Source of the DNA: a virus | Reading direction: 5' to 3' (one strand) | IMG/VR virus record: IMGVR_UViG_3300010885_016202 | Span: 1 to 46,517 of that record | DNA length: 46,517 nucleotides | Shown here: positions 1 through 46,517 of the stretch, piece by piece | How the letters are laid out: every line of letters starts with the position of its first letter | Position numbering within the stretch: the first letter of the stretch is position 1 | Position numbers and translations under genes: made by a program | The notes under the pieces: generated by a model | What the model saw: the letters and a program-made list of their open reading frames with translations, nothing else | The model's database searches: none | Told to the model about the DNA's origin: nothing

Positions 1-266
1 CCCTGCTCCGCAAGAGCAGCCAAGCCAGCAGCGACAACGCTACGTGGCGGCGTACCCAAACGATACTTGCTGGTCACTTGACCCTTCGTGTTCTGATGTG
101 AGTTGCTGTAAATGCAGAACCCCTCAGAACGTAGGCGTGCTACCACACCACGGACAGAGTTTGTGCTTGAAAAGCCAAACCGGGTACGAATCTGACTAGC
201 AGTCATTTCCTGGCCCGAGCGAAGTGCTGAAAGTACGCGGTCGGTCTTTGTTGCAGTTAAAGTCAT
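1..266 (-). CDS. Winged-helix/HTH DNA-binding-like protein, partial
   Basis: The reverse strand reads from ATG at 266 to the window edge without a stop (88 codons), beginning MTLTATKTDRVLSALRSG. The helix-rich pattern, with a segment TASQIRTRFGFSS followed by SVRGVVARLRSEGF, looks like a helix-turn-helix or winged-helix domain such as those that bind DNA; this is inference from the pattern. It lies just downstream of a strong sigma70-type promoter with GGAG before the start, so it is probably expressed early. The C-terminus is outside the window. Confidence 0.7.
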   Translation of the reverse strand, partial: MTLTATKTDRVLSALRSGQEMTASQIRTRFGFSSTNSVRGVVARLRSEGFCIYSNSHQNTKGQVTSKYRLGTPPRSVVAAGLAALAEQ

Positions 267-326
267 ATTATCAATCTCCAATATTAAAAGTATCAATCAA
301 ACCGGTTATCAATTAACCGTATCATC

Positions 327-355
327 AATATACAGCAAACAGACTATTCTGTCAA
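327..355 (-). promoter_or_regulatory. Sigma70-type promoter for the leftward HTH gene
   Basis: On the minus strand TTGACA (355-350) is separated by 17 nt from TATATT (332-327), about 60 nt upstream of the start codon at 266. An AT-rich stretch lies upstream of the -35 box (356-390). The match to the host sigma70 consensus suggests an early promoter. Confidence 0.8.
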
Positions 356-385
356 CTATATTTTCAAACTATATTTTTGTATAGT

Positions 386-472
386 TTAAATTTCTTCTTG
401 CCAAGTGTAATCACCAAGACATAACACTTTAGCAATATACCGAGATGTGATTGTGTCTCGCAGGATCTGCAT
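386..472 (-). CDS. Possible 28-aa small protein
   Basis: The minus strand has an ATG at 472 and a stop at 386, encoding MQILRDTITSRYIAKVLCLG and eight more residues ending in QEEI. It follows the gene ending at 488 by 15 nt, so it could be the last gene of that operon. The ribosome binding site is weak (AAGATCACTG before the ATG). I do not recognise it; only its composition and position support it. Confidence 0.35.
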   Translation of the reverse strand: MQILRDTITSRYIAKVLCLGDYTWQEEI

Positions 473-487
473 CAGTGATCTTAATTT

Positions 488-670
488 TCAAGCGACAGAT
501 TTCTGTGAGTCACCGTCCAAGACAGATTCTGCCCAATCCATCCAATCTATTTCTTCAGAGTCTAAGCGAAACCCAAACATATATTTGTGCTGAAGATCTT
601 TACGCTTAGCTTGGATAGCAGCCAAACCTTCGCTGAGTGTTGGAAGTGAATATTGTTTAACGGTCATCAT
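488..670 (-). CDS. Hypothetical protein, 60 aa
   Basis: Short acidic protein beginning MMTVKQYSLPTLSEGLAAIQ with a Trp/Asp-rich segment near the C-terminus (EEIDWMDWAES). A GGAG motif touches the first available ATG at 676, so the ATG at 670, six bases further on, is the likelier start. It lies in a leftward run of small genes. Function unknown. Confidence 0.7.
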   Translation of the reverse strand: MMTVKQYSLPTLSEGLAAIQAKRKDLQHKYMFGFRLDSEEIDWMDWAESVLDGDSQKSVA

Positions 671-701
671 TTTCATCTCCAGATTAATATCTTATTTATA
701 A

Positions 702-947
702 TCACTCAGCTTGTTTCTTTAGAAACTCAAGTTCGCCAAGGACTTGATTTAAATCAGATGCATGTAATTCTTCATCAAGCATCTTAATCATGTCTAATAC
801 TCGAACCTGAAGAAGATTTAGTTCATCAATAATAGGATCAACAAACTCATCATTGAACATGCTTGAAAGTTCATTATCACGTTCACGATTAGTGACAACG
901 ATGACCACACAATTATAGAGGCTATTTAATTCTTTTTTAGTAAACAT
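702..947 (-). CDS. Hypothetical protein, 81 aa
   Basis: Small acidic, probably helical protein (MFTKKELNSLYNCVVIVVTN at the N-terminus, EELHASDLNQVLGELEFL near the C-terminus). Its start shares one base with the stop of the upstream leftward gene (TAATG junction at 947), so the two are translationally coupled. No family recognised. Confidence 0.75.
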   Translation of the reverse strand: MFTKKELNSLYNCVVIVVTNRERDNELSSMFNDEFVDPIIDELNLLQVRVLDMIKMLDEELHASDLNQVLGELEFLKKQAE

Positions 948-1363
948 TATGCTGCTCGTACACTATCATAACTGACACCCTGCGTATTCAGTTCGCAGAA
1001 TCTTTTAAAGTCTTCCCAAGAACCTTCGAACATACTTCTAGAAGGCTGGTTCATGTCTATGACTTTAACCGAGTTCTCATACACATGATACTCATAGTCT
1101 TGGCCACACTCTCGCGTATCAATCGAATATAAGTATACGTTATAGGGTTTTGTTTTTAGCCCAGCGACGATGCTAGCAGCCATGCACTCAATACCATTTG
1201 ACCCATCAGGTGAGGTTAAAATCTTAGCAAGTTCTAGACCATGGCCCGAAGGGTATCCATCATACTGTCTATAGATATTGACGATAGGCTCTGGATCCTT
1301 ACTCAGTACGTATACGTTATAAGGTTCTGTTTTATAAACAATTGTAAGTGAGCGAGTACCCAT
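947..1363 (-). CDS. Conserved phage hypothetical protein, 138 aa
   Basis: Begins MGTRSLTIVYKTEP and contains IVNIYRQYDGYPSGHG, a pattern I associate with a small conserved phage protein family of unknown function. Two internal segments resemble each other (KTEPYNVYVLSKD near residue 11 and KTKPYNVYLYSID near residue 71), and so does the DNA that encodes them, suggesting an internal duplication. It is coupled to both neighbours through one-base start/stop overlaps (TAATG). Role unknown. Confidence 0.8.
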   Translation of the reverse strand: MGTRSLTIVYKTEPYNVYVLSKDPEPIVNIYRQYDGYPSGHGLELAKILTSPDGSNGIECMAASIVAGLKTKPYNVYLYSIDTRECGQDYEYHVYENSVKVIDMNQPSRSMFEGSWEDFKRFCELNTQGVSYDSVRAA

Positions 1364-1548
1364 TAGATTGCACCGTATGTTTTGTAGAAATCGACTCGAG
1401 GCATTGCATGTAAGAACACGCCAGGATTAAGCGCTTCAAGCTTATCCGCATGTCTTAGGGCAACTTGCAAGTAGTTGTATTGCTTACTACCAGGAAAAAT
1501 CTTCCCAGTATTCATGTTATAAATCACGTATGATTTTGTACTCGTCAT
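1363..1548 (-). CDS. Hypothetical protein, 61 aa, first gene of a leftward operon
   Basis: Reads MTSTKSYVIYNMNTGKIFPG onward, ending FYKTYGAI. An in-frame extension back to 1620 exists, but those 24 codons lie in the repeated promoter-leader (-35 at 1607-1602, -10 at 1584-1579), so they cannot all be transcribed from it. AAGGA lies 7 nt before the ATG at 1548, which supports this start. First of a coupled leftward run of three genes. Function unknown. Confidence 0.75.
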   Translation of the reverse strand: MTSTKSYVIYNMNTGKIFPGSKQYNYLQVALRHADKLEALNPGVFLHAMPRVDFYKTYGAI

Positions 1549-1578
1549 CTTCGTTTCCTTTTCGTTCATCATGTATAC

Positions 1579-1607
1579 ATTATGACGCATAGTGGAATTA
1601 AATGCAA
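1579..1607 (-). promoter_or_regulatory. Repeated TTGCATTTAAT promoter, copy A
   Basis: TTGCAT (1607-1602), 17-nt spacer starting TTAAT, then CATAAT (1584-1579). The surrounding 70-80 bp, including an upstream CTTGATTT block and a downstream ATACATGATGAA leader, match the plus-strand copies at 30.1, 30.8 and 39.2 kb. It drives the leftward genes at 702-1548. Confidence 0.8.
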
Positions 1608-1671
1608 GAACTATAATCATTTAGAAATCAAGCAGTTACATTTTTTGTGATAACTCGTTGATTTTGCTTGA

Positions 1672-1679
1672 AATAAATA
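1672..1679 (+). promoter_or_regulatory. Candidate T4-type late promoter
   Basis: AATAAATA, one base off the T4 late consensus TATAAATA, lies 27 nt upstream of the structural gene at 1706. In T4 such elements are recognised by gp55 and gp33 with the gp45 clamp. The position before a virion-type gene supports the call. Confidence 0.55.
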
Positions 1680-1705
1680 CTAGAATACCGTATAATAAGG
1701 ATAGA

Positions 1706-2236
1706 ATGATGGGCGCACCTGTTACACAACCAACAGATCTTAACTTCTTATCACCGTTAGGCTTTAAATTCGCTATAAAGAAGTTGCCAAATTTCAACTA
1801 CTTTGTACAGAGTTTTGACTTTCCTCGGCTGATGCTCAACAGAACAAATGATATCCAGACACCATTTAACAAAGTGATTGTCCCAGGAGATCACTTGACC
1901 TTTGACGAGTTCTCTGTTACATTTAAGATTGACGAGAACATGGCGGGCTACTTTGAATTGTATGATTGGATTGTAGGTATTGGTAAACCTGATAACTTTC
2001 AACAGTATGCCAATCTTGCAAGCGCAAGTGCTATGAGTGGCGAGGGTGTGATAGTAGATGCTACTCTTGTTATTCTTGATAGCGTCATGAGACCTAACAT
2101 TCAAGTTACGTTTTCTGATGTCATTCCTGTATCGATATCAGGATTTACTTTTGATACAACGAATACAGATGTGAAGTATGTGACTGCTACAGCAGAATTT
2201 AAATACAGGGAGTACTCATATACTCGCTTGATGTGA
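1706..2236 (+). CDS. T4-like tail tube/baseplate structural protein
   Basis: 176 aa, beginning MMGAPVTQPTDLNFLSPLGF. The pattern LSPLGFKFAIKKLPNFNYF, then a central FDEFSVTFKIDENMAGYFEL and a C-terminal YREYSYTRLM, resembles tail-tube-like baseplate proteins of T4-related phages (gp19/gp54 fold); I recall this rather than compute it. AAGGA precedes the ATG at 1706, so the in-frame TTG at 1658 is less likely. A late-promoter-like AATAAATA lies upstream, as expected for a virion gene, and it sits directly before uvsY. The exact baseplate identity is uncertain. Confidence 0.6.
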   Translation: MMGAPVTQPTDLNFLSPLGFKFAIKKLPNFNYFVQSFDFPRLMLNRTNDIQTPFNKVIVPGDHLTFDEFSVTFKIDENMAGYFELYDWIVGIGKPDNFQQYANLASASAMSGEGVIVDATLVILDSVMRPNIQVTFSDVIPVSISGFTFDTTNTDVKYVTATAEFKYREYSYTRLM

Positions 2237-2266
2237 TGTTTACATTTATTGATTGAAAGGTTTATT

Positions 2267-2704
2267 ATGAAATTGGACGAGATATACGAGTTGTGGGCTG
2301 ATGACTCTGAAATTAATACAGCGGCAATCGACAAAGAAGCTGTAAAGATTCCTAAATTACACCACAAATACTATAAGATTTTTTCACAAGAACGTTTGAT
2401 GCTTCGTAAACTAGAAACTGACTACAAACAATTGTTTCAGTTGAAGTACGATCATCTTATGGGCACTCTTGATGAAGAGACATTAAAACAAAAAAACTGG
2501 CGGCCCAATCCGCGGAATATTCTCAAGTCAGATATTCCTATGCATATCGATGCCGACAATGATATTATTACGCTTACTCTTAAAATTGCAATGCAAAAAG
2601 AAAAATGCAGTTTGTTAGAGTCTGTTATTAAGAATATTAGTGAGCGTGGATACATCGTTAAGAATTACATTGACTGGCAACGATTCACTAGCGGCGGCAC
2701 ATGA
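2267..2704 (+). CDS. uvsY: UvsY-like recombination mediator
   Basis: 145 aa, starting MKLDEIYELWADDSEI after AAAGG. The C-terminal ISERGYIVKNYIDWQRF closely resembles the end of T4 UvsY, where a similar RGFAIKHI...MRAF segment occurs. In T4, UvsY helps load the UvsX recombinase onto gp32-coated single-stranded DNA. Length fits the family (T4 137 aa). Its stop overlaps the uvsW start by 4 nt, the standard T4-like pairing. Confidence 0.88.
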   Translation: MKLDEIYELWADDSEINTAAIDKEAVKIPKLHHKYYKIFSQERLMLRKLETDYKQLFQLKYDHLMGTLDEETLKQKNWRPNPRNILKSDIPMHIDADNDIITLTLKIAMQKEKCSLLESVIKNISERGYIVKNYIDWQRFTSGGT

Positions 2705-4146
2705 CAGACATTCTACGCATCTTAAAAGTAAATGAAACACATATCAAGATTGAATGTGAAGCATCAGTGGCTTACGAGCTATCTGACTATTTTACCTTTA
2801 TGGTGCCTAACGCCAAGTTCCATCCGCTTTATCGTAATAAAATCTGGGACGGCAAGATACGTCTTTACAATGTAATGAATAAACTGCTCTATGCAGGGCT
2901 GCTAATGAATGTCTTGGCATTTGCTCGCAGTCGAGAATATCACGTTGAGTTTCTATCTGAATTCAACGACACCGAGTTCTCATTACAAGAAGCAAAAGAG
3001 TTTATCAAAGGTCTTTCATTGCCTTTTGAAGCAAGAGACTATCAAATCGAAGCACTTGCTCATGCAGTACGCAAAAGTCGTGCCATGTTGTTATCTCCTA
3101 CAGCATCTGGCAAATCTCTAATTATATATTCTATTGTACGTTACTATGAGCAACGTACACTCATTATTGTGCCTACCGTATCCTTGGTTAGTCAAATGGC
3201 GTCTGACTTTGAATCATATGGATATAAGGATAGCATATACAAAATTACATCTGGTGTAGAGAAACCTGTAGAAGAAGAACTTGTAATCTCTACGTGGCAA
3301 TCTATTTACAAGATGCCTAAAGCATGGTTTCAACAATTCAAAGTAGTCATTGGTGACGAGGCACATTTGTTTAAAGCAAAGAGTCTTACGTCAATCATGG
3401 AAAAGTTATCTGCTTGTAAGTATCGCTTTGGATTCACAGGTACTCTAGATGGCACTGAAACAAATAAACTAGTGCTTGAAGGTTTGTTTGGGCCTGTTAA
3501 ACGAGTTGCATCAACAACTGATCTTATTGAACAAAAACATCTTGCTGATCTTAAAATTAAAATACTGTTGTTAAAATATCCTGATGATACACGCAAGCAG
3601 AACAAAGGTAATGACTATCCTCAGGAGATTGATTTCATTGTACGCAATGCAGCACGCAATAAATTTATCAAAAATTTGTCTTTAAGTTTAACCGGAAATG
3701 TGTTATTATTGTTTCAATACGTTGAGAAACATGGCAAGGAGTTGTATGCCATGATACATGATCCATCAAATGAACGCAAGATATTTTTTATCCATGGCGG
3801 CGTTGATGGTGATGAGCGTGAAGCAATTCGTAAGTTAGTAGAGACTGAAAAGGACGCAATCATCATTGCATCTTCTGGTACGTTTTCTACTGGTGTAAAT
3901 ATTAAAAACCTACACAACATTATTTTTGCTTCACCAAGTAAATCTAAGATCAAAACGTTACAGTCTATTGGTCGTGGGTTACGTATCTCAGAAACAAAGG
4001 ATAACGTAACACTATTTGATATTGCTGATGATTTGTCTTGGAAGACAAAACGAAATTATACGCTTGAACACTTCAAAGAGCGTATGAAGATATACGCTGA
4101 AGAAGGCTTTGATTATAAAATATATAATATTGATTTGAAAGGATAG
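2701..4146 (+). CDS. uvsW: UvsW-like DNA/RNA helicase
   Basis: 481 aa superfamily 2 helicase. Walker A is in LLSPTASGKSLIIYS (about residue 131), the DEAH-type Walker B in VVIGDEAHLFKA (about 217), a SAT-like FGFTGTL about 246, and the motif VI segment SIGRGLRIS near 423. T4 UvsW is about 500 aa, unwinds R-loops and branched DNA, and helps switch from origin- to recombination-dependent replication. The start overlaps the uvsY stop (ATGA). Confidence 0.93.
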   Translation: MTDILRILKVNETHIKIECEASVAYELSDYFTFMVPNAKFHPLYRNKIWDGKIRLYNVMNKLLYAGLLMNVLAFARSREYHVEFLSEFNDTEFSLQEAKEFIKGLSLPFEARDYQIEALAHAVRKSRAMLLSPTASGKSLIIYSIVRYYEQRTLIIVPTVSLVSQMASDFESYGYKDSIYKITSGVEKPVEEELVISTWQSIYKMPKAWFQQFKVVIGDEAHLFKAKSLTSIMEKLSACKYRFGFTGTLDGTETNKLVLEGLFGPVKRVASTTDLIEQKHLADLKIKILLLKYPDDTRKQNKGNDYPQEIDFIVRNAARNKFIKNLSLSLTGNVLLLFQYVEKHGKELYAMIHDPSNERKIFFIHGGVDGDEREAIRKLVETEKDAIIIASSGTFSTGVNIKNLHNIIFASPSKSKIKTLQSIGRGLRISETKDNVTLFDIADDLSWKTKRNYTLEHFKERMKIYAEEGFDYKIYNIDLKG

Positions 4147-4148
4147 GC

Positions 4149-4526
4149 ATGGACGAATACGAATACATTTTACTTAAACTAGTTACTGCCGAAGTTATAA
4201 TCGGTAGGTTAGATGCTTTAGGTGATGATGATATTATTTTAGAATATCCAATGCTTATCAATTACGTTGGCAATCCAGTGACGGGTGAAACCCGAATATA
4301 CCTTACCAATTATAATCCATTTTATCGTGCCGACAAGCAGTTGTATATACGCCGTAAGCATATTGTGTTTGATTCGCCAGTGGATGATGAGTACGTTGAT
4401 TTCTATGAAAGATACGTAACTCGATATCTTAGTAAACTAAATCCGGATGACGTTACTGAAGATGAAAGCGAAGATGATGATTACCTATCTTCGTATCAAA
4501 TGGATGCTAATACAAGTATTAATTGA
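4149..4526 (+). CDS. Hypothetical protein between uvsW and gene 55; Sm-like?
   Basis: 125 aa. The N-terminal part (LLKLVTAEVIIGRLDALGDD then IILEYPMLINYV) has the strand and turn pattern of an Sm/LSm-like barrel, and IRRKHIVFDSPVDDEYVDFYE resembles proteins found in this position in other exo-T4 phages. The last 30 residues are highly acidic. It starts 2 nt after the uvsW stop. The Sm-like fold is inference; function unknown. Confidence 0.75.
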   Translation: MDEYEYILLKLVTAEVIIGRLDALGDDDIILEYPMLINYVGNPVTGETRIYLTNYNPFYRADKQLYIRRKHIVFDSPVDDEYVDFYERYVTRYLSKLNPDDVTEDESEDDDYLSSYQMDANTSIN

Positions 4527-4583
4527 AATCCGACAAGTCGATTATACAGATAATTTTTAAAATGTCAAGTGAAAGGATCATAT

Positions 4584-5131
4584 ATGTCTGAAGAAAAATC
4601 AAAAAAGCACTACGTAGACAATAAAAGCTTCTACGCTGCCTTAATAAAATATAAAATAAAAAGAAAGAAGCAGAAGGTTGCGGTCTTCCTACACCCCAGA
4701 TTCCTGAAGATATTGGCAAGTGTATCTTTCAAATTGCTACTCGACTAGCATCAAAAGGTAATTTTGTAAATTATTCCTATAAAGATGAGATGATTTCTGA
4801 TGGAATAGAAAATTGTATTAACTATATGCATAACTTTGATCCTGAAAAATCAAATAATCCATTTGCATATTTTACCAGAATCATCTATAATGCATTTATT
4901 CTGCGTATTCAAAAAGAGAAGAAGCAGACATATATCAAATACAAGACGATGGAGAATACGATTCTATCTGGCGATTCATATGAATACCAAGATATGGACA
5001 ATCCTATCATGCAGGACGTTAATGTGAATGATAACATGAATTCGTTTGTAAAAGATTATGAAAAGAAATTGAGTGAAAAGAAACTACCAAAGAAGGTAGG
5101 TATAGAATTGTTTGTAGAGGGTAATGAATGA
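4584..5131 (+). CDS. 55: Late sigma factor gp55, with an apparent frameshift
   Basis: The first frame (ATG 4584, stop 4746-4748) starts MSEEKSKKHYVDNKSFYAAL, like T4 gp55 (MSETKPKYNYVNNKELL). The -1 frame, open from 4655 to 5131, carries the rest: EDIGKCIFQIATRLASKGNF, then YSYKDEMISDGIENCINYMH, FDPEKSNNPFAYFT and RIQKEKKQTYIKYK. Adding one A to the A-run at 4658-4662 would join them. gp55 is the T4 late-promoter sigma factor and binds the gp45 clamp through its C-terminus; here the tail VGIELFVEGNE is a plausible clamp motif. This gene is essential in T4, so a sequencing error or recoding is likelier than true loss. Overlaps gene 47 by 4 nt. Confidence 0.85.
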
Positions 5132-6195
5132 AAATTGCTTTGATTACTGATCAGCACTTTGGTGTGCGTAATGACAGTCCTGTGTTCCATGATTATTTTG
5201 AAAAGTTTTATAAAGAGTTTTTCTTTCCGTACTTGGAATTAAATGGTATCACTGAGATCATTGATCTTGGCGATACGTTTGACCGTAGGAAGTATATTAA
5301 CTTCTATTCGCTAAGTCGTGCAAGAAAGTATTGGTATGACGTTATTAAAGACTCTAATAAGTATCATCTAACGTCACTTGTTGGCAATCATGTGATTCCG
5401 TATAAGAATACGCTGTCAATCAATGCGCTTGATCTTCTTCTAAACGAATATGATGGCTGTGTGCGTAATGTGTCAGCACCTGAAGTCATCACTTACGATG
5501 GATGTCAGATTATGATGGTGCCATGGATATGTGAAGACAATTACGATGATACTATGAAGTTGATTAATGAAACAACAGCACAGGTTACATTCGGACACCT
5601 TGAATTGGGTGGGTTTGAAATGTACAAAGGTGCTGTGCAACACGAAGGCATGGACTCTTCTGTATTCTCAAAGTTTGATGTAGTATGCTCAGGGCACTAT
5701 CATCATAAGTCATCTCGTGGTAATATCAACTATCTGGGTTGTCCATATGAAATGACTTGGTCAGACTATAATGATACCAAAGGGTTTCATGTCTTTGATA
5801 CAAAAACAAGACAGTTGACATTTATAGAGAATCCGTATAGAATGTTTCATAAGTTTGTCTATGACGATAGCAACAAGACCTTGAATGAAATAATCGAACA
5901 AGATTTTTCTAAATACAAGAATACTTTTGTTAAAGTTATTGTTAAGACAAAAAACAATCCGTATTGGTTTGATTTACTAATTGATAAGTTAGAAAAGTCG
6001 GATACGGTGAACATACAAGTGGTAGACGACAATTTGAATCTCAATCTTGAATCTGATGATAGTATCATTGATGAAGCAGAAGATACATTGACCATCTTGC
6101 ACAAGTACGTAGACAATCTAGAATTGAATACAGACAAAGCAGCTCTAGACGGATTGTTGAGATCGCTATATGAAGAGGCGCTTAGCGTAGAATGA
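5128..6195 (+). CDS. 47: gp47, SbcD/Mre11-like nuclease subunit
   Basis: 355 aa (T4 339). Calcineurin-like phosphoesterase motifs: DQHFG near residue 8, DLGDTFDRRK near 48, GNHVIPYKNT near 88, FGHLELGGF near 151 and CSGHYHHKS near 189. The usual GNHD motif reads GNHV here, an oddity; the Asn and His that act in catalysis are kept. With gp46 it resects DNA ends in recombination-dependent replication and degrades host DNA. Overlaps gene 46 by 4 nt. Confidence 0.93.
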   Translation: MKIALITDQHFGVRNDSPVFHDYFEKFYKEFFFPYLELNGITEIIDLGDTFDRRKYINFYSLSRARKYWYDVIKDSNKYHLTSLVGNHVIPYKNTLSINALDLLLNEYDGCVRNVSAPEVITYDGCQIMMVPWICEDNYDDTMKLINETTAQVTFGHLELGGFEMYKGAVQHEGMDSSVFSKFDVVCSGHYHHKSSRGNINYLGCPYEMTWSDYNDTKGFHVFDTKTRQLTFIENPYRMFHKFVYDDSNKTLNEIIEQDFSKYKNTFVKVIVKTKNNPYWFDLLIDKLEKSDTVNIQVVDDNLNLNLESDDSIIDEAEDTLTILHKYVDNLELNTDKAALDGLLRSLYEEALSVE

Positions 6196-7907
6196 TTTTA
6201 TTTAAAAAAGTTCGTTGGAAAAACTTACTTAGTACTGGAAATACTTTTACAGAAGTTGAACTTACCCGATCACCAACAACGCTTATTATAGGCGAGAATG
6301 GTAGCGGTAAGTCGACCTTTATTGAAGCGATTTCCTTTGCTTTGTATGGCAAACCATTCAGAAAAATAAACAAGCCGCAACTTTGTAATACCATTAATAA
6401 TAAAAGTATGGTTACTGAGATTGAATTCAGTATCGGGTCAAAAGAATATTTGATTCGGCGTGGATTAAAACCTGCGCTGTTTGAAATCTTTCTTGATGGA
6501 ACAATGCTCAATCAAGAAGCAGCGTCAAAAGATTATCAAGAGATTTTAGAGAAGAATATTCTACGACTAACACACAAGTCGTTCTCACAAATCATCACAC
6601 TAGGATCGTCTACATTCATTCCGTTTATGCAACTCCCTGCACAAGCACGTAGAGAATTCATTGAAGATCTATTAGACATTCAAATCTTCTCTACAATGAA
6701 TATTCTTTTAAAAAATAGAATTCAAACAAATAGAGATGCCGTGCAAGTATGTACAAGCAACATTGCTTTGTGTCAGCAAAAAATTGAACTAAGTAAGAAG
6801 CATATCGATTCACTCAAACAGAACAATGATGAGATGATTGAGATGAAGCAGACTCTAATCAATGAGCATGCTGCTATGGTGCTTGATGCTCAGGAAAAGG
6901 TTGTTGTGATTAATGCACAGATAACTGATTTGCTTGCAAACACAACAGAACAAGATAAGGTTTCTAAGAAATTAAAAAAAGTTGTGATGCTTTCAAATGA
7001 ACTACAATACAAATTAGAAGATGTTCATAAGCACATCGATTTCTTTGAGAATCATGACAATTGCCCTACATGTACACAACAAATTGATTTTACATTTAAA
7101 GAGTCTACGTTAGTACAACGTAAAGACAAAAGTGGAGAAATTGCTAACGCATTACAACAGTTGATGACTGAGCAAAATGATCTATCACAAAAACTAGATG
7201 TCATTACGAGTATCAACACACAAATATCTGGATTGCATGCTGAGATCACAGATAACAATAACAAGATACGCTTGTATACTCGTTATATAGACGCAGTACA
7301 AAAAGAAATTGGTGCACTAACAAATCAAACATTGCAAATTGAAGCAGATGCATCAGAACTCAATGCGGCAAAGGTTGAGTTAAAGCAACTTGAGAAAGAA
7401 CAAGAAACATTGACAACCGAAAGAACTTTGCTAGGTACTGCTGCAACGCTATTGAAAGATGGCGGTATCAAGACAAAAATCATTAAGCAGTATATTCCTA
7501 TCATGAATAAACTGATTAATAAGTATCTAGCAGCGATGGATTTTTTTGTGCAGTTTGAATTAGATGAAAACTTCAATGAGAAGATCAAGTCAAGATTTCG
7601 TGATGAGTTCACCTATGCATCATTCTCTGAAGGTGAGAAGATGCGTATCGATTTGAGTTTGTTATTTTGTTGGCGCGCAGTGTCTAAGTTACGTAACAGC
7701 GCAAGTACAAACTTGTTGATCATGGACGAAGTGTTTGATAGTTCACTTGATGCATCAGGCACAGAAGAGTTCTTTAAGATCCTTAGTGGTATCACAGCAG
7801 ATACTAATGTGTTTATCATCAGTCATAAAGGTGATCAACTCATGGACAAGTTCACTAACATTATTAAATTTGAGAAAGTAAAAAACTTCAGTCAGATTGC
7901 CTCGTAG
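6192..7907 (+). CDS. 46: gp46, SbcC/Rad50-like ATPase subunit
   Basis: 571 aa SMC-like ATPase. Walker A is in IIGENGSGKSTFIEA (about residue 33). Two coiled-coil arms flank a CPTC zinc hook (about residue 292). The ABC signature is ASFSEGEKMRID and Walker B is LLIMDEVFDSSLD, both in the C-terminal quarter. Partner of gp47 in the end-processing nuclease complex. Length is close to T4 gp46 (560 aa). Confidence 0.95.
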   Translation: MILFKKVRWKNLLSTGNTFTEVELTRSPTTLIIGENGSGKSTFIEAISFALYGKPFRKINKPQLCNTINNKSMVTEIEFSIGSKEYLIRRGLKPALFEIFLDGTMLNQEAASKDYQEILEKNILRLTHKSFSQIITLGSSTFIPFMQLPAQARREFIEDLLDIQIFSTMNILLKNRIQTNRDAVQVCTSNIALCQQKIELSKKHIDSLKQNNDEMIEMKQTLINEHAAMVLDAQEKVVVINAQITDLLANTTEQDKVSKKLKKVVMLSNELQYKLEDVHKHIDFFENHDNCPTCTQQIDFTFKESTLVQRKDKSGEIANALQQLMTEQNDLSQKLDVITSINTQISGLHAEITDNNNKIRLYTRYIDAVQKEIGALTNQTLQIEADASELNAAKVELKQLEKEQETLTTERTLLGTAATLLKDGGIKTKIIKQYIPIMNKLINKYLAAMDFFVQFELDENFNEKIKSRFRDEFTYASFSEGEKMRIDLSLLFCWRAVSKLRNSASTNLLIMDEVFDSSLDASGTEEFFKILSGITADTNVFIISHKGDQLMDKFTNIIKFEKVKNFSQIAS

Positions 7908-7915
7908 GAAATATT

Positions 7916-8431
7916 ATGCCCATACTCACTCTAGTACATCACGACGATCCTATTCTTCGAACAGCGCTTGAACCTTTTGACTTTGCTAATCCTCCTACTG
8001 ATCCTGTACAGTTAGCAAAGGATCTTACAGAGACAATGATTCAAAACAAAGGATTAGGGCTTGCTGCAAATCAATGTGGATTGCCTTATAGAATGTTTGT
8101 TCTTACAGGACAGCAAGTTCTAGCATGTTTCAATCCAAAAATAATTGATACATCAACTACAACTGTTCTTCTTGATGAGGGGTGCTTGAGTTATCCCGGG
8201 CTTGCTATTAAAATTAAACGACCTAAGATGATACGAGTGCGGTTCACCATGCCCAATGGACAAACAGTTACACAAAAGTTTGATGGCATAACAGCGCGGT
8301 GTTTTTTACATGAACTTGATCATCTAGATGGCGTTCTACATATTAGTCGAGCAAACCCATACCACAAAGAGAAAGCAATGAAGATGCAAAAGGCTTATAA
8401 AAAGATTATGGAGAGAATGAAAAAACTATGA
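7916..8431 (+). CDS. def: Peptide deformylase
   Basis: 171 aa with all three family motifs: GLGLAANQCG (about residue 44), EGCLSYP (about 88) and HELDHLDG (about 131), which supply the Cys and two His metal ligands and the catalytic Glu. It removes the formyl group from nascent bacterial and phage proteins. Phage-borne copies are common in marine myoviruses. The start follows gene 46 by 8 nt and the stop overlaps the next gene by 4 nt. Confidence 0.95.
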   Translation: MPILTLVHHDDPILRTALEPFDFANPPTDPVQLAKDLTETMIQNKGLGLAANQCGLPYRMFVLTGQQVLACFNPKIIDTSTTTVLLDEGCLSYPGLAIKIKRPKMIRVRFTMPNGQTVTQKFDGITARCFLHELDHLDGVLHISRANPYHKEKAMKMQKAYKKIMERMKKL

Positions 8432-9021
8432 AATATTCGTCATATGACCAGATTGATTTTCTTTCTGGAATAAAAAAGATAGCAAAGCAAATTCGTGATA
8501 GTGGATGGTATCCAGACTATATCGTTGCCATGGCACGAGGTGGTGCAGTTGCTGGTGTATATCTGTCCCATGAACTAGATGTACCTGTTATCATTGTTAA
8601 TCTAAGCACAAGACATCATTGGTCAGATGAAATTAAAGCAGATGCCAAATCTCCTCTTATAAGTAAGATTTTGAAAGAACAAATGAATGTTCTTATTTTA
8701 GATGATATTGTAGACAGCGGAAAGACAATTAAAACTCTGCTTGACAAATGGAAGGTAAAGACGTATAATGATAATCAGATTAAGGTAGCATCTTTAATCT
8801 ATAACAACACTCAACCCGTCAAAGTATCTTTTTATGATAAATTGATTGATAGAGAGTTAGACGACTTATGGTATATTTTTCCATGGGAAGTCGAAAATGC
8901 TGGTGGTCTAAAAGCACTCAACCCACATAAAATATTCTGCGTGCTATCAAACTTACTCAGGAGAGGCAAGAGATGGCTAAATATATTTCTACTAAAACTT
9001 ACAGGCACATTGGGCCGGTAG
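8428..9021 (+). CDS. Type I phosphoribosyltransferase
   Basis: 197 aa. The PRPP-binding loop VLILDDIVDSGKTI (about residue 91) and an N-terminal YIVAMARGGAVAGVYLSHEL are typical of purine phosphoribosyltransferases of the xanthine/guanine/hypoxanthine group. It opens the deazaguanine gene cluster and could salvage guanine for GTP, the first substrate of that pathway; that link is inference. The last 16 codons overlap queD by 49 nt. Homologues often end near the FPWEVE motif (about residue 151), so the tail may be an add-on. Confidence 0.85.
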   Translation: MKYSSYDQIDFLSGIKKIAKQIRDSGWYPDYIVAMARGGAVAGVYLSHELDVPVIIVNLSTRHHWSDEIKADAKSPLISKILKEQMNVLILDDIVDSGKTIKTLLDKWKVKTYNDNQIKVASLIYNNTQPVKVSFYDKLIDRELDDLWYIFPWEVENAGGLKALNPHKIFCVLSNLLRRGKRWLNIFLLKLTGTLGR

Positions 9022-9446
9022 CATATCGTCAATGGCGTGCCGACAGTCATTGCAATCTAGTACACGGATATGCTCTATCATTCTATTTCGAGTTTGAGTG
9101 CGATACACTCGATGCTCGTAACTGGTGTATGGACTTCGGCGGATTACGTCCACTTAAAGAAAATCTAGTTGAATGGTTCGACCATACATTACTAGTCGCG
9201 CAAGATGATCCTCATCGTGACGCATTACTACACTTAGGCAAACTAGGCATCGCTAAGATCACTGAAGTTGAAAAGACAGGGTGTGAAGGCATTGCTGACT
9301 TCCTATATGAATATTGTAATACCATTCTATTAAAAGAATATGGCGAGCAAGATCGTATCTGGTGTTGCAAGGTAGAGGTTCGTGAAACCGACTACAACAT
9401 GGCAATGCGAGTTGGCCATCGTGAAGATGGTGAATTCAGTGAGTAA
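8973..9446 (+). CDS. queD: QueD-like 6-carboxytetrahydropterin synthase
   Basis: 157 aa T-fold protein: SHCNLVHGYALSFYFEFE near residue 27, WCMDFGGLRPLKENL near 52 and FDHTLLV near 70 align with the HKC...HGH, IIDFAELK and LDHHYLND segments of E. coli QueD. QueD turns 7,8-dihydroneopterin triphosphate into 6-carboxytetrahydropterin in preQ0 synthesis. Oddity: the usual HGH reads HGY, and the upstream AAH histidine position reads VAY, so zinc ligation may differ. AGGAG and GAGG lie before the ATG. Flanked by queE and folE. Confidence 0.85.
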   Translation: MAKYISTKTYRHIGPVAYRQWRADSHCNLVHGYALSFYFEFECDTLDARNWCMDFGGLRPLKENLVEWFDHTLLVAQDDPHRDALLHLGKLGIAKITEVEKTGCEGIADFLYEYCNTILLKEYGEQDRIWCCKVEVRETDYNMAMRVGHREDGEFSE

Positions 9447-10299
9447 GATTAAAGTCTCTGAGTTATTCTACTCACTACAAGGTGAAGGTATGTTTGCCGG
9501 CGTACCTTCAATCTTTCTACGTACCTTCGGTTGCAATTTCACTTGCAGCGGATTTGGTATGCCTCAAGGTGCAGTGTCTAAAGAACGAGATAGCATCGCT
9601 CTTACTCATAAAGACCTGCCATACAAAAACTATAATGATCTACCTTTGGTAAGCACTGGATGCGACTCCTATGCATCATGGGATGTTCGTTTTAAGAATC
9701 TATCACCTGTGATGGAAACAAAAGACATTGTAGATAAGATGCTTCAACTGCTACCCGGGCACCAATTTAATAATGACAAGCATTTGATTATCACAGGAGG
9801 TGAACCGCTTCTTGGTTGGCAGCGTTCTTATCCTGATCTTATTGATGAGTGTATTGATAACGGATTAACAGATATTACTTTTGAAACAAATGGCACACAA
9901 GTCATTACTCATGAGTTAAGTGAATACTTGACAAGTATTTCTGATGATGTTACTATTACATTCTCGGTATCACCCAAACTACCTGTCTCAGGTGAGCGTT
10001 GGGAAGATGCTATTAAACCAGATGTGGTTGCTCAGTATAGCAATATACGTAACAGCAATTTATATCTAAAGTTTGTTGTAGCATCAGCAAAAGATATTGA
10101 TGATGTTCGGAAAGCGATATTCGAATATGAAGATCGTCCCGAGTTGTGGGCAATACCTGTATATTTGATGCCTGTTGGTGGGACCAATGAAGGTTATCAA
10201 ATGAATGAGCGCAACGTCGCTGATTTCTGTCGAGACAATGGATATCGGTTCAGTCCTCGACTACAGGTTCCGCTTTATAAAAATGCATGGGGAACATAA
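9439..10299 (+). CDS. queE: QueE, 7-carboxy-7-deazaguanine synthase
   Basis: Radical SAM enzyme of about 286 aa. FYSLQGEGMFAGVPSIFLRT leads to FGCNFTC (Cys32, Cys36). The third cluster cysteine appears to be Cys75 in STGCDSYASWD, after an insertion of about 38 residues, so the usual CX3CX2C is split. IITGGEPLLGWQ and FETNGT follow. It contracts 6-carboxytetrahydropterin to 7-carboxy-7-deazaguanine. The GTG at 9439 after GGTGA is my preferred start; an ATG at 9427 is the alternative. It overlaps queD slightly and the next gene by one base. Confidence 0.88.
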   Translation: MSKIKVSELFYSLQGEGMFAGVPSIFLRTFGCNFTCSGFGMPQGAVSKERDSIALTHKDLPYKNYNDLPLVSTGCDSYASWDVRFKNLSPVMETKDIVDKMLQLLPGHQFNNDKHLIITGGEPLLGWQRSYPDLIDECIDNGLTDITFETNGTQVITHELSEYLTSISDDVTITFSVSPKLPVSGERWEDAIKPDVVAQYSNIRNSNLYLKFVVASAKDIDDVRKAIFEYEDRPELWAIPVYLMPVGGTNEGYQMNERNVADFCRDNGYRFSPRLQVPLYKNAWGT

Positions 10300-10967
10300 T
10301 GGCAAATGTTGATAGTATAGATAAAATTGTTTCGTACTTTTCATGCGTGACAAATGAGCAGTTCAGTTATAAAGGTAAGAAATATGAACCTAAGAGACTT
10401 CATGTTTCGCCGCTTTTGTTTCGTGGATTTACATGTCCTGCAGCTTGCGGAGGATGTTGCCCCCGTTTTTCTCTTGATTATTTGCCTACTGAGCCTCGCT
10501 CGTCTTTAGCAGAAAAGCGCTACATTTTGTTTTCTGACAAAGTCGTAGAGATCTACTCTGATATGCAAAAAGATCATAACAACAAGAAGTGCCGAAATTT
10601 AAATATGGAGAACGGACGTTGTGGCATCTATGAAGTACGTCCTTTCTCTTGCGACTTCGAATTGATACGCTTCCTTGTCGCAACAGATGACGAGAAGCGT
10701 GATAATATTATCACACAAAAACTCTTCGGTCGTGGATGGGCTATGCAGCGAATTGACGGTGATAGAGGTGCATTGTGTAAAATGACACCTATTGACGTTA
10801 ATACAGTTTCTGATACAATACGCAAATTGACTCGACTCAAGGACTGGTGTGAGCACTTTGGTATTAAAAATAATAAAGTGCAGACAATTATCGATTGGGC
10901 AAAGTCATTTGATAGTTATGAGAAAATACATTCTCTTATCATAGACAAAGAAGGTATGGTGATATGA
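10299..10967 (+). CDS. YkgJ-like cysteine-cluster protein
   Basis: 222 aa. Cysteine pattern: FTCPAACGGCC near residue 44, a CRNLNMENGRCGIYEVRPFSC stretch near 100-120 (written here only to show the C..L...CxIYExRPxxC signature), and further cysteines near 154 and 183. This matches the YkgJ family of putative zinc- or iron-chelating proteins of unknown function. GGGGA lies before the ATG at 10299, which overlaps the queE stop. Its place between queE and folE suggests a part in deazaguanine synthesis or cofactor supply; that is inference. Confidence 0.75.
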   Translation: MANVDSIDKIVSYFSCVTNEQFSYKGKKYEPKRLHVSPLLFRGFTCPAACGGCCPRFSLDYLPTEPRSSLAEKRYILFSDKVVEIYSDMQKDHNNKKCRNLNMENGRCGIYEVRPFSCDFELIRFLVATDDEKRDNIITQKLFGRGWAMQRIDGDRGALCKMTPIDVNTVSDTIRKLTRLKDWCEHFGIKNNKVQTIIDWAKSFDSYEKIHSLIIDKEGMVI

Positions 10968-11647
10968 TTTCACAGGATATTAAAAAGCGTCTAGCGGATA
11001 ACAAAGTTCGTTATTATGCAAATGACAATATTTCTAAATGGGTTACTGAAGAAGATTTAAAACACCTTGTAGATGAATTAACAGATAAGTTCGAAGGTGT
11101 GCTTGATACGCTGATCATCGACATCGCCAATGATCCTAACTCAAAAGGTACAGCGCGGCGTCTTGCTAAGATGTATTTTTATGAGATTATGGCAGGTCGC
11201 TATCAAGAAATACCAGAAGCAACTGCCTTTCCTAACACAGGTAAGTTGGGTCAAAGATCTTATAAAGGCATGCTCGTAGTTCGTTCTGAAATTCGTTCTA
11301 TGTGTAGTCATCATCACCAGCCAGTGAATGGCGTAGCGTATATTGGCATTCTACCTCATGATAAAGTTATTGGGTTATCTAAGTATTCTCGTCTTGCACA
11401 ATGGTGTGCTCGTCGTGGAACCTTGCAAGAAGAACTGTGCAATGACATTGCCAGCACAATTATCAAAGCGGCAGAGTCAGATGATGTAGGTGTATATCTA
11501 AAGTTGACCCATGGGTGTTGTGAGAATCGTGGCATCATGGCATGTGATAGCACTACACAAACAACTGTATTGAGTGGCGAATTTCACACACCTGATGTTA
11601 AAAAAGAATTCTTTGATAACATTCAAATACAGGAGATGGGTAAATGA
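10964..11647 (+). CDS. folE: GTP cyclohydrolase I (FolE)
   Basis: 227 aa. Family signatures are SMCSHHHQPVNG (zinc Cys and His, about residue 109), VIGLSKYSRLAQWCARR (about 130), LQEELCNDIA (about 149) and HGCCENRGI (about 181). It converts GTP to dihydroneopterin triphosphate, the entry step to preQ0. Its start overlaps the preceding stop (ATGA), inside the queDE operon. Confidence 0.95.
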   Translation: MISQDIKKRLADNKVRYYANDNISKWVTEEDLKHLVDELTDKFEGVLDTLIIDIANDPNSKGTARRLAKMYFYEIMAGRYQEIPEATAFPNTGKLGQRSYKGMLVVRSEIRSMCSHHHQPVNGVAYIGILPHDKVIGLSKYSRLAQWCARRGTLQEELCNDIASTIIKAAESDDVGVYLKLTHGCCENRGIMACDSTTQTTVLSGEFHTPDVKKEFFDNIQIQEMGK

Positions 11648-11883
11648 GTGAAGACCTACACAAGAGTCATGGCTTTGCTTTAAAGCAATGGGATAATTTA
11701 CAAGCAGAAAATAAACGTCTACTTGATATTCTAGAACAAATTGCACGTGTCTGGTATGACGGCGACGAAGTTATAAAAATTATTAATACTAATAAAGCAT
11801 ACATGATGAGACCCTCACTTCCACCACCAGAGTCTTATCCTGGCAGCGCACTTCCCAATGGAGACAAGTTCAGCGATGTCTAG
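11644..11883 (+). CDS. Hypothetical protein, 79 aa
   Basis: Starts MSEDLHKSHGFALKQWDNLQ with a short helical, coiled-coil-like N-terminal half and a Pro-rich tail (RPSLPPPESYPGSALPNG). Overlaps folE by 4 nt and the next small reading frame by 8 nt. I do not recognise it. Confidence 0.65.
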   Translation: MSEDLHKSHGFALKQWDNLQAENKRLLDILEQIARVWYDGDEVIKIINTNKAYMMRPSLPPPESYPGSALPNGDKFSDV

Positions 11884-12022
11884 CGTGGTTTATATGATTG
11901 ATGAATCTGAAGATTTGATTGACACAGAAATGCTTTTGCTGTATAATGAATCAATTAAACTTGAAAACAAATCTTTAAAGATTCTAAAGGATGCTCGTGA
12001 AGAAACTAGATTATGTGATTAG
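11876..12022 (+). CDS. Small hypothetical protein, 48 aa
   Basis: ATG at 11876, stop at 12020-12022; reads MSSVVYMIDESEDLIDTEML and continues as a charged helix ending in DARETRLCD. It overlaps the previous gene by 8 nt and the dpdA start by 26 nt. A consensus promoter lies inside its coding sequence, so it may be partly a leader for dpdA. Function unknown. Confidence 0.5.
   Translation: MSSVVYMIDESEDLIDTEMLLLYNESIKLENKSLKILKDAREETRLCD
11919..11947 (+). promoter_or_regulatory. Consensus sigma70 promoter upstream of dpdA
   Basis: TTGACA (11919-11924), 17-nt spacer and TATAAT (11942-11947), a perfect consensus. The predicted start of transcription is about 45 nt before the dpdA start codon, giving dpdA-queF-queC their own promoter apart from queDE-folE. 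Confidence 0.8.
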
Positions 12023-13343
12023 TGCTTGTGGCATGATGGGTGTCTTTACTCCCGATCATGAGGCACCATGGTATCCCCTCTACCAACGGGCAACGCTGTC
12101 TCTAATGAGAACGCTTAAACAGCAGATTGCTGCATCATGCCACAACACCAATCCTTTAGTGTCAACTTTGTATAATGCATACACAGAAAAAAATCACGTA
12201 GAAGAATTTAAACGACTAAGCAATCTTGGATCAGATTCTGTTTATGCAGACTCTGGCGGATTGCAAATCGTTACTGCTGGTAAGAGCATTACAGAAGAAA
12301 TTAAAAAAGAAATCTATAAGACACAAGCATACTCCGACTATGCTATGTGCTTTGACGTAATCGCACTCGAGTCAATAGCAAAAACTCGTACACGTAATGA
12401 GCGATCAAACATTGGTAATAAGATATTCAAAGCAGATAAGCATATAAAATCTGCTCATGCCACCGGCGACAATATTAAAGCACAAACAACTTACTTTAGA
12501 AATACAAACGCTAAAACAAAAGTAGTCATCATTGTACAGGGTAATAACTCACAAGACATGGTTGACTTCTATAATGGCATTGCTAGTCGATTGTCACCAG
12601 AAGATTATGAAAATATTGGCGGCATGGCAATTGCTGATACTTGTATTGGTAATGGCGAACTAGAGTCTATCGAGATGCTACGTGCTGCTAAAATGATCTC
12701 TGAGGTGTGTCATGAGAACGTGAGAAAGCATCTGCACGTATTAGGAGTCGGATCCATATCACGTATGCGACCCATCTTATACCTTCTTAAATCGGGTTAT
12801 CTAAGCGAATTTGAAAGAATTTCTTATGATTCAAGTTCACATACTTCTACATTCCAATATGGATTGCTAAAGTTAAATGGGACTTGCAAGTCAATTGGCA
12901 CTACTAAAACATATGCAGTTGACAAACATTTTAGAAATGTGTATAATTTATTCAAGGATACGTTCTCTGAGTACGTGACAGAAGACCAGTATATAAACAA
13001 TCTGTTTCCAGATACTAATACTGATTGGAAGTTCTCAACGATCAAGAATCGTATTCTACAAAACACAGATCATGATGCAATTGTGTCTACGTTACTTTGC
13101 AATGCAGCACACACCTATTATCAGATTCATAACTTCGTCACTAATCTTGATGTAGTGATGACAAATGAATATGGCAAGTTTAAAGAACACCCAGATGATA
13201 AAGATGTTGCATTGAATCATCTATTGAATGTTCAAACAGCACAAGATATGGAATATTGGATGAATAGTCGCAAAGGTCAAGTCACCTCTAAGCGTATTGT
13301 TCGTAGTACTGAATTATCAACCCTTGAAGGATTTTTCTCATGA
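11997..13343 (+). CDS. dpdA: DpdA-like DNA tRNA-guanine-transglycosylase homologue
   Basis: About 448 aa. TGT-type motifs: YADSGGLQIVTAGKSI near residue 84, MCFDVIALES near 116, GGMAIADTCIG near 207, HVLGVGSISRMRP near 243 and ISYDSSSHTSTFQYG near 273, where the catalytic aspartates of the family lie. I see no CxCxxC zinc site of tRNA-type TGTs. Phage DpdA exchanges guanine in DNA for a 7-deazaguanine base. AAAGG suits a GTG start at 11997; ATG 11991 is the alternative. The last residues TLEGFFS equal those of this phage's DNA polymerase, a likely clamp-binding tail. queF overlaps by 4 nt. Confidence 0.88.
   Translation: MKKLDYVISACGMMGVFTPDHEAPWYPLYQRATLSLMRTLKQQIAASCHNTNPLVSTLYNAYTEKNHVEEFKRLSNLGSDSVYADSGGLQIVTAGKSITEEIKKEIYKTQAYSDYAMCFDVIALESIAKTRTRNERSNIGNKIFKADKHIKSAHATGDNIKAQTTYFRNTNAKTKVVIIVQGNNSQDMVDFYNGIASRLSPEDYENIGGMAIADTCIGNGELESIEMLRAAKMISEVCHENVRKHLHVLGVGSISRMRPILYLLKSGYLSEFERISYDSSSHTSTFQYGLLKLNGTCKSIGTTKTYAVDKHFRNVYNLFKDTFSEYVTEDQYINNLFPDTNTDWKFSTIKNRILQNTDHDAIVSTLLCNAAHTYYQIHNFVTNLDVVMTNEYGKFKEHPDDKDVALNHLLNVQTAQDMEYWMNSRKGQVTSKRIVRSTELSTLEGFFS
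13318..13343 (+). repeat. 26-nt direct repeat shared by the 3' ends of dpdA and gene 43
   Basis: Positions 13318-13343 and 25251-25276 match at 25 of 26 bases; the one difference is silent (CTT/CTA for Leu). Both copies encode the C-terminus TLEGFFS, end in ATGA where the stop and the next start overlap, and contain the GAAGGA that serves as ribosome binding site for queF and for the gene at 25273. Confidence 0.95.
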
Positions 13344-14290
13344 CAGATTTAGATATCTCTCTTGCAAGATCTGCAATTGAACAACTTGCCGGTGTACATC
13401 TTGGCAAAGCAGGTGATGGCACTGCAGTTAAACCTTATGTCACTCCTGACCATGTTGACCCATCGTTACTCGTTGCTGTGCCTCGGGTGCTCAATCGTAC
13501 ACAATATGGTATTGACGAACTCAAGTTGCCCTTTGTAGGATATGATACATGGAACTGCTATGAGTTTTCTACATTAATGCCAAACGGGTTACCTCGCACA
13601 GGATTGTTACGAGTCGTATATCCTGCGGATTCACTTAACATTGTTGAATCAAAGTCATTGAAGTTGTATTTAAATTCATACAACATGGTTAAGCAAGATC
13701 ATGACGATGAATTTGTTATGACAGATGTTTGTGATAAAATTCGAAAGGATTTGTCACATGCTATTGATAACGATGATATAATAGTTGCGTACCATGACAA
13801 TGATGATGTTTTTAGTAAACCTATCACAGGCAATTTTGTTAATCTTGAAAAGACATTTGATTTTTCGAGCGTTGAATTTAATCAGTTCAATGAATCACCA
13901 GATATTCTGCAGACACAACCTGCAGAATCATATTGCACTCAGTATCACTCTAGTTTGCTAAGATCAAACTGTCGAGTGACCAACCAGCCAGATTGGGGTG
14001 ATGTGTACATTCATATTAAAGCAAATAAGTCTGTCATGCCTATATCATTGCTACAATATATTGTATCGATGCGTAAAGAAAATCATTTCCATGAAGAAAT
14101 TTGTGAGTGTATTTACAAGAGACTTTATGATATACTGAATCCAGATGAATTGCTAGTAGCATGTTTATACACACGGCGCGGCGGCATTGATATTAATCCT
14201 GTGCGAGCGTCATCCAATGAAGTGTTATGCAAGTATGCAACCAATTTAACTAATGCAGATACCGTAAACATTAAAACATTGAGGCAGTAG
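13340..14290 (+). CDS. queF: QueF, preQ0 (7-cyano-7-deazaguanine) reductase
   Basis: 316 aa, the long two-domain type like E. coli QueF (282 aa). The NADPH-binding segment ESKSLKLYLNSYN (about residue 103) and the active-site segment LLRSNCRVTNQPDWG (about 208) with its thioimide-forming Cys and the Asp of QPDWG are intact, as are HFHEEICE and YTRRGGIDINP. It should reduce preQ0 to preQ1. Lying between dpdA and queC, it implies that preQ1 may be the base inserted in DNA. There is an insertion near residues 120-140 relative to E. coli. Confidence 0.92.
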   Translation: MTDLDISLARSAIEQLAGVHLGKAGDGTAVKPYVTPDHVDPSLLVAVPRVLNRTQYGIDELKLPFVGYDTWNCYEFSTLMPNGLPRTGLLRVVYPADSLNIVESKSLKLYLNSYNMVKQDHDDEFVMTDVCDKIRKDLSHAIDNDDIIVAYHDNDDVFSKPITGNFVNLEKTFDFSSVEFNQFNESPDILQTQPAESYCTQYHSSLLRSNCRVTNQPDWGDVYIHIKANKSVMPISLLQYIVSMRKENHFHEEICECIYKRLYDILNPDELLVACLYTRRGGIDINPVRASSNEVLCKYATNLTNADTVNIKTLRQ

Positions 14291-14291
14291 T

Positions 14292-14453
14292 ATGATAGTT
14301 CCGAATGGACATTTTATAGCATCGTTATTCAAAAGCGCAATTCGTATTGTAGGTTGCATCGTATTAATTGAAGCTGCAGATTATACTGTGCAATTAGCAG
14401 GTATCGCATTTCTATTAGCAGAAGCGGTTGGTATCGTTGAGGAAATGGTATGA
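14292..14453 (+). CDS. Small hydrophobic protein, 53 aa
   Basis: Reads MIVPNGHFIASLFKSAIRIV and then a hydrophobic C-terminal half (VQLAGIAFLLAEAVGIVEEM) that could span or bind a membrane. It begins 1 nt after the queF stop and its stop overlaps the queC start (ATGA), so it is part of the operon. Function unknown. Confidence 0.6.
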   Translation: MIVPNGHFIASLFKSAIRIVGCIVLIEAADYTVQLAGIAFLLAEAVGIVEEMV

Positions 14454-15220
14454 AGCATGAGACTCCGTTTTTAAATGAAGCATTATTGCTTCTTCCTGAA
14501 ACAGATAAAAATGTAGTGAGTGTTATCTCAGGTGGATTAGATTCAACCATCATGACGTATATTCTAGTTGAGAAGTATGGAGCAGATCGTGTATTTGCGC
14601 TATCATACAACTACGGACAAAAGCAATGGTATGAACTCGAGATGGCAGCGTTGACCTGCAAACATCTTGGTATCAAGCACAAGGTTCTAAAACTTGATGT
14701 GCTGGGTGATATTGCTAAGACCATGTCAGCAAACATTGAAGGATCAGACGTTGCTATGCCGACTATCAAGGACGTACTAGGTGACCCACAACCTGCAACG
14801 TATGTTCCGTTTCGTAATATGATTCTTAACTCGTTAGCATTTTCTTATGCAGAAGCAAATAAAGCATCTCATGTGTTTACGGGATTACAGGTTCATGATG
14901 AGTATGGATATTGGGACACAACTCAACGATTCGTAGATTCTATGAATAGCGTATCAGCACAGAACAGAACACATAAAGTAGAACTATGTGCTCCTTTTAG
15001 TAAGCTAAGTAAGTATCAAGAATTATTAATTGTAAAAGATATGGGAAATGTGCTTGTAGAAAATACACTAACGTGTTATAATCCTGCAAACGGTAAGTAT
15101 TCTTGCGGTAAATGTCCTTCATGCGCTGAGCGTATTCAGAACTTTGCCAAAGCAGGAATCAAAGACCCTATTCCATATGCAGTTGATATTCCTTGGGACA
15201 AATTATTATGTGCAGCGTAA
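14450..15220 (+). CDS. queC: QueC, 7-cyano-7-deazaguanine synthase
   Basis: 256 aa PP-loop ATPase. SGGLDST at residues 27-33 is the ATP-pyrophosphatase loop. The C-terminal zinc site is the four cysteines of CYNPANGKYSCGKCPSCAER (about residue 205). It turns 7-carboxy-7-deazaguanine into preQ0 with ATP and ammonia, via an amide intermediate. Its 3' end overlaps the amidotransferase gene by 13 nt, which recalls the Gat-QueC fusions of other phages. Confidence 0.95.
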   Translation: MKHETPFLNEALLLLPETDKNVVSVISGGLDSTIMTYILVEKYGADRVFALSYNYGQKQWYELEMAALTCKHLGIKHKVLKLDVLGDIAKTMSANIEGSDVAMPTIKDVLGDPQPATYVPFRNMILNSLAFSYAEANKASHVFTGLQVHDEYGYWDTTQRFVDSMNSVSAQNRTHKVELCAPFSKLSKYQELLIVKDMGNVLVENTLTCYNPANGKYSCGKCPSCAERIQNFAKAGIKDPIPYAVDIPWDKLLCAA

Positions 15221-15837
15221 TCGGAAGTTTTAGTAAAGATAAAATTATCGAACTATGTGAAATTAATGCTTATCGTGGACAACACTCGCATTCTATTAGT
15301 TATTATGACCCAGATGTAAATGTCTTTAAAGAAGTAAATAGATTTACAGGTCCTGTCAATTACGACGCTATTAAAATTCCTGAGGGATACTATTGCATCG
15401 TACACATGCAAGCCCCCACCACAGAAAATAAAAATTCAAAGACAATACATCCAGCAAAAATTGGATCGTCGCTGTTATGGCACAATGGCATTATTAAGAA
15501 TAAAGAATGTGCTCGCCTACGTCATGAGTATCAGCTGAGTTCTACTTGGGACACATATCTTCTATTGCATTATGTAAATGTAGAACAAACACCTAAAGGT
15601 ATTGATGGCACCTTCTCATGCCTCTGGTATGACGGATCTAAATTATATCTTTTTAGAAATGAAATTAGTCCTATGTTTATCGATACTGATTTCAATATAT
15701 CATCAACTCGGTTTAAAAATTCAATTGCAACAGAACCTAATTCAGTATTGTTGTTTGATCCTAAAGAAAAAAAGACAACACCTATTACTCATTTTGACAC
15801 AGTTGAAAATCCATATTACTTTGGAGAGGTGGGATGA
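15208..15837 (+). CDS. Stand-alone class II glutamine amidotransferase
   Basis: 209 aa. The ATG at 15208 puts Cys at position 2 (MCSVIGSF), the N-terminal nucleophile of Ntn-type amidotransferases; upstream in-frame starts would bury it. Other hallmarks: YRGQHSHS near residue 22, HMQAPT near 72, LLWHNGII near 93, DTYLLLH near 112, and GTFSCLWYDGSKLYLFRNE near 130-150. Such domains release ammonia from glutamine. In known phages a Gat domain is fused to QueC; here it is a separate gene overlapping queC. It may feed ammonia to QueC or take part in a further base change; that is inference. Confidence 0.85.
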   Translation: MCSVIGSFSKDKIIELCEINAYRGQHSHSISYYDPDVNVFKEVNRFTGPVNYDAIKIPEGYYCIVHMQAPTTENKNSKTIHPAKIGSSLLWHNGIIKNKECARLRHEYQLSSTWDTYLLLHYVNVEQTPKGIDGTFSCLWYDGSKLYLFRNEISPMFIDTDFNISSTRFKNSIATEPNSVLLFDPKEKKTTPITHFDTVENPYYFGEVG

Positions 15838-16109
15838 TCGAATATAAATATAATGAGGGTGTACTACTTGATCAAATCAAAAAGTACATCGATGCTACCT
15901 ACGGGCAGCACTACTCAAAAAATAATTTTCAGGCAACTGAATTTATTATTGATTCCGGTCACGGGACTGGATTTTGTATTGGTAATGTTTTAAAATACGC
16001 ACAGCGTTATGGACGAAAAGGATCTCGAGAAGATTGGCGTAAAGATCTTCTTAAGGTAATCCATTACGCTGTTATTCAATTGCATGTGCATGATCAGGAG
16101 AATTTGTAA
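15834..16109 (+). CDS. DUF3310-like protein
   Basis: 91 aa. The core GFCIGNVLKYAQRYGRKGS followed by a basic helix ending DLLKVIHYAVIQL matches the DUF3310 pattern (GNVxKYxxRxGxKG...DLxKAxxY) found in many phages, sometimes called nucleotide-kinase-like. Function is unproven. Overlaps the amidotransferase by 4 nt and the next gene by 1 nt. Confidence 0.8.
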   Translation: MIEYKYNEGVLLDQIKKYIDATYGQHYSKNNFQATEFIIDSGHGTGFCIGNVLKYAQRYGRKGSREDWRKDLLKVIHYAVIQLHVHDQENL

Positions 16110-17071
16110 TGGAAGTTAAAGTCCCTATTGAAGAACTACGTAAGCGCAAACTGTTTGTCGCTACACCTATGTACGGTGGTATGTGTGCTGGCATGTTCTG
16201 CCGAAGCACAAACGATCTATCAGCGATTGCTGTACATTACGGCATTGAAGTTCGTTATTACTATTTGTTTAATGAGTCGCTCATCACCCGTGCTCGTAAC
16301 TATTGTGTAGACGAGTTCATGCGCTCAGATTGCACTCACTTGCTATTCATTGACAGCGACATTGGATTCAATGCTAATGACGTTATGACTATGCTTGCAT
16401 TGCAGTCAGACGAAAGTGAGTATGACATTCTTTGCGGACCATATCCTAAGAAGTGCATCTCATGGGAGAAGGTCAAGGCAGCAGTCGATAAGGGCATTGC
16501 TGATGAAGATGCTAACGTTCTAGAGAAGTTCGTAGGTGACTACGTATTCAATCCTGCCAACGGCGCAAACGAGATCAAGATTGCTGAACCAGCAGAGGTT
16601 CTCGAGTCAGGCACAGGATTCATGATGATTCGTAAAGAGGCAATGAAGCGCTTCGTAGAGAAGTATCCATACCTAACATATCGTCCTGACCATGTTCGCA
16701 CTGCAGCGTTTGATGGTTCACGAGAAATCCATGCGTTCTTTGATGCACTCATTGACAACAAGCATGCTCATATCGTGCCTGAGATCGAAGAGTTCCTTAA
16801 GAACAATCCTAAGGCAAAGTCAAATGACATCTTAGAGTTTGTAAAAGACACCAAGAAGAGTGCGTTTGGTCATGAGTATTCTAATCGATACCTATCAGAA
16901 GATTACATGTTCTGTCAATGGGCACGTAAGATTGGCTTGAAGGTTTGGTTAGCGCCATGGATTCAGTTGCAACACGTAGGTTCTTATGTGTTCGGCGGAT
17001 CATTGGCAGATTTGGCATCAGTAGGTGCAGCAGCAACCGCTGATCCAAGCAAATTGGGCAAGCGGTCCTAA
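16109..17071 (+). CDS. GT-A-type glycosyltransferase
   Basis: 320 aa. KLFVATPMYGGMCAG opens a nucleotide-sugar-binding fold; LLFIDSDIGFNANDV (about residue 78) carries a DxD-type metal motif; ESGTGFMMIRKEAM (about 166) and LSEDYMFCQWARKIGLKVWL (about 257) are acceptor- and catalytic-side segments common in such enzymes. Similar proteins occur in exo-T4 phages. Substrate unknown; DNA, lipid or virion protein are possible. It ends the deazaguanine operon, just before a hairpin terminator. Confidence 0.75.
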   Translation: MEVKVPIEELRKRKLFVATPMYGGMCAGMFCRSTNDLSAIAVHYGIEVRYYYLFNESLITRARNYCVDEFMRSDCTHLLFIDSDIGFNANDVMTMLALQSDESEYDILCGPYPKKCISWEKVKAAVDKGIADEDANVLEKFVGDYVFNPANGANEIKIAEPAEVLESGTGFMMIRKEAMKRFVEKYPYLTYRPDHVRTAAFDGSREIHAFFDALIDNKHAHIVPEIEEFLKNNPKAKSNDILEFVKDTKKSAFGHEYSNRYLSEDYMFCQWARKIGLKVWLAPWIQLQHVGSYVFGGSLADLASVGAAATADPSKLGKRS

Positions 17072-17078
17072 ATAACGC

Positions 17079-17107
17079 TTGCAATATAACCCACACTGTA
17101 CTATGAT
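17079..17107 (+). promoter_or_regulatory. Sigma70-like promoter for gene 45, inside a terminator hairpin
   Basis: TTGCAA (17079-17084), 17-nt spacer and TATGAT (17102-17107). The spacer overlaps the left arm of the terminator hairpin and the -10 box lies in its loop. Transcription would start in the right arm and reach gene 45 about 30 nt later. Confidence 0.6.
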
Positions 17108-17119
17108 ATAGTGTGGGTT
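17088..17119 (+). terminator. Rho-independent terminator before gene 45
   Basis: A perfect 10-bp stem, AACCCACACT (17088-17097) with AGTGTGGGTT (17110-17119), 12-nt loop, then a T-rich tail (TCTTTAT). It ends the deazaguanine/glycosyltransferase operon 17 nt after the stop at 17071. Confidence 0.8.
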
Positions 17120-17142
17120 TCTTTATATGATAGGAGTTCAAT

Positions 17143-17799
17143 ATGATTCTAAGTGACAAGACGACAAAGGTTCTACAGAACTTTGCAACAATCAATTCTG
17201 GTATTTTGTTTCGTAGCGGCAATGTGATCCGCACAATCTCACCTCAAAAAACAATTATGGCAAAAGCAACTGTCGATGAAACATTCGACCGTGACTTTGC
17301 TATCTTTAATCTAAATCGCTTCCTGGGTGTGTTATCACTATTCCAGAGTCCTGAGATTGTAGTAGGTGAAAAGTCAGCGACGATTGTTGCCGATAAGCAG
17401 AAATTAACTTATGTGTATGCTGATCCTACAACCTTCATGACACCTCCTGAGAAGGATGTGACGTTTCCTATTCCTGAGATTACATTTAAACTCAAAGCAG
17501 CAGATTTAGATAAGGTTAAGAAGGCAGGCAATGTAATGCAGTTGCCAGAGATCGCCATAACAGGTGATGGTGCAACAATGATGATTCGTGCGGTTGATAT
17601 GAAGAACCCAACAGCAGACGGATTCAGCATTGATGTAGCAACAACTGAGTTGAAATTCAACGCGGTATTTAAAGCAGAACAACTTATCATGCTTCCTAAT
17701 GACTATGATGTTGTGATCTCATCAAAGGGTATTTCAAAGTTTGACGCAACCAATTTGACCTATTGGGTTGCGGTAGAAGCATCTTCTACTTTTGCGTGA
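17143..17799 (+). CDS. 45: gp45 sliding clamp
   Basis: 218 aa (T4 228). FNLNRFLGVLSLFQSPEIVV and the pattern of alternating strands (VVGEKSATIVADKQKLTYVY) match the T4 clamp family; it is followed at once by genes 44, 62 and regA as in T4. The trimeric ring holds the polymerase on DNA and, in T4, activates late transcription through gp55/gp33. TAGGAG lies before the ATG. It would be the partner of the TLEGFFS tails noted for polymerase and DpdA. Confidence 0.93.
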   Translation: MILSDKTTKVLQNFATINSGILFRSGNVIRTISPQKTIMAKATVDETFDRDFAIFNLNRFLGVLSLFQSPEIVVGEKSATIVADKQKLTYVYADPTTFMTPPEKDVTFPIPEITFKLKAADLDKVKKAGNVMQLPEIAITGDGATMMIRAVDMKNPTADGFSIDVATTELKFNAVFKAEQLIMLPNDYDVVISSKGISKFDATNLTYWVAVEASSTFA

Positions 17800-17831
17800 A
17801 GTGATTAAAATTATATTATGAGGTCTACATT

Positions 17832-18773
17832 ATGTCCAGTGAACAATTCCTATGGGTCGAGAAATATCGCCCAAGGACGATTGAGGATTGCATTCTCCCC
17901 GATCATCTAAAGAAAGTATTTCAACAATTTATTGATCAAAAGAATATTCCCAATCTACTTCTAACAGGTAGTGCGGGAGTAGGTAAGACAACTGTCGCTC
18001 GTGCAATGCTAGAGCAGATTGGTGCAGACTATATCATCATTAACGGATCACTCAACGGAAACATTGATACGCTTCGTAATGAGATCATGCAGTTTGCATC
18101 GTCTGTTTCTTTCAAGGGTGGTCGCAAGTATGTGATCCTTGACGAGGCAGATTATCTTAACCCACAAAGTACACAACCTTCGTTGCGTAACTTCATGGAG
18201 GAATTCAGTAAGAACTGTGGGTTCATTCTCACATGTAATTACAAAAATCGAATCATTCCTCCACTACACTCACGCTGTTCAGTCGTTGAGTTTAAAATCG
18301 CTAAGAAAGATAAGCCGTCACTTGCTTCACAGTTTATGAAGCGAATGTTTGCTATTTTGCAGAAAGAAAATGTAAAATATGACAAGGAAGTAGTCGTTGA
18401 GATAATTACAAGATACTTTCCTGATTGGAGAAGGGTCTTAAATGAGAGCCAACGTCATTCTGCTAGCGGTTCTATTGATTCGGGTATCTTTGGTGGTGTC
18501 TCTAGCGATTCTTATAAAAGCCTTGCTGACGCATTAAAAGGTAAGAACTTTACTGCAATGCGTAAATGGGTGGGTGAGCACTCAGACGCTGATACAACGT
18601 CTCTGTTCAGACAATTATATGATAACGCAGCAGAACTCCTTGTGCCAGGATCTATTCCTAATCTGATATTGACCATTGCAGACTATCAATACAAGGCAGC
18701 ATTCGTTGCTGATCAAGAGATAAACATCGTTGCTTGCATGACTGAAATCATGAGGGATTGTACATTCAAATGA
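17832..18773 (+). CDS. 44: gp44 clamp loader large subunit
   Basis: 313 aa AAA+ ATPase (T4 319). VEKYRPRTIEDCILPDHLKK at the N-terminus, Walker A LLTGSAGVGKTT (about residue 44), Walker B VILDEADYL (about 105), and the arginine finger in LHSRCSVVEF (about 148). With gp62 it opens and loads the gp45 ring. The stop overlaps the next start. Confidence 0.96.
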   Translation: MSSEQFLWVEKYRPRTIEDCILPDHLKKVFQQFIDQKNIPNLLLTGSAGVGKTTVARAMLEQIGADYIIINGSLNGNIDTLRNEIMQFASSVSFKGGRKYVILDEADYLNPQSTQPSLRNFMEEFSKNCGFILTCNYKNRIIPPLHSRCSVVEFKIAKKDKPSLASQFMKRMFAILQKENVKYDKEVVVEIITRYFPDWRRVLNESQRHSASGSIDSGIFGGVSSDSYKSLADALKGKNFTAMRKWVGEHSDADTTSLFRQLYDNAAELLVPGSIPNLILTIADYQYKAAFVADQEINIVACMTEIMRDCTFK

Positions 18774-18997
18774 AAACATATATCCATGTAAACCAGCACA
18801 TTATTCGTTCTAATAAAAAGAATGGCACAAATGATGCAGTAATCACAATCAAGCGCGGATCTAAAAATACATACTGTAAGCGAGTGCGTATCTTAGGTCC
18901 ATCTGAAGTTATCTATGGCGGCAATGATAAAGCCATACTTTCTTGTGGGGCACGAGTCGTTATAATGACTGAAGGTGAAGTAGAGATTGTAGAATGA
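18770..18997 (+). CDS. Conserved small phage protein between genes 44 and 62
   Basis: 75 aa, beginning MKTYIHVNQHIIRSNKKNG and containing NTYCKRVRILGPSEVIYGG. I recognise this as a small protein widely shared by phages of many types, with a mostly beta-strand pattern and no known function. The ATG at 18770 overlaps the gene 44 stop, and its own stop overlaps gene 62, so it is locked into the clamp-loader operon. Confidence 0.85.
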   Translation: MKTYIHVNQHIIRSNKKNGTNDAVITIKRGSKNTYCKRVRILGPSEVIYGGNDKAILSCGARVVIMTEGEVEIVE

Positions 18998-19464
18998 ATA
19001 TCTTAGATTTGATGGCATGTATGCATGAAGATGAACCTGTAGTCAAGGAGGAGTCATACAAACTTAAGGCTCAGTTCAGTCCTTTTGATTATATTGACAG
19101 TATTAGTTTTAGTAAAAAGAATCTTCTTGAGCTCGCTGAGCATCCAGATTACGAAGAAACTAAATACAGTGCATGGATAGTGAATAAAGGTCTTTCATAT
19201 TTTCCTGATACAATAGGATATGCGAATTTCATCAATACGAATTATCATCTAGACGCAAAACTACAATATAATTTTTTAATAAATATTGTTAGTACAAAGA
19301 AGAGATATGCAAAGTGGGCTAAGAAGCCAGAATGTGGTGACATTGATATAGTAAAAAAGGTTTACGGGTATTCTCAGAAGAAAGCCGAAGTTGCTTTATC
19401 ATTGTTATCTGCTGATCAATTAGCGTCGCTAAAAAAAGAACAACAAACAGGCGGACTCAAATGA
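18994..19464 (+). CDS. 62: gp62 clamp loader small subunit
   Basis: 156 aa. YSAWIVNKGLSYFPDTIGYA (residues about 62-81) and KRYAKWAKKPE are the hallmark segments of T4-like gp62, followed by a YGYSQKKAEVALSLL helix. It combines with gp44 as one subunit per four gp44. Overlaps regA by 4 nt. Confidence 0.93.
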   Translation: MNILDLMACMHEDEPVVKEESYKLKAQFSPFDYIDSISFSKKNLLELAEHPDYEETKYSAWIVNKGLSYFPDTIGYANFINTNYHLDAKLQYNFLINIVSTKKRYAKWAKKPECGDIDIVKKVYGYSQKKAEVALSLLSADQLASLKKEQQTGGLK

Positions 19465-19856
19465 GATTATCAGTAGAATCGTTAATCGAGGTTCTTTTAA
19501 AAGAGCCTGATGACTTTCTAAAAGTTAAGGAAACGCTAACCCGTATCGGCATTGCATCTAGGAAAGACAAGACACTTTTTCAGTCTTGCCATATCCTACA
19601 CAAGCAAAAACGCTACTATATCGTACACTTTAAAGAATTATTTGCCCTTGACGGCAAACCCACCGATTTTTCTGAGACAGATGAAGGTCGTAGAAATACA
19701 ATCATCAATCTATTAGCAGAATGGGGTCTGTTGTCAATCGTTGATCCAGAAAAGACAAAGAGCCCAATCACTCCATTAAGTCAGATCAAAGTTCTTTCTT
19801 ATAAAGAAAAGAATGACTGGGCATTGGTAACAAAATATAATATTGGCAAAAAATAG
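19461..19856 (+). CDS. regA: RegA translational repressor
   Basis: 131 aa (T4 122). EPDDFLKVKETLTRIGIASR, KDKTLFQSCHILHKQKRYYI and VHFKELFALDGK are almost the T4 RegA sequence, and the end ALVTKYNIGKK matches its C-terminus. RegA binds ribosome binding sites of early phage mRNAs and represses them. Four-base overlap with gene 62, as in T4-like operons. Confidence 0.96.
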   Translation: MRLSVESLIEVLLKEPDDFLKVKETLTRIGIASRKDKTLFQSCHILHKQKRYYIVHFKELFALDGKPTDFSETDEGRRNTIINLLAEWGLLSIVDPEKTKSPITPLSQIKVLSYKEKNDWALVTKYNIGKK

Positions 19857-19890
19857 TATGTAATATTTTTTATTATTATGAGGAAGTGAA

Positions 19891-20565
19891 ATGATAGATT
19901 TTGTTAAAAAATGTAAAGTAGTGAATGAGAAAATCGATGGAATAGGTCCATGGTTTTGGACTGCATCTGACCATGGACTATGGAATATTACCAAAGACGA
20001 GTGGCCCAATCTCAAAACGCTTTGGAGCAAACATGTAACTAAGTATCGTGTCTGTGTACAGGCCGGCGGTGCTTGTGGTATGTACCCGCGACTACTATCA
20101 GAAACATTTGACAAAGTGTATACTTTTGAACCAGACCCTTTAAGCTTCCATTGCTTAACGAATAATTGTCAAACAGATAATATTTACAAGTATCACGCTG
20201 CCATCGGCGATACACATCAACTCGTTAAACTATACAGAAAGAGTCCTCATAACGTAGGTGAGAATCTAATCTCTGCAGAACACGGCGACTATGAAGTACC
20301 TATGCTAATGATTGATGACCTTGCGCTTGACATATGTGACTTCATACAACTTGACGTAGAACTCTATGAGTATCAAGCGCTGTTGGGAGCAAAGGAAACA
20401 ATCAAGAAATGTCATCCTGTTATCTCTTGTGAGAATGGGGGTGAAACATGCCTTAAGTATTTGCAAACATTAGCTCCATATCAACATGTAGGCAGCTATG
20501 GAATCGCGTCACATCGTGCTGATTATGGATTTAAATTAAATGATGACGTATACAAGGTTGTCTAA
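19891..20565 (+). CDS. FkbM-family methyltransferase, copy 1
   Basis: 224 aa. CVQAGGACGMYPRLLSETFD (SAM-binding loop, about residue 53), YTFEPDPLSFHCL (about 76) and CDFIQLDVELYEYQALLGAK (about 150) form the FkbM methyltransferase pattern. A paralogue with the same layout is encoded at 25524-26240. Targets of phage FkbM proteins are unknown; sugars or glycosylated DNA or proteins are possible. AGGAAG lies before the ATG. Confidence 0.85.
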   Translation: MIDFVKKCKVVNEKIDGIGPWFWTASDHGLWNITKDEWPNLKTLWSKHVTKYRVCVQAGGACGMYPRLLSETFDKVYTFEPDPLSFHCLTNNCQTDNIYKYHAAIGDTHQLVKLYRKSPHNVGENLISAEHGDYEVPMLMIDDLALDICDFIQLDVELYEYQALLGAKETIKKCHPVISCENGGETCLKYLQTLAPYQHVGSYGIASHRADYGFKLNDDVYKVV

Positions 20566-20735
20566 TGGCTAATCCATGGGATCCAGTCTGGATGCAAAGG
20601 CCGCCACCTAAACCTAAATGGGAATGGGACGTTGTGGGTCAAGGATTATTTGTCTGTAAACTTACACAAGACGTATCTTGGTTTAGACGCCTTCGAACTA
20701 GAATTTTTTTAGGGAGTAGGTGGAAGCGATTATAA
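20565..20735 (+). CDS. Small conserved phage protein, 56 aa
   Basis: Starts MANPWDPVWMQRPPPKPKWE and ends with a basic tail (RTRIFLGSRWKRL). Rich in Trp and Pro at the N-terminus. The ATG shares a base with the upstream stop (TAATG). I think similar proteins occur in other T4-like phages but know no function. A late promoter overlaps its stop codon. Confidence 0.7.
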   Translation: MANPWDPVWMQRPPPKPKWEWDVVGQGLFVCKLTQDVSWFRRLRTRIFLGSRWKRL

Positions 20736-20738
20736 ATA
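20731..20738 (+). promoter_or_regulatory. T4-type late promoter upstream of hsp20
   Basis: Exact TATAAATA, the T4 late consensus, overlapping the stop codon of the preceding gene and 63 nt before the hsp20 start. Recognised in T4 by gp55/gp33/gp45-modified RNA polymerase. Confidence 0.8.
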
Positions 20739-20740
20739 AT

Positions 20741-20770
20741 ATTGCTGATGCCTTCGGGGTCAGTATTTTT
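20741..20770 (+). terminator. TTCG-tetraloop hairpin with T tract
   Basis: ATTGCTGATGCC and GGGTCAGTAT form a stem with one bulge and some wobble pairs, closed by the very stable C(TTCG)G tetraloop and followed by TTTTT. It could end transcripts from the regA/methyltransferase side. Because the late promoter at 20731 starts right at its 5' edge, it may also be the 5'-terminal hairpin of the hsp20 late mRNA. Confidence 0.65.
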
Positions 20771-20800
20771 CAACAACCTTGCTTTAACTAGGAGGCACTT

Positions 20801-21292
20801 ATGAATACTTCGTTCTATTCAGTTGGGTTCGATCATTTCTTCGATCACTTGGCAAATGTACATTCGCACTTTGCTAAATCACTAACCACAACATACCCAC
20901 CGCACAATATCAAGCAACTTGATGAGGAAAAATACCTCATTGAATTAGCCGTTGCAGGCTTTACAAAGCATGATATTGATATGCATTTGAAAGATAATAT
21001 CTTAACTGTCAAAGGTAAGCACCAAACATTGGATCGCTTACTAGAAGATGGTGTAGATCAAAAGTACTTGCACAAGGGCATCTCAGACCGAGAGTTCGAG
21101 CGTAAGTTTGTTCTTGCAGAACATGTTGAAGTGACAGACGCTTCTCTCCGTGATGGTATGCTCAAAGTTTATATTGAGCGTATTATCCCCGAGGACAAGC
21201 GTCCCAAGAAAATTAATATTAATGATGGTGTACTGACACCTGCAAGCACAGCAGAGTTTTTAGCAGAAGGAGCAAAACACTCCTCCCGCTAA
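20801..21292 (+). CDS. Hsp20 small heat-shock protein
   Basis: 163 aa. An alpha-crystallin domain starts near residue 45: KYLIELAVAGFTKHDIDMHL, DNILTVKGKH, FERKFVLAEHVEVTDASLRD and GMLKVYIERIIPEDKRPKKI. Phage small heat-shock proteins are common in exo-T4 phages and are thought to hold structural proteins or lysis factors in soluble form. Driven by an exact late promoter. AGGAGG precedes the ATG. Confidence 0.93.
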   Translation: MNTSFYSVGFDHFFDHLANVHSHFAKSLTTTYPPHNIKQLDEEKYLIELAVAGFTKHDIDMHLKDNILTVKGKHQTLDRLLEDGVDQKYLHKGISDREFERKFVLAEHVEVTDASLRDGMLKVYIERIIPEDKRPKKININDGVLTPASTAEFLAEGAKHSSR

Positions 21293-21300
21293 TATAAATA
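21293..21300 (+). promoter_or_regulatory. T4-type late promoter upstream of the lysin
   Basis: Exact TATAAATA immediately after the hsp20 stop codon and 71 nt before the lysin start. Same consensus and similar distance as at 20731. Confidence 0.8.
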
Positions 21301-21304
21301 CTCT

Positions 21305-21328
21305 GGGGGGGAGGCAACTCCCCCTTTA
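21305..21328 (+). terminator. GCAA-tetraloop GC-rich hairpin
   Basis: GGGGGAG (21307-21313) pairs perfectly with CTCCCCC (21318-21324) across a GCAA tetraloop of the GNRA type, then TTT. It may terminate hsp20 transcripts or form the 5' end of the lysin late mRNA, which should begin within a few bases of it. Confidence 0.65.
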
Positions 21329-21371
21329 ACATCGAATTTAACATCACTTGCATTTTGCATTAGGGGGATTT

Positions 21372-21983
21372 ATGTTGGCATTGAATATATTACAGCAGCT
21401 CTGCACACATGCCACCCCTGCCACAATACAAGTTTATGTTGATCCTCTCAACAAGACATTCACCAAATACAACATCAACACCAACCAGCACATTGCTGCA
21501 TTTCTATCTCAAGTCCTCGTAGAATCCGGCGAATTTAAATTCATAAAAGAGAATTTGAACTATTCTGTGCAAGGATTGCTAACTACTTTTCCTAAGTACT
21601 TCACAGCACAATCTGCCATTGAGTACGCCCATAACCAACAAGCAATTGCTAGTAAGGTCTATGCGAACCGCTTAGGCAATGGTGATGAGGCCTCACACGA
21701 TGGATATACCTATCGTGGTCGAGGGTTAATTCAGATTACAGGTAAAGCAGCGTACACACAACTTGCACATGATTTAAGTGTGCCATTAGAAAACATAATT
21801 ACATACATGGAATCCGTTGAAGGCGCAACTACATCAGCAGGTTGGTTCTGGAATAGAAACAATTTAAACGCTTTAGCAGATACAGGCGACATTACTGCTG
21901 TATCTAAAAGAGTGAATGGCGGCACAAACGGGCTACAAGATAGAATCAAATACTATAATAAAGCGTTAGCTCTCTTGGGGTAG
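21372..21983 (+). CDS. Glycoside hydrolase family 19 (chitinase-like) endolysin
   Basis: 203 aa. NTNQHIAAFLSQVLVESGEF (with the catalytic-type Glu), FKFIKENLNYSVQGLLTTFP, DGYTYRGRGLIQITGKAAY and VSKRVNGGTNGLQDR match GH19-type phage lysins that cut peptidoglycan glycan strands. No signal peptide is seen, so a separate holin is expected. GGGGGA supports the ATG at 21372 over an earlier ATG at 21348. Under late promoter control. Confidence 0.9.
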   Translation: MLALNILQQLCTHATPATIQVYVDPLNKTFTKYNINTNQHIAAFLSQVLVESGEFKFIKENLNYSVQGLLTTFPKYFTAQSAIEYAHNQQAIASKVYANRLGNGDEASHDGYTYRGRGLIQITGKAAYTQLAHDLSVPLENIITYMESVEGATTSAGWFWNRNNLNALADTGDITAVSKRVNGGTNGLQDRIKYYNKALALLG

Positions 21984-21985
21984 TC

Positions 21986-22723
21986 ATGCAGGCATTCACC
22001 GGATTTATTAACGAGGGTATGAACCTTACGTTAGAATATCATGACGAACTCAATCCTCTTCTATGGCAAGATGAGGATATGAAACCCAAAGTCCGTGAGC
22101 GTCTTTTGCAGATTGGTAAGATGTGGGCAGCATTTGCTCGTATTCCTGAGGATGCCATTCGTGATGTTGTTCTTACAGGTGGCAACGCCAACTACAACTA
22201 TACCGCATATTCAGATCTAGATGTTCACTTGCTTGTTAATCTTACTAAGATTCCTGGCGACAAAGATTCGCTAGACGAGCGTTTATATGATAAGAAAGTG
22301 CTTTGGGCGTACAAGCATCCTAATTTAACTGTCATGGGATATCCTGTAGAACTATATGCACAGGACTATCGTCAAGGTGTTGCCTCACAACAAGGTGAAT
22401 ACTCATTGATGAAAGGTCGATGGTTGTACAAGCCAAACATCTTGACTCACCCTGACTTTGAAAATGATACTGCTTTGCTTGCTAAGATTGATGAATACAA
22501 AGATATGATAGAACATATTCTATCAGAGCCTGGCGACCATACAGGTGAAATTAATAAACTAAAAGAAAAGTTCCACAACATGAGATCTGCTGGTATACAG
22601 CGCTCAGGTGAATTTTCTATGGAAAACTTAATTTATAAAGAATTAAGAAATCGTGGATACATTACTAAACTGAATGATTACCTCCAGAAAAAGCGTGATG
22701 AGCTTCTATCCTTAAACGCTTGA
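21986..22723 (+). CDS. Nucleotidyltransferase-fold protein
   Basis: 245 aa. VVLTGGNANYNYTAYSDLDV followed by HLLV (about residues 61-84) has the nucleotidyltransferase G-(G/S)...DxD pattern; MGYPVELYAQD near 127 may supply the third carboxylate. The C-terminal half is helical (HTGEINKLKEKFHNM). The family occurs in exo-T4 phages with no known substrate. Nucleotide transfer to RNA, protein or a small molecule is possible. The stop TGA lies within the -35 box of the gene 43 promoter. Confidence 0.75.
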   Translation: MQAFTGFINEGMNLTLEYHDELNPLLWQDEDMKPKVRERLLQIGKMWAAFARIPEDAIRDVVLTGGNANYNYTAYSDLDVHLLVNLTKIPGDKDSLDERLYDKKVLWAYKHPNLTVMGYPVELYAQDYRQGVASQQGEYSLMKGRWLYKPNILTHPDFENDTALLAKIDEYKDMIEHILSEPGDHTGEINKLKEKFHNMRSAGIQRSGEFSMENLIYKELRNRGYITKLNDYLQKKRDELLSLNA

Positions 22724-22748
22724 TTTTTTCTGGGATGTGTGTTATGAT
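22720..22748 (+). promoter_or_regulatory. Sigma70-like promoter for gene 43
   Basis: TTGATT (22720-22725), 17-nt spacer and TATGAT (22743-22748), ending 23 nt before the polymerase start codon. The -35 box contains the TGA stop of the upstream gene. Confidence 0.65.
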
Positions 22749-22771
22749 AAAACATAACTGTGAGGTACATG

Positions 22772-25276
22772 ATGAACTTTTACACACACGCCCTACAACG
22801 TGGCAACAATATCTATCTGAGAGGTATCGAGAACGGCAAGCGGTTCAAGATCAAAGTCCCGTACAAGCCGTATCTGTTTATTCCTGGCAAGCCGAAAACA
22901 GAATCCAAATACAGAACTCTTGCTGGTCATCCGGTAGATCGAATCGATTTTGGGAACATCTACGAGGCAAAGGATTTCCTTAAGCGATATGAAGGTGTCT
23001 CCAATATGGAGATATACGGATTAGATAAATTTCTGTACACACACTTGAATGACGCATATAATGACGAAATTGTTTATGATAAAGAATTAATCAATATCTG
23101 CAACATCGATATTGAGGTTGAGTCCGATTCAGGATTCCCAAGCATACGAGATGCCGATAAGGCAGTCACAGCAATCACGATGAAAGTCGGCAAGAACATC
23201 TTCGTGTTCGGTTGCGGCGACTATGTAACATCAAAAGAAAATGTTCACTATGCTAAGTGTAAGAACGAAGCCGCCATGCTGCTCAAGTTTCTTGATGTAT
23301 GGCAGCATCTAGACATTGATGTGATCACAGGATGGAACGTCGAGTTCTTTGATATTCCATATCTCGTCAATCGTATCACCAAAGTGCATGATGAGACATT
23401 CGCTAAGAAGTTGTCTCCATGGGGCATGTTAGATGAGCGCAAGATTGAGATCAACGGCAAGGAACAACAATCCTATACTCCCGTAGGCATTTCAGTCCTT
23501 GACTATCTACAGTTGTACAAAAAGTATACCTATAGCAATCAAGAATCCTATCGCCTCGACCATATCTGTTCGGTTGAACTGGGTGAAGGTAAAGTAAATT
23601 ATTCAGAATTCGATAGTCTCTTTGCTTTATACAAGGAAAACTATCAGAAATTCATGGATTATAACGTGAATGACGTTCTTCTCGTTGAAAAGCTAGATGA
23701 GAAGATGAACTTTCTTGATCAAGCATTTACTATTGCGTATGACGCCAAGACAAACTTCGAAGATGTGTTTACGTCTGTTCGCTTGTGGGATGTAATCATT
23801 CACAACTATCTAATCAATCAAAGCATTGTCATTCCACAATTCAAACACACAGCAAAGTATTCACAGTTCGCTGGTGCGTTTGTTAAGGATCCACAAGTCG
23901 GATTGCACAACTGGGTTGCGTCCTTTGACGTTACTTCACTGTATCCGTCTTTGATTGTACAATACAATATCTCACCCGAAACCTATATGGGTAAGATTCG
24001 TCAGAACTTTTCTATTGATCAATTGCTTGGTGGTGCATTTGGTGATGATGAGATACAAGAACAATTAAAAGATTTGAACTGCGCTCTAACAGCGAACAGT
24101 TGTCTTTGGAGTAAAGAGAAGAAAGGTGCCTTCCCGTCTCTTGTAGAAAAGATGATGGAAGATCGTAAACTGTACAAGAACAAAATGCTTGCCGCAAAGA
24201 AAGAGTACGAAAAGAATCCGTCTAAGCAATTGAGTAATGATATTGCACGCTACACCAATATGCAGATGGCACGTAAGATTCAACTCAACTCGCTGTATGG
24301 CACGCTCGGCAATCAATGGTCACGTTGGTTTCAGATCGAGTTTGCAGAAGCAATTACATTATCAGGTCAGTTTGTTATTCGATGGATTGAGAACAATCTC
24401 AATGAATATCTTAATAAGCTATTAAAGACAAACAAGAAGGACTATGTGATTGCGGTTGATACTGATTCAAACTATTTGAACCTGGGTGGATTGGTCGAAA
24501 AGTTTCTGAAAGACAAGACACCGAATGAAATAGTCAATGCATTAGATAAGATGTGCAAAGATAAACTCGAACCATACATTGACTCGTGCTTTGCTGATCT
24601 TGGTAATCATACTAATGCCTATACAAACTTCATGAAGATGAAGCGTGAGTCGATTGCCAACAAAGGCATATGGACAGCAAAGAAGCGATACATTCTTAAT
24701 GTCTATGACAATGAAGGTGTGCGCTATGCTGAACCTAAGTTAAAGATGAACGGCATCGAAGCGGTCAAGTCGTCTACTCCTGCATCATGCCGAGAGAAGA
24801 TTAAGCAAGCATTGAAGTTAATCATGGAGACCGATGAGGAAACATTACAACAGTTTGTCATGAAGTTTCGTCAGGAATTTCAGCGAATGCCGTTTGAAGA
24901 GATTGCTTTTCCTCGTGGGTGTCGTGGCATGTCTGAGTATCGTAGCAAAGACGATATCTACAAGAAGGGCACACCTATTCATGTGCGTGGAGCATTGCTG
25001 TATAATTCGCTTCTAAATAAACATAACCTTACTTCAAAGTATCCTGTCATTCAGGAAGGTGAAAAGGTCAAGTTTTGTTATATGAAAGTGCCTAACCCAC
25101 TAAAAGAAAATGTACTTGCCGTATCGACTGCATTGCCCAAGCAGTTTGGATTAGCACAGTATATTGATTATGAAACACAGTTTGAAAAGGCGTTCCTGGA
25201 TCCCATGCGTATTATTCTCAACGTGATTCATTGGACACCAGAAAAGCTAGCAACCCTAGAAGGATTTTTCTCATGA
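22772..25276 (+). CDS. 43: gp43 family B DNA polymerase
   Basis: 834 aa from the ATG at 22772 (MNFYTHALQRGNNIYLRG), chosen for GAGGT spacing; ATG 22769 and GTG 22760 are alternatives. Exonuclease motifs: ICNIDIEVES, VITGWNVEFFDIPYLVNR and YNVNDVLLVEKLDE. Polymerase motifs: A ASFDVTSLYPSLI, B ARKIQLNSLYGTLGNQW, C IAVDTDSNYLNL. The C-terminus TLEGFFS is the expected clamp-binding tail (T4-like polymerases bind gp45 through their last residues). The same tail occurs on DpdA. Confidence 0.97.
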   Translation: MNFYTHALQRGNNIYLRGIENGKRFKIKVPYKPYLFIPGKPKTESKYRTLAGHPVDRIDFGNIYEAKDFLKRYEGVSNMEIYGLDKFLYTHLNDAYNDEIVYDKELINICNIDIEVESDSGFPSIRDADKAVTAITMKVGKNIFVFGCGDYVTSKENVHYAKCKNEAAMLLKFLDVWQHLDIDVITGWNVEFFDIPYLVNRITKVHDETFAKKLSPWGMLDERKIEINGKEQQSYTPVGISVLDYLQLYKKYTYSNQESYRLDHICSVELGEGKVNYSEFDSLFALYKENYQKFMDYNVNDVLLVEKLDEKMNFLDQAFTIAYDAKTNFEDVFTSVRLWDVIIHNYLINQSIVIPQFKHTAKYSQFAGAFVKDPQVGLHNWVASFDVTSLYPSLIVQYNISPETYMGKIRQNFSIDQLLGGAFGDDEIQEQLKDLNCALTANSCLWSKEKKGAFPSLVEKMMEDRKLYKNKMLAAKKEYEKNPSKQLSNDIARYTNMQMARKIQLNSLYGTLGNQWSRWFQIEFAEAITLSGQFVIRWIENNLNEYLNKLLKTNKKDYVIAVDTDSNYLNLGGLVEKFLKDKTPNEIVNALDKMCKDKLEPYIDSCFADLGNHTNAYTNFMKMKRESIANKGIWTAKKRYILNVYDNEGVRYAEPKLKMNGIEAVKSSTPASCREKIKQALKLIMETDEETLQQFVMKFRQEFQRMPFEEIAFPRGCRGMSEYRSKDDIYKKGTPIHVRGALLYNSLLNKHNLTSKYPVIQEGEKVKFCYMKVPNPLKENVLAVSTALPKQFGLAQYIDYETQFEKAFLDPMRIILNVIHWTPEKLATLEGFFS

Positions 25277-25521
25277 GTAATAAACCCGTCACTGACATTG
25301 GCGACTTTGACTTTGGATTCACTACACACACAACAGAAGAATTACAAGCACCTGCCATTGCCGCTGTTGCGACTACAATTGATAATCTTCTTAAGGCAAT
25401 TGAACCTTTACTAAACAATTTAGAAAAAGACGCTGATAAGAACGATACAATCTATTGGCCCAATCGTAAACAAAAAATCGCTGAGTTTAGACAGAAACTT
25501 AATAAGATCGCAGGAAAGTAA
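25273..25521 (+). CDS. Small acidic protein downstream of gene 43
   Basis: 82 aa, starting MSNKPVTDIGDFDFGFTTHT, then a helical part (TTIDNLLKAIEPLLNNLEKD) and WPNRKQKIAEFRQKLNKI. Small proteins with a GDFDFGF start occur at this place in exo-T4 phages; function unknown. The start overlaps the gene 43 stop, using GAAGGA inside the polymerase 3' end as ribosome binding site. Confidence 0.85.
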   Translation: MSNKPVTDIGDFDFGFTTHTTEELQAPAIAAVATTIDNLLKAIEPLLNNLEKDADKNDTIYWPNRKQKIAEFRQKLNKIAGK

Positions 25522-25523
25522 TA

Positions 25524-26240
25524 ATGAATCAATATGCACAACTGGCAGCACTGCGAGAAGAAGAAATTGACGGCGTTAGCCCATGGGTTTGTGTTGGATC
25601 AGACTCTGCTGCCTGGGAAGGAGTCAAGAAGGATTGGATAGAACATCATAAAAAAACATATTTGGAACATGTAACAGATTGGTCTGTTTGTGTGCAAGCT
25701 GGAGGGTGCATGGGTGTACATCCTAGATTGTTATCAGATATGTTTGCTCGTGTATACACATTTGAACCAGATCCGCTTAACTTCTTTTGTTTATCTGTAA
25801 ATTGTCAAAAGAATAATATCATTAAGATGCAGGCAGCTCTAGGACATGAAAACAAACTAATTACAGTCAGTGATAATGTGCCCAATAATGCAGGTATGAA
25901 AACAATCGATGATACGCAAAGACTAATTCCCATGCTTACACTAGACTCATTTAATCTAGATGCTTGCGGATTTATTCAATTAGATGTAGAATATTATGAA
26001 TTGAATGTGCTTAGAGGTGCTATCAAGACAATTGAAAAGTATAAGCCAGTAATATCTTGTGAATTGGGATTGATTTCATATTTTGATAATGTTAAGCAAA
26101 AAGGCCTAAGTCATGGCGGGAATTTATTACATGACAACACACTAGAAGCAGATTTATTAAAGTTATTAAAACCTTTTGGGTATAAAGCTGTTGCTAAAAC
26201 AGGAGAATGTAACCAAGACGTAATTTTTAAAGTTGTTTGA
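25524..26240 (+). CDS. FkbM-family methyltransferase, copy 2
   Basis: 238 aa paralogue of the protein at 19891. SAM-binding loop CVQAGGCMGVHPRLLSDMFA (about residue 56), YTFEPDPLNFFCLSVNCQKN (about 79) and CGFIQLDVEYYELNVLRGA (about 152). Shares an N-terminal DGVSPWVCVGSD motif with DGIGPWFWTASD of copy 1. Two diverged copies may act on different targets. Confidence 0.85.
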   Translation: MNQYAQLAALREEEIDGVSPWVCVGSDSAAWEGVKKDWIEHHKKTYLEHVTDWSVCVQAGGCMGVHPRLLSDMFARVYTFEPDPLNFFCLSVNCQKNNIIKMQAALGHENKLITVSDNVPNNAGMKTIDDTQRLIPMLTLDSFNLDACGFIQLDVEYYELNVLRGAIKTIEKYKPVISCELGLISYFDNVKQKGLSHGGNLLHDNTLEADLLKLLKPFGYKAVAKTGECNQDVIFKVV

Positions 26241-26270
26241 TTGACAACACTGCATCACATATGTTACAAT
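26241..26270 (+). promoter_or_regulatory. Sigma70-like promoter for uvsX
   Basis: TTGACA (26241-26246) directly after the preceding stop codon, 18-nt spacer, TACAAT (26265-26270), 32 nt before the uvsX start. Confidence 0.7.
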
Positions 26271-26302
26271 AAAGAATATTCGTTCATGGATTAGGAGATA
26301 GT

Positions 26303-27370
26303 ATGAGTATTTTGGAAAAGTTAAAAAAGACATCTACGATTAAAGAATCTGATGTTCTTTCTGACTCAAAGTTTTTTGAAAAGAAAGATATGATTCCCAC
26401 ATCGATACCTATGCTCAACGTAGCATTATCAGGTCGACTAGATGGTGGGTTGGTTCCTGGCATGACTATGTTCGCAGGTCCATCAAAGCACTTTAAGACA
26501 GCATTCTCTTTGATGATGGTCAAAGCGTATATGGAAAAGTATCCAGATGCGGCATTGTTGTTTTATGACTCAGAGTTTGGTGCGCCAGGCTCTTACTTTG
26601 ATACGTTTAAGATTGATACAAAGCGTGTACTGCATACTCCCGTCACTGATCTAGAACAACTTAAGTTTGATATTACTAATCAGATCAATGCTATTACTCG
26701 TGGCGATCATGTGATCATCGTTATCGACTCAGTAGGCAATCTTGCTTCGAAGAAAGAAGCAGAAGATGCATTAGAAGGTAAGAGCGTAGGCGATATGACT
26801 CGCGCTAAGCAAATCAAATCATTGTTCCGTATCGTCACACCGCACTTGACAATTAAAGACATTCCGCTTATTGTTGTCAATCATACCTACATGGAAATGG
26901 GAATGTATCCTAAGGCGATTGTTGGCGGCGGCACTGGCCCGTACTACTCTGCTGATAACATCTTTATTATTGGTCGTCAGCAAGAGAAAGAAAATAACGA
27001 ACTCAGCGGATACAGTTTTATTCTTAACGTCGAGAAGTCACGCTTTGTACGAGAGAAGTCAAAGATTCCATTGAGTGTATCCTTCGAGGGCGGCATCAGT
27101 CCATGGTCAGGATTGCTCGAGGTTGCGCTTGAATCAGGACATGTAATTAAACCTAAGGTGGGTTGGTACCAACGTGTTAATATTGAGACGGGTGAAATTG
27201 AAGTTAAAAACTATCGTGCTGCTGACACTGACACAAAAGATTTTTGGCTACCTGTGTTGAAGTCGAAGTCATTTAGATCATTCATTGAAAACAAGTATCT
27301 AATGGCTTCTACAAGCATCATGCAGGATTCTGAAATTGAAGGATTATATGGAGACTCAGATGATGAATAA
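26303..27370 (+). CDS. uvsX: UvsX, RecA-like recombinase
   Basis: 355 aa (T4 391). Walker A-type loop AGPSKHFKTAFSLMM (about residue 57; T4 has GPSKSFKS), VIIVIDSVGNLASKKEAED (about 140) as Walker B, and IVVNHTYMEMG with IVGGGTGPYYSADNIFIIG for the L2 and subunit-contact region. It forms filaments on single-stranded DNA for strand exchange, with UvsY as mediator. GGAG precedes the ATG. Confidence 0.96.
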   Translation: MSILEKLKKTSTIKESDVLSDSKFFEKKDMIPTSIPMLNVALSGRLDGGLVPGMTMFAGPSKHFKTAFSLMMVKAYMEKYPDAALLFYDSEFGAPGSYFDTFKIDTKRVLHTPVTDLEQLKFDITNQINAITRGDHVIIVIDSVGNLASKKEAEDALEGKSVGDMTRAKQIKSLFRIVTPHLTIKDIPLIVVNHTYMEMGMYPKAIVGGGTGPYYSADNIFIIGRQQEKENNELSGYSFILNVEKSRFVREKSKIPLSVSFEGGISPWSGLLEVALESGHVIKPKVGWYQRVNIETGEIEVKNYRAADTDTKDFWLPVLKSKSFRSFIENKYLMASTSIMQDSEIEGLYGDSDDE

Positions 27371-27482
27371 ATTTTTAAATCAATGTGCTGTTGCTATAGC
27401 AACTTTGTGGTTGATTTTTGGTGTCGTATTTTGCTTCGCAACACCTTTCATTGCATGGCACTTCATTGTCAAATACTGGTGA
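27360..27482 (+). CDS. Small membrane protein, 40 aa
   Basis: ATG at 27360 or 27363, overlapping the uvsX end in another frame; reads MMNKFLNQCAVAIATLWLIF and continues hydrophobic, one transmembrane helix. It fills the gap between uvsX and gene 41. No family recognised. Confidence 0.5.
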   Translation: MMNKFLNQCAVAIATLWLIFGVVFCFATPFIAWHFIVKYW

Positions 27483-27525
27483 TCGATGTCTAAAGACTCT
27501 AAATTATATAGACAAGGAATGAAGA

Positions 27526-28932
27526 ATGGCAATTGAAGATATTATCTTTTCGCATCTATTAGAAAATGAAACCTATAGCAGAAAGGTTGTTCCTTTTCTT
27601 AAGAACGAATACTTCCAATCAAGAACAAATAAAATTCTATTTGAATTGGTTGACCATTATATTAAGACCTATCACAAGATTCCTACGAAGGAAGCACTCA
27701 GCGCGAAGTTACAAGACCTTGACAATCTATCCGAGGACGAGTTCAAAGGGTGTGTCGAGTATTTGACAACACTCAAAGCAGATCTAACAACCAGCCTTGA
27801 TTGGCTTGCTGATGAAACAGAAAAGTTTTGTCAAGAGCGTGCTGTTTACAATGCAATCATGGACTCTATCAAGATCATTGATAACAAAGATGCGAAGCGT
27901 GGCAAAGGATCTATTCCTGATATCTTGACCGAAGCATTGAGCGTGTCCTTTGATACAAACATCGGACACGACTTCATTGAAGATTCTACGTCACGCTTTG
28001 ATTTCTATCATACTCGAGAAGAAAAGATTGAATTTAATTTAGAATACTTTAATAAGATTACCAAGGGCGGCTTGGCAAAGAAAACACTGAATATTATCCT
28101 GGCATCTACGGGTGTTGGTAAGACAATGTTCATGACCCATTGTGCAGCACATCATTTAACGCTAGGTAAGAATGTCCTATACATTACGATGGAAATGTCA
28201 GAAGAACGTATCGCTGAGCGTATTGATGCAAATCTGATGGACGTGACTATTGACGAACTAAAAGAACTGCCTCGTGATTCTTTTGATAAAAAAATTAATC
28301 GTATCAAAGGTAAGACAACAGGCAAGTTGATTGTTAAGGAGTATCCAACAGCAGCAGCAGGATCTTCACACTTCAGACATCTACTACAAGAACTGCGTAT
28401 CAAGAAGTCCTTTAAGCCAGATATTATCTATATTGACTATCTAAACATTTGCTCGTCTGCACGAATGAAAATGGGGGGTTCTGTCAACAGTTACATGTAC
28501 ATTAAGGCAATAGCAGAAGAACTACGCGGTTTAGCGGTCGAGTTTGATGTACCCATTATCTCTGCAACACAAAGTAACAGAGACGGTTATAACTCGTCGG
28601 ACATCGGATTGGATAATACATCAGAATCCTTTGCTCTACCAGCGACTGCTGACTTTATGTTTGCTTTAATCTCTACAGAAGAATTACAGGATCTTAATCA
28701 GATCATGGTGAAGCAATTAAAGAATAGATATGACGATCCGTCTATCAATCGTCGGTTTGTTATCGGAGTGAACAGAGCTAAGATGAAGTTCTATGACGTT
28801 GAGCAGTCAGCCCAGAAGGATATTCTAGACGGACCGTCCCAACATAAATACTCCGGTAGCACCTTCTCAGACGGCGGCTTTACTACAAAGAAAGCTAGTA
28901 GAAAGGATTTTTCTGAGCTTAGGCTTGACTAA
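27526..28932 (+). CDS. 41: gp41 DnaB-like replicative helicase
   Basis: 468 aa (T4 475). DnaB fold: N-terminal helical domain, Walker A ILASTGVGKTMFMTH (about residue 189), YITMEMSEERIAERIDANLM (about 220), Walker B IIYIDYLNICSS (about 300) and VPIISATQSNRDGY (about 345). Hexameric 5'-3' helicase that leads the fork and partners the primase. AAGGAATGAAGA precedes the ATG. Confidence 0.95.
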   Translation: MAIEDIIFSHLLENETYSRKVVPFLKNEYFQSRTNKILFELVDHYIKTYHKIPTKEALSAKLQDLDNLSEDEFKGCVEYLTTLKADLTTSLDWLADETEKFCQERAVYNAIMDSIKIIDNKDAKRGKGSIPDILTEALSVSFDTNIGHDFIEDSTSRFDFYHTREEKIEFNLEYFNKITKGGLAKKTLNIILASTGVGKTMFMTHCAAHHLTLGKNVLYITMEMSEERIAERIDANLMDVTIDELKELPRDSFDKKINRIKGKTTGKLIVKEYPTAAAGSSHFRHLLQELRIKKSFKPDIIYIDYLNICSSARMKMGGSVNSYMYIKAIAEELRGLAVEFDVPIISATQSNRDGYNSSDIGLDNTSESFALPATADFMFALISTEELQDLNQIMVKQLKNRYDDPSINRRFVIGVNRAKMKFYDVEQSAQKDILDGPSQHKYSGSTFSDGGFTTKKASRKDFSELRLD

Positions 28933-28963
28933 CTACTTGAATTTAATAATGAAATAAAAATAC

Positions 28964-28992
28964 TTGACATTAATTCACAGCTAATCTAATAT
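28964..28992 (+). promoter_or_regulatory. Sigma70 promoter for the SprT-like gene
   Basis: TTGACA (28964-28969), 17-nt spacer, TAATAT (28987-28992), 24 nt before the ATG at 29016. Confidence 0.75.
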
Positions 28993-29015
28993 GACAATAA
29001 CATTGGGAGTTGTAC

Positions 29016-29492
29016 ATGCATATAGAGATCGACTGTAAAGTATCAAAGAAGGGCGAGGCAGAACTTATTCGTGCCGCAAAGTTCTTTGGAAAAACATTAC
29101 TAACTAAAGAAGAATTCGATGACGTCCAGTTAGAAATTGCCGTAACAAAGAACCTTAAAGGCTGTAAAGGGTTCTGTGAAGTGCTAGATGACGGCCGTGA
29201 TCCACGACTATTCCGTATTGAGATGAAGGCAGACATAGCAGGTGAGATGATGTCTACGCTTGCTCATGAGATGGTTCACTTGAAGCAATATGTCAAGAAT
29301 GAGTTGTTTGACTGCAGCAATGGTATCACAACCAAGTGGCACGGCAAATTGCTTAACGTAAAAGATTCTGACTACTTTGACTTTCCATGGGAGATTGAGG
29401 CCTATGGCAAGGAAGTTGGATTGATTCACAAGTACTATCGTAAGTACAAGAAACTGTTAGTCAACAAGAAAAGTATTTTCCCCGTTAAATAA
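29016..29492 (+). CDS. SprT-like zinc metalloprotease
   Basis: 158 aa. STLAHEMVHLKQYV (about residue 83) is a HExxH zinc site with the glutamate general base. TTKWHGKLLN and FPWEIEAYGKEVG downstream supply the third ligand region of SprT/Spartan-like proteins. Cellular relatives cut DNA-protein crosslinks, so a role in clearing phage DNA is possible but unproven. GGGAG fits the ATG at 29016. Confidence 0.85.
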   Translation: MHIEIDCKVSKKGEAELIRAAKFFGKTLLTKEEFDDVQLEIAVTKNLKGCKGFCEVLDDGRDPRLFRIEMKADIAGEMMSTLAHEMVHLKQYVKNELFDCSNGITTKWHGKLLNVKDSDYFDFPWEIEAYGKEVGLIHKYYRKYKKLLVNKKSIFPVK

Positions 29493-29505
29493 ACTATATT
29501 TTATT

Positions 29506-29919
29506 ATGACAATGCATCTTGAAGGTCCGTGGTTGACCTCTACCTCTACTCGTCGCCGTGCAACCAAAATGACTAAGGCACGGCGTGAGCGTCTCGAACT
29601 AGGCCTAGTCGAGCACAATAAATTTCTTAAAAGTATTCATCAATCTAAGATGACGTTTGACCAATACATGAACTACGTAGAAGGTAGACACAAGCGACAG
29701 GTATCTATGCCTATCAAGAAGGTTGAGCCTTATCGGCGTGAAACCAAACACATTCCTAGTTTAAATTCGCAGGTATCATCAGATGCTTGTGGTAAAAAGA
29801 ATGTGACCATGTATACCGGCGACAAACTTCTTGGTATCGCCATCATGCATAAAAGCAATCTGGTTCCAATCTTTAGCACAGAAGAGGCATCAGACGTTGC
29901 CAGAATGAGGCGCGGGTAA
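29506..29919 (+). CDS. Conserved T4-like phage hypothetical protein, 137 aa
   Basis: Starts MTMHLEGPWLTSTSTRRRAT with a basic N-terminal half, and ends YTGDKLLGIAIMHKSNLVPI then FSTEEASDVARMRR. I recognise the HLEGPWLT and YTGDKxxGIxxMHKSNxVPIF patterns as a family shared by marine T4-like phages. Function unknown. Could bind nucleic acid given its basic start; that is inference. Confidence 0.85.
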   Translation: MTMHLEGPWLTSTSTRRRATKMTKARRERLELGLVEHNKFLKSIHQSKMTFDQYMNYVEGRHKRQVSMPIKKVEPYRRETKHIPSLNSQVSSDACGKKNVTMYTGDKLLGIAIMHKSNLVPIFSTEEASDVARMRRG

Positions 29920-29929
29920 TAAATATTGT

Positions 29930-30071
29930 TGCAGGGTCTGGCTAAATGCGCTAGCAGCAGGCCGATGAGGAAACTGGAGGAATACTCTGTATTCTGAATC
30001 AATAATGCAATCCTCACGGCGTAGTTCTGGGAACACTGCGGCACCCCGGCAAGAAAATCTTGCACCCTGCA
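29930..30071 (+). ncRNA. Candidate structured RNA with several helices, unassigned
   Basis: The ends pair: TGCAGGGT (29930-29937) with ACCCTGCA (30064-30071). Inside are GCTA/TAGC (29941-29955), a long helix GCCG-A-TGAGGA (29961-29971) with TCCTCACGGC (30011-30020), a GAATAC-TCT-GTATTC hairpin (29980-29994), a GTAGT/ACTGC hairpin (30021-30039), and GCAAGA-AAA-TCTTGC (30049-30063). No open frame is evident. I could not match it to a known riboswitch or ribozyme. It lies just before promoter copy B. Confidence 0.6.
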
Positions 30072-30104
30072 CCTAACTGCTTGATTTTAAAATGATTAAA
30101 GTTC

Positions 30105-30133
30105 TTGCATTTAATAGCCTCTTTTGTTATTAT
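30105..30133 (+). promoter_or_regulatory. Repeated TTGCATTTAAT promoter, copy B
   Basis: TTGCAT (30105-30110), 17-nt spacer beginning TTAAT, TATTAT (30128-30133). The region from -35 to the next gene is nearly identical to copy E at 39.2 kb. The leader has ATGATGAATAAC, then AAGG as ribosome binding site. Confidence 0.8.
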
Positions 30134-30163
30134 TAATACATGATGAATAACAAGGCAAAGCAG

Positions 30164-30565
30164 ATGACTAGTTTCAAGAAAGAAAATTTCCGTAAAAGCG
30201 GAATATACCTCCTCTATGTGCTGGACGAGACTCACGGCATGTATAACCCACACAACAAGTACCGCGGCGAGTTTGTAGCCCGCTTCAAATATCAACGGGG
30301 TGCAGCTGGAACGTTTCAGACCTTCCTGATCAAGAACTTCACCGTAGAAGAATACTTCAGCCGCTTGGCGGCGCATGAGGCTCCTCTAGCGATTCTGCAG
30401 AGCAAGGGTTACATTCTTCCCCACATTAAGAAGTGGTTGAAAGAGGGCGGTTATCCGGTGACTCCAGAAGGTTACAAGCAATTTAACCTTGACCAGCATG
30501 CCATCAGCGAGACGCTCGCTAATCTTAAGAAGAAAGGCTACTTGACCGCTATGAAGGCTGCCTAA
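30164..30565 (+). CDS. Hypothetical accessory protein, 133 aa
   Basis: Begins MTSFKKENFRKSGIYLLYVL. Basic, mixed alpha/beta; the C-terminal part reads GYPVTPEGYKQFNLDQHAIS. In-frame ATGs at 30140 and 30143 belong to the repeated leader; AAGG sits 8 nt before the ATG at 30164, so I use this one. Codon use is visibly more GC-rich than in the replication genes. Function unknown. Confidence 0.75.
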   Translation: MTSFKKENFRKSGIYLLYVLDETHGMYNPHNKYRGEFVARFKYQRGAAGTFQTFLIKNFTVEEYFSRLAAHEAPLAILQSKGYILPHIKKWLKEGGYPVTPEGYKQFNLDQHAISETLANLKKKGYLTAMKAA

Positions 30566-30566
30566 G

Positions 30567-30737
30567 ATGATCACGCACTTCGCCTCTGTCGCGGAAGCAG
30601 TTGCATATATGCATGATCTCGGATTTTCGACGGTCGAGAATGGTGCTAATGGACGCATCATGGAAGACTTTCGTGGGCGTCAAGTCAACATCTATCACAG
30701 AGGCTTGTTGGACGTGGTAATTAATCCTCTTGACTAA
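30567..30737 (+). CDS. Small hypothetical protein, 56 aa
   Basis: Reads MITHFASVAEAVAYMHDLGF, continuing STVENGANGRIMEDFRGRQV and ending INPLD. The pattern of a helix followed by strands, and GC-rich codons, resemble its upstream neighbour, which it follows by 1 nt. No family recognised. Confidence 0.65.
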   Translation: MITHFASVAEAVAYMHDLGFSTVENGANGRIMEDFRGRQVNIYHRGLLDVVINPLD

Positions 30738-30765
30738 CCCATTGATTTTTAAATGATTATAAATC

Positions 30766-30794
30766 TTGCATTTAATTCCGCTATACGTCATAAT
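30766..30794 (+). promoter_or_regulatory. Repeated TTGCATTTAAT promoter, copy C
   Basis: TTGCAT (30766-30771), 17-nt spacer, CATAAT (30789-30794). Closest to minus-strand copy A, including TACGTCATAATGTATACATG-type context around the -10 box. Confidence 0.8.
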
Positions 30795-30824
30795 GTATAC
30801 ATGATGAACAACAAGGCAAAGCAA

Positions 30825-31601
30825 ATGAAGTTACTGACGATCCAGGCTGATTCTAAGACGGTGAAGGGCGAGAAGAAAGGCTACTTGACCGCTATCATGT
30901 ATCTAGCCCCCTACAAGCTGTCTGGTTATCAGGTCTGCCCTATGGCCGAGATTGCAGGCTGTGTTGGCGACTGCTTGAACACTGCAGGCCGCGGCGGTAT
31001 GGCGAAGGCCGATGCCGAAACCATCACGGTAGATGGTTATGTGGTCAAGCTCAACACCATTCAGAAGGCTCGTATCACTCGGACACGCTTCTTCTTTGAA
31101 GATCGCGCTGGCTTCATGGCACAGCTGATCAAAGAGATTTCTGCAGCTCGCAAGAAGGCAACCAAGATGGGTTTGACGCTGGTAGTGCGTTTAAATGGCA
31201 CCTCAGACATCCGTTGGGAGAGTGTCTCTACGTATCAGCAGAAAGCAAATCGCATCGGTTATGCGACCATCTTTGATGTGTTCAGCGACATTCAGTTCTA
31301 TGACTACACCAAGATTCCGAACCGTGATACCAAGCACATTTCAAACTATCACCTGACCTTCTCAGTATCTGCTCGTAAAGAGTTCTATAAGATCTGGGAC
31401 AAGGCGCAGGAATTCTATGGTCGTGGTATGAACTACGCTGCAGTGTTCAAGGGTGTTCTGCCTAAGGGCTATCAGGGCTATCCTGTGATCAACGGTGACG
31501 AGAGCGATCTTCGTTTCTTAGATCTTAAGGGTGTAGTTGTTGGGTTGAAGGCAAAAGGCCAGGCGCGTAAGTCAACGTCTGGTTTCGCGGTGGCTGCATA
31601 A
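30825..31601 (+). CDS. Cysteine-containing phage protein, DUF7227/GP88-like
   Basis: 258 aa from the ATG at 30825 (MKLLTIQADSKTVKGEKKGY); an in-frame ATG at 30753 lies in the promoter and is not used. GYQVCPMAEIAGCVGDCLNT with AGRGGM (about residues 35-60) has CX7CX3C. Then RFFFEDRAGFMAQLIKEI, VVRLNGTSDIRWE (about 123), FYDYTKIPNR, NYHLTFS and a C-terminal DLRFLDLKGVVVGLKAKGQA. I recall this as a widespread phage family of unknown function; the ordered cysteines suggest metal or iron-sulfur binding. Confidence 0.8.
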   Translation: MKLLTIQADSKTVKGEKKGYLTAIMYLAPYKLSGYQVCPMAEIAGCVGDCLNTAGRGGMAKADAETITVDGYVVKLNTIQKARITRTRFFFEDRAGFMAQLIKEISAARKKATKMGLTLVVRLNGTSDIRWESVSTYQQKANRIGYATIFDVFSDIQFYDYTKIPNRDTKHISNYHLTFSVSARKEFYKIWDKAQEFYGRGMNYAAVFKGVLPKGYQGYPVINGDESDLRFLDLKGVVVGLKAKGQARKSTSGFAVAA

Positions 31602-31936
31602 TGATTGCAATGCAAGAAGTGACTGATTGGAATCCTGCCTACAACCACACATATCTGTTTGATGGTTCTAAGGCAATCGCTTATATTAAACATGGCGAGC
31701 AGATTCCGATCTATCTTAAGCAACCACTGCGAATTGATCGTGCTCGGCGCAAGTTTATAGAACTCAAGCAATCTCCTTTCAAAGAGGTCGCTGAGTCAAC
31801 GCTAATTAGAGTAGAGGGTAGCAAGGGCAATGTGTATTATGTTGATACACAAGCCAAGAACTGCACTTGTACAGGCTTTCAGTTCCATGGCAATTGTAAA
31901 CATCTTAAAAGTGTATTAAATGAACAAGCGAATTAG
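31601..31936 (+). CDS. SWIM zinc-finger protein
   Basis: 111 aa. The C-terminal YYVDTQAKNCTCTGFQFHGN followed by CKHL forms CxCx7CxH, the SWIM zinc-binding motif, seen in proteins that bind DNA or protein partners. The N-terminal 70 residues are unassigned. TAATG overlap with the upstream stop. The next gene starts inside its 3' end. Confidence 0.85.
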   Translation: MIAMQEVTDWNPAYNHTYLFDGSKAIAYIKHGEQIPIYLKQPLRIDRARRKFIELKQSPFKEVAESTLIRVEGSKGNVYYVDTQAKNCTCTGFQFHGNCKHLKSVLNEQAN

Positions 31937-32135
31937 AGAATTGTACAATCAATCCCTTGTGATCCGTAATGATGACGCGCAGTGGATTGAGGGTGAACTC
32001 GACTCTGAGAAGTTCGCTGAGTTGATTGTCCGGGAATGTGCCAATGTTGCATATGAATATGATCTACCCAAGATGAGTGGTCCGGGCATGATTATAGGTG
32101 GGAGAATTGAAACTCATTTTGGAGTGAAAGAATGA
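31920..32135 (+). CDS. Conserved phage hypothetical protein, 71 aa
   Basis: MNKRIRELYNQSLVIRNDDA, then DSEKFAELIVRECANVAYEY, a pattern very common in small phage proteins. Function unknown. Overlaps the SWIM gene by 17 nt and the next gene by 4 nt. Confidence 0.8.
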   Translation: MNKRIRELYNQSLVIRNDDAQWIEGELDSEKFAELIVRECANVAYEYDLPKMSGPGMIIGGRIETHFGVKE

Positions 32136-32308
32136 AATACTATATGATAATGTATAAAGACCTGAGTGATCCTGATTTTGAACCAAGGGTACTACAACCC
32201 TGTTCTTCTTCGAAACAGGCAGAGAGGATGATTCAGCATCAAATGCTTACATCGAGTCGTGACCTGCATTACTACGTTGTAGAAGAACAAAGTCAGATCT
32301 TAACATAA
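32132..32308 (+). CDS. Small hypothetical protein, 58 aa
   Basis: MKYYMIMYKDLSDPDFEPRV then SSSKQAERMIQHQMLTSSRD and YYVVEEQSQILT. ATGA overlap with the upstream gene; GGAG precedes the start. No family recognised. Confidence 0.65.
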   Translation: MKYYMIMYKDLSDPDFEPRVLQPCSSSKQAERMIQHQMLTSSRDLHYYVVEEQSQILT

Positions 32309-32373
32309 TGAAACTCGGATTAACTGTTGAGCAGGGTTTCGACTTCGACAAAGCAGGAGAACGATATGGATGA
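32308..32373 (+). CDS. Possible 21-aa leader peptide
   Basis: ATG overlapping the previous stop (TAATG) and a stop at 32371-32373, overlapping the next start by 8 nt. Reads MKLGLTVEQGFDFDKAGERY plus G. It could couple translation along the operon or be chance. Confidence 0.25.
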   Translation: MKLGLTVEQGFDFDKAGERYG

Positions 32374-32602
32374 ATGGACAAAGAAACTAATGCACCAACG
32401 TAAGGGCATGAGCGTGCAAGTAAGCATCGACGATGGCGACGATGGGCGCGAGTTCGTGCGCTTGGAGTTTGAAGGTGGGGGATACATTGCATTGGAGTTA
32501 AATGACTACGGCGTGAGCATCGAGGCGTTTGACACCGACGGTGATGTGATCGGGGTTGATGGCTTCAGTTATAGACATTTAGCACCAAAGGAGGGTGAGT
32601 GA
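32366..32602 (+). CDS. Hypothetical protein, 78 aa
   Basis: Starts MDEWTKKLMHQRKGMSVQVS; acidic and strand-rich (DDGREFVRLEFEGGGYIALE, then GVSIEAFDTDGDVIGVDGFS). AGGAG lies 6 nt before the ATG at 32366. GC-rich codons. Function unknown. Confidence 0.75.
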   Translation: MDEWTKKLMHQRKGMSVQVSIDDGDDGREFVRLEFEGGGYIALELNDYGVSIEAFDTDGDVIGVDGFSYRHLAPKEGE

Positions 32603-32603
32603 G

Positions 32604-32717
32604 ATGGAACATATGAATTGGTATCGCTTTAGCAAACGACGTAATTGTGAGGTGTTCCGTGTTGACAAACGGCGAGAGCGGCGCGTAGCGCGTAAGTGGG
32701 GCAAGGTTGTCAGTTAA
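32604..32717 (+). CDS. Very small basic protein, 37 aa
   Basis: MEHMNWYRFSKRRNCEVFRV then a run of Arg/Lys (DKRRERRVARKWGKVVS). GAGGG precedes the start by several bases. The basic charge suggests nucleic acid binding. Seen only from composition and operon position. Confidence 0.5.
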   Translation: MEHMNWYRFSKRRNCEVFRVDKRRERRVARKWGKVVS

Positions 32718-32740
32718 CGGCAGTCGCTGGAAGAAACACT

Positions 32741-33232
32741 ATGGATAATGACTTTTTAAAACGTAAACAAATTGGCGACAAGGGTGAGGCCTTCACTATG
32801 GGATACCTGTACGGCAAGCACACAGACTGCACTGTACAGCACGTAGAAGAGTATTATACACCCGGCAAGTATCGATGGAACAATCTACGCCTGCCTGACT
32901 TCATGTTGACCGACTCTAATGGCAATAAGACACTTATTGAAGTTAAAAGCAAGAAAGGGTTTAAAAACAAACTCAACGTGAGCTGCGCTCAGGTGCGTGA
33001 CTACTTGCGGGTTGCAGAACTTAAAGGATATGGGTTCCTCATGATGTTCTTTTGTTCTGAGGATGGATACATATATTTGCTTACTACTGATGATCTTCGT
33101 AATCCATCAGAGACCGTTTACCCTCGAGATAAACCTGATGACCCGTTCTTCCTCTATGATAAGACGGCGCTAACAACACTCTCTCAGAAGATTCCACATT
33201 CTGTCTTTAACAGCGATATTCTTGGAAACTAA
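32741..33232 (+). CDS. PD-(D/E)XK nuclease-like protein
   Basis: 163 aa. RLPDFMLTDSNGNKTLIEVK followed by SKKGF (about residues 50-75) gives PD-x(12)-ExK, the active-site layout of restriction-endonuclease-fold and resolvase-like nucleases. EAFTMGYLYGK near the N-terminus may supply the helix glutamate. GGAAG lies before the ATG at 32741. Possible roles are host DNA degradation or junction cutting; unproven. Confidence 0.7.
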   Translation: MDNDFLKRKQIGDKGEAFTMGYLYGKHTDCTVQHVEEYYTPGKYRWNNLRLPDFMLTDSNGNKTLIEVKSKKGFKNKLNVSCAQVRDYLRVAELKGYGFLMMFFCSEDGYIYLLTTDDLRNPSETVYPRDKPDDPFFLYDKTALTTLSQKIPHSVFNSDILGN

Positions 33233-33243
33233 AAACAGTTAAG

Positions 33244-33290
33244 AATCAAGAGGATAACAGCGTCTTAGCTAACCTCTTGATTTCTAAGAC
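33244..33290 (+). other. Competing hairpins upstream of promoter copy D
   Basis: AATCAAGAGG (33244-33253) pairs over 10 bp with CCTCTTGATT (33273-33282). GTCTTAG (33262-33268), in its loop, pairs over 7 bp with CTAAGAC (33284-33290). The single base between the right arms is too short to cross a 10-bp helix, so the two are probably alternatives rather than a pseudoknot. Possible terminator or attenuator. Confidence 0.45.
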
Positions 33291-33300
33291 ATCGTAGTTC

Positions 33301-33329
33301 TTGCATTTAATTCGCCACTTTGTTAATAT
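33301..33329 (+). promoter_or_regulatory. Repeated TTGCATTTAAT promoter, copy D
   Basis: TTGCAT (33301-33306), 17-nt spacer beginning TTAAT, TAATAT (33324-33329). The upstream part matches the other copies, but the downstream leader has diverged. Confidence 0.75.
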
Positions 33330-33374
33330 GAATAATCGATTGAATGAATGAATGGTTAGAAAGGAAGAAGAAAT

Positions 33375-34241
33375 ATGCCTCGTGGTGTTCCAAATGCTGG
33401 TTTCCGTAAGACTAAGAACTTTGCTGCTAAGAACGAAGCAGTCGCTGTTAAGATCCCAGCTGCTCCTATCAAGGTAGAGACAATAGAAGAGATCGATGCT
33501 CGTATTAGCGAGCGGTTTGAGGTCACAGGCGACCTCGTAGACATGGCTATCACGGGTGCTGCCCGTGCGCTGATCATCTCGGGTCCTGGTGGTCTTGGTA
33601 AGAGTCACACTGTAGAAGAGAAGCTCGCTGCTTGGGATCCGAAGGGTATTCGTCACACTATCGTCCGTGGTAAGATCCTTGCCCCAGACCTCTATATCAT
33701 GTTGCACAAGCACTCAGATAAGAACCAGGTCCTGGTGTTCGATGATGCCGACAATATCTTCTGGGATGACATTTCACTCAACATGCTCAAAGCAGTTTGT
33801 GACACCACCAAGAAGCGTGTGGTGTCTTATATGACACAAGGCAAGCTGTATGATGACGACTCAGCGACGGCACTGCCTAAGCAGTTTGAGTTTCACGGTA
33901 GCATCATCTTCATCACCAACACAGACTTCGATGAGCTGATTCAGCGTGGATCACGTCTTGCTCCGCACTTGCAAGCAATGATGACTCGTGCCCAGTACAT
34001 TGATCTTAGCATCAAGACGAAGCAGGATTACATTGTCCGTATCCGTCAAGTGCTTAAGATGGGTCTGCTAAGCCAACAAGGCTTAGACGAGGTTGCTGCT
34101 GGTGATGTCATGACCTTCATTGAAAGCAACCAAGACACACTGCGTGACTTGTCGCTTCGTGTCGCCATCAAGCTCGCTGCAATTCGTAAGACACACCCTG
34201 CCAAGTGGGAAAAGATCGCTCGTATCACAGTCTGCAAATAA
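33375..34241 (+). CDS. AAA+ ATPase
   Basis: 288 aa. A basic tail MPRGVPNAGFRKTKNFAAKN precedes the ATPase domain with Walker A IISGPGGLGKSHTVEEK (about residue 69), Walker B VLVFDDADNIF (about 119), a sensor-1-like IIFITNTDFDE (about 177) and an Arg-containing QRGSRLAPHLQAMMTR. Similar ATPases occur in exo-T4 phages without a defined role. GGAAG lies before the ATG. Driven by promoter copy D. Confidence 0.85.
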   Translation: MPRGVPNAGFRKTKNFAAKNEAVAVKIPAAPIKVETIEEIDARISERFEVTGDLVDMAITGAARALIISGPGGLGKSHTVEEKLAAWDPKGIRHTIVRGKILAPDLYIMLHKHSDKNQVLVFDDADNIFWDDISLNMLKAVCDTTKKRVVSYMTQGKLYDDDSATALPKQFEFHGSIIFITNTDFDELIQRGSRLAPHLQAMMTRAQYIDLSIKTKQDYIVRIRQVLKMGLLSQQGLDEVAAGDVMTFIESNQDTLRDLSLRVAIKLAAIRKTHPAKWEKIARITVCK

Positions 34242-34250
34242 GGACTCCTA

Positions 34251-34520
34251 ATGAGATATGCAAGTCGATTTTCTTGGATCTATCGTGGGTTCGTCTATGC
34301 ACCTTTTGATGAAGTAGAAATAGACAACGATAGTTCTAAAGTATGGCATTATGTCACTCGGACAGAGAACAATACTCTCCTGGGCTATATTGAATATACT
34401 CCATATAGTTATCTTTCAAAACCACAATTTGAACAGGCTATAGAATATATGCTTGATCATAAGACACACGAGAAAAAAGCCTTCACCGAACTGGCAAAGG
34501 TAAAAGAAGATTATCTATGA
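34251..34520 (+). CDS. Hypothetical protein, 89 aa
   Basis: MRYASRFSWIYRGFVYAPFD, aromatic-rich and strand-like in its first half, ending with a charged helix (TELAKVKEDYL). AGGACTCCTA precedes the start, 9 nt after the ATPase stop. Overlaps the next gene by 4 nt. Function unknown. Confidence 0.75.
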   Translation: MRYASRFSWIYRGFVYAPFDEVEIDNDSSKVWHYVTRTENNTLLGYIEYTPYSYLSKPQFEQAIEYMLDHKTHEKKAFTELAKVKEDYL

Positions 34521-34825
34521 ATATTGATAACGTCATCACAGTTAACTTTAAAAAACCGGAACCTAAAGAGACCGACTCTATTTTAGATTTCATTAAAGAA
34601 GTGCAGCACTATGATAATTTTCATGAGGCTCTAAAGTGGATCATATATAATAGTAAGGATCCTGCTGACACTTACGTCTGTGCTATCAAGCATATTCTAG
34701 ACGAAGAAGAATTCACTCAATTCATTGCGGCGATGAGCAACCTTAAGGCCTATCTCGAGCTCGATGATGAAATACGTGGGCATGTAGATAAATTCTTTGA
34801 ACTACGGCGCATGGTTTGTGGTTGA
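34517..34825 (+). CDS. Hypothetical protein, 102 aa
   Basis: MNIDNVITVNFKKPEPKETD then a helical remainder (DFIKEVQHYDNFHEALKWII). Small proteins with a VNFKKPE-like start occur in T4-like phages. Its TGA stop forms part of the next promoter's -35 box. Function unknown. Confidence 0.75.
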   Translation: MNIDNVITVNFKKPEPKETDSILDFIKEVQHYDNFHEALKWIIYNSKDPADTYVCAIKHILDEEEFTQFIAAMSNLKAYLELDDEIRGHVDKFFELRRMVCG

Positions 34826-34849
34826 CATTATTAATTAAATCTGTATAAT
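34822..34849 (+). promoter_or_regulatory. Sigma70 promoter before the tRNA cluster
   Basis: TTGACA (34822-34827), 16-nt spacer, TATAAT (34844-34849): full consensus boxes. The -35 box contains the TGA stop of the upstream gene. It would serve the small membrane protein and the tRNAs. Confidence 0.85.
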
Positions 34850-34879
34850 CGTTATGTACAGAATGATAGGGGATAAAAT

Positions 34880-35029
34880 ATGAATACAGTTAAGATTGTT
34901 CTTATGTGGCTTCTTGTTGCTTGTACTTTTTTTATGTCTATGAGTACAATGTACTTAGGTAATACTGTTCTTAGTCTTGCCTGGACAATAGCATTTGCCG
35001 GGTGGACGGCTGCCCTCTTTAAAGATTAA
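34880..35029 (+). CDS. Small membrane protein, 49 aa
   Basis: MNTVKIVLMWLLVACTFFMS then a second hydrophobic stretch (VLSLAWTIAFAGWTAALF), so two probable transmembrane helices. AGGGGA lies before the ATG. No family recognised. Confidence 0.6.
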   Translation: MNTVKIVLMWLLVACTFFMSMSTMYLGNTVLSLAWTIAFAGWTAALFKD

Positions 35030-35036
35030 TGATTAA

Positions 35037-35111
35037 TGGGGAGTAGCTCAGCGGTAGAGCAGTTGACTGTTAATCAATTGGTCGTAGGTTCGATCCCTAC
35101 CTTCCCAGCCA
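35037..35111 (+). tRNA. tRNA-Asn (GTT)
   Basis: Acceptor TGGGGAG pairs with CTTCCCA; D-arm GCTC/GAGC; anticodon loop CTGTTAA with anticodon GTT; T-arm GTAGG TTCGATC CCTAC; discriminator G and encoded CCA. First of a cluster of three. Confidence 0.95.
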
Positions 35112-35164
35112 TTTGTGTATGGTATATGTTGTAACGTGGGATGTCCCCACATTAGGAGAAGAAG

Positions 35165-35317
35165 ATGAGTATAGATAAAGCAGAAGCTGAACGATTGAAT
35201 AGGATTGAGGCTTTAAACAATGCCGTGAGGCATAGACTCCGTGAAGAAAAGCCAGATGAAGTTGTAATTGCGGCACAGAAATATTTTAATTTCTTGCAAG
35301 GCAACGGAAACAACTAA
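35165..35317 (+). CDS. Small hypothetical protein, 50 aa
   Basis: Between tRNA-Asn and tRNA-Ala: MSIDKAEAERLNRIEALNNA, a charged helix, ending KYFNFLQGNGNN. AGGAG precedes the ATG. No family recognised. Confidence 0.6.
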   Translation: MSIDKAEAERLNRIEALNNAVRHRLREEKPDEVVIAAQKYFNFLQGNGNN

Positions 35318-35326
35318 ACGATAATT

Positions 35327-35400
35327 GGGCTGTTAGTATAATGAGATTATGCCGCCCTTGCACGGCGGAGACGAGAGTTTGATTCTCTCACGGTCCACCA
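35327..35400 (+). tRNA. tRNA-Ala (TGC)
   Basis: Acceptor GGGCTGT pairs with ACGGTCC and has G3-T70, the alanine identity pair. Anticodon stem CCGCC/GGCGG with loop CTTGCAC (anticodon TGC); T-arm GAGAG TTTGATT CTCTC; discriminator A and encoded CCA. Confidence 0.93.
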
Positions 35401-35404
35401 AATT

Positions 35405-35487
35405 GGGTAGTGAGTAGCACTGGTGACTACAGCAGACTGTAAATCTGCCGTCTTATGACATACTTGGTTCGACTCCAAGACTGCCCA
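35405..35487 (+). tRNA. tRNA-Tyr (GTA)
   Basis: Acceptor GGGTAGT pairs with ACTGCCC; anticodon stem GCAGA/TCTGC with loop CTGTAAA (GTA); a long variable arm (CGTCTTATGACAT) as expected for tyrosine; T-arm CTTGG TTCGACT CCAAG. The CCA end is not encoded (CAA follows). Confidence 0.92.
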
Positions 35488-35542
35488 CAACGGTTATATG
35501 ATGATGTGATGTGATATGTGTTTAATAATAAAAGGAAAGACT

Positions 35543-36097
35543 ATGATTAAGACTATTTTAAGTTCGATTGCAATGACCTTGCTTGTTTCAGGATCAGCGT
35601 TTGCCGACAGTGTAACCTTTGGTGCACATGGTGGCGACAATGACCAACGTTACTACGATTTGAGCGTGTCTCATTCAGTAACAGGCACAGGCTTTGTTGT
35701 TAGTGGGCAAGCTGAAACAGAGCAAGCTTCGACTAACACACTACTGACCCAGAAGTACTCTGCTTCATTTGGATATAAGCTTGATGCTCCCATGGGCATT
35801 AGCGTTGTTCCATCTTTTGAGTACGGCGTGAAACTTTTGCCAGGTACGAATGATGAGTCATTCTATGGCGCAGGTGTTAGCGTGAGTCGTCAAGTTGTAG
35901 GTCCTGTAAGCGCAACAGTAGCTTATCGTTATCGTAGCAATTTTAGTGGCACAACAATCTCAGAGAATCGTGAGAGTGCGTCATTAGATTGGGCGGTAAC
36001 ACCCAAGCAGACATTGGGCTTGACTGCTCATACTTACAACGGAGCCAATACAGCATTGGTTCATGTGTACGGCGTTTCTTACAAGTATAGCTTCTAA
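35543..36097 (+). CDS. Phage-encoded outer-membrane beta-barrel-like protein
   Basis: 184 aa. MIKTILSSIAMTLLVSGSAF then ADS is a clear signal peptide with an AxA cleavage site near residue 21. The rest alternates polar and aromatic/aliphatic residues in strand-length repeats, and the end VHVYGVSYKYSF with terminal Phe is typical of outer-membrane barrels. AAAGGA supports the ATG at 35543. Possible roles are receptor masking or changing the host surface; inference only. A hammerhead ribozyme starts right after its stop codon. Confidence 0.8.
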   Translation: MIKTILSSIAMTLLVSGSAFADSVTFGAHGGDNDQRYYDLSVSHSVTGTGFVVSGQAETEQASTNTLLTQKYSASFGYKLDAPMGISVVPSFEYGVKLLPGTNDESFYGAGVSVSRQVVGPVSATVAYRYRSNFSGTTISENRESASLDWAVTPKQTLGLTAHTYNGANTALVHVYGVSYKYSF

Positions 36098-36163
36098 GAC
36101 CTCTGATGAGTCCGTGCAATTCGGACGAAACAAGCTCTCTTCATTGAGAGCTTGTCAGGACAC
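36098..36163 (+). ncRNA. Type I hammerhead ribozyme
   Basis: Conserved core CTGATGA at 36103-36109 and GAAA at 36127-36130. Stem II is GTCCG/CGGAC (36110-36114 with 36122-36126). Stem III is ten perfect pairs, ACAAGCTCTC with GAGAGCTTGT (36130-36139 with 36146-36155), loop TTCATT. The cleavage triplet is GTC ending at C36156; stem I is CCT/AGG, then imperfect. Helix I is open, so type I. Cleavage would leave an 18-nt leader before the ATG at 36175. Confidence 0.9.
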
Positions 36164-36174
36164 TGGAGTATAGT

Positions 36175-36432
36175 ATGAATTGGATTATGTTTATTGGTGT
36201 ATTTTTAGCCATGATGATAACAGATATCATGTGGGCAAAGTACACACTTGCTGTTGCATTTCTTAAGCCTGTCTTATCTGGAATCTATAGCGCTGTTATT
36301 ATACTCATGGGTGCAGTTACTGTTGTTGCATACGTAGAAGATAGGTATATGATTATACCAGCGATGCTAGGTGCCTTTGTAGGGACTTATTATACAATAA
36401 AACGAGCAAGAGACTATGAAGAAGAAAAGTGA
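36175..36432 (+). CDS. Small membrane protein, 85 aa
   Basis: MNWIMFIGVFLAMMITDIMW with two or three more hydrophobic segments (LSGIYSAVIILMGAVTVVAY, IIPAMLGAFVGTYYTI) and a charged C-terminus DYEEEK. GGAG lies just before the start and just after the hammerhead cleavage site, so self-cleavage would place the ribosome binding site near a new 5' end. Function unknown. Confidence 0.75.
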   Translation: MNWIMFIGVFLAMMITDIMWAKYTLAVAFLKPVLSGIYSAVIILMGAVTVVAYVEDRYMIIPAMLGAFVGTYYTIKRARDYEEEK

Positions 36433-36625
36433 ATGTTCTGAGTGTAAAAAACTACGCAAAGAATTAAAAGAACAAAATGAAAGGTTTCAAGAAACATTGG
36501 AACGTATTGCAAAGTTTATTTCTTTTGAATCATATCTTGCTCGTAAAGCATTACGTGCCGAAGATGTTACTGAAGACGTAATGGAAGAATGGGAACTTGC
36601 AATGAAGGATCGATTACATGACTGA
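36416..36625 (+). CDS. Small charged protein with CxxC, 69 aa
   Basis: MKKKSECSECKKLRKELKEQ continues as a coiled-coil-like helix (NERFQETLERIAKF). The single CxxC could bind metal with a partner. Overlaps the upstream gene by 17 nt and the downstream gene by 8 nt. No family recognised. Confidence 0.65.
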   Translation: MKKKSECSECKKLRKELKEQNERFQETLERIAKFISFESYLARKALRAEDVTEDVMEEWELAMKDRLHD

Positions 36626-36776
36626 ATCAAAGTTTAGCGACTATTCTCCATTAATGCTTGCACTCGAGCGCCTACATGCAGCAACTCAAGCTAGAGACCG
36701 CTGTAAGAATGCCTGGGCTAAGAACTATTGGAACCTTATAATCAAGCGATTAGAGCGCCAAGTAAAACACGGTTGA
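36618..36776 (+). CDS. Small hypothetical protein, 52 aa
   Basis: MTESKFSDYSPLMLALERLH then a basic helix ending IIKRLERQVKHG. Its TGA stop is inside the TTGACA box of the next promoter. Function unknown. Confidence 0.6.
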   Translation: MTESKFSDYSPLMLALERLHAATQARDRCKNAWAKNYWNLIIKRLERQVKHG

Positions 36777-36801
36777 CATTCTAGATTGGTTCTGTTATCA
36801 T
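36773..36801 (+). promoter_or_regulatory. Sigma70 promoter with overlapping late-like element
   Basis: TTGACA (36773-36778), 17-nt spacer, TATCAT (36796-36801). CATAAATA at 36799-36806 overlaps and is one base off the late consensus. Transcription from either would start almost at the ATG of the next gene (36808), suggesting a leaderless or very short 5' end. Confidence 0.65.
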
Positions 36802-36807
36802 AAATAA

Positions 36808-37425
36808 ATGAATATGATACTAACCCTAAACAAATACTTACTCGAAGAGAGTGACCATACACTCTATATTTTTGATATAGACGACACCCTCTTTCGGACC
36901 TATGCAAAAATCCATGTGCTAGATGCCAATGGAAAGATTGTACGCAGTCTTAATAACCAAGAATATAACACGTACAAAGTGCTTCCTGGACAGACATTGA
37001 AGTTCGATGAGTTCAGAGACTCAGAGAAGTTTGATATGACATCTAGGCCTATCACTAAGATGTTGAACAAGGTTAAGTTTTTACAGAAACAAATTGCAGG
37101 TACGAAAAGCAAAATTATCTTTGTGACTGCACGAGAAGATTTTGATGACAAAGAAAAGTTTCTTAATGCTTTTAGAAAGCGTAAGATTGACATAGACCAG
37201 ATTCATGTGTACCGCACTGGCAATGACCACGGACCCGAGAGTAAGGGTGAAAAGAAAGCTAAAGTGATTCGCATGTATCTCTCGAGTGGCGACTTTATGA
37301 AGACCGAGATGTATGATGATAACATGGAAAATCTAGAAGCATTTAAAAGCTTACAACGTGAGTTTCCAGATATATCATTTGAGGCATTTCAAGTATTTCA
37401 TGATGGGTCGACTAATAACGTTTGA
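36808..37425 (+). CDS. HAD-superfamily hydrolase
   Basis: 205 aa. YIFDIDDTLFRTYAKI (about residue 20) holds the nucleophile and acid/base aspartates; IIFVTARED (about 98) is motif II; KKAKVIRMYL is the motif III lysine region; EMYDDNMENL (about 170) is the acidic motif IV. The family includes phosphatases such as the 3'-phosphatase half of T4 Pnk, but no kinase domain is present. Substrate unknown. No clear ribosome binding site precedes the ATG. Confidence 0.8.
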   Translation: MNMILTLNKYLLEESDHTLYIFDIDDTLFRTYAKIHVLDANGKIVRSLNNQEYNTYKVLPGQTLKFDEFRDSEKFDMTSRPITKMLNKVKFLQKQIAGTKSKIIFVTAREDFDDKEKFLNAFRKRKIDIDQIHVYRTGNDHGPESKGEKKAKVIRMYLSSGDFMKTEMYDDNMENLEAFKSLQREFPDISFEAFQVFHDGSTNNV

Positions 37426-37429
37426 CTCA

Positions 37430-37505
37430 GCCCATTTAGCACAGCTGGTAGTGCACCTGATTTGTAATCAGGGGGTCGGGAGTTCGAATCTCTCAGTGGG
37501 CACCA
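37430..37505 (+). tRNA. tRNA-Thr (TGT)
   Basis: Acceptor GCCCATT pairs with AGTGGGC; anticodon stem CCTGA/TCAGG with loop TTTGTAA (anticodon TGT); T-arm with GTTCGAATC loop; discriminator A and encoded CCA. Starts 4 nt after the HAD gene stop. Confidence 0.93.
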
Positions 37506-37535
37506 ATTCTTGATTATTTTTATGAGAAAGTTATT

Positions 37536-37694
37536 ATGAGCAAAGGATCTAAGCCCAGACCGCTAAGTGTTAATCTAGATACGTTTAATGCGAATTGGGA
37601 TCAGATTTTCAGCAAAAAGAAAACTGATAGCATAAATAAAAAGAAGTCACCTAAGAAAGATACTAAACATGCTAGGATTCAAAACATTCGTTAG
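37536..37694 (+). CDS. Conserved small phage protein, 52 aa
   Basis: MSKGSKPRPLSVNLDTFNAN then WDQIFSKKK and a Lys-rich tail. The MSKGSxPRPxSV...F..N.D.IF pattern is a small protein common in many phages; function unknown. Overlaps the next gene by 26 nt. Confidence 0.8.
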   Translation: MSKGSKPRPLSVNLDTFNANWDQIFSKKKTDSINKKKSPKKDTKHARIQNIR

Positions 37695-37896
37695 TGAAGC
37701 AGACAACTTTGCGGCAGAGCCTATTGTCATAGAATTCCTTGACGGCAGCAATAACTGGCGACAAATAGAAAGCGGGGTCATTAACAATCCTCGTATGATT
37801 GCACAGGCACTGCAGAACACAAAATCTCGCTATCCTAAGAATCGTTTACGTGCTATGGGATCAAGTTCTAGACGAATGTATGATATGGTGATGTGA
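37669..37896 (+). CDS. Hypothetical protein, 75 aa
   Basis: MLGFKTFVSEADNFAAEPIV, then DGSNNWRQIESGVINNPRMI and a basic C-terminus with SSSRRMYDMVM. The GFKTFVSE start resembles the FKxFxxE start of many small T4-like phage proteins. Function unknown. Confidence 0.75.
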   Translation: MLGFKTFVSEADNFAAEPIVIEFLDGSNNWRQIESGVINNPRMIAQALQNTKSRYPKNRLRAMGSSSRRMYDMVM

Positions 37897-38366
37897 TGCC
37901 CTTCTGGAGAAAAGCATCATACAAAGACGAAGTAAAAGCATTTGAAAAGACAGTATCTTCTCTTGTTGTGCCGTTTACTCCTAGAGACGAATATATTAGA
38001 AAGAAGATTGATCTACAAATCAAGATTGCCGCTGAGTATGAAAATTCACGCCATGTAGTTTTATCAAATCCAGTATGGCGCAAATTAGATAATAGCGAAT
38101 CCTGGTTAACAGATACTTTCATAAAGTTTAATAAACAAGTCACAAGAAAGGCTAACGATCCTGAAATAAAAAAAATTGATGACGACTTTAAAGTGATAGG
38201 TGATCTCATACAAACAGCACCTATCATACTTCATATTAAGACAGGAACTATTCTTAAAGACATTCGAAAAAACTCTCCTATATACAGAGTAGTTTCTGGC
38301 AATAATCGATTGATGCTTTATAGACTTATGGGAATTAACCCGCGGGTTGTTATTATTGAATTGTAG
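37896..38366 (+). CDS. Hypothetical protein, 156 aa, ParB-like C-terminus?
   Basis: MPFWRKASYKDEVKAFEKTV, basic and helical. The end SPIYRVVSGNNRLMLYRLMG then INPRVVIIEL resembles the substrate-loop segment of ParB/Srx-like folds (xxGNxRLxxxxxxG), but upstream motifs are not clear. ATG at 37896 overlaps the previous stop (TGATG). Tentative; function unknown. Confidence 0.65.
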   Translation: MPFWRKASYKDEVKAFEKTVSSLVVPFTPRDEYIRKKIDLQIKIAAEYENSRHVVLSNPVWRKLDNSESWLTDTFIKFNKQVTRKANDPEIKKIDDDFKVIGDLIQTAPIILHIKTGTILKDIRKNSPIYRVVSGNNRLMLYRLMGINPRVVIIEL

Positions 38367-38373
38367 GTGAATT

Positions 38374-39063
38374 ATGAAAATATACATGGGACCTTATACT
38401 ACGTGGGTTGGACCTTATCAAATTGCAGAGAAGATTCTTTTCTGGAAAGATACGTACAAAGATGATTCTGTTCATGCACTAGGCGATTGGCTAGCTAAGA
38501 GTACATTATTAGTTGCTGCCTGTCAGTGGATTGAGAACAAAAAATCTCGTAAAGTCAAAATCCGTATTGACAAGTATGATACCTGGAGCATGGATAATAC
38601 GCTTTCGCAGATCATTCTGCCGATGCTCATTCAACTCAATGCAACCAAGCATGGCGCACCTCACGTTGAAGACAAAGACGTACCGAAAGAGTTACGCTCA
38701 ACAAATGCTGAGCCAAAAGAAAATGAATGGGATACCGACTCCAATCACTTCAAGCGTTGGGAGTGGGTCATGAGTGAAATGATTTGGGCATTTGAACAAC
38801 TCAACGATGATAATAACGATGCACAGTTTCATTCTGGCGAATCTGAAATTTTGTGGCAAGCATTAGACAAAGATCACAATCCGATTGGTGAACCTGAAGA
38901 TATTAAATCTAGAACTAAGCATGAGGGTGTAGTGAGTTATCAGATGGTGAAGGGACCAAATGATACCAGAAAATATGATATGAAAGGTCATAAGAAGCAT
39001 GGGGCGCGCATCGCTGCTGGACTTATATTGTTTGGAAAGTACTACAGAAACCTTTGGGATTAG
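38374..39063 (+). CDS. Highly conserved T4-like phage protein of unknown function, 229 aa
   Basis: KVKIRIDKYDTWSMDNTLSQ, IILPMLIQLNATKHGAPHVE, ELRSTNAEPKENEWDTDSNH, FKRWEWVMSEMIWAFEQLND and KHGARIAAGLILFGKYYRNLW near the C-terminus are signature segments I recognise from exo-T4 phages, where the protein is always listed as hypothetical. Many Trp and acidic residues. Strong conservation argues for a core role. Confidence 0.88.
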   Translation: MKIYMGPYTTWVGPYQIAEKILFWKDTYKDDSVHALGDWLAKSTLLVAACQWIENKKSRKVKIRIDKYDTWSMDNTLSQIILPMLIQLNATKHGAPHVEDKDVPKELRSTNAEPKENEWDTDSNHFKRWEWVMSEMIWAFEQLNDDNNDAQFHSGESEILWQALDKDHNPIGEPEDIKSRTKHEGVVSYQMVKGPNDTRKYDMKGHKKHGARIAAGLILFGKYYRNLWD

Positions 39064-39155
39064 GGGTCTGTACCTTGTTTTAGCCTAGATCGACCTACCA
39101 CTAAGGGGTATACACCCCCGCACAGACCCGGTTATACGCAGTTCTAGCCCGGGTC
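39064..39155 (+). other. Mutually exclusive hairpins, possible switch
   Basis: GGGTCTGT (39064-39071) pairs with ACAGACCC (39122-39129), enclosing a GGGGT/ACCCC hairpin. GACCCGG (39125-39131) pairs with CCGGGTC (39149-39155). The two long stems share 39125-39129 and so exclude each other, as in attenuators. It begins one base after the preceding stop codon and lies before promoter copy E. Function unknown. Confidence 0.5.
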
Positions 39156-39208
39156 ATAACTCATTGATTCTAGGTTGAATTTAGTTTGTAGTTTCCATAA
39201 GAAAATGC

Positions 39209-39237
39209 TTGCATTTAATAGCTTGGTTTGTTATTAT
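39209..39237 (+). promoter_or_regulatory. Repeated TTGCATTTAAT promoter, copy E
   Basis: TTGCAT (39209-39214), 17-nt spacer, TATTAT (39232-39237). The leader down to the gene start is identical to that of copy B over more than 30 nt. Confidence 0.8.
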
Positions 39238-39267
39238 TAATACATGATGAATAACAAGGCAAAGCAG

Positions 39268-39741
39268 ATGAGCGACTATAAAGACATGTATCTCCTGGCA
39301 GGCTCGGAAAAGCTGTCACGAGAGTTTAACGACCTCGGGTCGTTCTACAGCGACTTCCACAAGGATGTCTATGGGTATCGCCCTCGTAGCATGGCACTGT
39401 GTGCCTGTGACTATCCTGACCATGCGTCGCTGGTCGAGGCGATGAGTCACCTTGATCGTCTGACCCGGGATCTTCAGGACTACATGGAAGCCAGGAAGTC
39501 GACATTCGAAGGTCGTGAGACGCTCCGCTCCGAGGGGTGGCACATTGAGGAAACCGATCCCCAGTATATTGCTGCTGCAGCTGAGAATGAGGCTCTCCGT
39601 GCTGCCGAGCGTGCTCGGATGGAGTATGAGTGCTCATGGGAGTATCACATCGAGCTGCAGGAATCAGAATTTGCAGCGAAAGCAGAGAAAGCGGAGGATG
39701 ATCTCCATTCTCACTTCTACAACAAGTATGAGGCTGTCTAA
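39268..39741 (+). CDS. Hypothetical accessory protein, 157 aa
   Basis: MSDYKDMYLLAGSEKLSREF, then DFHKDVYGYRPRSMALCACD and a long acidic helix (ENEALRAAERARMEYECSWE). The DFYGYRPR-like element is common in phage hypotheticals. ATG at 39268 follows AAGG; the in-frame ATG at 39244 is in the repeated leader. Markedly GC-rich codons compared with neighbours. Function unknown. Confidence 0.8.
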   Translation: MSDYKDMYLLAGSEKLSREFNDLGSFYSDFHKDVYGYRPRSMALCACDYPDHASLVEAMSHLDRLTRDLQDYMEARKSTFEGRETLRSEGWHIEETDPQYIAAAAENEALRAAERARMEYECSWEYHIELQESEFAAKAEKAEDDLHSHFYNKYEAV

Positions 39742-39742
39742 G

Positions 39743-39952
39743 ATGAGTGAATATACGGACAATGGGGATATGGTGGAAACACTTATCTCTGCTATCAAGA
39801 GTGCTAATCCTACGGACTCCGAGATTATCTCTTTAGTGCGACAGGTTGGCACTTTTCAGGGCATGCTGATTGGCATGATGCATGAAAATCCTAACGCTAG
39901 GAAAACAGTTCAGTACATGATTGACTTTTATAACAAGTCAAAGGTTGCTTAA
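39743..39952 (+). CDS. Hypothetical protein, 69 aa
   Basis: MSEYTDNGDMVETLISAIKS, then helical (TDSEIISLVRQVGTFQGMLI) ending IDFYNKSKVA. Starts 1 nt after the upstream stop and ends 1 nt before the downstream start, so part of the copy E operon. Function unknown. Confidence 0.75.
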   Translation: MSEYTDNGDMVETLISAIKSANPTDSEIISLVRQVGTFQGMLIGMMHENPNARKTVQYMIDFYNKSKVA

Positions 39953-39953
39953 G

Positions 39954-40346
39954 ATGACTAAGATCGTACATAACAGATGCTTTGGTGGTCCTTCACTCTC
40001 AGACAAGGCGGTTGAACGCTATGCTAAGATCAAGGGCATCACGCTTTATAAAAGCCCAGAAGAACCTATATATGGTACCAACTATTACCTCTGCACCGAG
40101 GAGGTATACAACACGCTGTCCGACCTAGAGAAGAGGGATTTTTACTTCTATAGTCACGACATCTTTAGGGACCGCACTGATCCTGTTTTGGTTCAGGTGA
40201 TCGAAGAGTTGGGTGATGCTGCTAATGATTGGTCTGCTGATCTGCAAATTTGCGAGTTGCCAGCAGGCACTAAGTATCACATTCATGAGTATGATGGTAT
40301 TGAGACTGTAAAGACTCCTGATGACTATGATTGGCAGATTGCTTAA
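39954..40346 (+). CDS. Conserved phage hypothetical protein, 130 aa
   Basis: MTKIVHNRCFGGPSLSDKAV, then IFRDRTDPVLVQVIEELGDA with ANDWSADLQICELPAGTKYH and DYDWQIA at the end. The FGGFxLS and DPxLVxVxEELG..A segments mark a family spread across many phages, function unknown. Last gene of the copy E operon. Confidence 0.8.
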   Translation: MTKIVHNRCFGGPSLSDKAVERYAKIKGITLYKSPEEPIYGTNYYLCTEEVYNTLSDLEKRDFYFYSHDIFRDRTDPVLVQVIEELGDAANDWSADLQICELPAGTKYHIHEYDGIETVKTPDDYDWQIA

Positions 40347-40376
40347 ATTAAGTTTTTAACAAGTATGTAATTTACA

Positions 40377-40384
40377 GATAAATA
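40377..40384 (+). promoter_or_regulatory. Candidate late promoter
   Basis: GATAAATA followed by CTATAC, one base off the late consensus, 12 nt before the start codon at 40397 and upstream of a cell-wall hydrolase gene expected to be late. Confidence 0.45.
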
Positions 40385-40396
40385 CTATACAAAATT

Positions 40397-40567
40397 ATGC
40401 ATACTTTAGTAGCTTTAAAAGCATTTTTTGAATCTAAGAACATCAAAATCACAGAATTTGGTGGATGGTATATCATCGTCAAAGATGATCGGTGGGCAAT
40501 GGTTGCCGACGAATACTATGTTAATAACGTGTTGATTGATAGAAAAGATATTTTAAAATTCTATTAA
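40397..40567 (+). CDS. Small hypothetical protein, 56 aa
   Basis: MHTLVALKAFFESKNIKITE, then GGWYIIVKDDRWAMVADEYY and ILKFY. Strand-rich middle. No obvious ribosome binding site; the late-type element lies just upstream. No family recognised. Confidence 0.6.
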   Translation: MHTLVALKAFFESKNIKITEFGGWYIIVKDDRWAMVADEYYVNNVLIDRKDILKFY

Positions 40568-40589
40568 ACACAGTAATATAGGAAAAACA

Positions 40590-41174
40590 ATGCAAAAGAT
40601 AACAGCAAAGTCATTCAATGACTACCAACTTCGTTTAGACGGATTATTTGTGGGTGTGCTATTCGTATTGGTATACTCCTTTTTAAACGTAGCGTTCTTC
40701 GAACCTGCAGTCATTCGAGTTCCTCAAATTATTGAACATCAGGTTATTGTTAAAGTGCCTGTTAGTTTAAATGTGAATGACAAGAAGCAAATCAAGTGTC
40801 TCGCTGAAAATACATACTATGAGGCGGGTAATCAATCAGTCAAAGGAAAGATTGCTGTTACTAACGTAGTGATGAACCGTGTTAGTAATAAGATTAATCA
40901 TAGTAATAACAACTTTGCCGATACTCCTTGTGGGGTCATTAAGCAGAAGGTCAAAGGAAATTGTCAGTTCACTTGGGTGTGTCACGACAAGAAGCCTATT
41001 TCTAATATAGATACATACACAGAGAGTTATAAAGTTGCTGAGAATGTATACCTCAATAACTTAAATGATGTAACAGATGGCGCTGTGTTCTATCATGCAG
41101 ATTACGTTGATCCGTCCTGGTCTAGAATTTATCATAAGACAGTCCAAATTGGTCAACATATCTTCTACAAATAA
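40590..41174 (+). CDS. SleB/CwlJ-like cell wall hydrolase with N-terminal anchor
   Basis: 194 aa. One transmembrane helix (GLFVGVLFVLVYSFLNVAFF, about residues 18-37), then a Hydrolase_2-type domain: CLAENTYYEAGNQSVKGKIA (catalytic-type Glu, about 69), AVTNVVMNRV, CGVIKQKVKGNCQFTWVC (about 111) and GAVFYHADYVDPSW (about 166). It probably cuts peptidoglycan and could be membrane-tethered. AGGAAAAACA precedes the ATG. Confidence 0.88.
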   Translation: MQKITAKSFNDYQLRLDGLFVGVLFVLVYSFLNVAFFEPAVIRVPQIIEHQVIVKVPVSLNVNDKKQIKCLAENTYYEAGNQSVKGKIAVTNVVMNRVSNKINHSNNNFADTPCGVIKQKVKGNCQFTWVCHDKKPISNIDTYTESYKVAENVYLNNLNDVTDGAVFYHADYVDPSWSRIYHKTVQIGQHIFYK

Positions 41175-41197
41175 GTGTTGACAAATGGAGAGATATC

Positions 41198-41446
41198 ATG
41201 TATAAAATATATACCAAAGACAGTTGTTCGTATTGTACAGCTGCAAAAGAGTTGCTTCGAAATAAAAAGCAACCTTTCGTTGAGTTCACAATAGGACGAG
41301 ACGTAACAAAAGAAATGTTACTTGAGATTGTTCCTCATGCTCGATCTGTCCCACAGATTTTTTATAATGATGAATATATTGGCGGATATGATAATTTACT
41401 TGAAAGGATGAAAAATGATGACCCTACCCGTGTCTTACTTGGATGA
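41198..41446 (+). CDS. Glutaredoxin
   Basis: 82 aa. YTKDSCSYCTAAKELL carries the CxxC active site (CSYC, residues 10-13), and SVPQIFYNDEYIGGYDNL has the cis-Pro and the GG glutathione-binding motif. Likely reduces ribonucleotide reductase, as T4 NrdC does. GGAGAG lies before the ATG. Confidence 0.93.
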   Translation: MYKIYTKDSCSYCTAAKELLRNKKQPFVEFTIGRDVTKEMLLEIVPHARSVPQIFYNDEYIGGYDNLLERMKNDDPTRVLLG

Positions 41447-41681
41447 TTTACATAATTACATTTGTGCTGTACAGTTTACAAAGAAAGATGGCACAGTCCG
41501 TGATATGATCTGTACACTGCGTGAGGATGTACTTCCTGCACAAACAGATCTTGAAGAAAATATTCAAAAGAAAAAACCTAATGCAGATATTGTTTCTGTA
41601 TGGGACATTGATAACAAAGGCTGGCGTTCTTTCCGTAAAGACACCGTTATATCATTTAACAAGCAATACAAAAAAAATTAA
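41415..41681 (+). CDS. WYL_2/Sm-like SH3-barrel protein
   Basis: 88 aa. AVQFTKKDGTVRDMICTLRE (about residue 18) and VSVWDIDNKGWRSFRKDTVI (about 59) match a small phage family (formerly DUF2693) of Sm-like barrels. Function unknown. Overlaps glutaredoxin by 32 nt. Confidence 0.8.
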   Translation: MMTLPVSYLDDLHNYICAVQFTKKDGTVRDMICTLREDVLPAQTDLEENIQKKKPNADIVSVWDIDNKGWRSFRKDTVISFNKQYKKN

Positions 41682-41846
41682 ATGAAAGAAAGTGAACTAA
41701 CAGGATGGGAACGGCGTAAAGCTGTTCTTGTCAAATGGATTATATTAAATATCCTACTGCGTATTAGCCCATACGCAGTGCTCGCTTTTTGTCTCGAGAC
41801 TGCAAACCTATATTACGAAAACATTGAATCTAGTGAGGAAGTATAA
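41682..41846 (+). CDS. Small membrane-associated protein, 54 aa
   Basis: MKESELTGWERRKAVLVKWI followed by a hydrophobic stretch (LNILLRISPYAVLAFCLETA), one probable membrane helix. Abuts the upstream stop and shares one base with the next start (TAATG). Function unknown. Confidence 0.6.
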   Translation: MKESELTGWERRKAVLVKWIILNILLRISPYAVLAFCLETANLYYENIESSEEV

Positions 41847-42817
41847 TGAGTAATCATGATCTTATTGAAACGAATGAAACCAATAAAGATTCAAAGGGCG
41901 GCACAGAACTTCTGCAACATCGTTTGTATGACGGCACAGTGCCTCGTGACTTGCTTGAGCAATTTCAAGTTGTATTCTCTCGGGTACGTGAATTAGATCC
42001 TAAGCGCAAGCATATTTTTTATGCACACGACTTACCAGAAGATCCTGAGTCATCACGTCTCAGCGATCCTATGTTCCGTAAAAAATTTGAGAAGTTTGTA
42101 TTTGTATCTAACTGGCAATTAGAACAGTATAGTGACAAGCGTGGAGTCAAGTATCAAGAGTCTACGGTTATCAAGAATTCTATTGATCCTATTGACATTG
42201 GCGATAAATTAACTTCGAATAAAAAGAAAGATGACGAGATTCATCTTATCTATCATTCTACGCCACATCGAGGATTAGATATCCTTATTCCTGTTTTTGT
42301 TGAATTGGCAAAGAGCAATCCAGATGTTGTGCTTGATGTGTACTCGTCATTTAAGTTGTACGGCTGGGAACAACGAGACGAGCATCATAAACAAACGTTT
42401 GACATATGTAAGAGTCATCCGCAGATCAATTATCATGGCACAGTGCCTAATGACGAGTTACGCAAGGCGCTAGTAGAAGCTGATATCTTTGCCTATCCAT
42501 CAATTTGGAAAGAGACATCGTGCTTGTGCTTGATCGAAGCAATGTCTGCAGGTGTGCTTTGTGTACACCCGAACCTTGCGGCGCTTCCTGAAACGTCTAT
42601 GGGATTGACCTGGATGTATCAGTGGCAAGAGGATATGAATGCTCATGCTAATGCGTTCTATCAAGTGTTGCAACAAGCAGTCAATGTCATTCGTACTCAA
42701 CGTGAAGAAATTTGTGCTGATCTACGATTACAAAAGATTCAAGTGGATCGAGTACACAATTGGAAAGCCAAAGCGGCAGAATGGTCTGCACTACTACAGT
42801 CATTAAAAGATAAATAA
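41846..42817 (+). CDS. GT4-like glycosyltransferase
   Basis: 323 aa. HIFYAHDLPED near residue 55, FVFVSNWQLEQY near 90, IKNSIDPIDI near 115, LIYHSTPHRGLDILIPVF near 140 and ADIFAYPSIWKETSCLCLIE with AMSAGVLCVHPNLAALPET (about 212-250), which is the donor-binding EX7E-type region of GT-B enzymes. Substrate unknown. GAGGAAG precedes the ATG. Confidence 0.85.
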   Translation: MSNHDLIETNETNKDSKGGTELLQHRLYDGTVPRDLLEQFQVVFSRVRELDPKRKHIFYAHDLPEDPESSRLSDPMFRKKFEKFVFVSNWQLEQYSDKRGVKYQESTVIKNSIDPIDIGDKLTSNKKKDDEIHLIYHSTPHRGLDILIPVFVELAKSNPDVVLDVYSSFKLYGWEQRDEHHKQTFDICKSHPQINYHGTVPNDELRKALVEADIFAYPSIWKETSCLCLIEAMSAGVLCVHPNLAALPETSMGLTWMYQWQEDMNAHANAFYQVLQQAVNVIRTQREEICADLRLQKIQVDRVHNWKAKAAEWSALLQSLKDK

Positions 42818-42832
42818 TAAGGTAGCAGGGAG

Positions 42833-43216
42833 ATGCAATTGGAAAAAGAAAAAAAGCCTAGAAAGAAGAGGGCAACAAAAACTCTAAAAGTTCCCCCTGT
42901 AAAAAGTAATGTTGTTCAGTTTCCCAATAAGAATAAAAATCTTGCCGCAACATCCTCTCTGCAAGAACTTAGAGCAGAGGTAGAAAAGAATAGAATTGAG
43001 TTTGTTTCTTTCATGGTATCTGAGTTAATGGACGAACTGTTCTTTAAAATGTCTACGATGGGATTTGTGTTTGATGAAGCAAAATATATTAAAGATTGCG
43101 TTCTAGTGTCAGAGTCTCTTAAGTCTCTTATATTAAAATCACTTAATGTAGAACATGGTATGCAAATTGCTGCTGAAAAATTAATCGCTATAGAAGTGCC
43201 TAGAATAGACGGTTGA
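42833..43216 (+). CDS. Hypothetical basic-N-terminus protein, 127 aa
   Basis: MQLEKEKKPRKKRATKTLKV gives a strongly basic tail, followed by a helical domain (ELRAEVEKNRIEFVSFMVSE, then LMDELFFKMSTMGF). It precedes the RNase H gene; its TGA is in the -35 box of that gene's promoter. Not recognised; nucleic acid binding is possible from charge. Confidence 0.7.
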   Translation: MQLEKEKKPRKKRATKTLKVPPVKSNVVQFPNKNKNLAATSSLQELRAEVEKNRIEFVSFMVSELMDELFFKMSTMGFVFDEAKYIKDCVLVSESLKSLILKSLNVEHGMQIAAEKLIAIEVPRIDG

Positions 43217-43241
43217 TATATAACTTACAGTATGTTATAAT
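43213..43241 (+). promoter_or_regulatory. Sigma70 promoter for RNase H gene
   Basis: TTGATA (43213-43218), 17-nt spacer, TATAAT (43236-43241), 34 nt before the GTG start. The -35 box contains the stop codon of the preceding gene. Confidence 0.75.
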
Positions 43242-43274
43242 ATAATATATAAATGATCTTATAAGGATGATACA

Positions 43275-44120
43275 GTGATACTCGTTGATTTAAATCAGGT
43301 GATGATATCCAATCTTATGGCACAGATTGGCAATCACAAAAATATCAAGATCGAAGAAGATCTTGTTCGTCACATGGTTCTTAACTCGCTTCGTGGTCAT
43401 AAGATGAAGTTCACACCAGAGTATGGTGAGATGATTATCACATGTGACGATAAGAACTACTGGCGCAAACAAATATATCCATACTACAAAGCAAATCGTA
43501 AAAGAGATCGTGAGGCTTCAGAACTTGACTGGAGTGCAATATTTGATTCACTAAATAAGATACGTGAAGAACTTAAAGAGCATTTCCCATACAAAGTCAT
43601 ACAAGTAGAACACGCAGAAGCCGATGATATTATTGCTACTCTAGTTAAAGAGTATCATGCCAAAGAAAAAATTCTTATTCTCTCTGGTGACAAGGACTTC
43701 TCACAACTGCAGAAGTACCCTAATGTTAAACAATACAGCCCTGTCAATAAAAAATACATTGTCTGCACTAACCCAGAATTGTTTCTCAAGGAACACATTT
43801 TACGTGGTGATGCTGGCGATGGAGTTCCTAATTTCCTTTCGCCTGACGATGTCTTTGTCATGGGCGGAAGGCAGGCTCCAGTTACAACCAAAAAGTTATC
43901 AAGTTGGATTTTGCAAGATCCAGGACAGTTTTGTAATGAAACAATGTATCGAAATTACAAAAGAAATCAACAGTTGATTGACCTTGAGTTTATTCCAGAG
44001 AATATTAGTACACAAGTTATTGAGCAATTTTCTTCACAGAAAAAAGATCGTAGCAAGTTGTTTAACTATTTCATTGCATACCGACTCAAGAATTTGATGG
44101 AATCTATTAGTGACTTTTAA
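43275..44120 (+). CDS. rnh: RNase H / 5' flap nuclease (T4 Rnh-like)
   Basis: 281 aa (T4 305). FEN-type motifs: MILVDLNQVM at the N-terminus, WRKQIYPYYKANRKRD (about residue 70), VEHAEADDIIATLV (about 115), ILSGDKDFSQLQ (about 137) and RGDAGDGVPNFLS (about 176). It removes RNA primers and flaps on the lagging strand. GTG start with AAGGAT upstream. The C-terminus ESISDF is not the TLEGFFS type. Confidence 0.93.
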   Translation: MILVDLNQVMISNLMAQIGNHKNIKIEEDLVRHMVLNSLRGHKMKFTPEYGEMIITCDDKNYWRKQIYPYYKANRKRDREASELDWSAIFDSLNKIREELKEHFPYKVIQVEHAEADDIIATLVKEYHAKEKILILSGDKDFSQLQKYPNVKQYSPVNKKYIVCTNPELFLKEHILRGDAGDGVPNFLSPDDVFVMGGRQAPVTTKKLSSWILQDPGQFCNETMYRNYKRNQQLIDLEFIPENISTQVIEQFSSQKKDRSKLFNYFIAYRLKNLMESISDF

Positions 44121-44132
44121 CGGAGAATGAAA

Positions 44133-44606
44133 ATGAGATTAGGTGTTTCTGAGATCTTTGAAAAGATTTCTAAAGAGAAGGATGCGCTCAAGCGACAGGA
44201 TATGTTAGCAAAGCATCATACAAATCAATGTTTGACCACAATGTTAAAATTAGCATTTGATCCAAATTTGAATTTTAATCTGCCAGAGGGTGATCCCCCT
44301 TATAAGCCTTGCCAGTTTTTAGATCAGCAAACCATGTTATATTCTAGCATGAGAACATTGTATCTATTCGTAGGTGAAGGCAATCCTAAGGTGCCAAAAG
44401 CAAAGAAAGAAGTAATGTTTATCAACATGCTTGAATCGCTAGATCCTGCAGATGCAAAGTTAGTACTGGCAGTTAAAGCAAAGCAGATCCCATATGAGGG
44501 TATCACTGCTGAACTTGTACGTAATACATTCCCAGGATTATTACCTGCAGAAGAACCTAAGCCAGCAAAGGTGACCAAGAAGAAGAAGGTTGTTGAGAAT
44601 GAGTAA
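44133..44606 (+). CDS. Conserved T4-like phage protein (DUF6433-like)
   Basis: 157 aa. GVSEIFEKISKEKDALKRQD, TTMLKLAFDPNLNFNLPEGD, PPYKPCQF and FINMLESLDPADAKLVLAVK with GITAELVRNTFPGLLP match a family of unknown function found beside rnh and phoH in exo-T4 phages. The tail is Lys-rich (KPAKVTKKKKVVENE). GGAG sits best for the ATG at 44133. Confidence 0.85.
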   Translation: MRLGVSEIFEKISKEKDALKRQDMLAKHHTNQCLTTMLKLAFDPNLNFNLPEGDPPYKPCQFLDQQTMLYSSMRTLYLFVGEGNPKVPKAKKEVMFINMLESLDPADAKLVLAVKAKQIPYEGITAELVRNTFPGLLPAEEPKPAKVTKKKKVVENE

Positions 44607-44787
44607 GAGTAAGAGACAGCATCATAATAAGTTTTATGATGATTTAGATGACGCAGATGCCCGACACTTTACCCGTGATGATTATGTGCAACACAAGAAA
44701 GAAAAACGGCTTACACATGCGTTAAAAACAAAAAGTATTGATGATCTTATTCAGCTTACTGATGAAGATGACAGTTTCACGTACTAA
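44599..44787 (+). CDS. Small conserved charged protein, 62 aa
   Basis: MSKSKRQHHNKFYDDLDDAD, then FTRDDYVQHKKEKRLTHALK and IDDLIQLTDEDDSF. Highly charged and probably flexible, with HH and D-rich patches. Proteins of this kind sit at the same place in related phages. Overlaps the upstream gene by 8 nt. Function unknown. Confidence 0.75.
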   Translation: MSKSKRQHHNKFYDDLDDADARHFTRDDYVQHKKEKRLTHALKTKSIDDLIQLTDEDDSFTY

Positions 44788-44820
44788 TCGTCATAATAAT
44801 AAATAAACTAAAGGGTGGTT

Positions 44821-45054
44821 ATGCCTACATACGACTTCAAAGATAATAACACAGGTAAGGAATGGGAAGACTTCATGTCTATTTCAGCCAAAGAACAATT
44901 CCTTAAAGATAACCCCCACATCACCCAAGTTTTGTCTGCAGTCTCGTTAGGAGACCCAGTAAGGCTAGGCCGAGTCAAACCGGCAGAGTCATTTCGTGAT
45001 ATTCTGAGAACTATTAAAAAGAAAAACATCCGAAGCAACATCAACACTTGGTAA
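44821..45054 (+). CDS. FmdB-like small protein lacking zinc cysteines
   Basis: 77 aa. MPTYDFKDNNTGKEWEDFMS resembles the N-terminus of FmdB-type zinc ribbons (MPTYEYRC..CG..FE) with the cysteines replaced; then FLKDNPHITQVLSAVSLGDP and VRLGRVKPAESFRDILRTIK. Conserved in exo-T4 phages before phoH. Probably a degenerate zinc-ribbon fold; function unknown. Confidence 0.8.
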   Translation: MPTYDFKDNNTGKEWEDFMSISAKEQFLKDNPHITQVLSAVSLGDPVRLGRVKPAESFRDILRTIKKKNIRSNINTW

Positions 45055-45065
45055 CAAGGAGCATC

Positions 45066-45833
45066 ATGGCTAAAAAACCTTCTAGGAAACCATCACGCAG
45101 CTCATCTTATAATAATAAGTCCTATGAAGAAAAAAATTCGTTTCGATTAGCCAGAATACAACCCATTACGGAGAACCAACAAAAAACATTTGATCTTTAC
45201 AACGATAACAAGAATCTGTTATTATATGGTACTGCAGGAACAGGTAAGACCTTTTGTGCGCTGTACCTTGCACTACACGAAGTCCTATCAGGATATTCAG
45301 ATTATAAAAAGATTGTTATTATAAGATCAGTTGTCCCGACAAGAGATATGGGATTCTTGCCTGGAAGTGCAGAAGAGAAGTCGATGGTGTATGAGGCACC
45401 GTATAATGCGATTTGTACGGAGATCGTCGGTCGTGGTGATGCATATGGTCTCATGAAGAAGAAAAGCATCATTGAATTCATGACCTCTTCATTTGTTAGA
45501 GGCATTACATTGAAAGACTGCATTGTTATTGTAGATGAATTCCAGAATATGGTTGATGAAGAATTGCACTCAGTCATCACTCGTGTAGGTGACAATTGCA
45601 AAGTGATTTTTTCTGGTGATTGTCGCCAGAATGATTTAAAAAGAGAAGCTACAGGATTCTATAAGTTTCTAACCATTCTTTCTACTATGGAAAGCTTTGG
45701 TGTTGTAGAATTTGGCATTGATGATATTGTACGCAGTGCAACAGTCAAAGAATATATTATTAAGAGAGAGCGATATGAAGAAGCACATCCAGTTCAAACA
45801 CCAGTCTTTAGGCGAAGCGCTTCCTACGCTTAA
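45066..45833 (+). CDS. phoH: PhoH-like ATPase
   Basis: 255 aa. A basic tail KKPSRKPSRSSSYNNKSYE precedes LLYGTAGTGKTFCALYLAL (Walker A, about residue 58), IIRSVVPTRDMGFLPGS (about 84), DCIVIVDEFQNMVDEEL (Walker B, about 157) and VIFSGDCRQNDL (about 182). PhoH proteins are very common in marine phages; their role is unclear, perhaps RNA-related. AAGGAG supports the ATG at 45066. Confidence 0.93.
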   Translation: MAKKPSRKPSRSSSYNNKSYEEKNSFRLARIQPITENQQKTFDLYNDNKNLLLYGTAGTGKTFCALYLALHEVLSGYSDYKKIVIIRSVVPTRDMGFLPGSAEEKSMVYEAPYNAICTEIVGRGDAYGLMKKKSIIEFMTSSFVRGITLKDCIVIVDEFQNMVDEELHSVITRVGDNCKVIFSGDCRQNDLKREATGFYKFLTILSTMESFGVVEFGIDDIVRSATVKEYIIKRERYEEAHPVQTPVFRRSASYA

Positions 45834-46464
45834 TAGAGTTGATGGAGACAAAGGGAGGCTCTATGTCACACCTAATGGCAAAAAGCTTCCCTCTGTTACC
45901 ACTGTATTAGGTTGGTTGAAGAAAGACTCGCTTGTTGAGTGGCGCAAGAAGGTTGGTGAGGAAGAAGCTAATCGAATCTCATCTAAGGCTGCTCGGCGTG
46001 GCACAAAGCTTCATAAAGTTTGTGAGAACTTTTTAAACAATGAAGAAGATTACTTTGGTGATAATAAAGACATGGGCACGCTTGATCTTTTTAATAGTAT
46101 CAAGCCTATACTAGAACAAAACGTCACAGACATCTATGCACTAGAAGCACCGCTCTATTCTGAGCATCTAGGCCTAGCAGGTACAGTCGACTGCATTGCA
46201 AAATGGAATGGCAAGCGATCAGCGATTGACTTTAAAACAGCAAATAAAACTAAACGAGAAGATTGGATTCATGACTACTTCATGCAGTGTGCGTGCTATG
46301 CAGTCATGTTTGAGGAACGTACAGGCATATCTGTACCTCAATTGGTTGTTCTAATTGCTGTTGATAATGATTCACCACAAGTTTTTGTTAAAAAAAGAGA
46401 TGAGTGGATTGACAAAGCTAAGAAGATTATTAGCGAATATCAAACTCATCACCAAGTTGGTTGA
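45775..46464 (+). CDS. PD-(D/E)XK exonuclease-like protein
   Basis: 229 aa. KLPSVTTVLGWLKKDSLVEW and GTKLHKVCENFL near the N-terminus (helix with Glu), then LGLAGTVDCIAKWNGKRSAI, DFKTANKTKRE and YFMQCACYAVMFEERTG, the RecB/Cas4-type layout GxxDxx...DxKT...QxxxYA. Probably a DNA exonuclease. Starts inside the phoH 3' end (ATG 45775, overlap 59 nt). The stop lies in the next promoter's -35 box. Confidence 0.85.
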   Translation: MKKHIQFKHQSLGEALPTLNRVDGDKGRLYVTPNGKKLPSVTTVLGWLKKDSLVEWRKKVGEEEANRISSKAARRGTKLHKVCENFLNNEEDYFGDNKDMGTLDLFNSIKPILEQNVTDIYALEAPLYSEHLGLAGTVDCIAKWNGKRSAIDFKTANKTKREDWIHDYFMQCACYAVMFEERTGISVPQLVVLIAVDNDSPQVFVKKRDEWIDKAKKIISEYQTHHQVG

Positions 46465-46489
46465 CATTAAATTTTAAATTCTGTATAAT
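46461..46489 (+). promoter_or_regulatory. Consensus sigma70 promoter at the right edge
   Basis: TTGACA (46461-46466), 17-nt spacer, TATAAT (46484-46489), perfect boxes. The -35 contains the TGA stop of the exonuclease gene. An ATG at 46495 could start a leaderless gene, but the window ends too soon to tell. Confidence 0.85.
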
Positions 46490-46517
46490 GAATCATGAAA
46501 GAAAAGCATGTTATCAA

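Follow-up and report, generated by a model that had tools for sequence, protein, structure and literature searches.

A polymerase-type C-terminal tail on the phage DNA transglycosylase DpdA and its predicted docking on the gp45 sliding clamp

How an enzyme that modifies bases after replication keeps pace with it and picks phage DNA has yet to be explained. The window, i.e. the whole analysed stretch of 46,517 nt (IMG/VR record IMGVR_UViG_3300010885_016202, a T4-like phage), raises this question in a particular form: its DNA guanine transglycosylase DpdA and its DNA polymerase gp43 end in nearly the same peptide. A tail docking the enzyme on the sliding clamp would, if true, provide the answer.

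The shared C-terminus of DpdA and gp43

Judging by homology and by the predicted structure, ORF 11991-13343 encodes DpdA with a TGT-like fold. The protein is 26.6% identical over 97% of its length to the product of the DpdA2 gene VPFG_00171 of Vibrio phage nt-1 (tblastn, E 3e-34). The Foldseek search with its AlphaFold2 (AF2) model retrieved TGT (5i02, E 2e-7) as well as the DNA preQ0 insertase DpdA (7ui4, E 7e-7). Two candidate catalytic aspartates, Asp87 (DSGGLQ) and Asp280 (YDSS), are invariant across 36 sequences. The gene is surrounded by 7-deazaguanine genes, of which QueD, QueC and the QueF-like one are identified by Pfam, the QueE and Gat matches being weak:

8973..9446, + strand: QueD-like (PTPS) protein, 7-deazaguanine pathway (Pfam PTPS)
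9415..10299, + strand: QueE-like radical SAM protein, start uncertain (weak Pfam Fer4_12/Radical_SAM match)
10964..11647, + strand: putative FolE-like GTP cyclohydrolase (sequence, and position beside dpdA as in KVP40 and pf16)
11991..13343, + strand: dpdA, DNA guanine transglycosylase of the DpdA2 group, 450 aa (phrog_10773, E 4e-81; tblastn; AF2/Foldseek)
13340..14290, + strand: QueF-like gene, start overlapping the dpdA stop (Pfam QueF_N, QueF)
14450..15220, + strand: QueC (Pfam QueC, E 9e-51)
15193..15837, + strand: glutamine amidotransferase (Gat) adjoining QueC (Pfam GATase_7, just below cut-off)

DpdA ends in STLEGFFS (residues 443-450) and gp43 in ATLEGFFS. The underlying DNA, 13318-13343 (CAACCCTTGAAGGATTTTTCTCATGA) and 25251-25276 (CAACCCTAGAAGGATTTTTCTCATGA), is the same at 25 of 26 bases with a single mismatch; each stretch is the in-frame 3' terminus of its ORF, the first that of DpdA and the second that of gp43 (22760-25276). 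Coordinates, frames and translations thus bear out the likeness described in the initial annotation. Each of the two stops overlaps the start of the next gene (ATGA). The features concerned are:

22760..25276, + strand: gp43, family B DNA polymerase, 838 aa from GTG (phrog_262, Pfam DNA_pol_B)
13317..13340, + strand: tail codons STLEGFFS of dpdA, predicted gp45-binding peptide (sequence, low pLDDT, kept in relatives)
25250..25273, + strand: tail codons ATLEGFFS of gp43 (sequence, polymerase tails of relatives, T4 gp43 end)
13327..13331, + strand: AAGGA, Shine-Dalgarno-like word in the dpdA tail codons, with an 8-nt spacer to the ATG that starts the QueF-like gene (sequence, statistics over relatives)
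25260..25264, + strand: AAGGA, Shine-Dalgarno-like word in the codons of the gp43 tail, with an 8-nt spacer to the ATG at 25273 (sequence)

The likeness goes beyond chance, since the two proteins share 7 of their 8 C-terminal residues while the runner-up among the 1176 pairs formed by the 49 genes of the window shares only 4. Within the window this type of tail is confined to DpdA and gp43. In the AF2 model of DpdA (mean pLDDT 90, core mostly >90) the pLDDT is 56 over residues 441-450 and drops under 50 in the final four (447-450); the model places the tail, at low confidence, outside the folded core.

Retention of the tail and its covariation with the polymerase

With the strict motif defined as [LIV][ED]x[FLIVM][FYW] at the extreme C-terminus, 65 of the 100 distinct DpdA 3' ends and 60 of the 70 polymerase ends carry the tail. 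A gene-blind scan of ORFs of at least 90 aa found the C-terminal motif in 150 of 4706 (73 DpdA, 58 polymerases and 19 others). The same motif placed at internal offsets as a control had mostly 4-10 carriers; three offsets with 18, 36 and 65 carriers are taken to be repeats of single families. DpdA proteins of relatives end, among others, in TTLEDFFS, STIEGFFA, GTLDGLFS, SSLEGLFT, SLEDLFQ, TLDSFFE and TLDNFFGV. The tail is retained down to ~30% identity among IMG/VR and phage genomes and is a feature of the DpdA family. On the tree of the DpdA core it is present in both deep halves, with about six gains or losses. The motif is absent from DpdA of 9g, the siphophage control, which ends in RLQDLFDE.

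The tail is missing from DpdA in the KVP40/nt-1/D527, pf16 and L164-L171 groups and in single cases of loss such as L114 and L010; the polymerases of KVP40, nt-1, D527, pf16 and L164-L171 keep the tail that their DpdA lacks. The tail is likewise lost from the 64-65% identical DpdA of L114/L115. Active but tail-less DpdA beside a tailed polymerase in close relatives had been named beforehand as an observation that would count against clamp binding, and it was encountered in part (KVP40, nt-1, pf16, together with the L114/L115 loss). Hence some lineages can do without the tail. KVP40, though its DpdA is tail-less, encodes a 366-aa protein with the tail-like end GEVDSLFD (L374:4547-5647).

Covariation between the tails of DpdA and polymerase was followed in 38 distinct pairs, each from one genome (L012-L017, L116-L127 and L205 have no polymerase on their contigs and do not enter this set). 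The mean tail score of own pairs is 17.5 versus 12.35 (s.d. 0.74) for permuted pairs, and none of 10,000 permutations reaches it. The choice between Phe and Leu at the same position agrees in all 25 pairs with both motifs (12 of F-type, 13 of L-type), as exemplified by SLEELFG/SLESLFG in X1, TLDELFE/SLDDLFE in ACP17 and STVDSLFD/NTVDDLFG in L211 (DpdA/polymerase). This raw agreement is inflated by shared descent, as the tree-aware sign test contains only two well-supported independent pairs; both are concordant, and the test is underpowered. Base composition is not the cause of the F/L match, because the ends of the gp26 chaperone keep GL[ED]DFF in X1, Stenotrophomonas phage Mendera and Acidovorax phage ACP17, where DpdA and polymerase end in LF.

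Related tails on other modification enzymes

Similar ends were found on enzymes unrelated to DpdA. C5-methyltransferases encoded just before the gp45 cluster end in NSLETFFN (L034) and TLTLENFFN (L048); the polymerases of these two phages are 57% and 68% identical to gp43 of the window, and no DpdA was found on the two contigs, which are incomplete. In L048 the methyltransferase is preceded by an alpha-glucosyltransferase which extends beyond the end of its T4 counterpart and terminates with NLERFFS, a sequence absent from the T4 enzyme (end FDIITK). An amino acid:DNA transferase ending in GLDFFME is encoded in L040 and L052, and a tailed glycosyltransferase-like protein in Synechococcus phage BUCT-ZZ01, L222 and L225, in all three of which DpdA is tailed too. 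Tail-less homologues are the alpha-glucosyltransferase and C5-methyltransferase of S-TIM5 (for which no gp43 match was obtained), the alpha-glucosyltransferases of T4 and Klebsiella, TAGT of L031/L036, ADDT of Cr30, the PF00145 C5-methyltransferase of S-B43 and a distant glycosyltransferase of X1.

L031:226-1646 and L036:2067-3481, which harbor the closest polymerase relative (92%), carry a TET-associated glycosyltransferase and a dCMP deaminase near gp45, neither of them tailed, a sign that the modification cassettes at this place are exchanged from phage to phage. In L034:16-2982 the tailed C5-methyltransferase is preceded by a PLP-type protein (phrog_7093) and a phrog_13881 protein with the near-tail end NASLEAFL; the cassette is possibly an undescribed route of cytosine hypermodification. 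In Pseudomonas phage Cygsa01 (L329:1-1710) the terminase large subunit ends in GGSLDDFFNN and may be a further clamp client; T4 gp17 reportedly contacts gp45.

The strongest test was provided by 5-hmdU hypermodification enzymes of phages that have a different polymerase tail. The ends of polymerase, amino acid:DNA transferase (ADDT) and the 5-hmdU DNA kinases HMUD2 and HMUDK are VNLLAMMGKKG, VNLMSLMKK, NVLAMMLRK and VNLLERMKK in Menlow; SVMDFFS, DLMGFFQ, NVFDLF and SVLDLF in Cygsa01; and KARKLW, KTRKLW, KTKKLW and VTKRLW in Vibrio phage K476. All 9 enzyme tails of these phages match their own polymerase best, as against 1 of 3 gp26 ends; as the three phages were picked after some of the tails had been seen, the comparison is illustrative and not a formal test. 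In K476 (L327:8502-16544, L323:18205-18528) ends of the type [KR]xLW occur on 5 of ~227 genes, with zero matches in the internal control. One of the five codes for an uncharacterized 107-aa protein which, from its sequence, may belong to the same complex. Kinases and transferases of the 5-hmdU pathway came to light through the C-terminus they share with the polymerase, before they had been annotated. A protein sharing the C-terminus of its phage's polymerase is a candidate clamp client, and the tail may serve as a handle on unknown modification enzymes.

The gp26-type baseplate chaperones (PF12322) also have GLEDFF-like ends (L340:538-1299, L346:7844-8554, L358:4546-5328, L026:11018-11863). 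Their C-terminus does not track the polymerase in K476 or Menlow, and gp26 was rejected as a clamp client. As gp26 shows, the motif alone proves nothing.

Docking on gp45 and alternative explanations

The presumed partner and its loader are encoded downstream of dpdA, and gp55 upstream of it:

17143..17799, + strand: gp45 sliding clamp, proposed partner of the DpdA and gp43 tails (phrog_223, Pfam gp45-slide_C)
17832..18773, + strand: gp44, clamp loader large subunit (phrog_168, Gp44_lid)
18994..19464, + strand: gp62-type clamp loader subunit (phrog_225, Phage_clamp_A)
4790..5131, + strand: gp55 late sigma factor, C-terminal part (phrog_234)

The clamp of the window matches the solved gp45 of T4 and RB69. 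In T4 the C-termini of gp43, gp55 and gp33 bind gp45, and one can be exchanged for another (PMC2988020). T4 gp43 ends in SLDFLFG and T4 gp55 in SLDFLYEAND, with which the gp55 end of the window, GIELFVEGNE, is comparable. Like the tail of DpdA, those of T4 gp43, gp55 and gp33 are short hydrophobic and acidic peptides at or near the C-terminus, but they belong to a polymerase and to transcription factors, whereas DpdA is a DNA base-modifying enzyme.

The initial prediction of a clamp-type tail on DpdA is strongly supported by its conservation, by the same-genome covariation, by the AF2 model and by its recurrence on unrelated enzymes. Very probably the tail tethers DpdA to the clamp, this being the best explanation of the data, with gp45 inferred as the partner. 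The LExFF-type peptide and its neighbouring residues would dock DpdA on a free gp45 subunit, and guanine would be exchanged for a 7-deazaguanine on newly replicated phage DNA bearing loaded clamps; the tail would in this way affect where and when the DNA is modified. Comparable tails would have been acquired by other post-replicative modification enzymes of the T4 superfamily, and whenever the docking code of a phage changes, its polymerase and modification enzymes would take over the change. A wider reading, which we hold with less assurance but still favor, is that the hypermodification pathways of the T4 superfamily are clients of the replication clamp. Enzymes of unrelated folds (DpdA, 5-hmdU DNA kinases, amino acid:DNA transferases, C5-methyltransferases and glycosyltransferases) would have independently gained a per-phage C-terminal code common with the polymerase and would follow its changes. 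Phages with such tails thus probably protect newly made DNA through enzymes that travel with the replication machinery.

There are parallels for such recruitment. The alpha-glucosyltransferase of T4 reportedly interacts with gp45 (Sommer, 2004). This has been confirmed by its co-purification with gp45, and its output is set mostly by promoter strength and expression and not by clamp binding (PMC13216743). Like DpdA in our proposal it is a post-replicative DNA-modifying enzyme on the sliding clamp; however, it has no such C-terminal tail and must therefore bind gp45 via another surface. DpdA2 of nt-1 belongs to the same protein family and operon type as DpdA of the window but, as in KVP40, is tail-less. 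In nt-1 DNA ~0.11% of G is present as dPreQ0 (PMC6884629); the absence of the tail could explain this low level of ~0.1%, which is one data point. In animals the maintenance methylation enzyme DNMT1 is brought to new DNA by a peptide binding the clamp PCNA. It differs from DpdA in that the PIP box is N-terminal and the clamp is PCNA, the enzymes and the peptides being unrelated. A search of the open-access literature turned up no description of a clamp tail for DpdA or for 5-hmdU enzymes.

The alternative that survives best, although we regard it as unlikely, is docking of the tail on a hub other than gp45 that would serve the polymerase too, such as the single-strand binding protein, the helicase or a scaffold. 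Three modification enzymes of Aeromonas phage phiA8-29 (L372:2975-9914) share the end K[KR]LW while its polymerase ends in VNVLKFFK, and KARKLW of the K476 polymerase is an extension ~30 residues past the usual tail position, the end being shared there by the 107-aa protein. For these reasons the KLW-type code may bind another hub. The tail of DpdA, however, belongs to the LExFF type; T4-type polymerases, which are known to partner gp45 (PMC2988020), carry it at their very C-terminus.

It is less probable still that the tail is a convergent by-product of the stop/start overlap, i.e. that the overlap and the Shine-Dalgarno word force L-E-G/D while the hydrophobic residues arise by chance or serve folding. 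The proposal that the tail DNA doubles as a ribosome binding site is itself substantiated, the Shine-Dalgarno-like word being enriched where the stop overlaps ATGA: it is present in 36 of 42 such DpdA tails and 13 of 15 such polymerase tails, as compared with 12 of 58 and 13 of 55 otherwise. The tails overlapping ATGA also favor Gly, Asp and Glu. Given the peptide, the Shine-Dalgarno word and the ATGA overlap, a match with at most one mismatch has P ~0.13 (0.008 if unconstrained), so the likeness of the two DNA stretches is unremarkable. Nevertheless the motif is kept in 32 of 58 non-overlapping DpdA tails, by which this explanation is largely refuted; the agreement of Phe or Leu with the own polymerase has nothing to do with the Shine-Dalgarno word, and the hypermodification enzymes follow their codes without Shine-Dalgarno content. 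The least probable alternative is that the DpdA tail competes with the polymerase for the clamp and regulates replication: identical tails would be expected to contend for one site, but gp45 is a trimer offering several, and a tail on modification enzymes of differing chemistry fits recruitment better.

By the same calculation the earlier suggestion, that the near-identity reflects a copied module and not convergence, is unsupported. A recent copy event at the 3' end was rejected as unneeded. The tail codons differ freely among relatives, and in L002/L028, the nearest relative with both genes, the tail DNA is clearly different. The tail may nonetheless have arisen by an ancient copying event.

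Two further observations concern the window itself. At 4532-5131 the match of the gp55 ORF, which starts at 4790, is limited to the C-terminal half of the sigma family; the N-terminal half lies outside that open frame (split, frameshift or other start). Four related 95-nt copies (30073-30167, 30734-30828, 33269-33363 and 39177-39271; 60-78% identity to the first) carry TTGCATTTAA and TATTAT-like words, with the start MMNNKAKQM common to three; by sequence they are putative repeated early promoter/leader cassettes.

What the first reader, a model, noticed from the sequence alone, without database searches (positions are those of the whole stretch)
36098..36163. Hammerhead ribozyme between an outer-membrane-like gene and a membrane protein gene
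All invariant core residues are present, with a 10-bp stem III, 5-bp stem II and a GTC cleavage site at 36156. It starts directly after the stop codon at 36097, and cleavage would leave only 18 nt, including GGAG, before the next start. It could separate the two messages and set their stability or translation. Stem I has only three clean pairs, so tertiary contacts may matter.
Basis: partly seen in the sequence, partly recalled or inferred. Interest (0 to 1): 0.85.

Follow-up and report, generated by a model that had tools for sequence, protein, structure and literature searches.

The report
Self-cutting RNA between phage genes
A T4-like phage carries a short self-cutting RNA (a hammerhead ribozyme) that overlaps the end of one gene and sits just before the next, so it probably cuts the shared message in two; many similar phage ribozymes are placed in the same way, which gives a clue to what they are for.

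Summary
Window 36098-36163 (+) holds a complete type I hammerhead: every core residue, stem II 5 bp, stem III 10 bp, GUC with predicted cleavage after C36156. It is the only match in the window; 400 shuffled windows gave none. A covariance model built from 44 other phage hammerheads (window left out) finds it at 37.9 bits, E 8e-9, as the sole hit. Rfam scores stay below gathering cut-offs.

Two corrections. The element does not start after the stop codon: stem I continues through an internal loop that holds the UAA stop (36095-36097) and predictably closes with a 5-bp helix pairing the gene's last codons with the next gene's Shine-Dalgarno. And the weak stem I is not unusual among relatives.

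The window ribozyme belongs to a recognisable phage set: loop II UGNAAU with UAA/UAG 4-5 nt before the core. Across 197 phage type I hammerheads, 122 (59% of flank clusters) overlap the upstream ORF's stop codon, against 5.8% at random positions.

Most likely it splits a two-gene message. No cleavage was measured. Phage hammerheads are known, so this is a new member of a known kind; I did not find the stop-codon overlap in the open papers searched.

The parts
35543..36097 (+). Upstream gene, 184 aa, secreted and beta-rich; the start at 35543 has an SD (AAAGGAAAG), the ORF call at 35516 is probably too long; stop UAA at 36095-36097
   Evidence: no Pfam/PHROG family
36090..36094 (+). Distal stem I, 5' strand (GCUUC), inside the last codons of the upstream gene
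   Evidence: MFE structure
36095..36099 (+). Stem I internal loop UAAGA on the 5' side; UAA is both the stop codon and the likely tertiary-contact motif
   Evidence: register shared with relatives
36100..36102 (+). Proximal stem I, 5' strand CCU (G36098 and A36099 face C36161 and A36160: one further possible G-C pair beyond an A.A mismatch)
36103..36109 (+). Hammerhead core C3-U-G-A-U-G-A9
36110..36126 (+). Stem II (5 bp) with loop UGCAAUU, of the UGNAAU type
36127..36129 (+). Core G12-A13-A14
36130..36155 (+). Stem III, 10 bp, loop UUCAUU
36156..36156 (+). C17 of the GUC triplet; predicted cleavage between 36156 and 36157
   Evidence: position follows from the hammerhead family
36157..36159 (+). 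Proximal stem I, 3' strand AGG
36165..36169 (+). Distal stem I, 3' strand GGAGU, containing the Shine-Dalgarno of the next gene
36175..36432 (+). Downstream gene, 85 aa, hydrophobic (predicted membrane) protein of no known family

Best explanation
This is a cis-acting type I hammerhead ribozyme. As RNA polymerase passes, stems II and III fold, stem I closes around the upstream gene's stop codon, and loop II (UGCAAU) docks on the UAA-containing internal loop of stem I. The RNA then cuts itself after C36156. The upstream message ends in a 2',3'-cyclic phosphate right behind the 10-bp stem III hairpin. The downstream message starts with a 5'-hydroxyl, an 18-nt leader and its Shine-Dalgarno. This gives the two genes separate messages with ends that are poor starting points for host RNases. 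Because stem I overlaps the stop codon, a ribosome terminating on the upstream gene should hold the ribozyme open, so cleavage would occur before the first ribosome or between ribosomes. Shown here: sequence, structure by comparison, placement and stop-codon overlap. Inferred: cleavage, RNA ends, effect on stability and translation, ribosome interference.
For: All core residues and three stems; 0 in 400 shuffles; held-out covariance model 37.9 bits, E 7.9e-9. With stem II left free apart from the core-adjacent G-C pair, and loop UGNAAU required, 59 of 59 distinct phage hits pair in stem II and 55 parse as complete type I hammerheads. In 44 aligned relatives the two outer stem I pairs, which were not used for selection, are 89-95% paired with many two-sided changes. 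Placement: of 103 first-set relatives 40 have both an upstream ORF stop and a downstream SD+start, against 2.7% at random and 0 on the antisense strand. 122 of 197 overlap the stop codon, against 5.8% at random; 79 of 133 after clustering by flank homology. Loop UGNAAU is associated with UAA/UAG 4-5 nt before the core, Fisher 8e-7, 4e-6 after clustering. No promoter-like or terminator-like site lies between the two genes.
Against: No cleavage data. Stem I has only 3 contiguous pairs and an A.A mismatch; in flanks longer than about 20 nt the folding model mostly gives it probability 0.02 or less, though the window ranks 48 of 101 among relatives in the short context. Rfam Hammerhead_1 gives only 13.2 bits against a cut-off of 34. 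The only relative with both flanking genes is a 99.6%-identical contig, so conservation at this locus is untested.
Confidence: 0.75

Rival explanations
1. An active hammerhead whose main role is translation-gated control: a ribosome on the stop codon blocks folding, so heavy translation of the upstream gene keeps the two-gene message intact, and poor translation lets it be cut.
For: UAA lies in the stem I internal loop; stop-codon overlap recurs at fixed registers (the UGA of the core, and UAR 4-6 nt before it) in 59% of flank clusters. The Shine-Dalgarno is predicted to be in the distal stem I in the short context.
Against: The overlap could simply reflect compact genomes that reuse UAA/UGA letters the ribozyme already contains. 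Shine-Dalgarno release by cleavage is not consistent across folding contexts.
Confidence: 0.3
2. One half of a ribozyme pair that excises or circularises an RNA, as in retrozymes and viroid-like RNAs.
For: Some phages carry several hammerheads in a row (up to 8 in the record behind L037).
Against: Only one hammerhead in the 46.5-kb window and one in the 19-kb sister contig.
Confidence: 0.04
3. A hairpin acting as terminator or mRNA 3'-end stabiliser, with the hammerhead core a coincidence or decayed.
For: Stem III is a strong 10-bp hairpin.
Against: No U-run; every core residue intact; zero shuffles match.
Confidence: 0.06
4. A relict or slow ribozyme without a present role, carried along with the gene cassette.
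For: Weak stem I; no independent relative at the same locus.
Against: Core, tertiary-contact letters and placement all intact and typical of the set.
Confidence: 0.1

Closest known systems
HHphage hammerhead of haloviruses HF1/HF2 (Perreault et al. 2011, PMC3088659)
   Same: Hammerhead a short distance upstream of a phage start codon (13 nt there, 18 nt after cleavage here) in a polycistronic transcript; there an mRNA 5' end maps within 3 nt of the cleavage site.
   Different: HHphage is a variant from a haloarchaeal virus; here the core is canonical, loop II is UGCAAU, and the phage is T4-like.
Type I hammerhead ribozymes (Schistosoma, newt; Rfam RF00163)
   Same: Open stem I, closed stems II and III, loop II facing a stem I internal loop, GUC cleavage.
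   Different: 10-bp stem III instead of a short one; Rfam score below cut-off; single copy, not satellite DNA.
Bacterial and phage type I hammerheads, including tandem sets around small ORFs (Perreault 2011; reviewed in PMC6155905)
   Same: Intergenic, co-directional with small genes, phage-linked.
   Different: Those texts do not mention overlap with the upstream stop codon in the passages searched.
Theta ribozymes of gut phages (PMC10879173)
   Same: Small self-cleaving ribozymes placed exactly against phage genes.
   Different: HDV-like fold, cut at tRNA 3' ends; the window ribozyme lies between protein genes.

Membership tests
Hammerhead ribozyme | Core CUGANGA ... GAAA ... UH with A15.1-U16.1 | tested here: met
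   36103-36109, 36127-36130, 36155-36156
Hammerhead ribozyme | Three helices meeting at the core | tested here: met
   Stem II 5 bp, stem III 10 bp, stem I 3 bp plus distal helix; MFE structure
Hammerhead ribozyme | Self-cleavage giving 5'-OH and 2',3'-cyclic phosphate | not testable with these tools
   needs an in vitro assay
Type I permutation | Stems II and III closed by loops, stem I open | tested here: met
Rfam Hammerhead_1 (RF00163) | Score at or above the curated cut-off (34 bits) | tested here: not met
   13.2 bits; the match stops inside the long stem III, so the model fits this shape poorly
Phage type I hammerheads with UGNAAU loop (set defined here) | Match to a covariance model built without the window | tested here: met
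   37.9 bits, E 7.9e-9, sole hit
Phage type I hammerheads with UGNAAU loop (set defined here) | UGNAAU in loop II and UAA/UAG 4-5 nt before the core | tested here: met
   UGCAAU; UAA with 5 nt between it and the core
Retrozyme or viroid-like element | Paired ribozymes flanking a unit | tested here: not met
   single site in the window and in the sister contig

The most novel reading that the evidence does not exclude
Phage type I hammerheads form a general class that builds the upstream gene's stop codon into the ribozyme, either as the tertiary-contact UAA/UAG or as the UGA of the catalytic core, so that translation termination and self-cleavage exclude each other and polycistronic message processing is gated by ribosome traffic.
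Probability: 0.25. Interest if true: 0.8.

Novelty: new member of a known kind. Interest (0 to 1): 0.5.

Why it matters
What hammerheads do in phages and bacteria is described as an open question in the field (PMC6155905). This site is a clean, complete example in a T4-like phage. The set around it shows a rule, overlap with the upstream stop codon at a few fixed registers, that can be tested directly with reporters and 5'-OH end mapping.

Tried and rejected
Rfam at gathering threshold: no hit; permissive search: weak Hammerhead_3 and RAGATH-1 matches with partly wrong pairing. Relatives of the flanking genes for synteny: only the near-identical sister contig; the gene at 33375 gave none. A diverged relative of the gene at 36808 (L127) has no hammerhead upstream. 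A direct DNA search of known phages with the window found nothing useful. First covariance model R1 took a poor automatic structure and was replaced by R2. Shine-Dalgarno sequestration and release: holds in the short context but not in longer ones, so it is not claimed. Circular-RNA and terminator readings rejected as stated under rivals. Bacterial genomes with loop UGCAAU are all Legionella, but with short stem III and another stem I, so not close relatives.

Full report
The observation. The sequence at 36098-36163 was read directly. It contains CUGAUGA at 36103-36109, a 5-bp stem II closed by UGCAAUU, GAAA, a 10-bp stem III closed by UUCAUU, and GUC ending at 36156. A descriptor requiring core, stem II of at least 4 bp, stem III of at least 5 bp and stem I of at least 3 bp matches once in the window and never in 400 dinucleotide shuffles on both strands.

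What was missed. Minimum-free-energy folding of 36085-36180 gives the hammerhead junction unprompted and adds a distal helix, 36090-36094 with 36165-36169. Between the proximal CCU/AGG and this helix lies an internal loop whose 5' side is UAAGA; the UAA is the stop codon of the upstream gene. The element therefore begins inside the reading frame. In longer flanks the nearest-neighbour model prefers other partners for stem I, but it does so for most relatives too: the window ranks 48th of 101 in the short context. These models ignore core and tertiary energies, so this is neutral.

Family evidence. Rfam families score below cut-off: Hammerhead_3 24.1 bits, RAGATH-1 24.7 bits, Hammerhead_1 13.2 bits. 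From 44 of these, window excluded, a covariance model was built. It finds the window site at 37.9 bits, E 7.9e-9, with no other hit. In that alignment stem II letters were fixed by the search and the three inner stem I pairs were required by my filter, so they prove nothing; the fourth and fifth stem I pairs were free and are 95% and 89% paired with many two-sided changes.

The UGNAAU set. A second search fixed loop II as UGNAAU and left stem II free apart from the core-adjacent G-C pair. All 59 distinct hits pair in stem II and 55 form complete type I hammerheads, which is strong evidence that this loop and core belong together. Among 197 parsed type I hammerheads in all viral loci, UAA/UAG lies 4 or 5 nt before the core in 33 of 52 with this loop and 32 of 135 with other loops (Fisher 8e-7; 4e-6 with one per flank cluster). 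Reading this pair as the known stem I/loop II tertiary contact is an inference from the described structures (PMC6155905). The window has both parts.

Placement. In 103 distinct relatives, 40 have an upstream ORF stop and a downstream SD plus start in the expected places, against 2.7% at random positions and none on the antisense strand. In 122 of 197 the stop codon overlaps the ribozyme, against 5.8% at random; after clustering by flank homology 79 of 133, with peaks at the UGA of the core (26) and at 4-6 nt before it (34). A depositor's annotation shows the same: in Pseudomonas phage BroderSalsa a CDS ends at the UGA of the core. ORFs were called by a simple length rule, so the numbers are approximate.

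Context. The window is a T4-like phage fragment: DNA polymerase about 50% identical to Synechococcus myoviruses, with UvsX, UvsW, DnaB-type helicase, sliding clamp and clamp loader. The upstream gene probably starts at 35543 behind AAAGGAAAG. Its product has a signal-peptide-like start and ends in phenylalanine; a single-sequence model is all beta but of low confidence, pLDDT 46. The downstream product is small and hydrophobic. No promoter-like or terminator-like site was found between them; one good promoter-like site lies later, at 36773-36801.

Mechanism. Cleavage would split a co-transcribed pair. Established hammerhead chemistry gives a 2',3'-cyclic phosphate behind the 10-bp hairpin on the upstream message and a 5'-hydroxyl on the downstream one (PMC6155905). 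From general knowledge of bacterial mRNA decay such ends are poor substrates for 5'-monophosphate-dependent RNase E and for 3' exonucleases; this was not tested. A ribosome stopped at UAA would cover the 5' strand of stem I and part of the core, so termination and cleavage should compete; this too is inference.

Known and new. Phage and bacterial hammerheads upstream of genes are known, and for haloviruses HF1/HF2 an mRNA end maps next to the cleavage site (PMC3088659). The window ribozyme is a new member of that kind. The stop-codon overlap at fixed registers was not found in the papers searched, but the library holds open-licence papers only, so I do not claim priority.

Noticed in passing
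L043:6483-6540 and 6633-6689; L041:8399-8458: In two other viral contigs (one 347 kb) the hammerhead cleavage site falls exactly before the first base of a tRNA-Tyr gene, 3 of 3 cases tRNA-Tyr, with stem I using the 5' strand of the acceptor stem. These would form tRNA 5' ends without RNase P; theta ribozymes are known at tRNA 3' ends.
   Followed up: partly
L037:1325-6906 (contig IMGVR_UViG_3300041956_000313, 79257-84838): Eight type I hammerheads within about 5.6 kb; those read in full sit between small genes, each before a Shine-Dalgarno; another contig (L112) has seven.
   Followed up: partly
L252-L261: In 84,980 species genomes the loop UGCAAU hammerhead pattern occurs only in Legionella (10 records), with a short stem III and a conserved stem I.
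   Followed up: no
window 8428-15220: 7-deazaguanine/queuosine-type genes (QueC-, QueD-, QueE-like, two GTP cyclohydrolase-like), suggesting modified phage DNA or tRNA.
   Followed up: no
window 36808-37425: Gene downstream of the ribozyme matches a polynucleotide kinase PHROG (E 5e-7) and carries a DIDDT motif as in HAD phosphatases; enzymes of that kind act on the RNA ends a hammerhead makes, but the link is speculative.
   Followed up: partly
window 35037-35488 and 37430-37505: The ribozyme lies between tRNA-Asn, -Ala, -Tyr upstream and tRNA-Thr downstream, but not adjacent to any of them.
   Followed up: yes
L004, L034, L066, L088, L102, L115: Some pattern hits in viral contigs parse as type III hammerheads instead of type I.
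   Followed up: no
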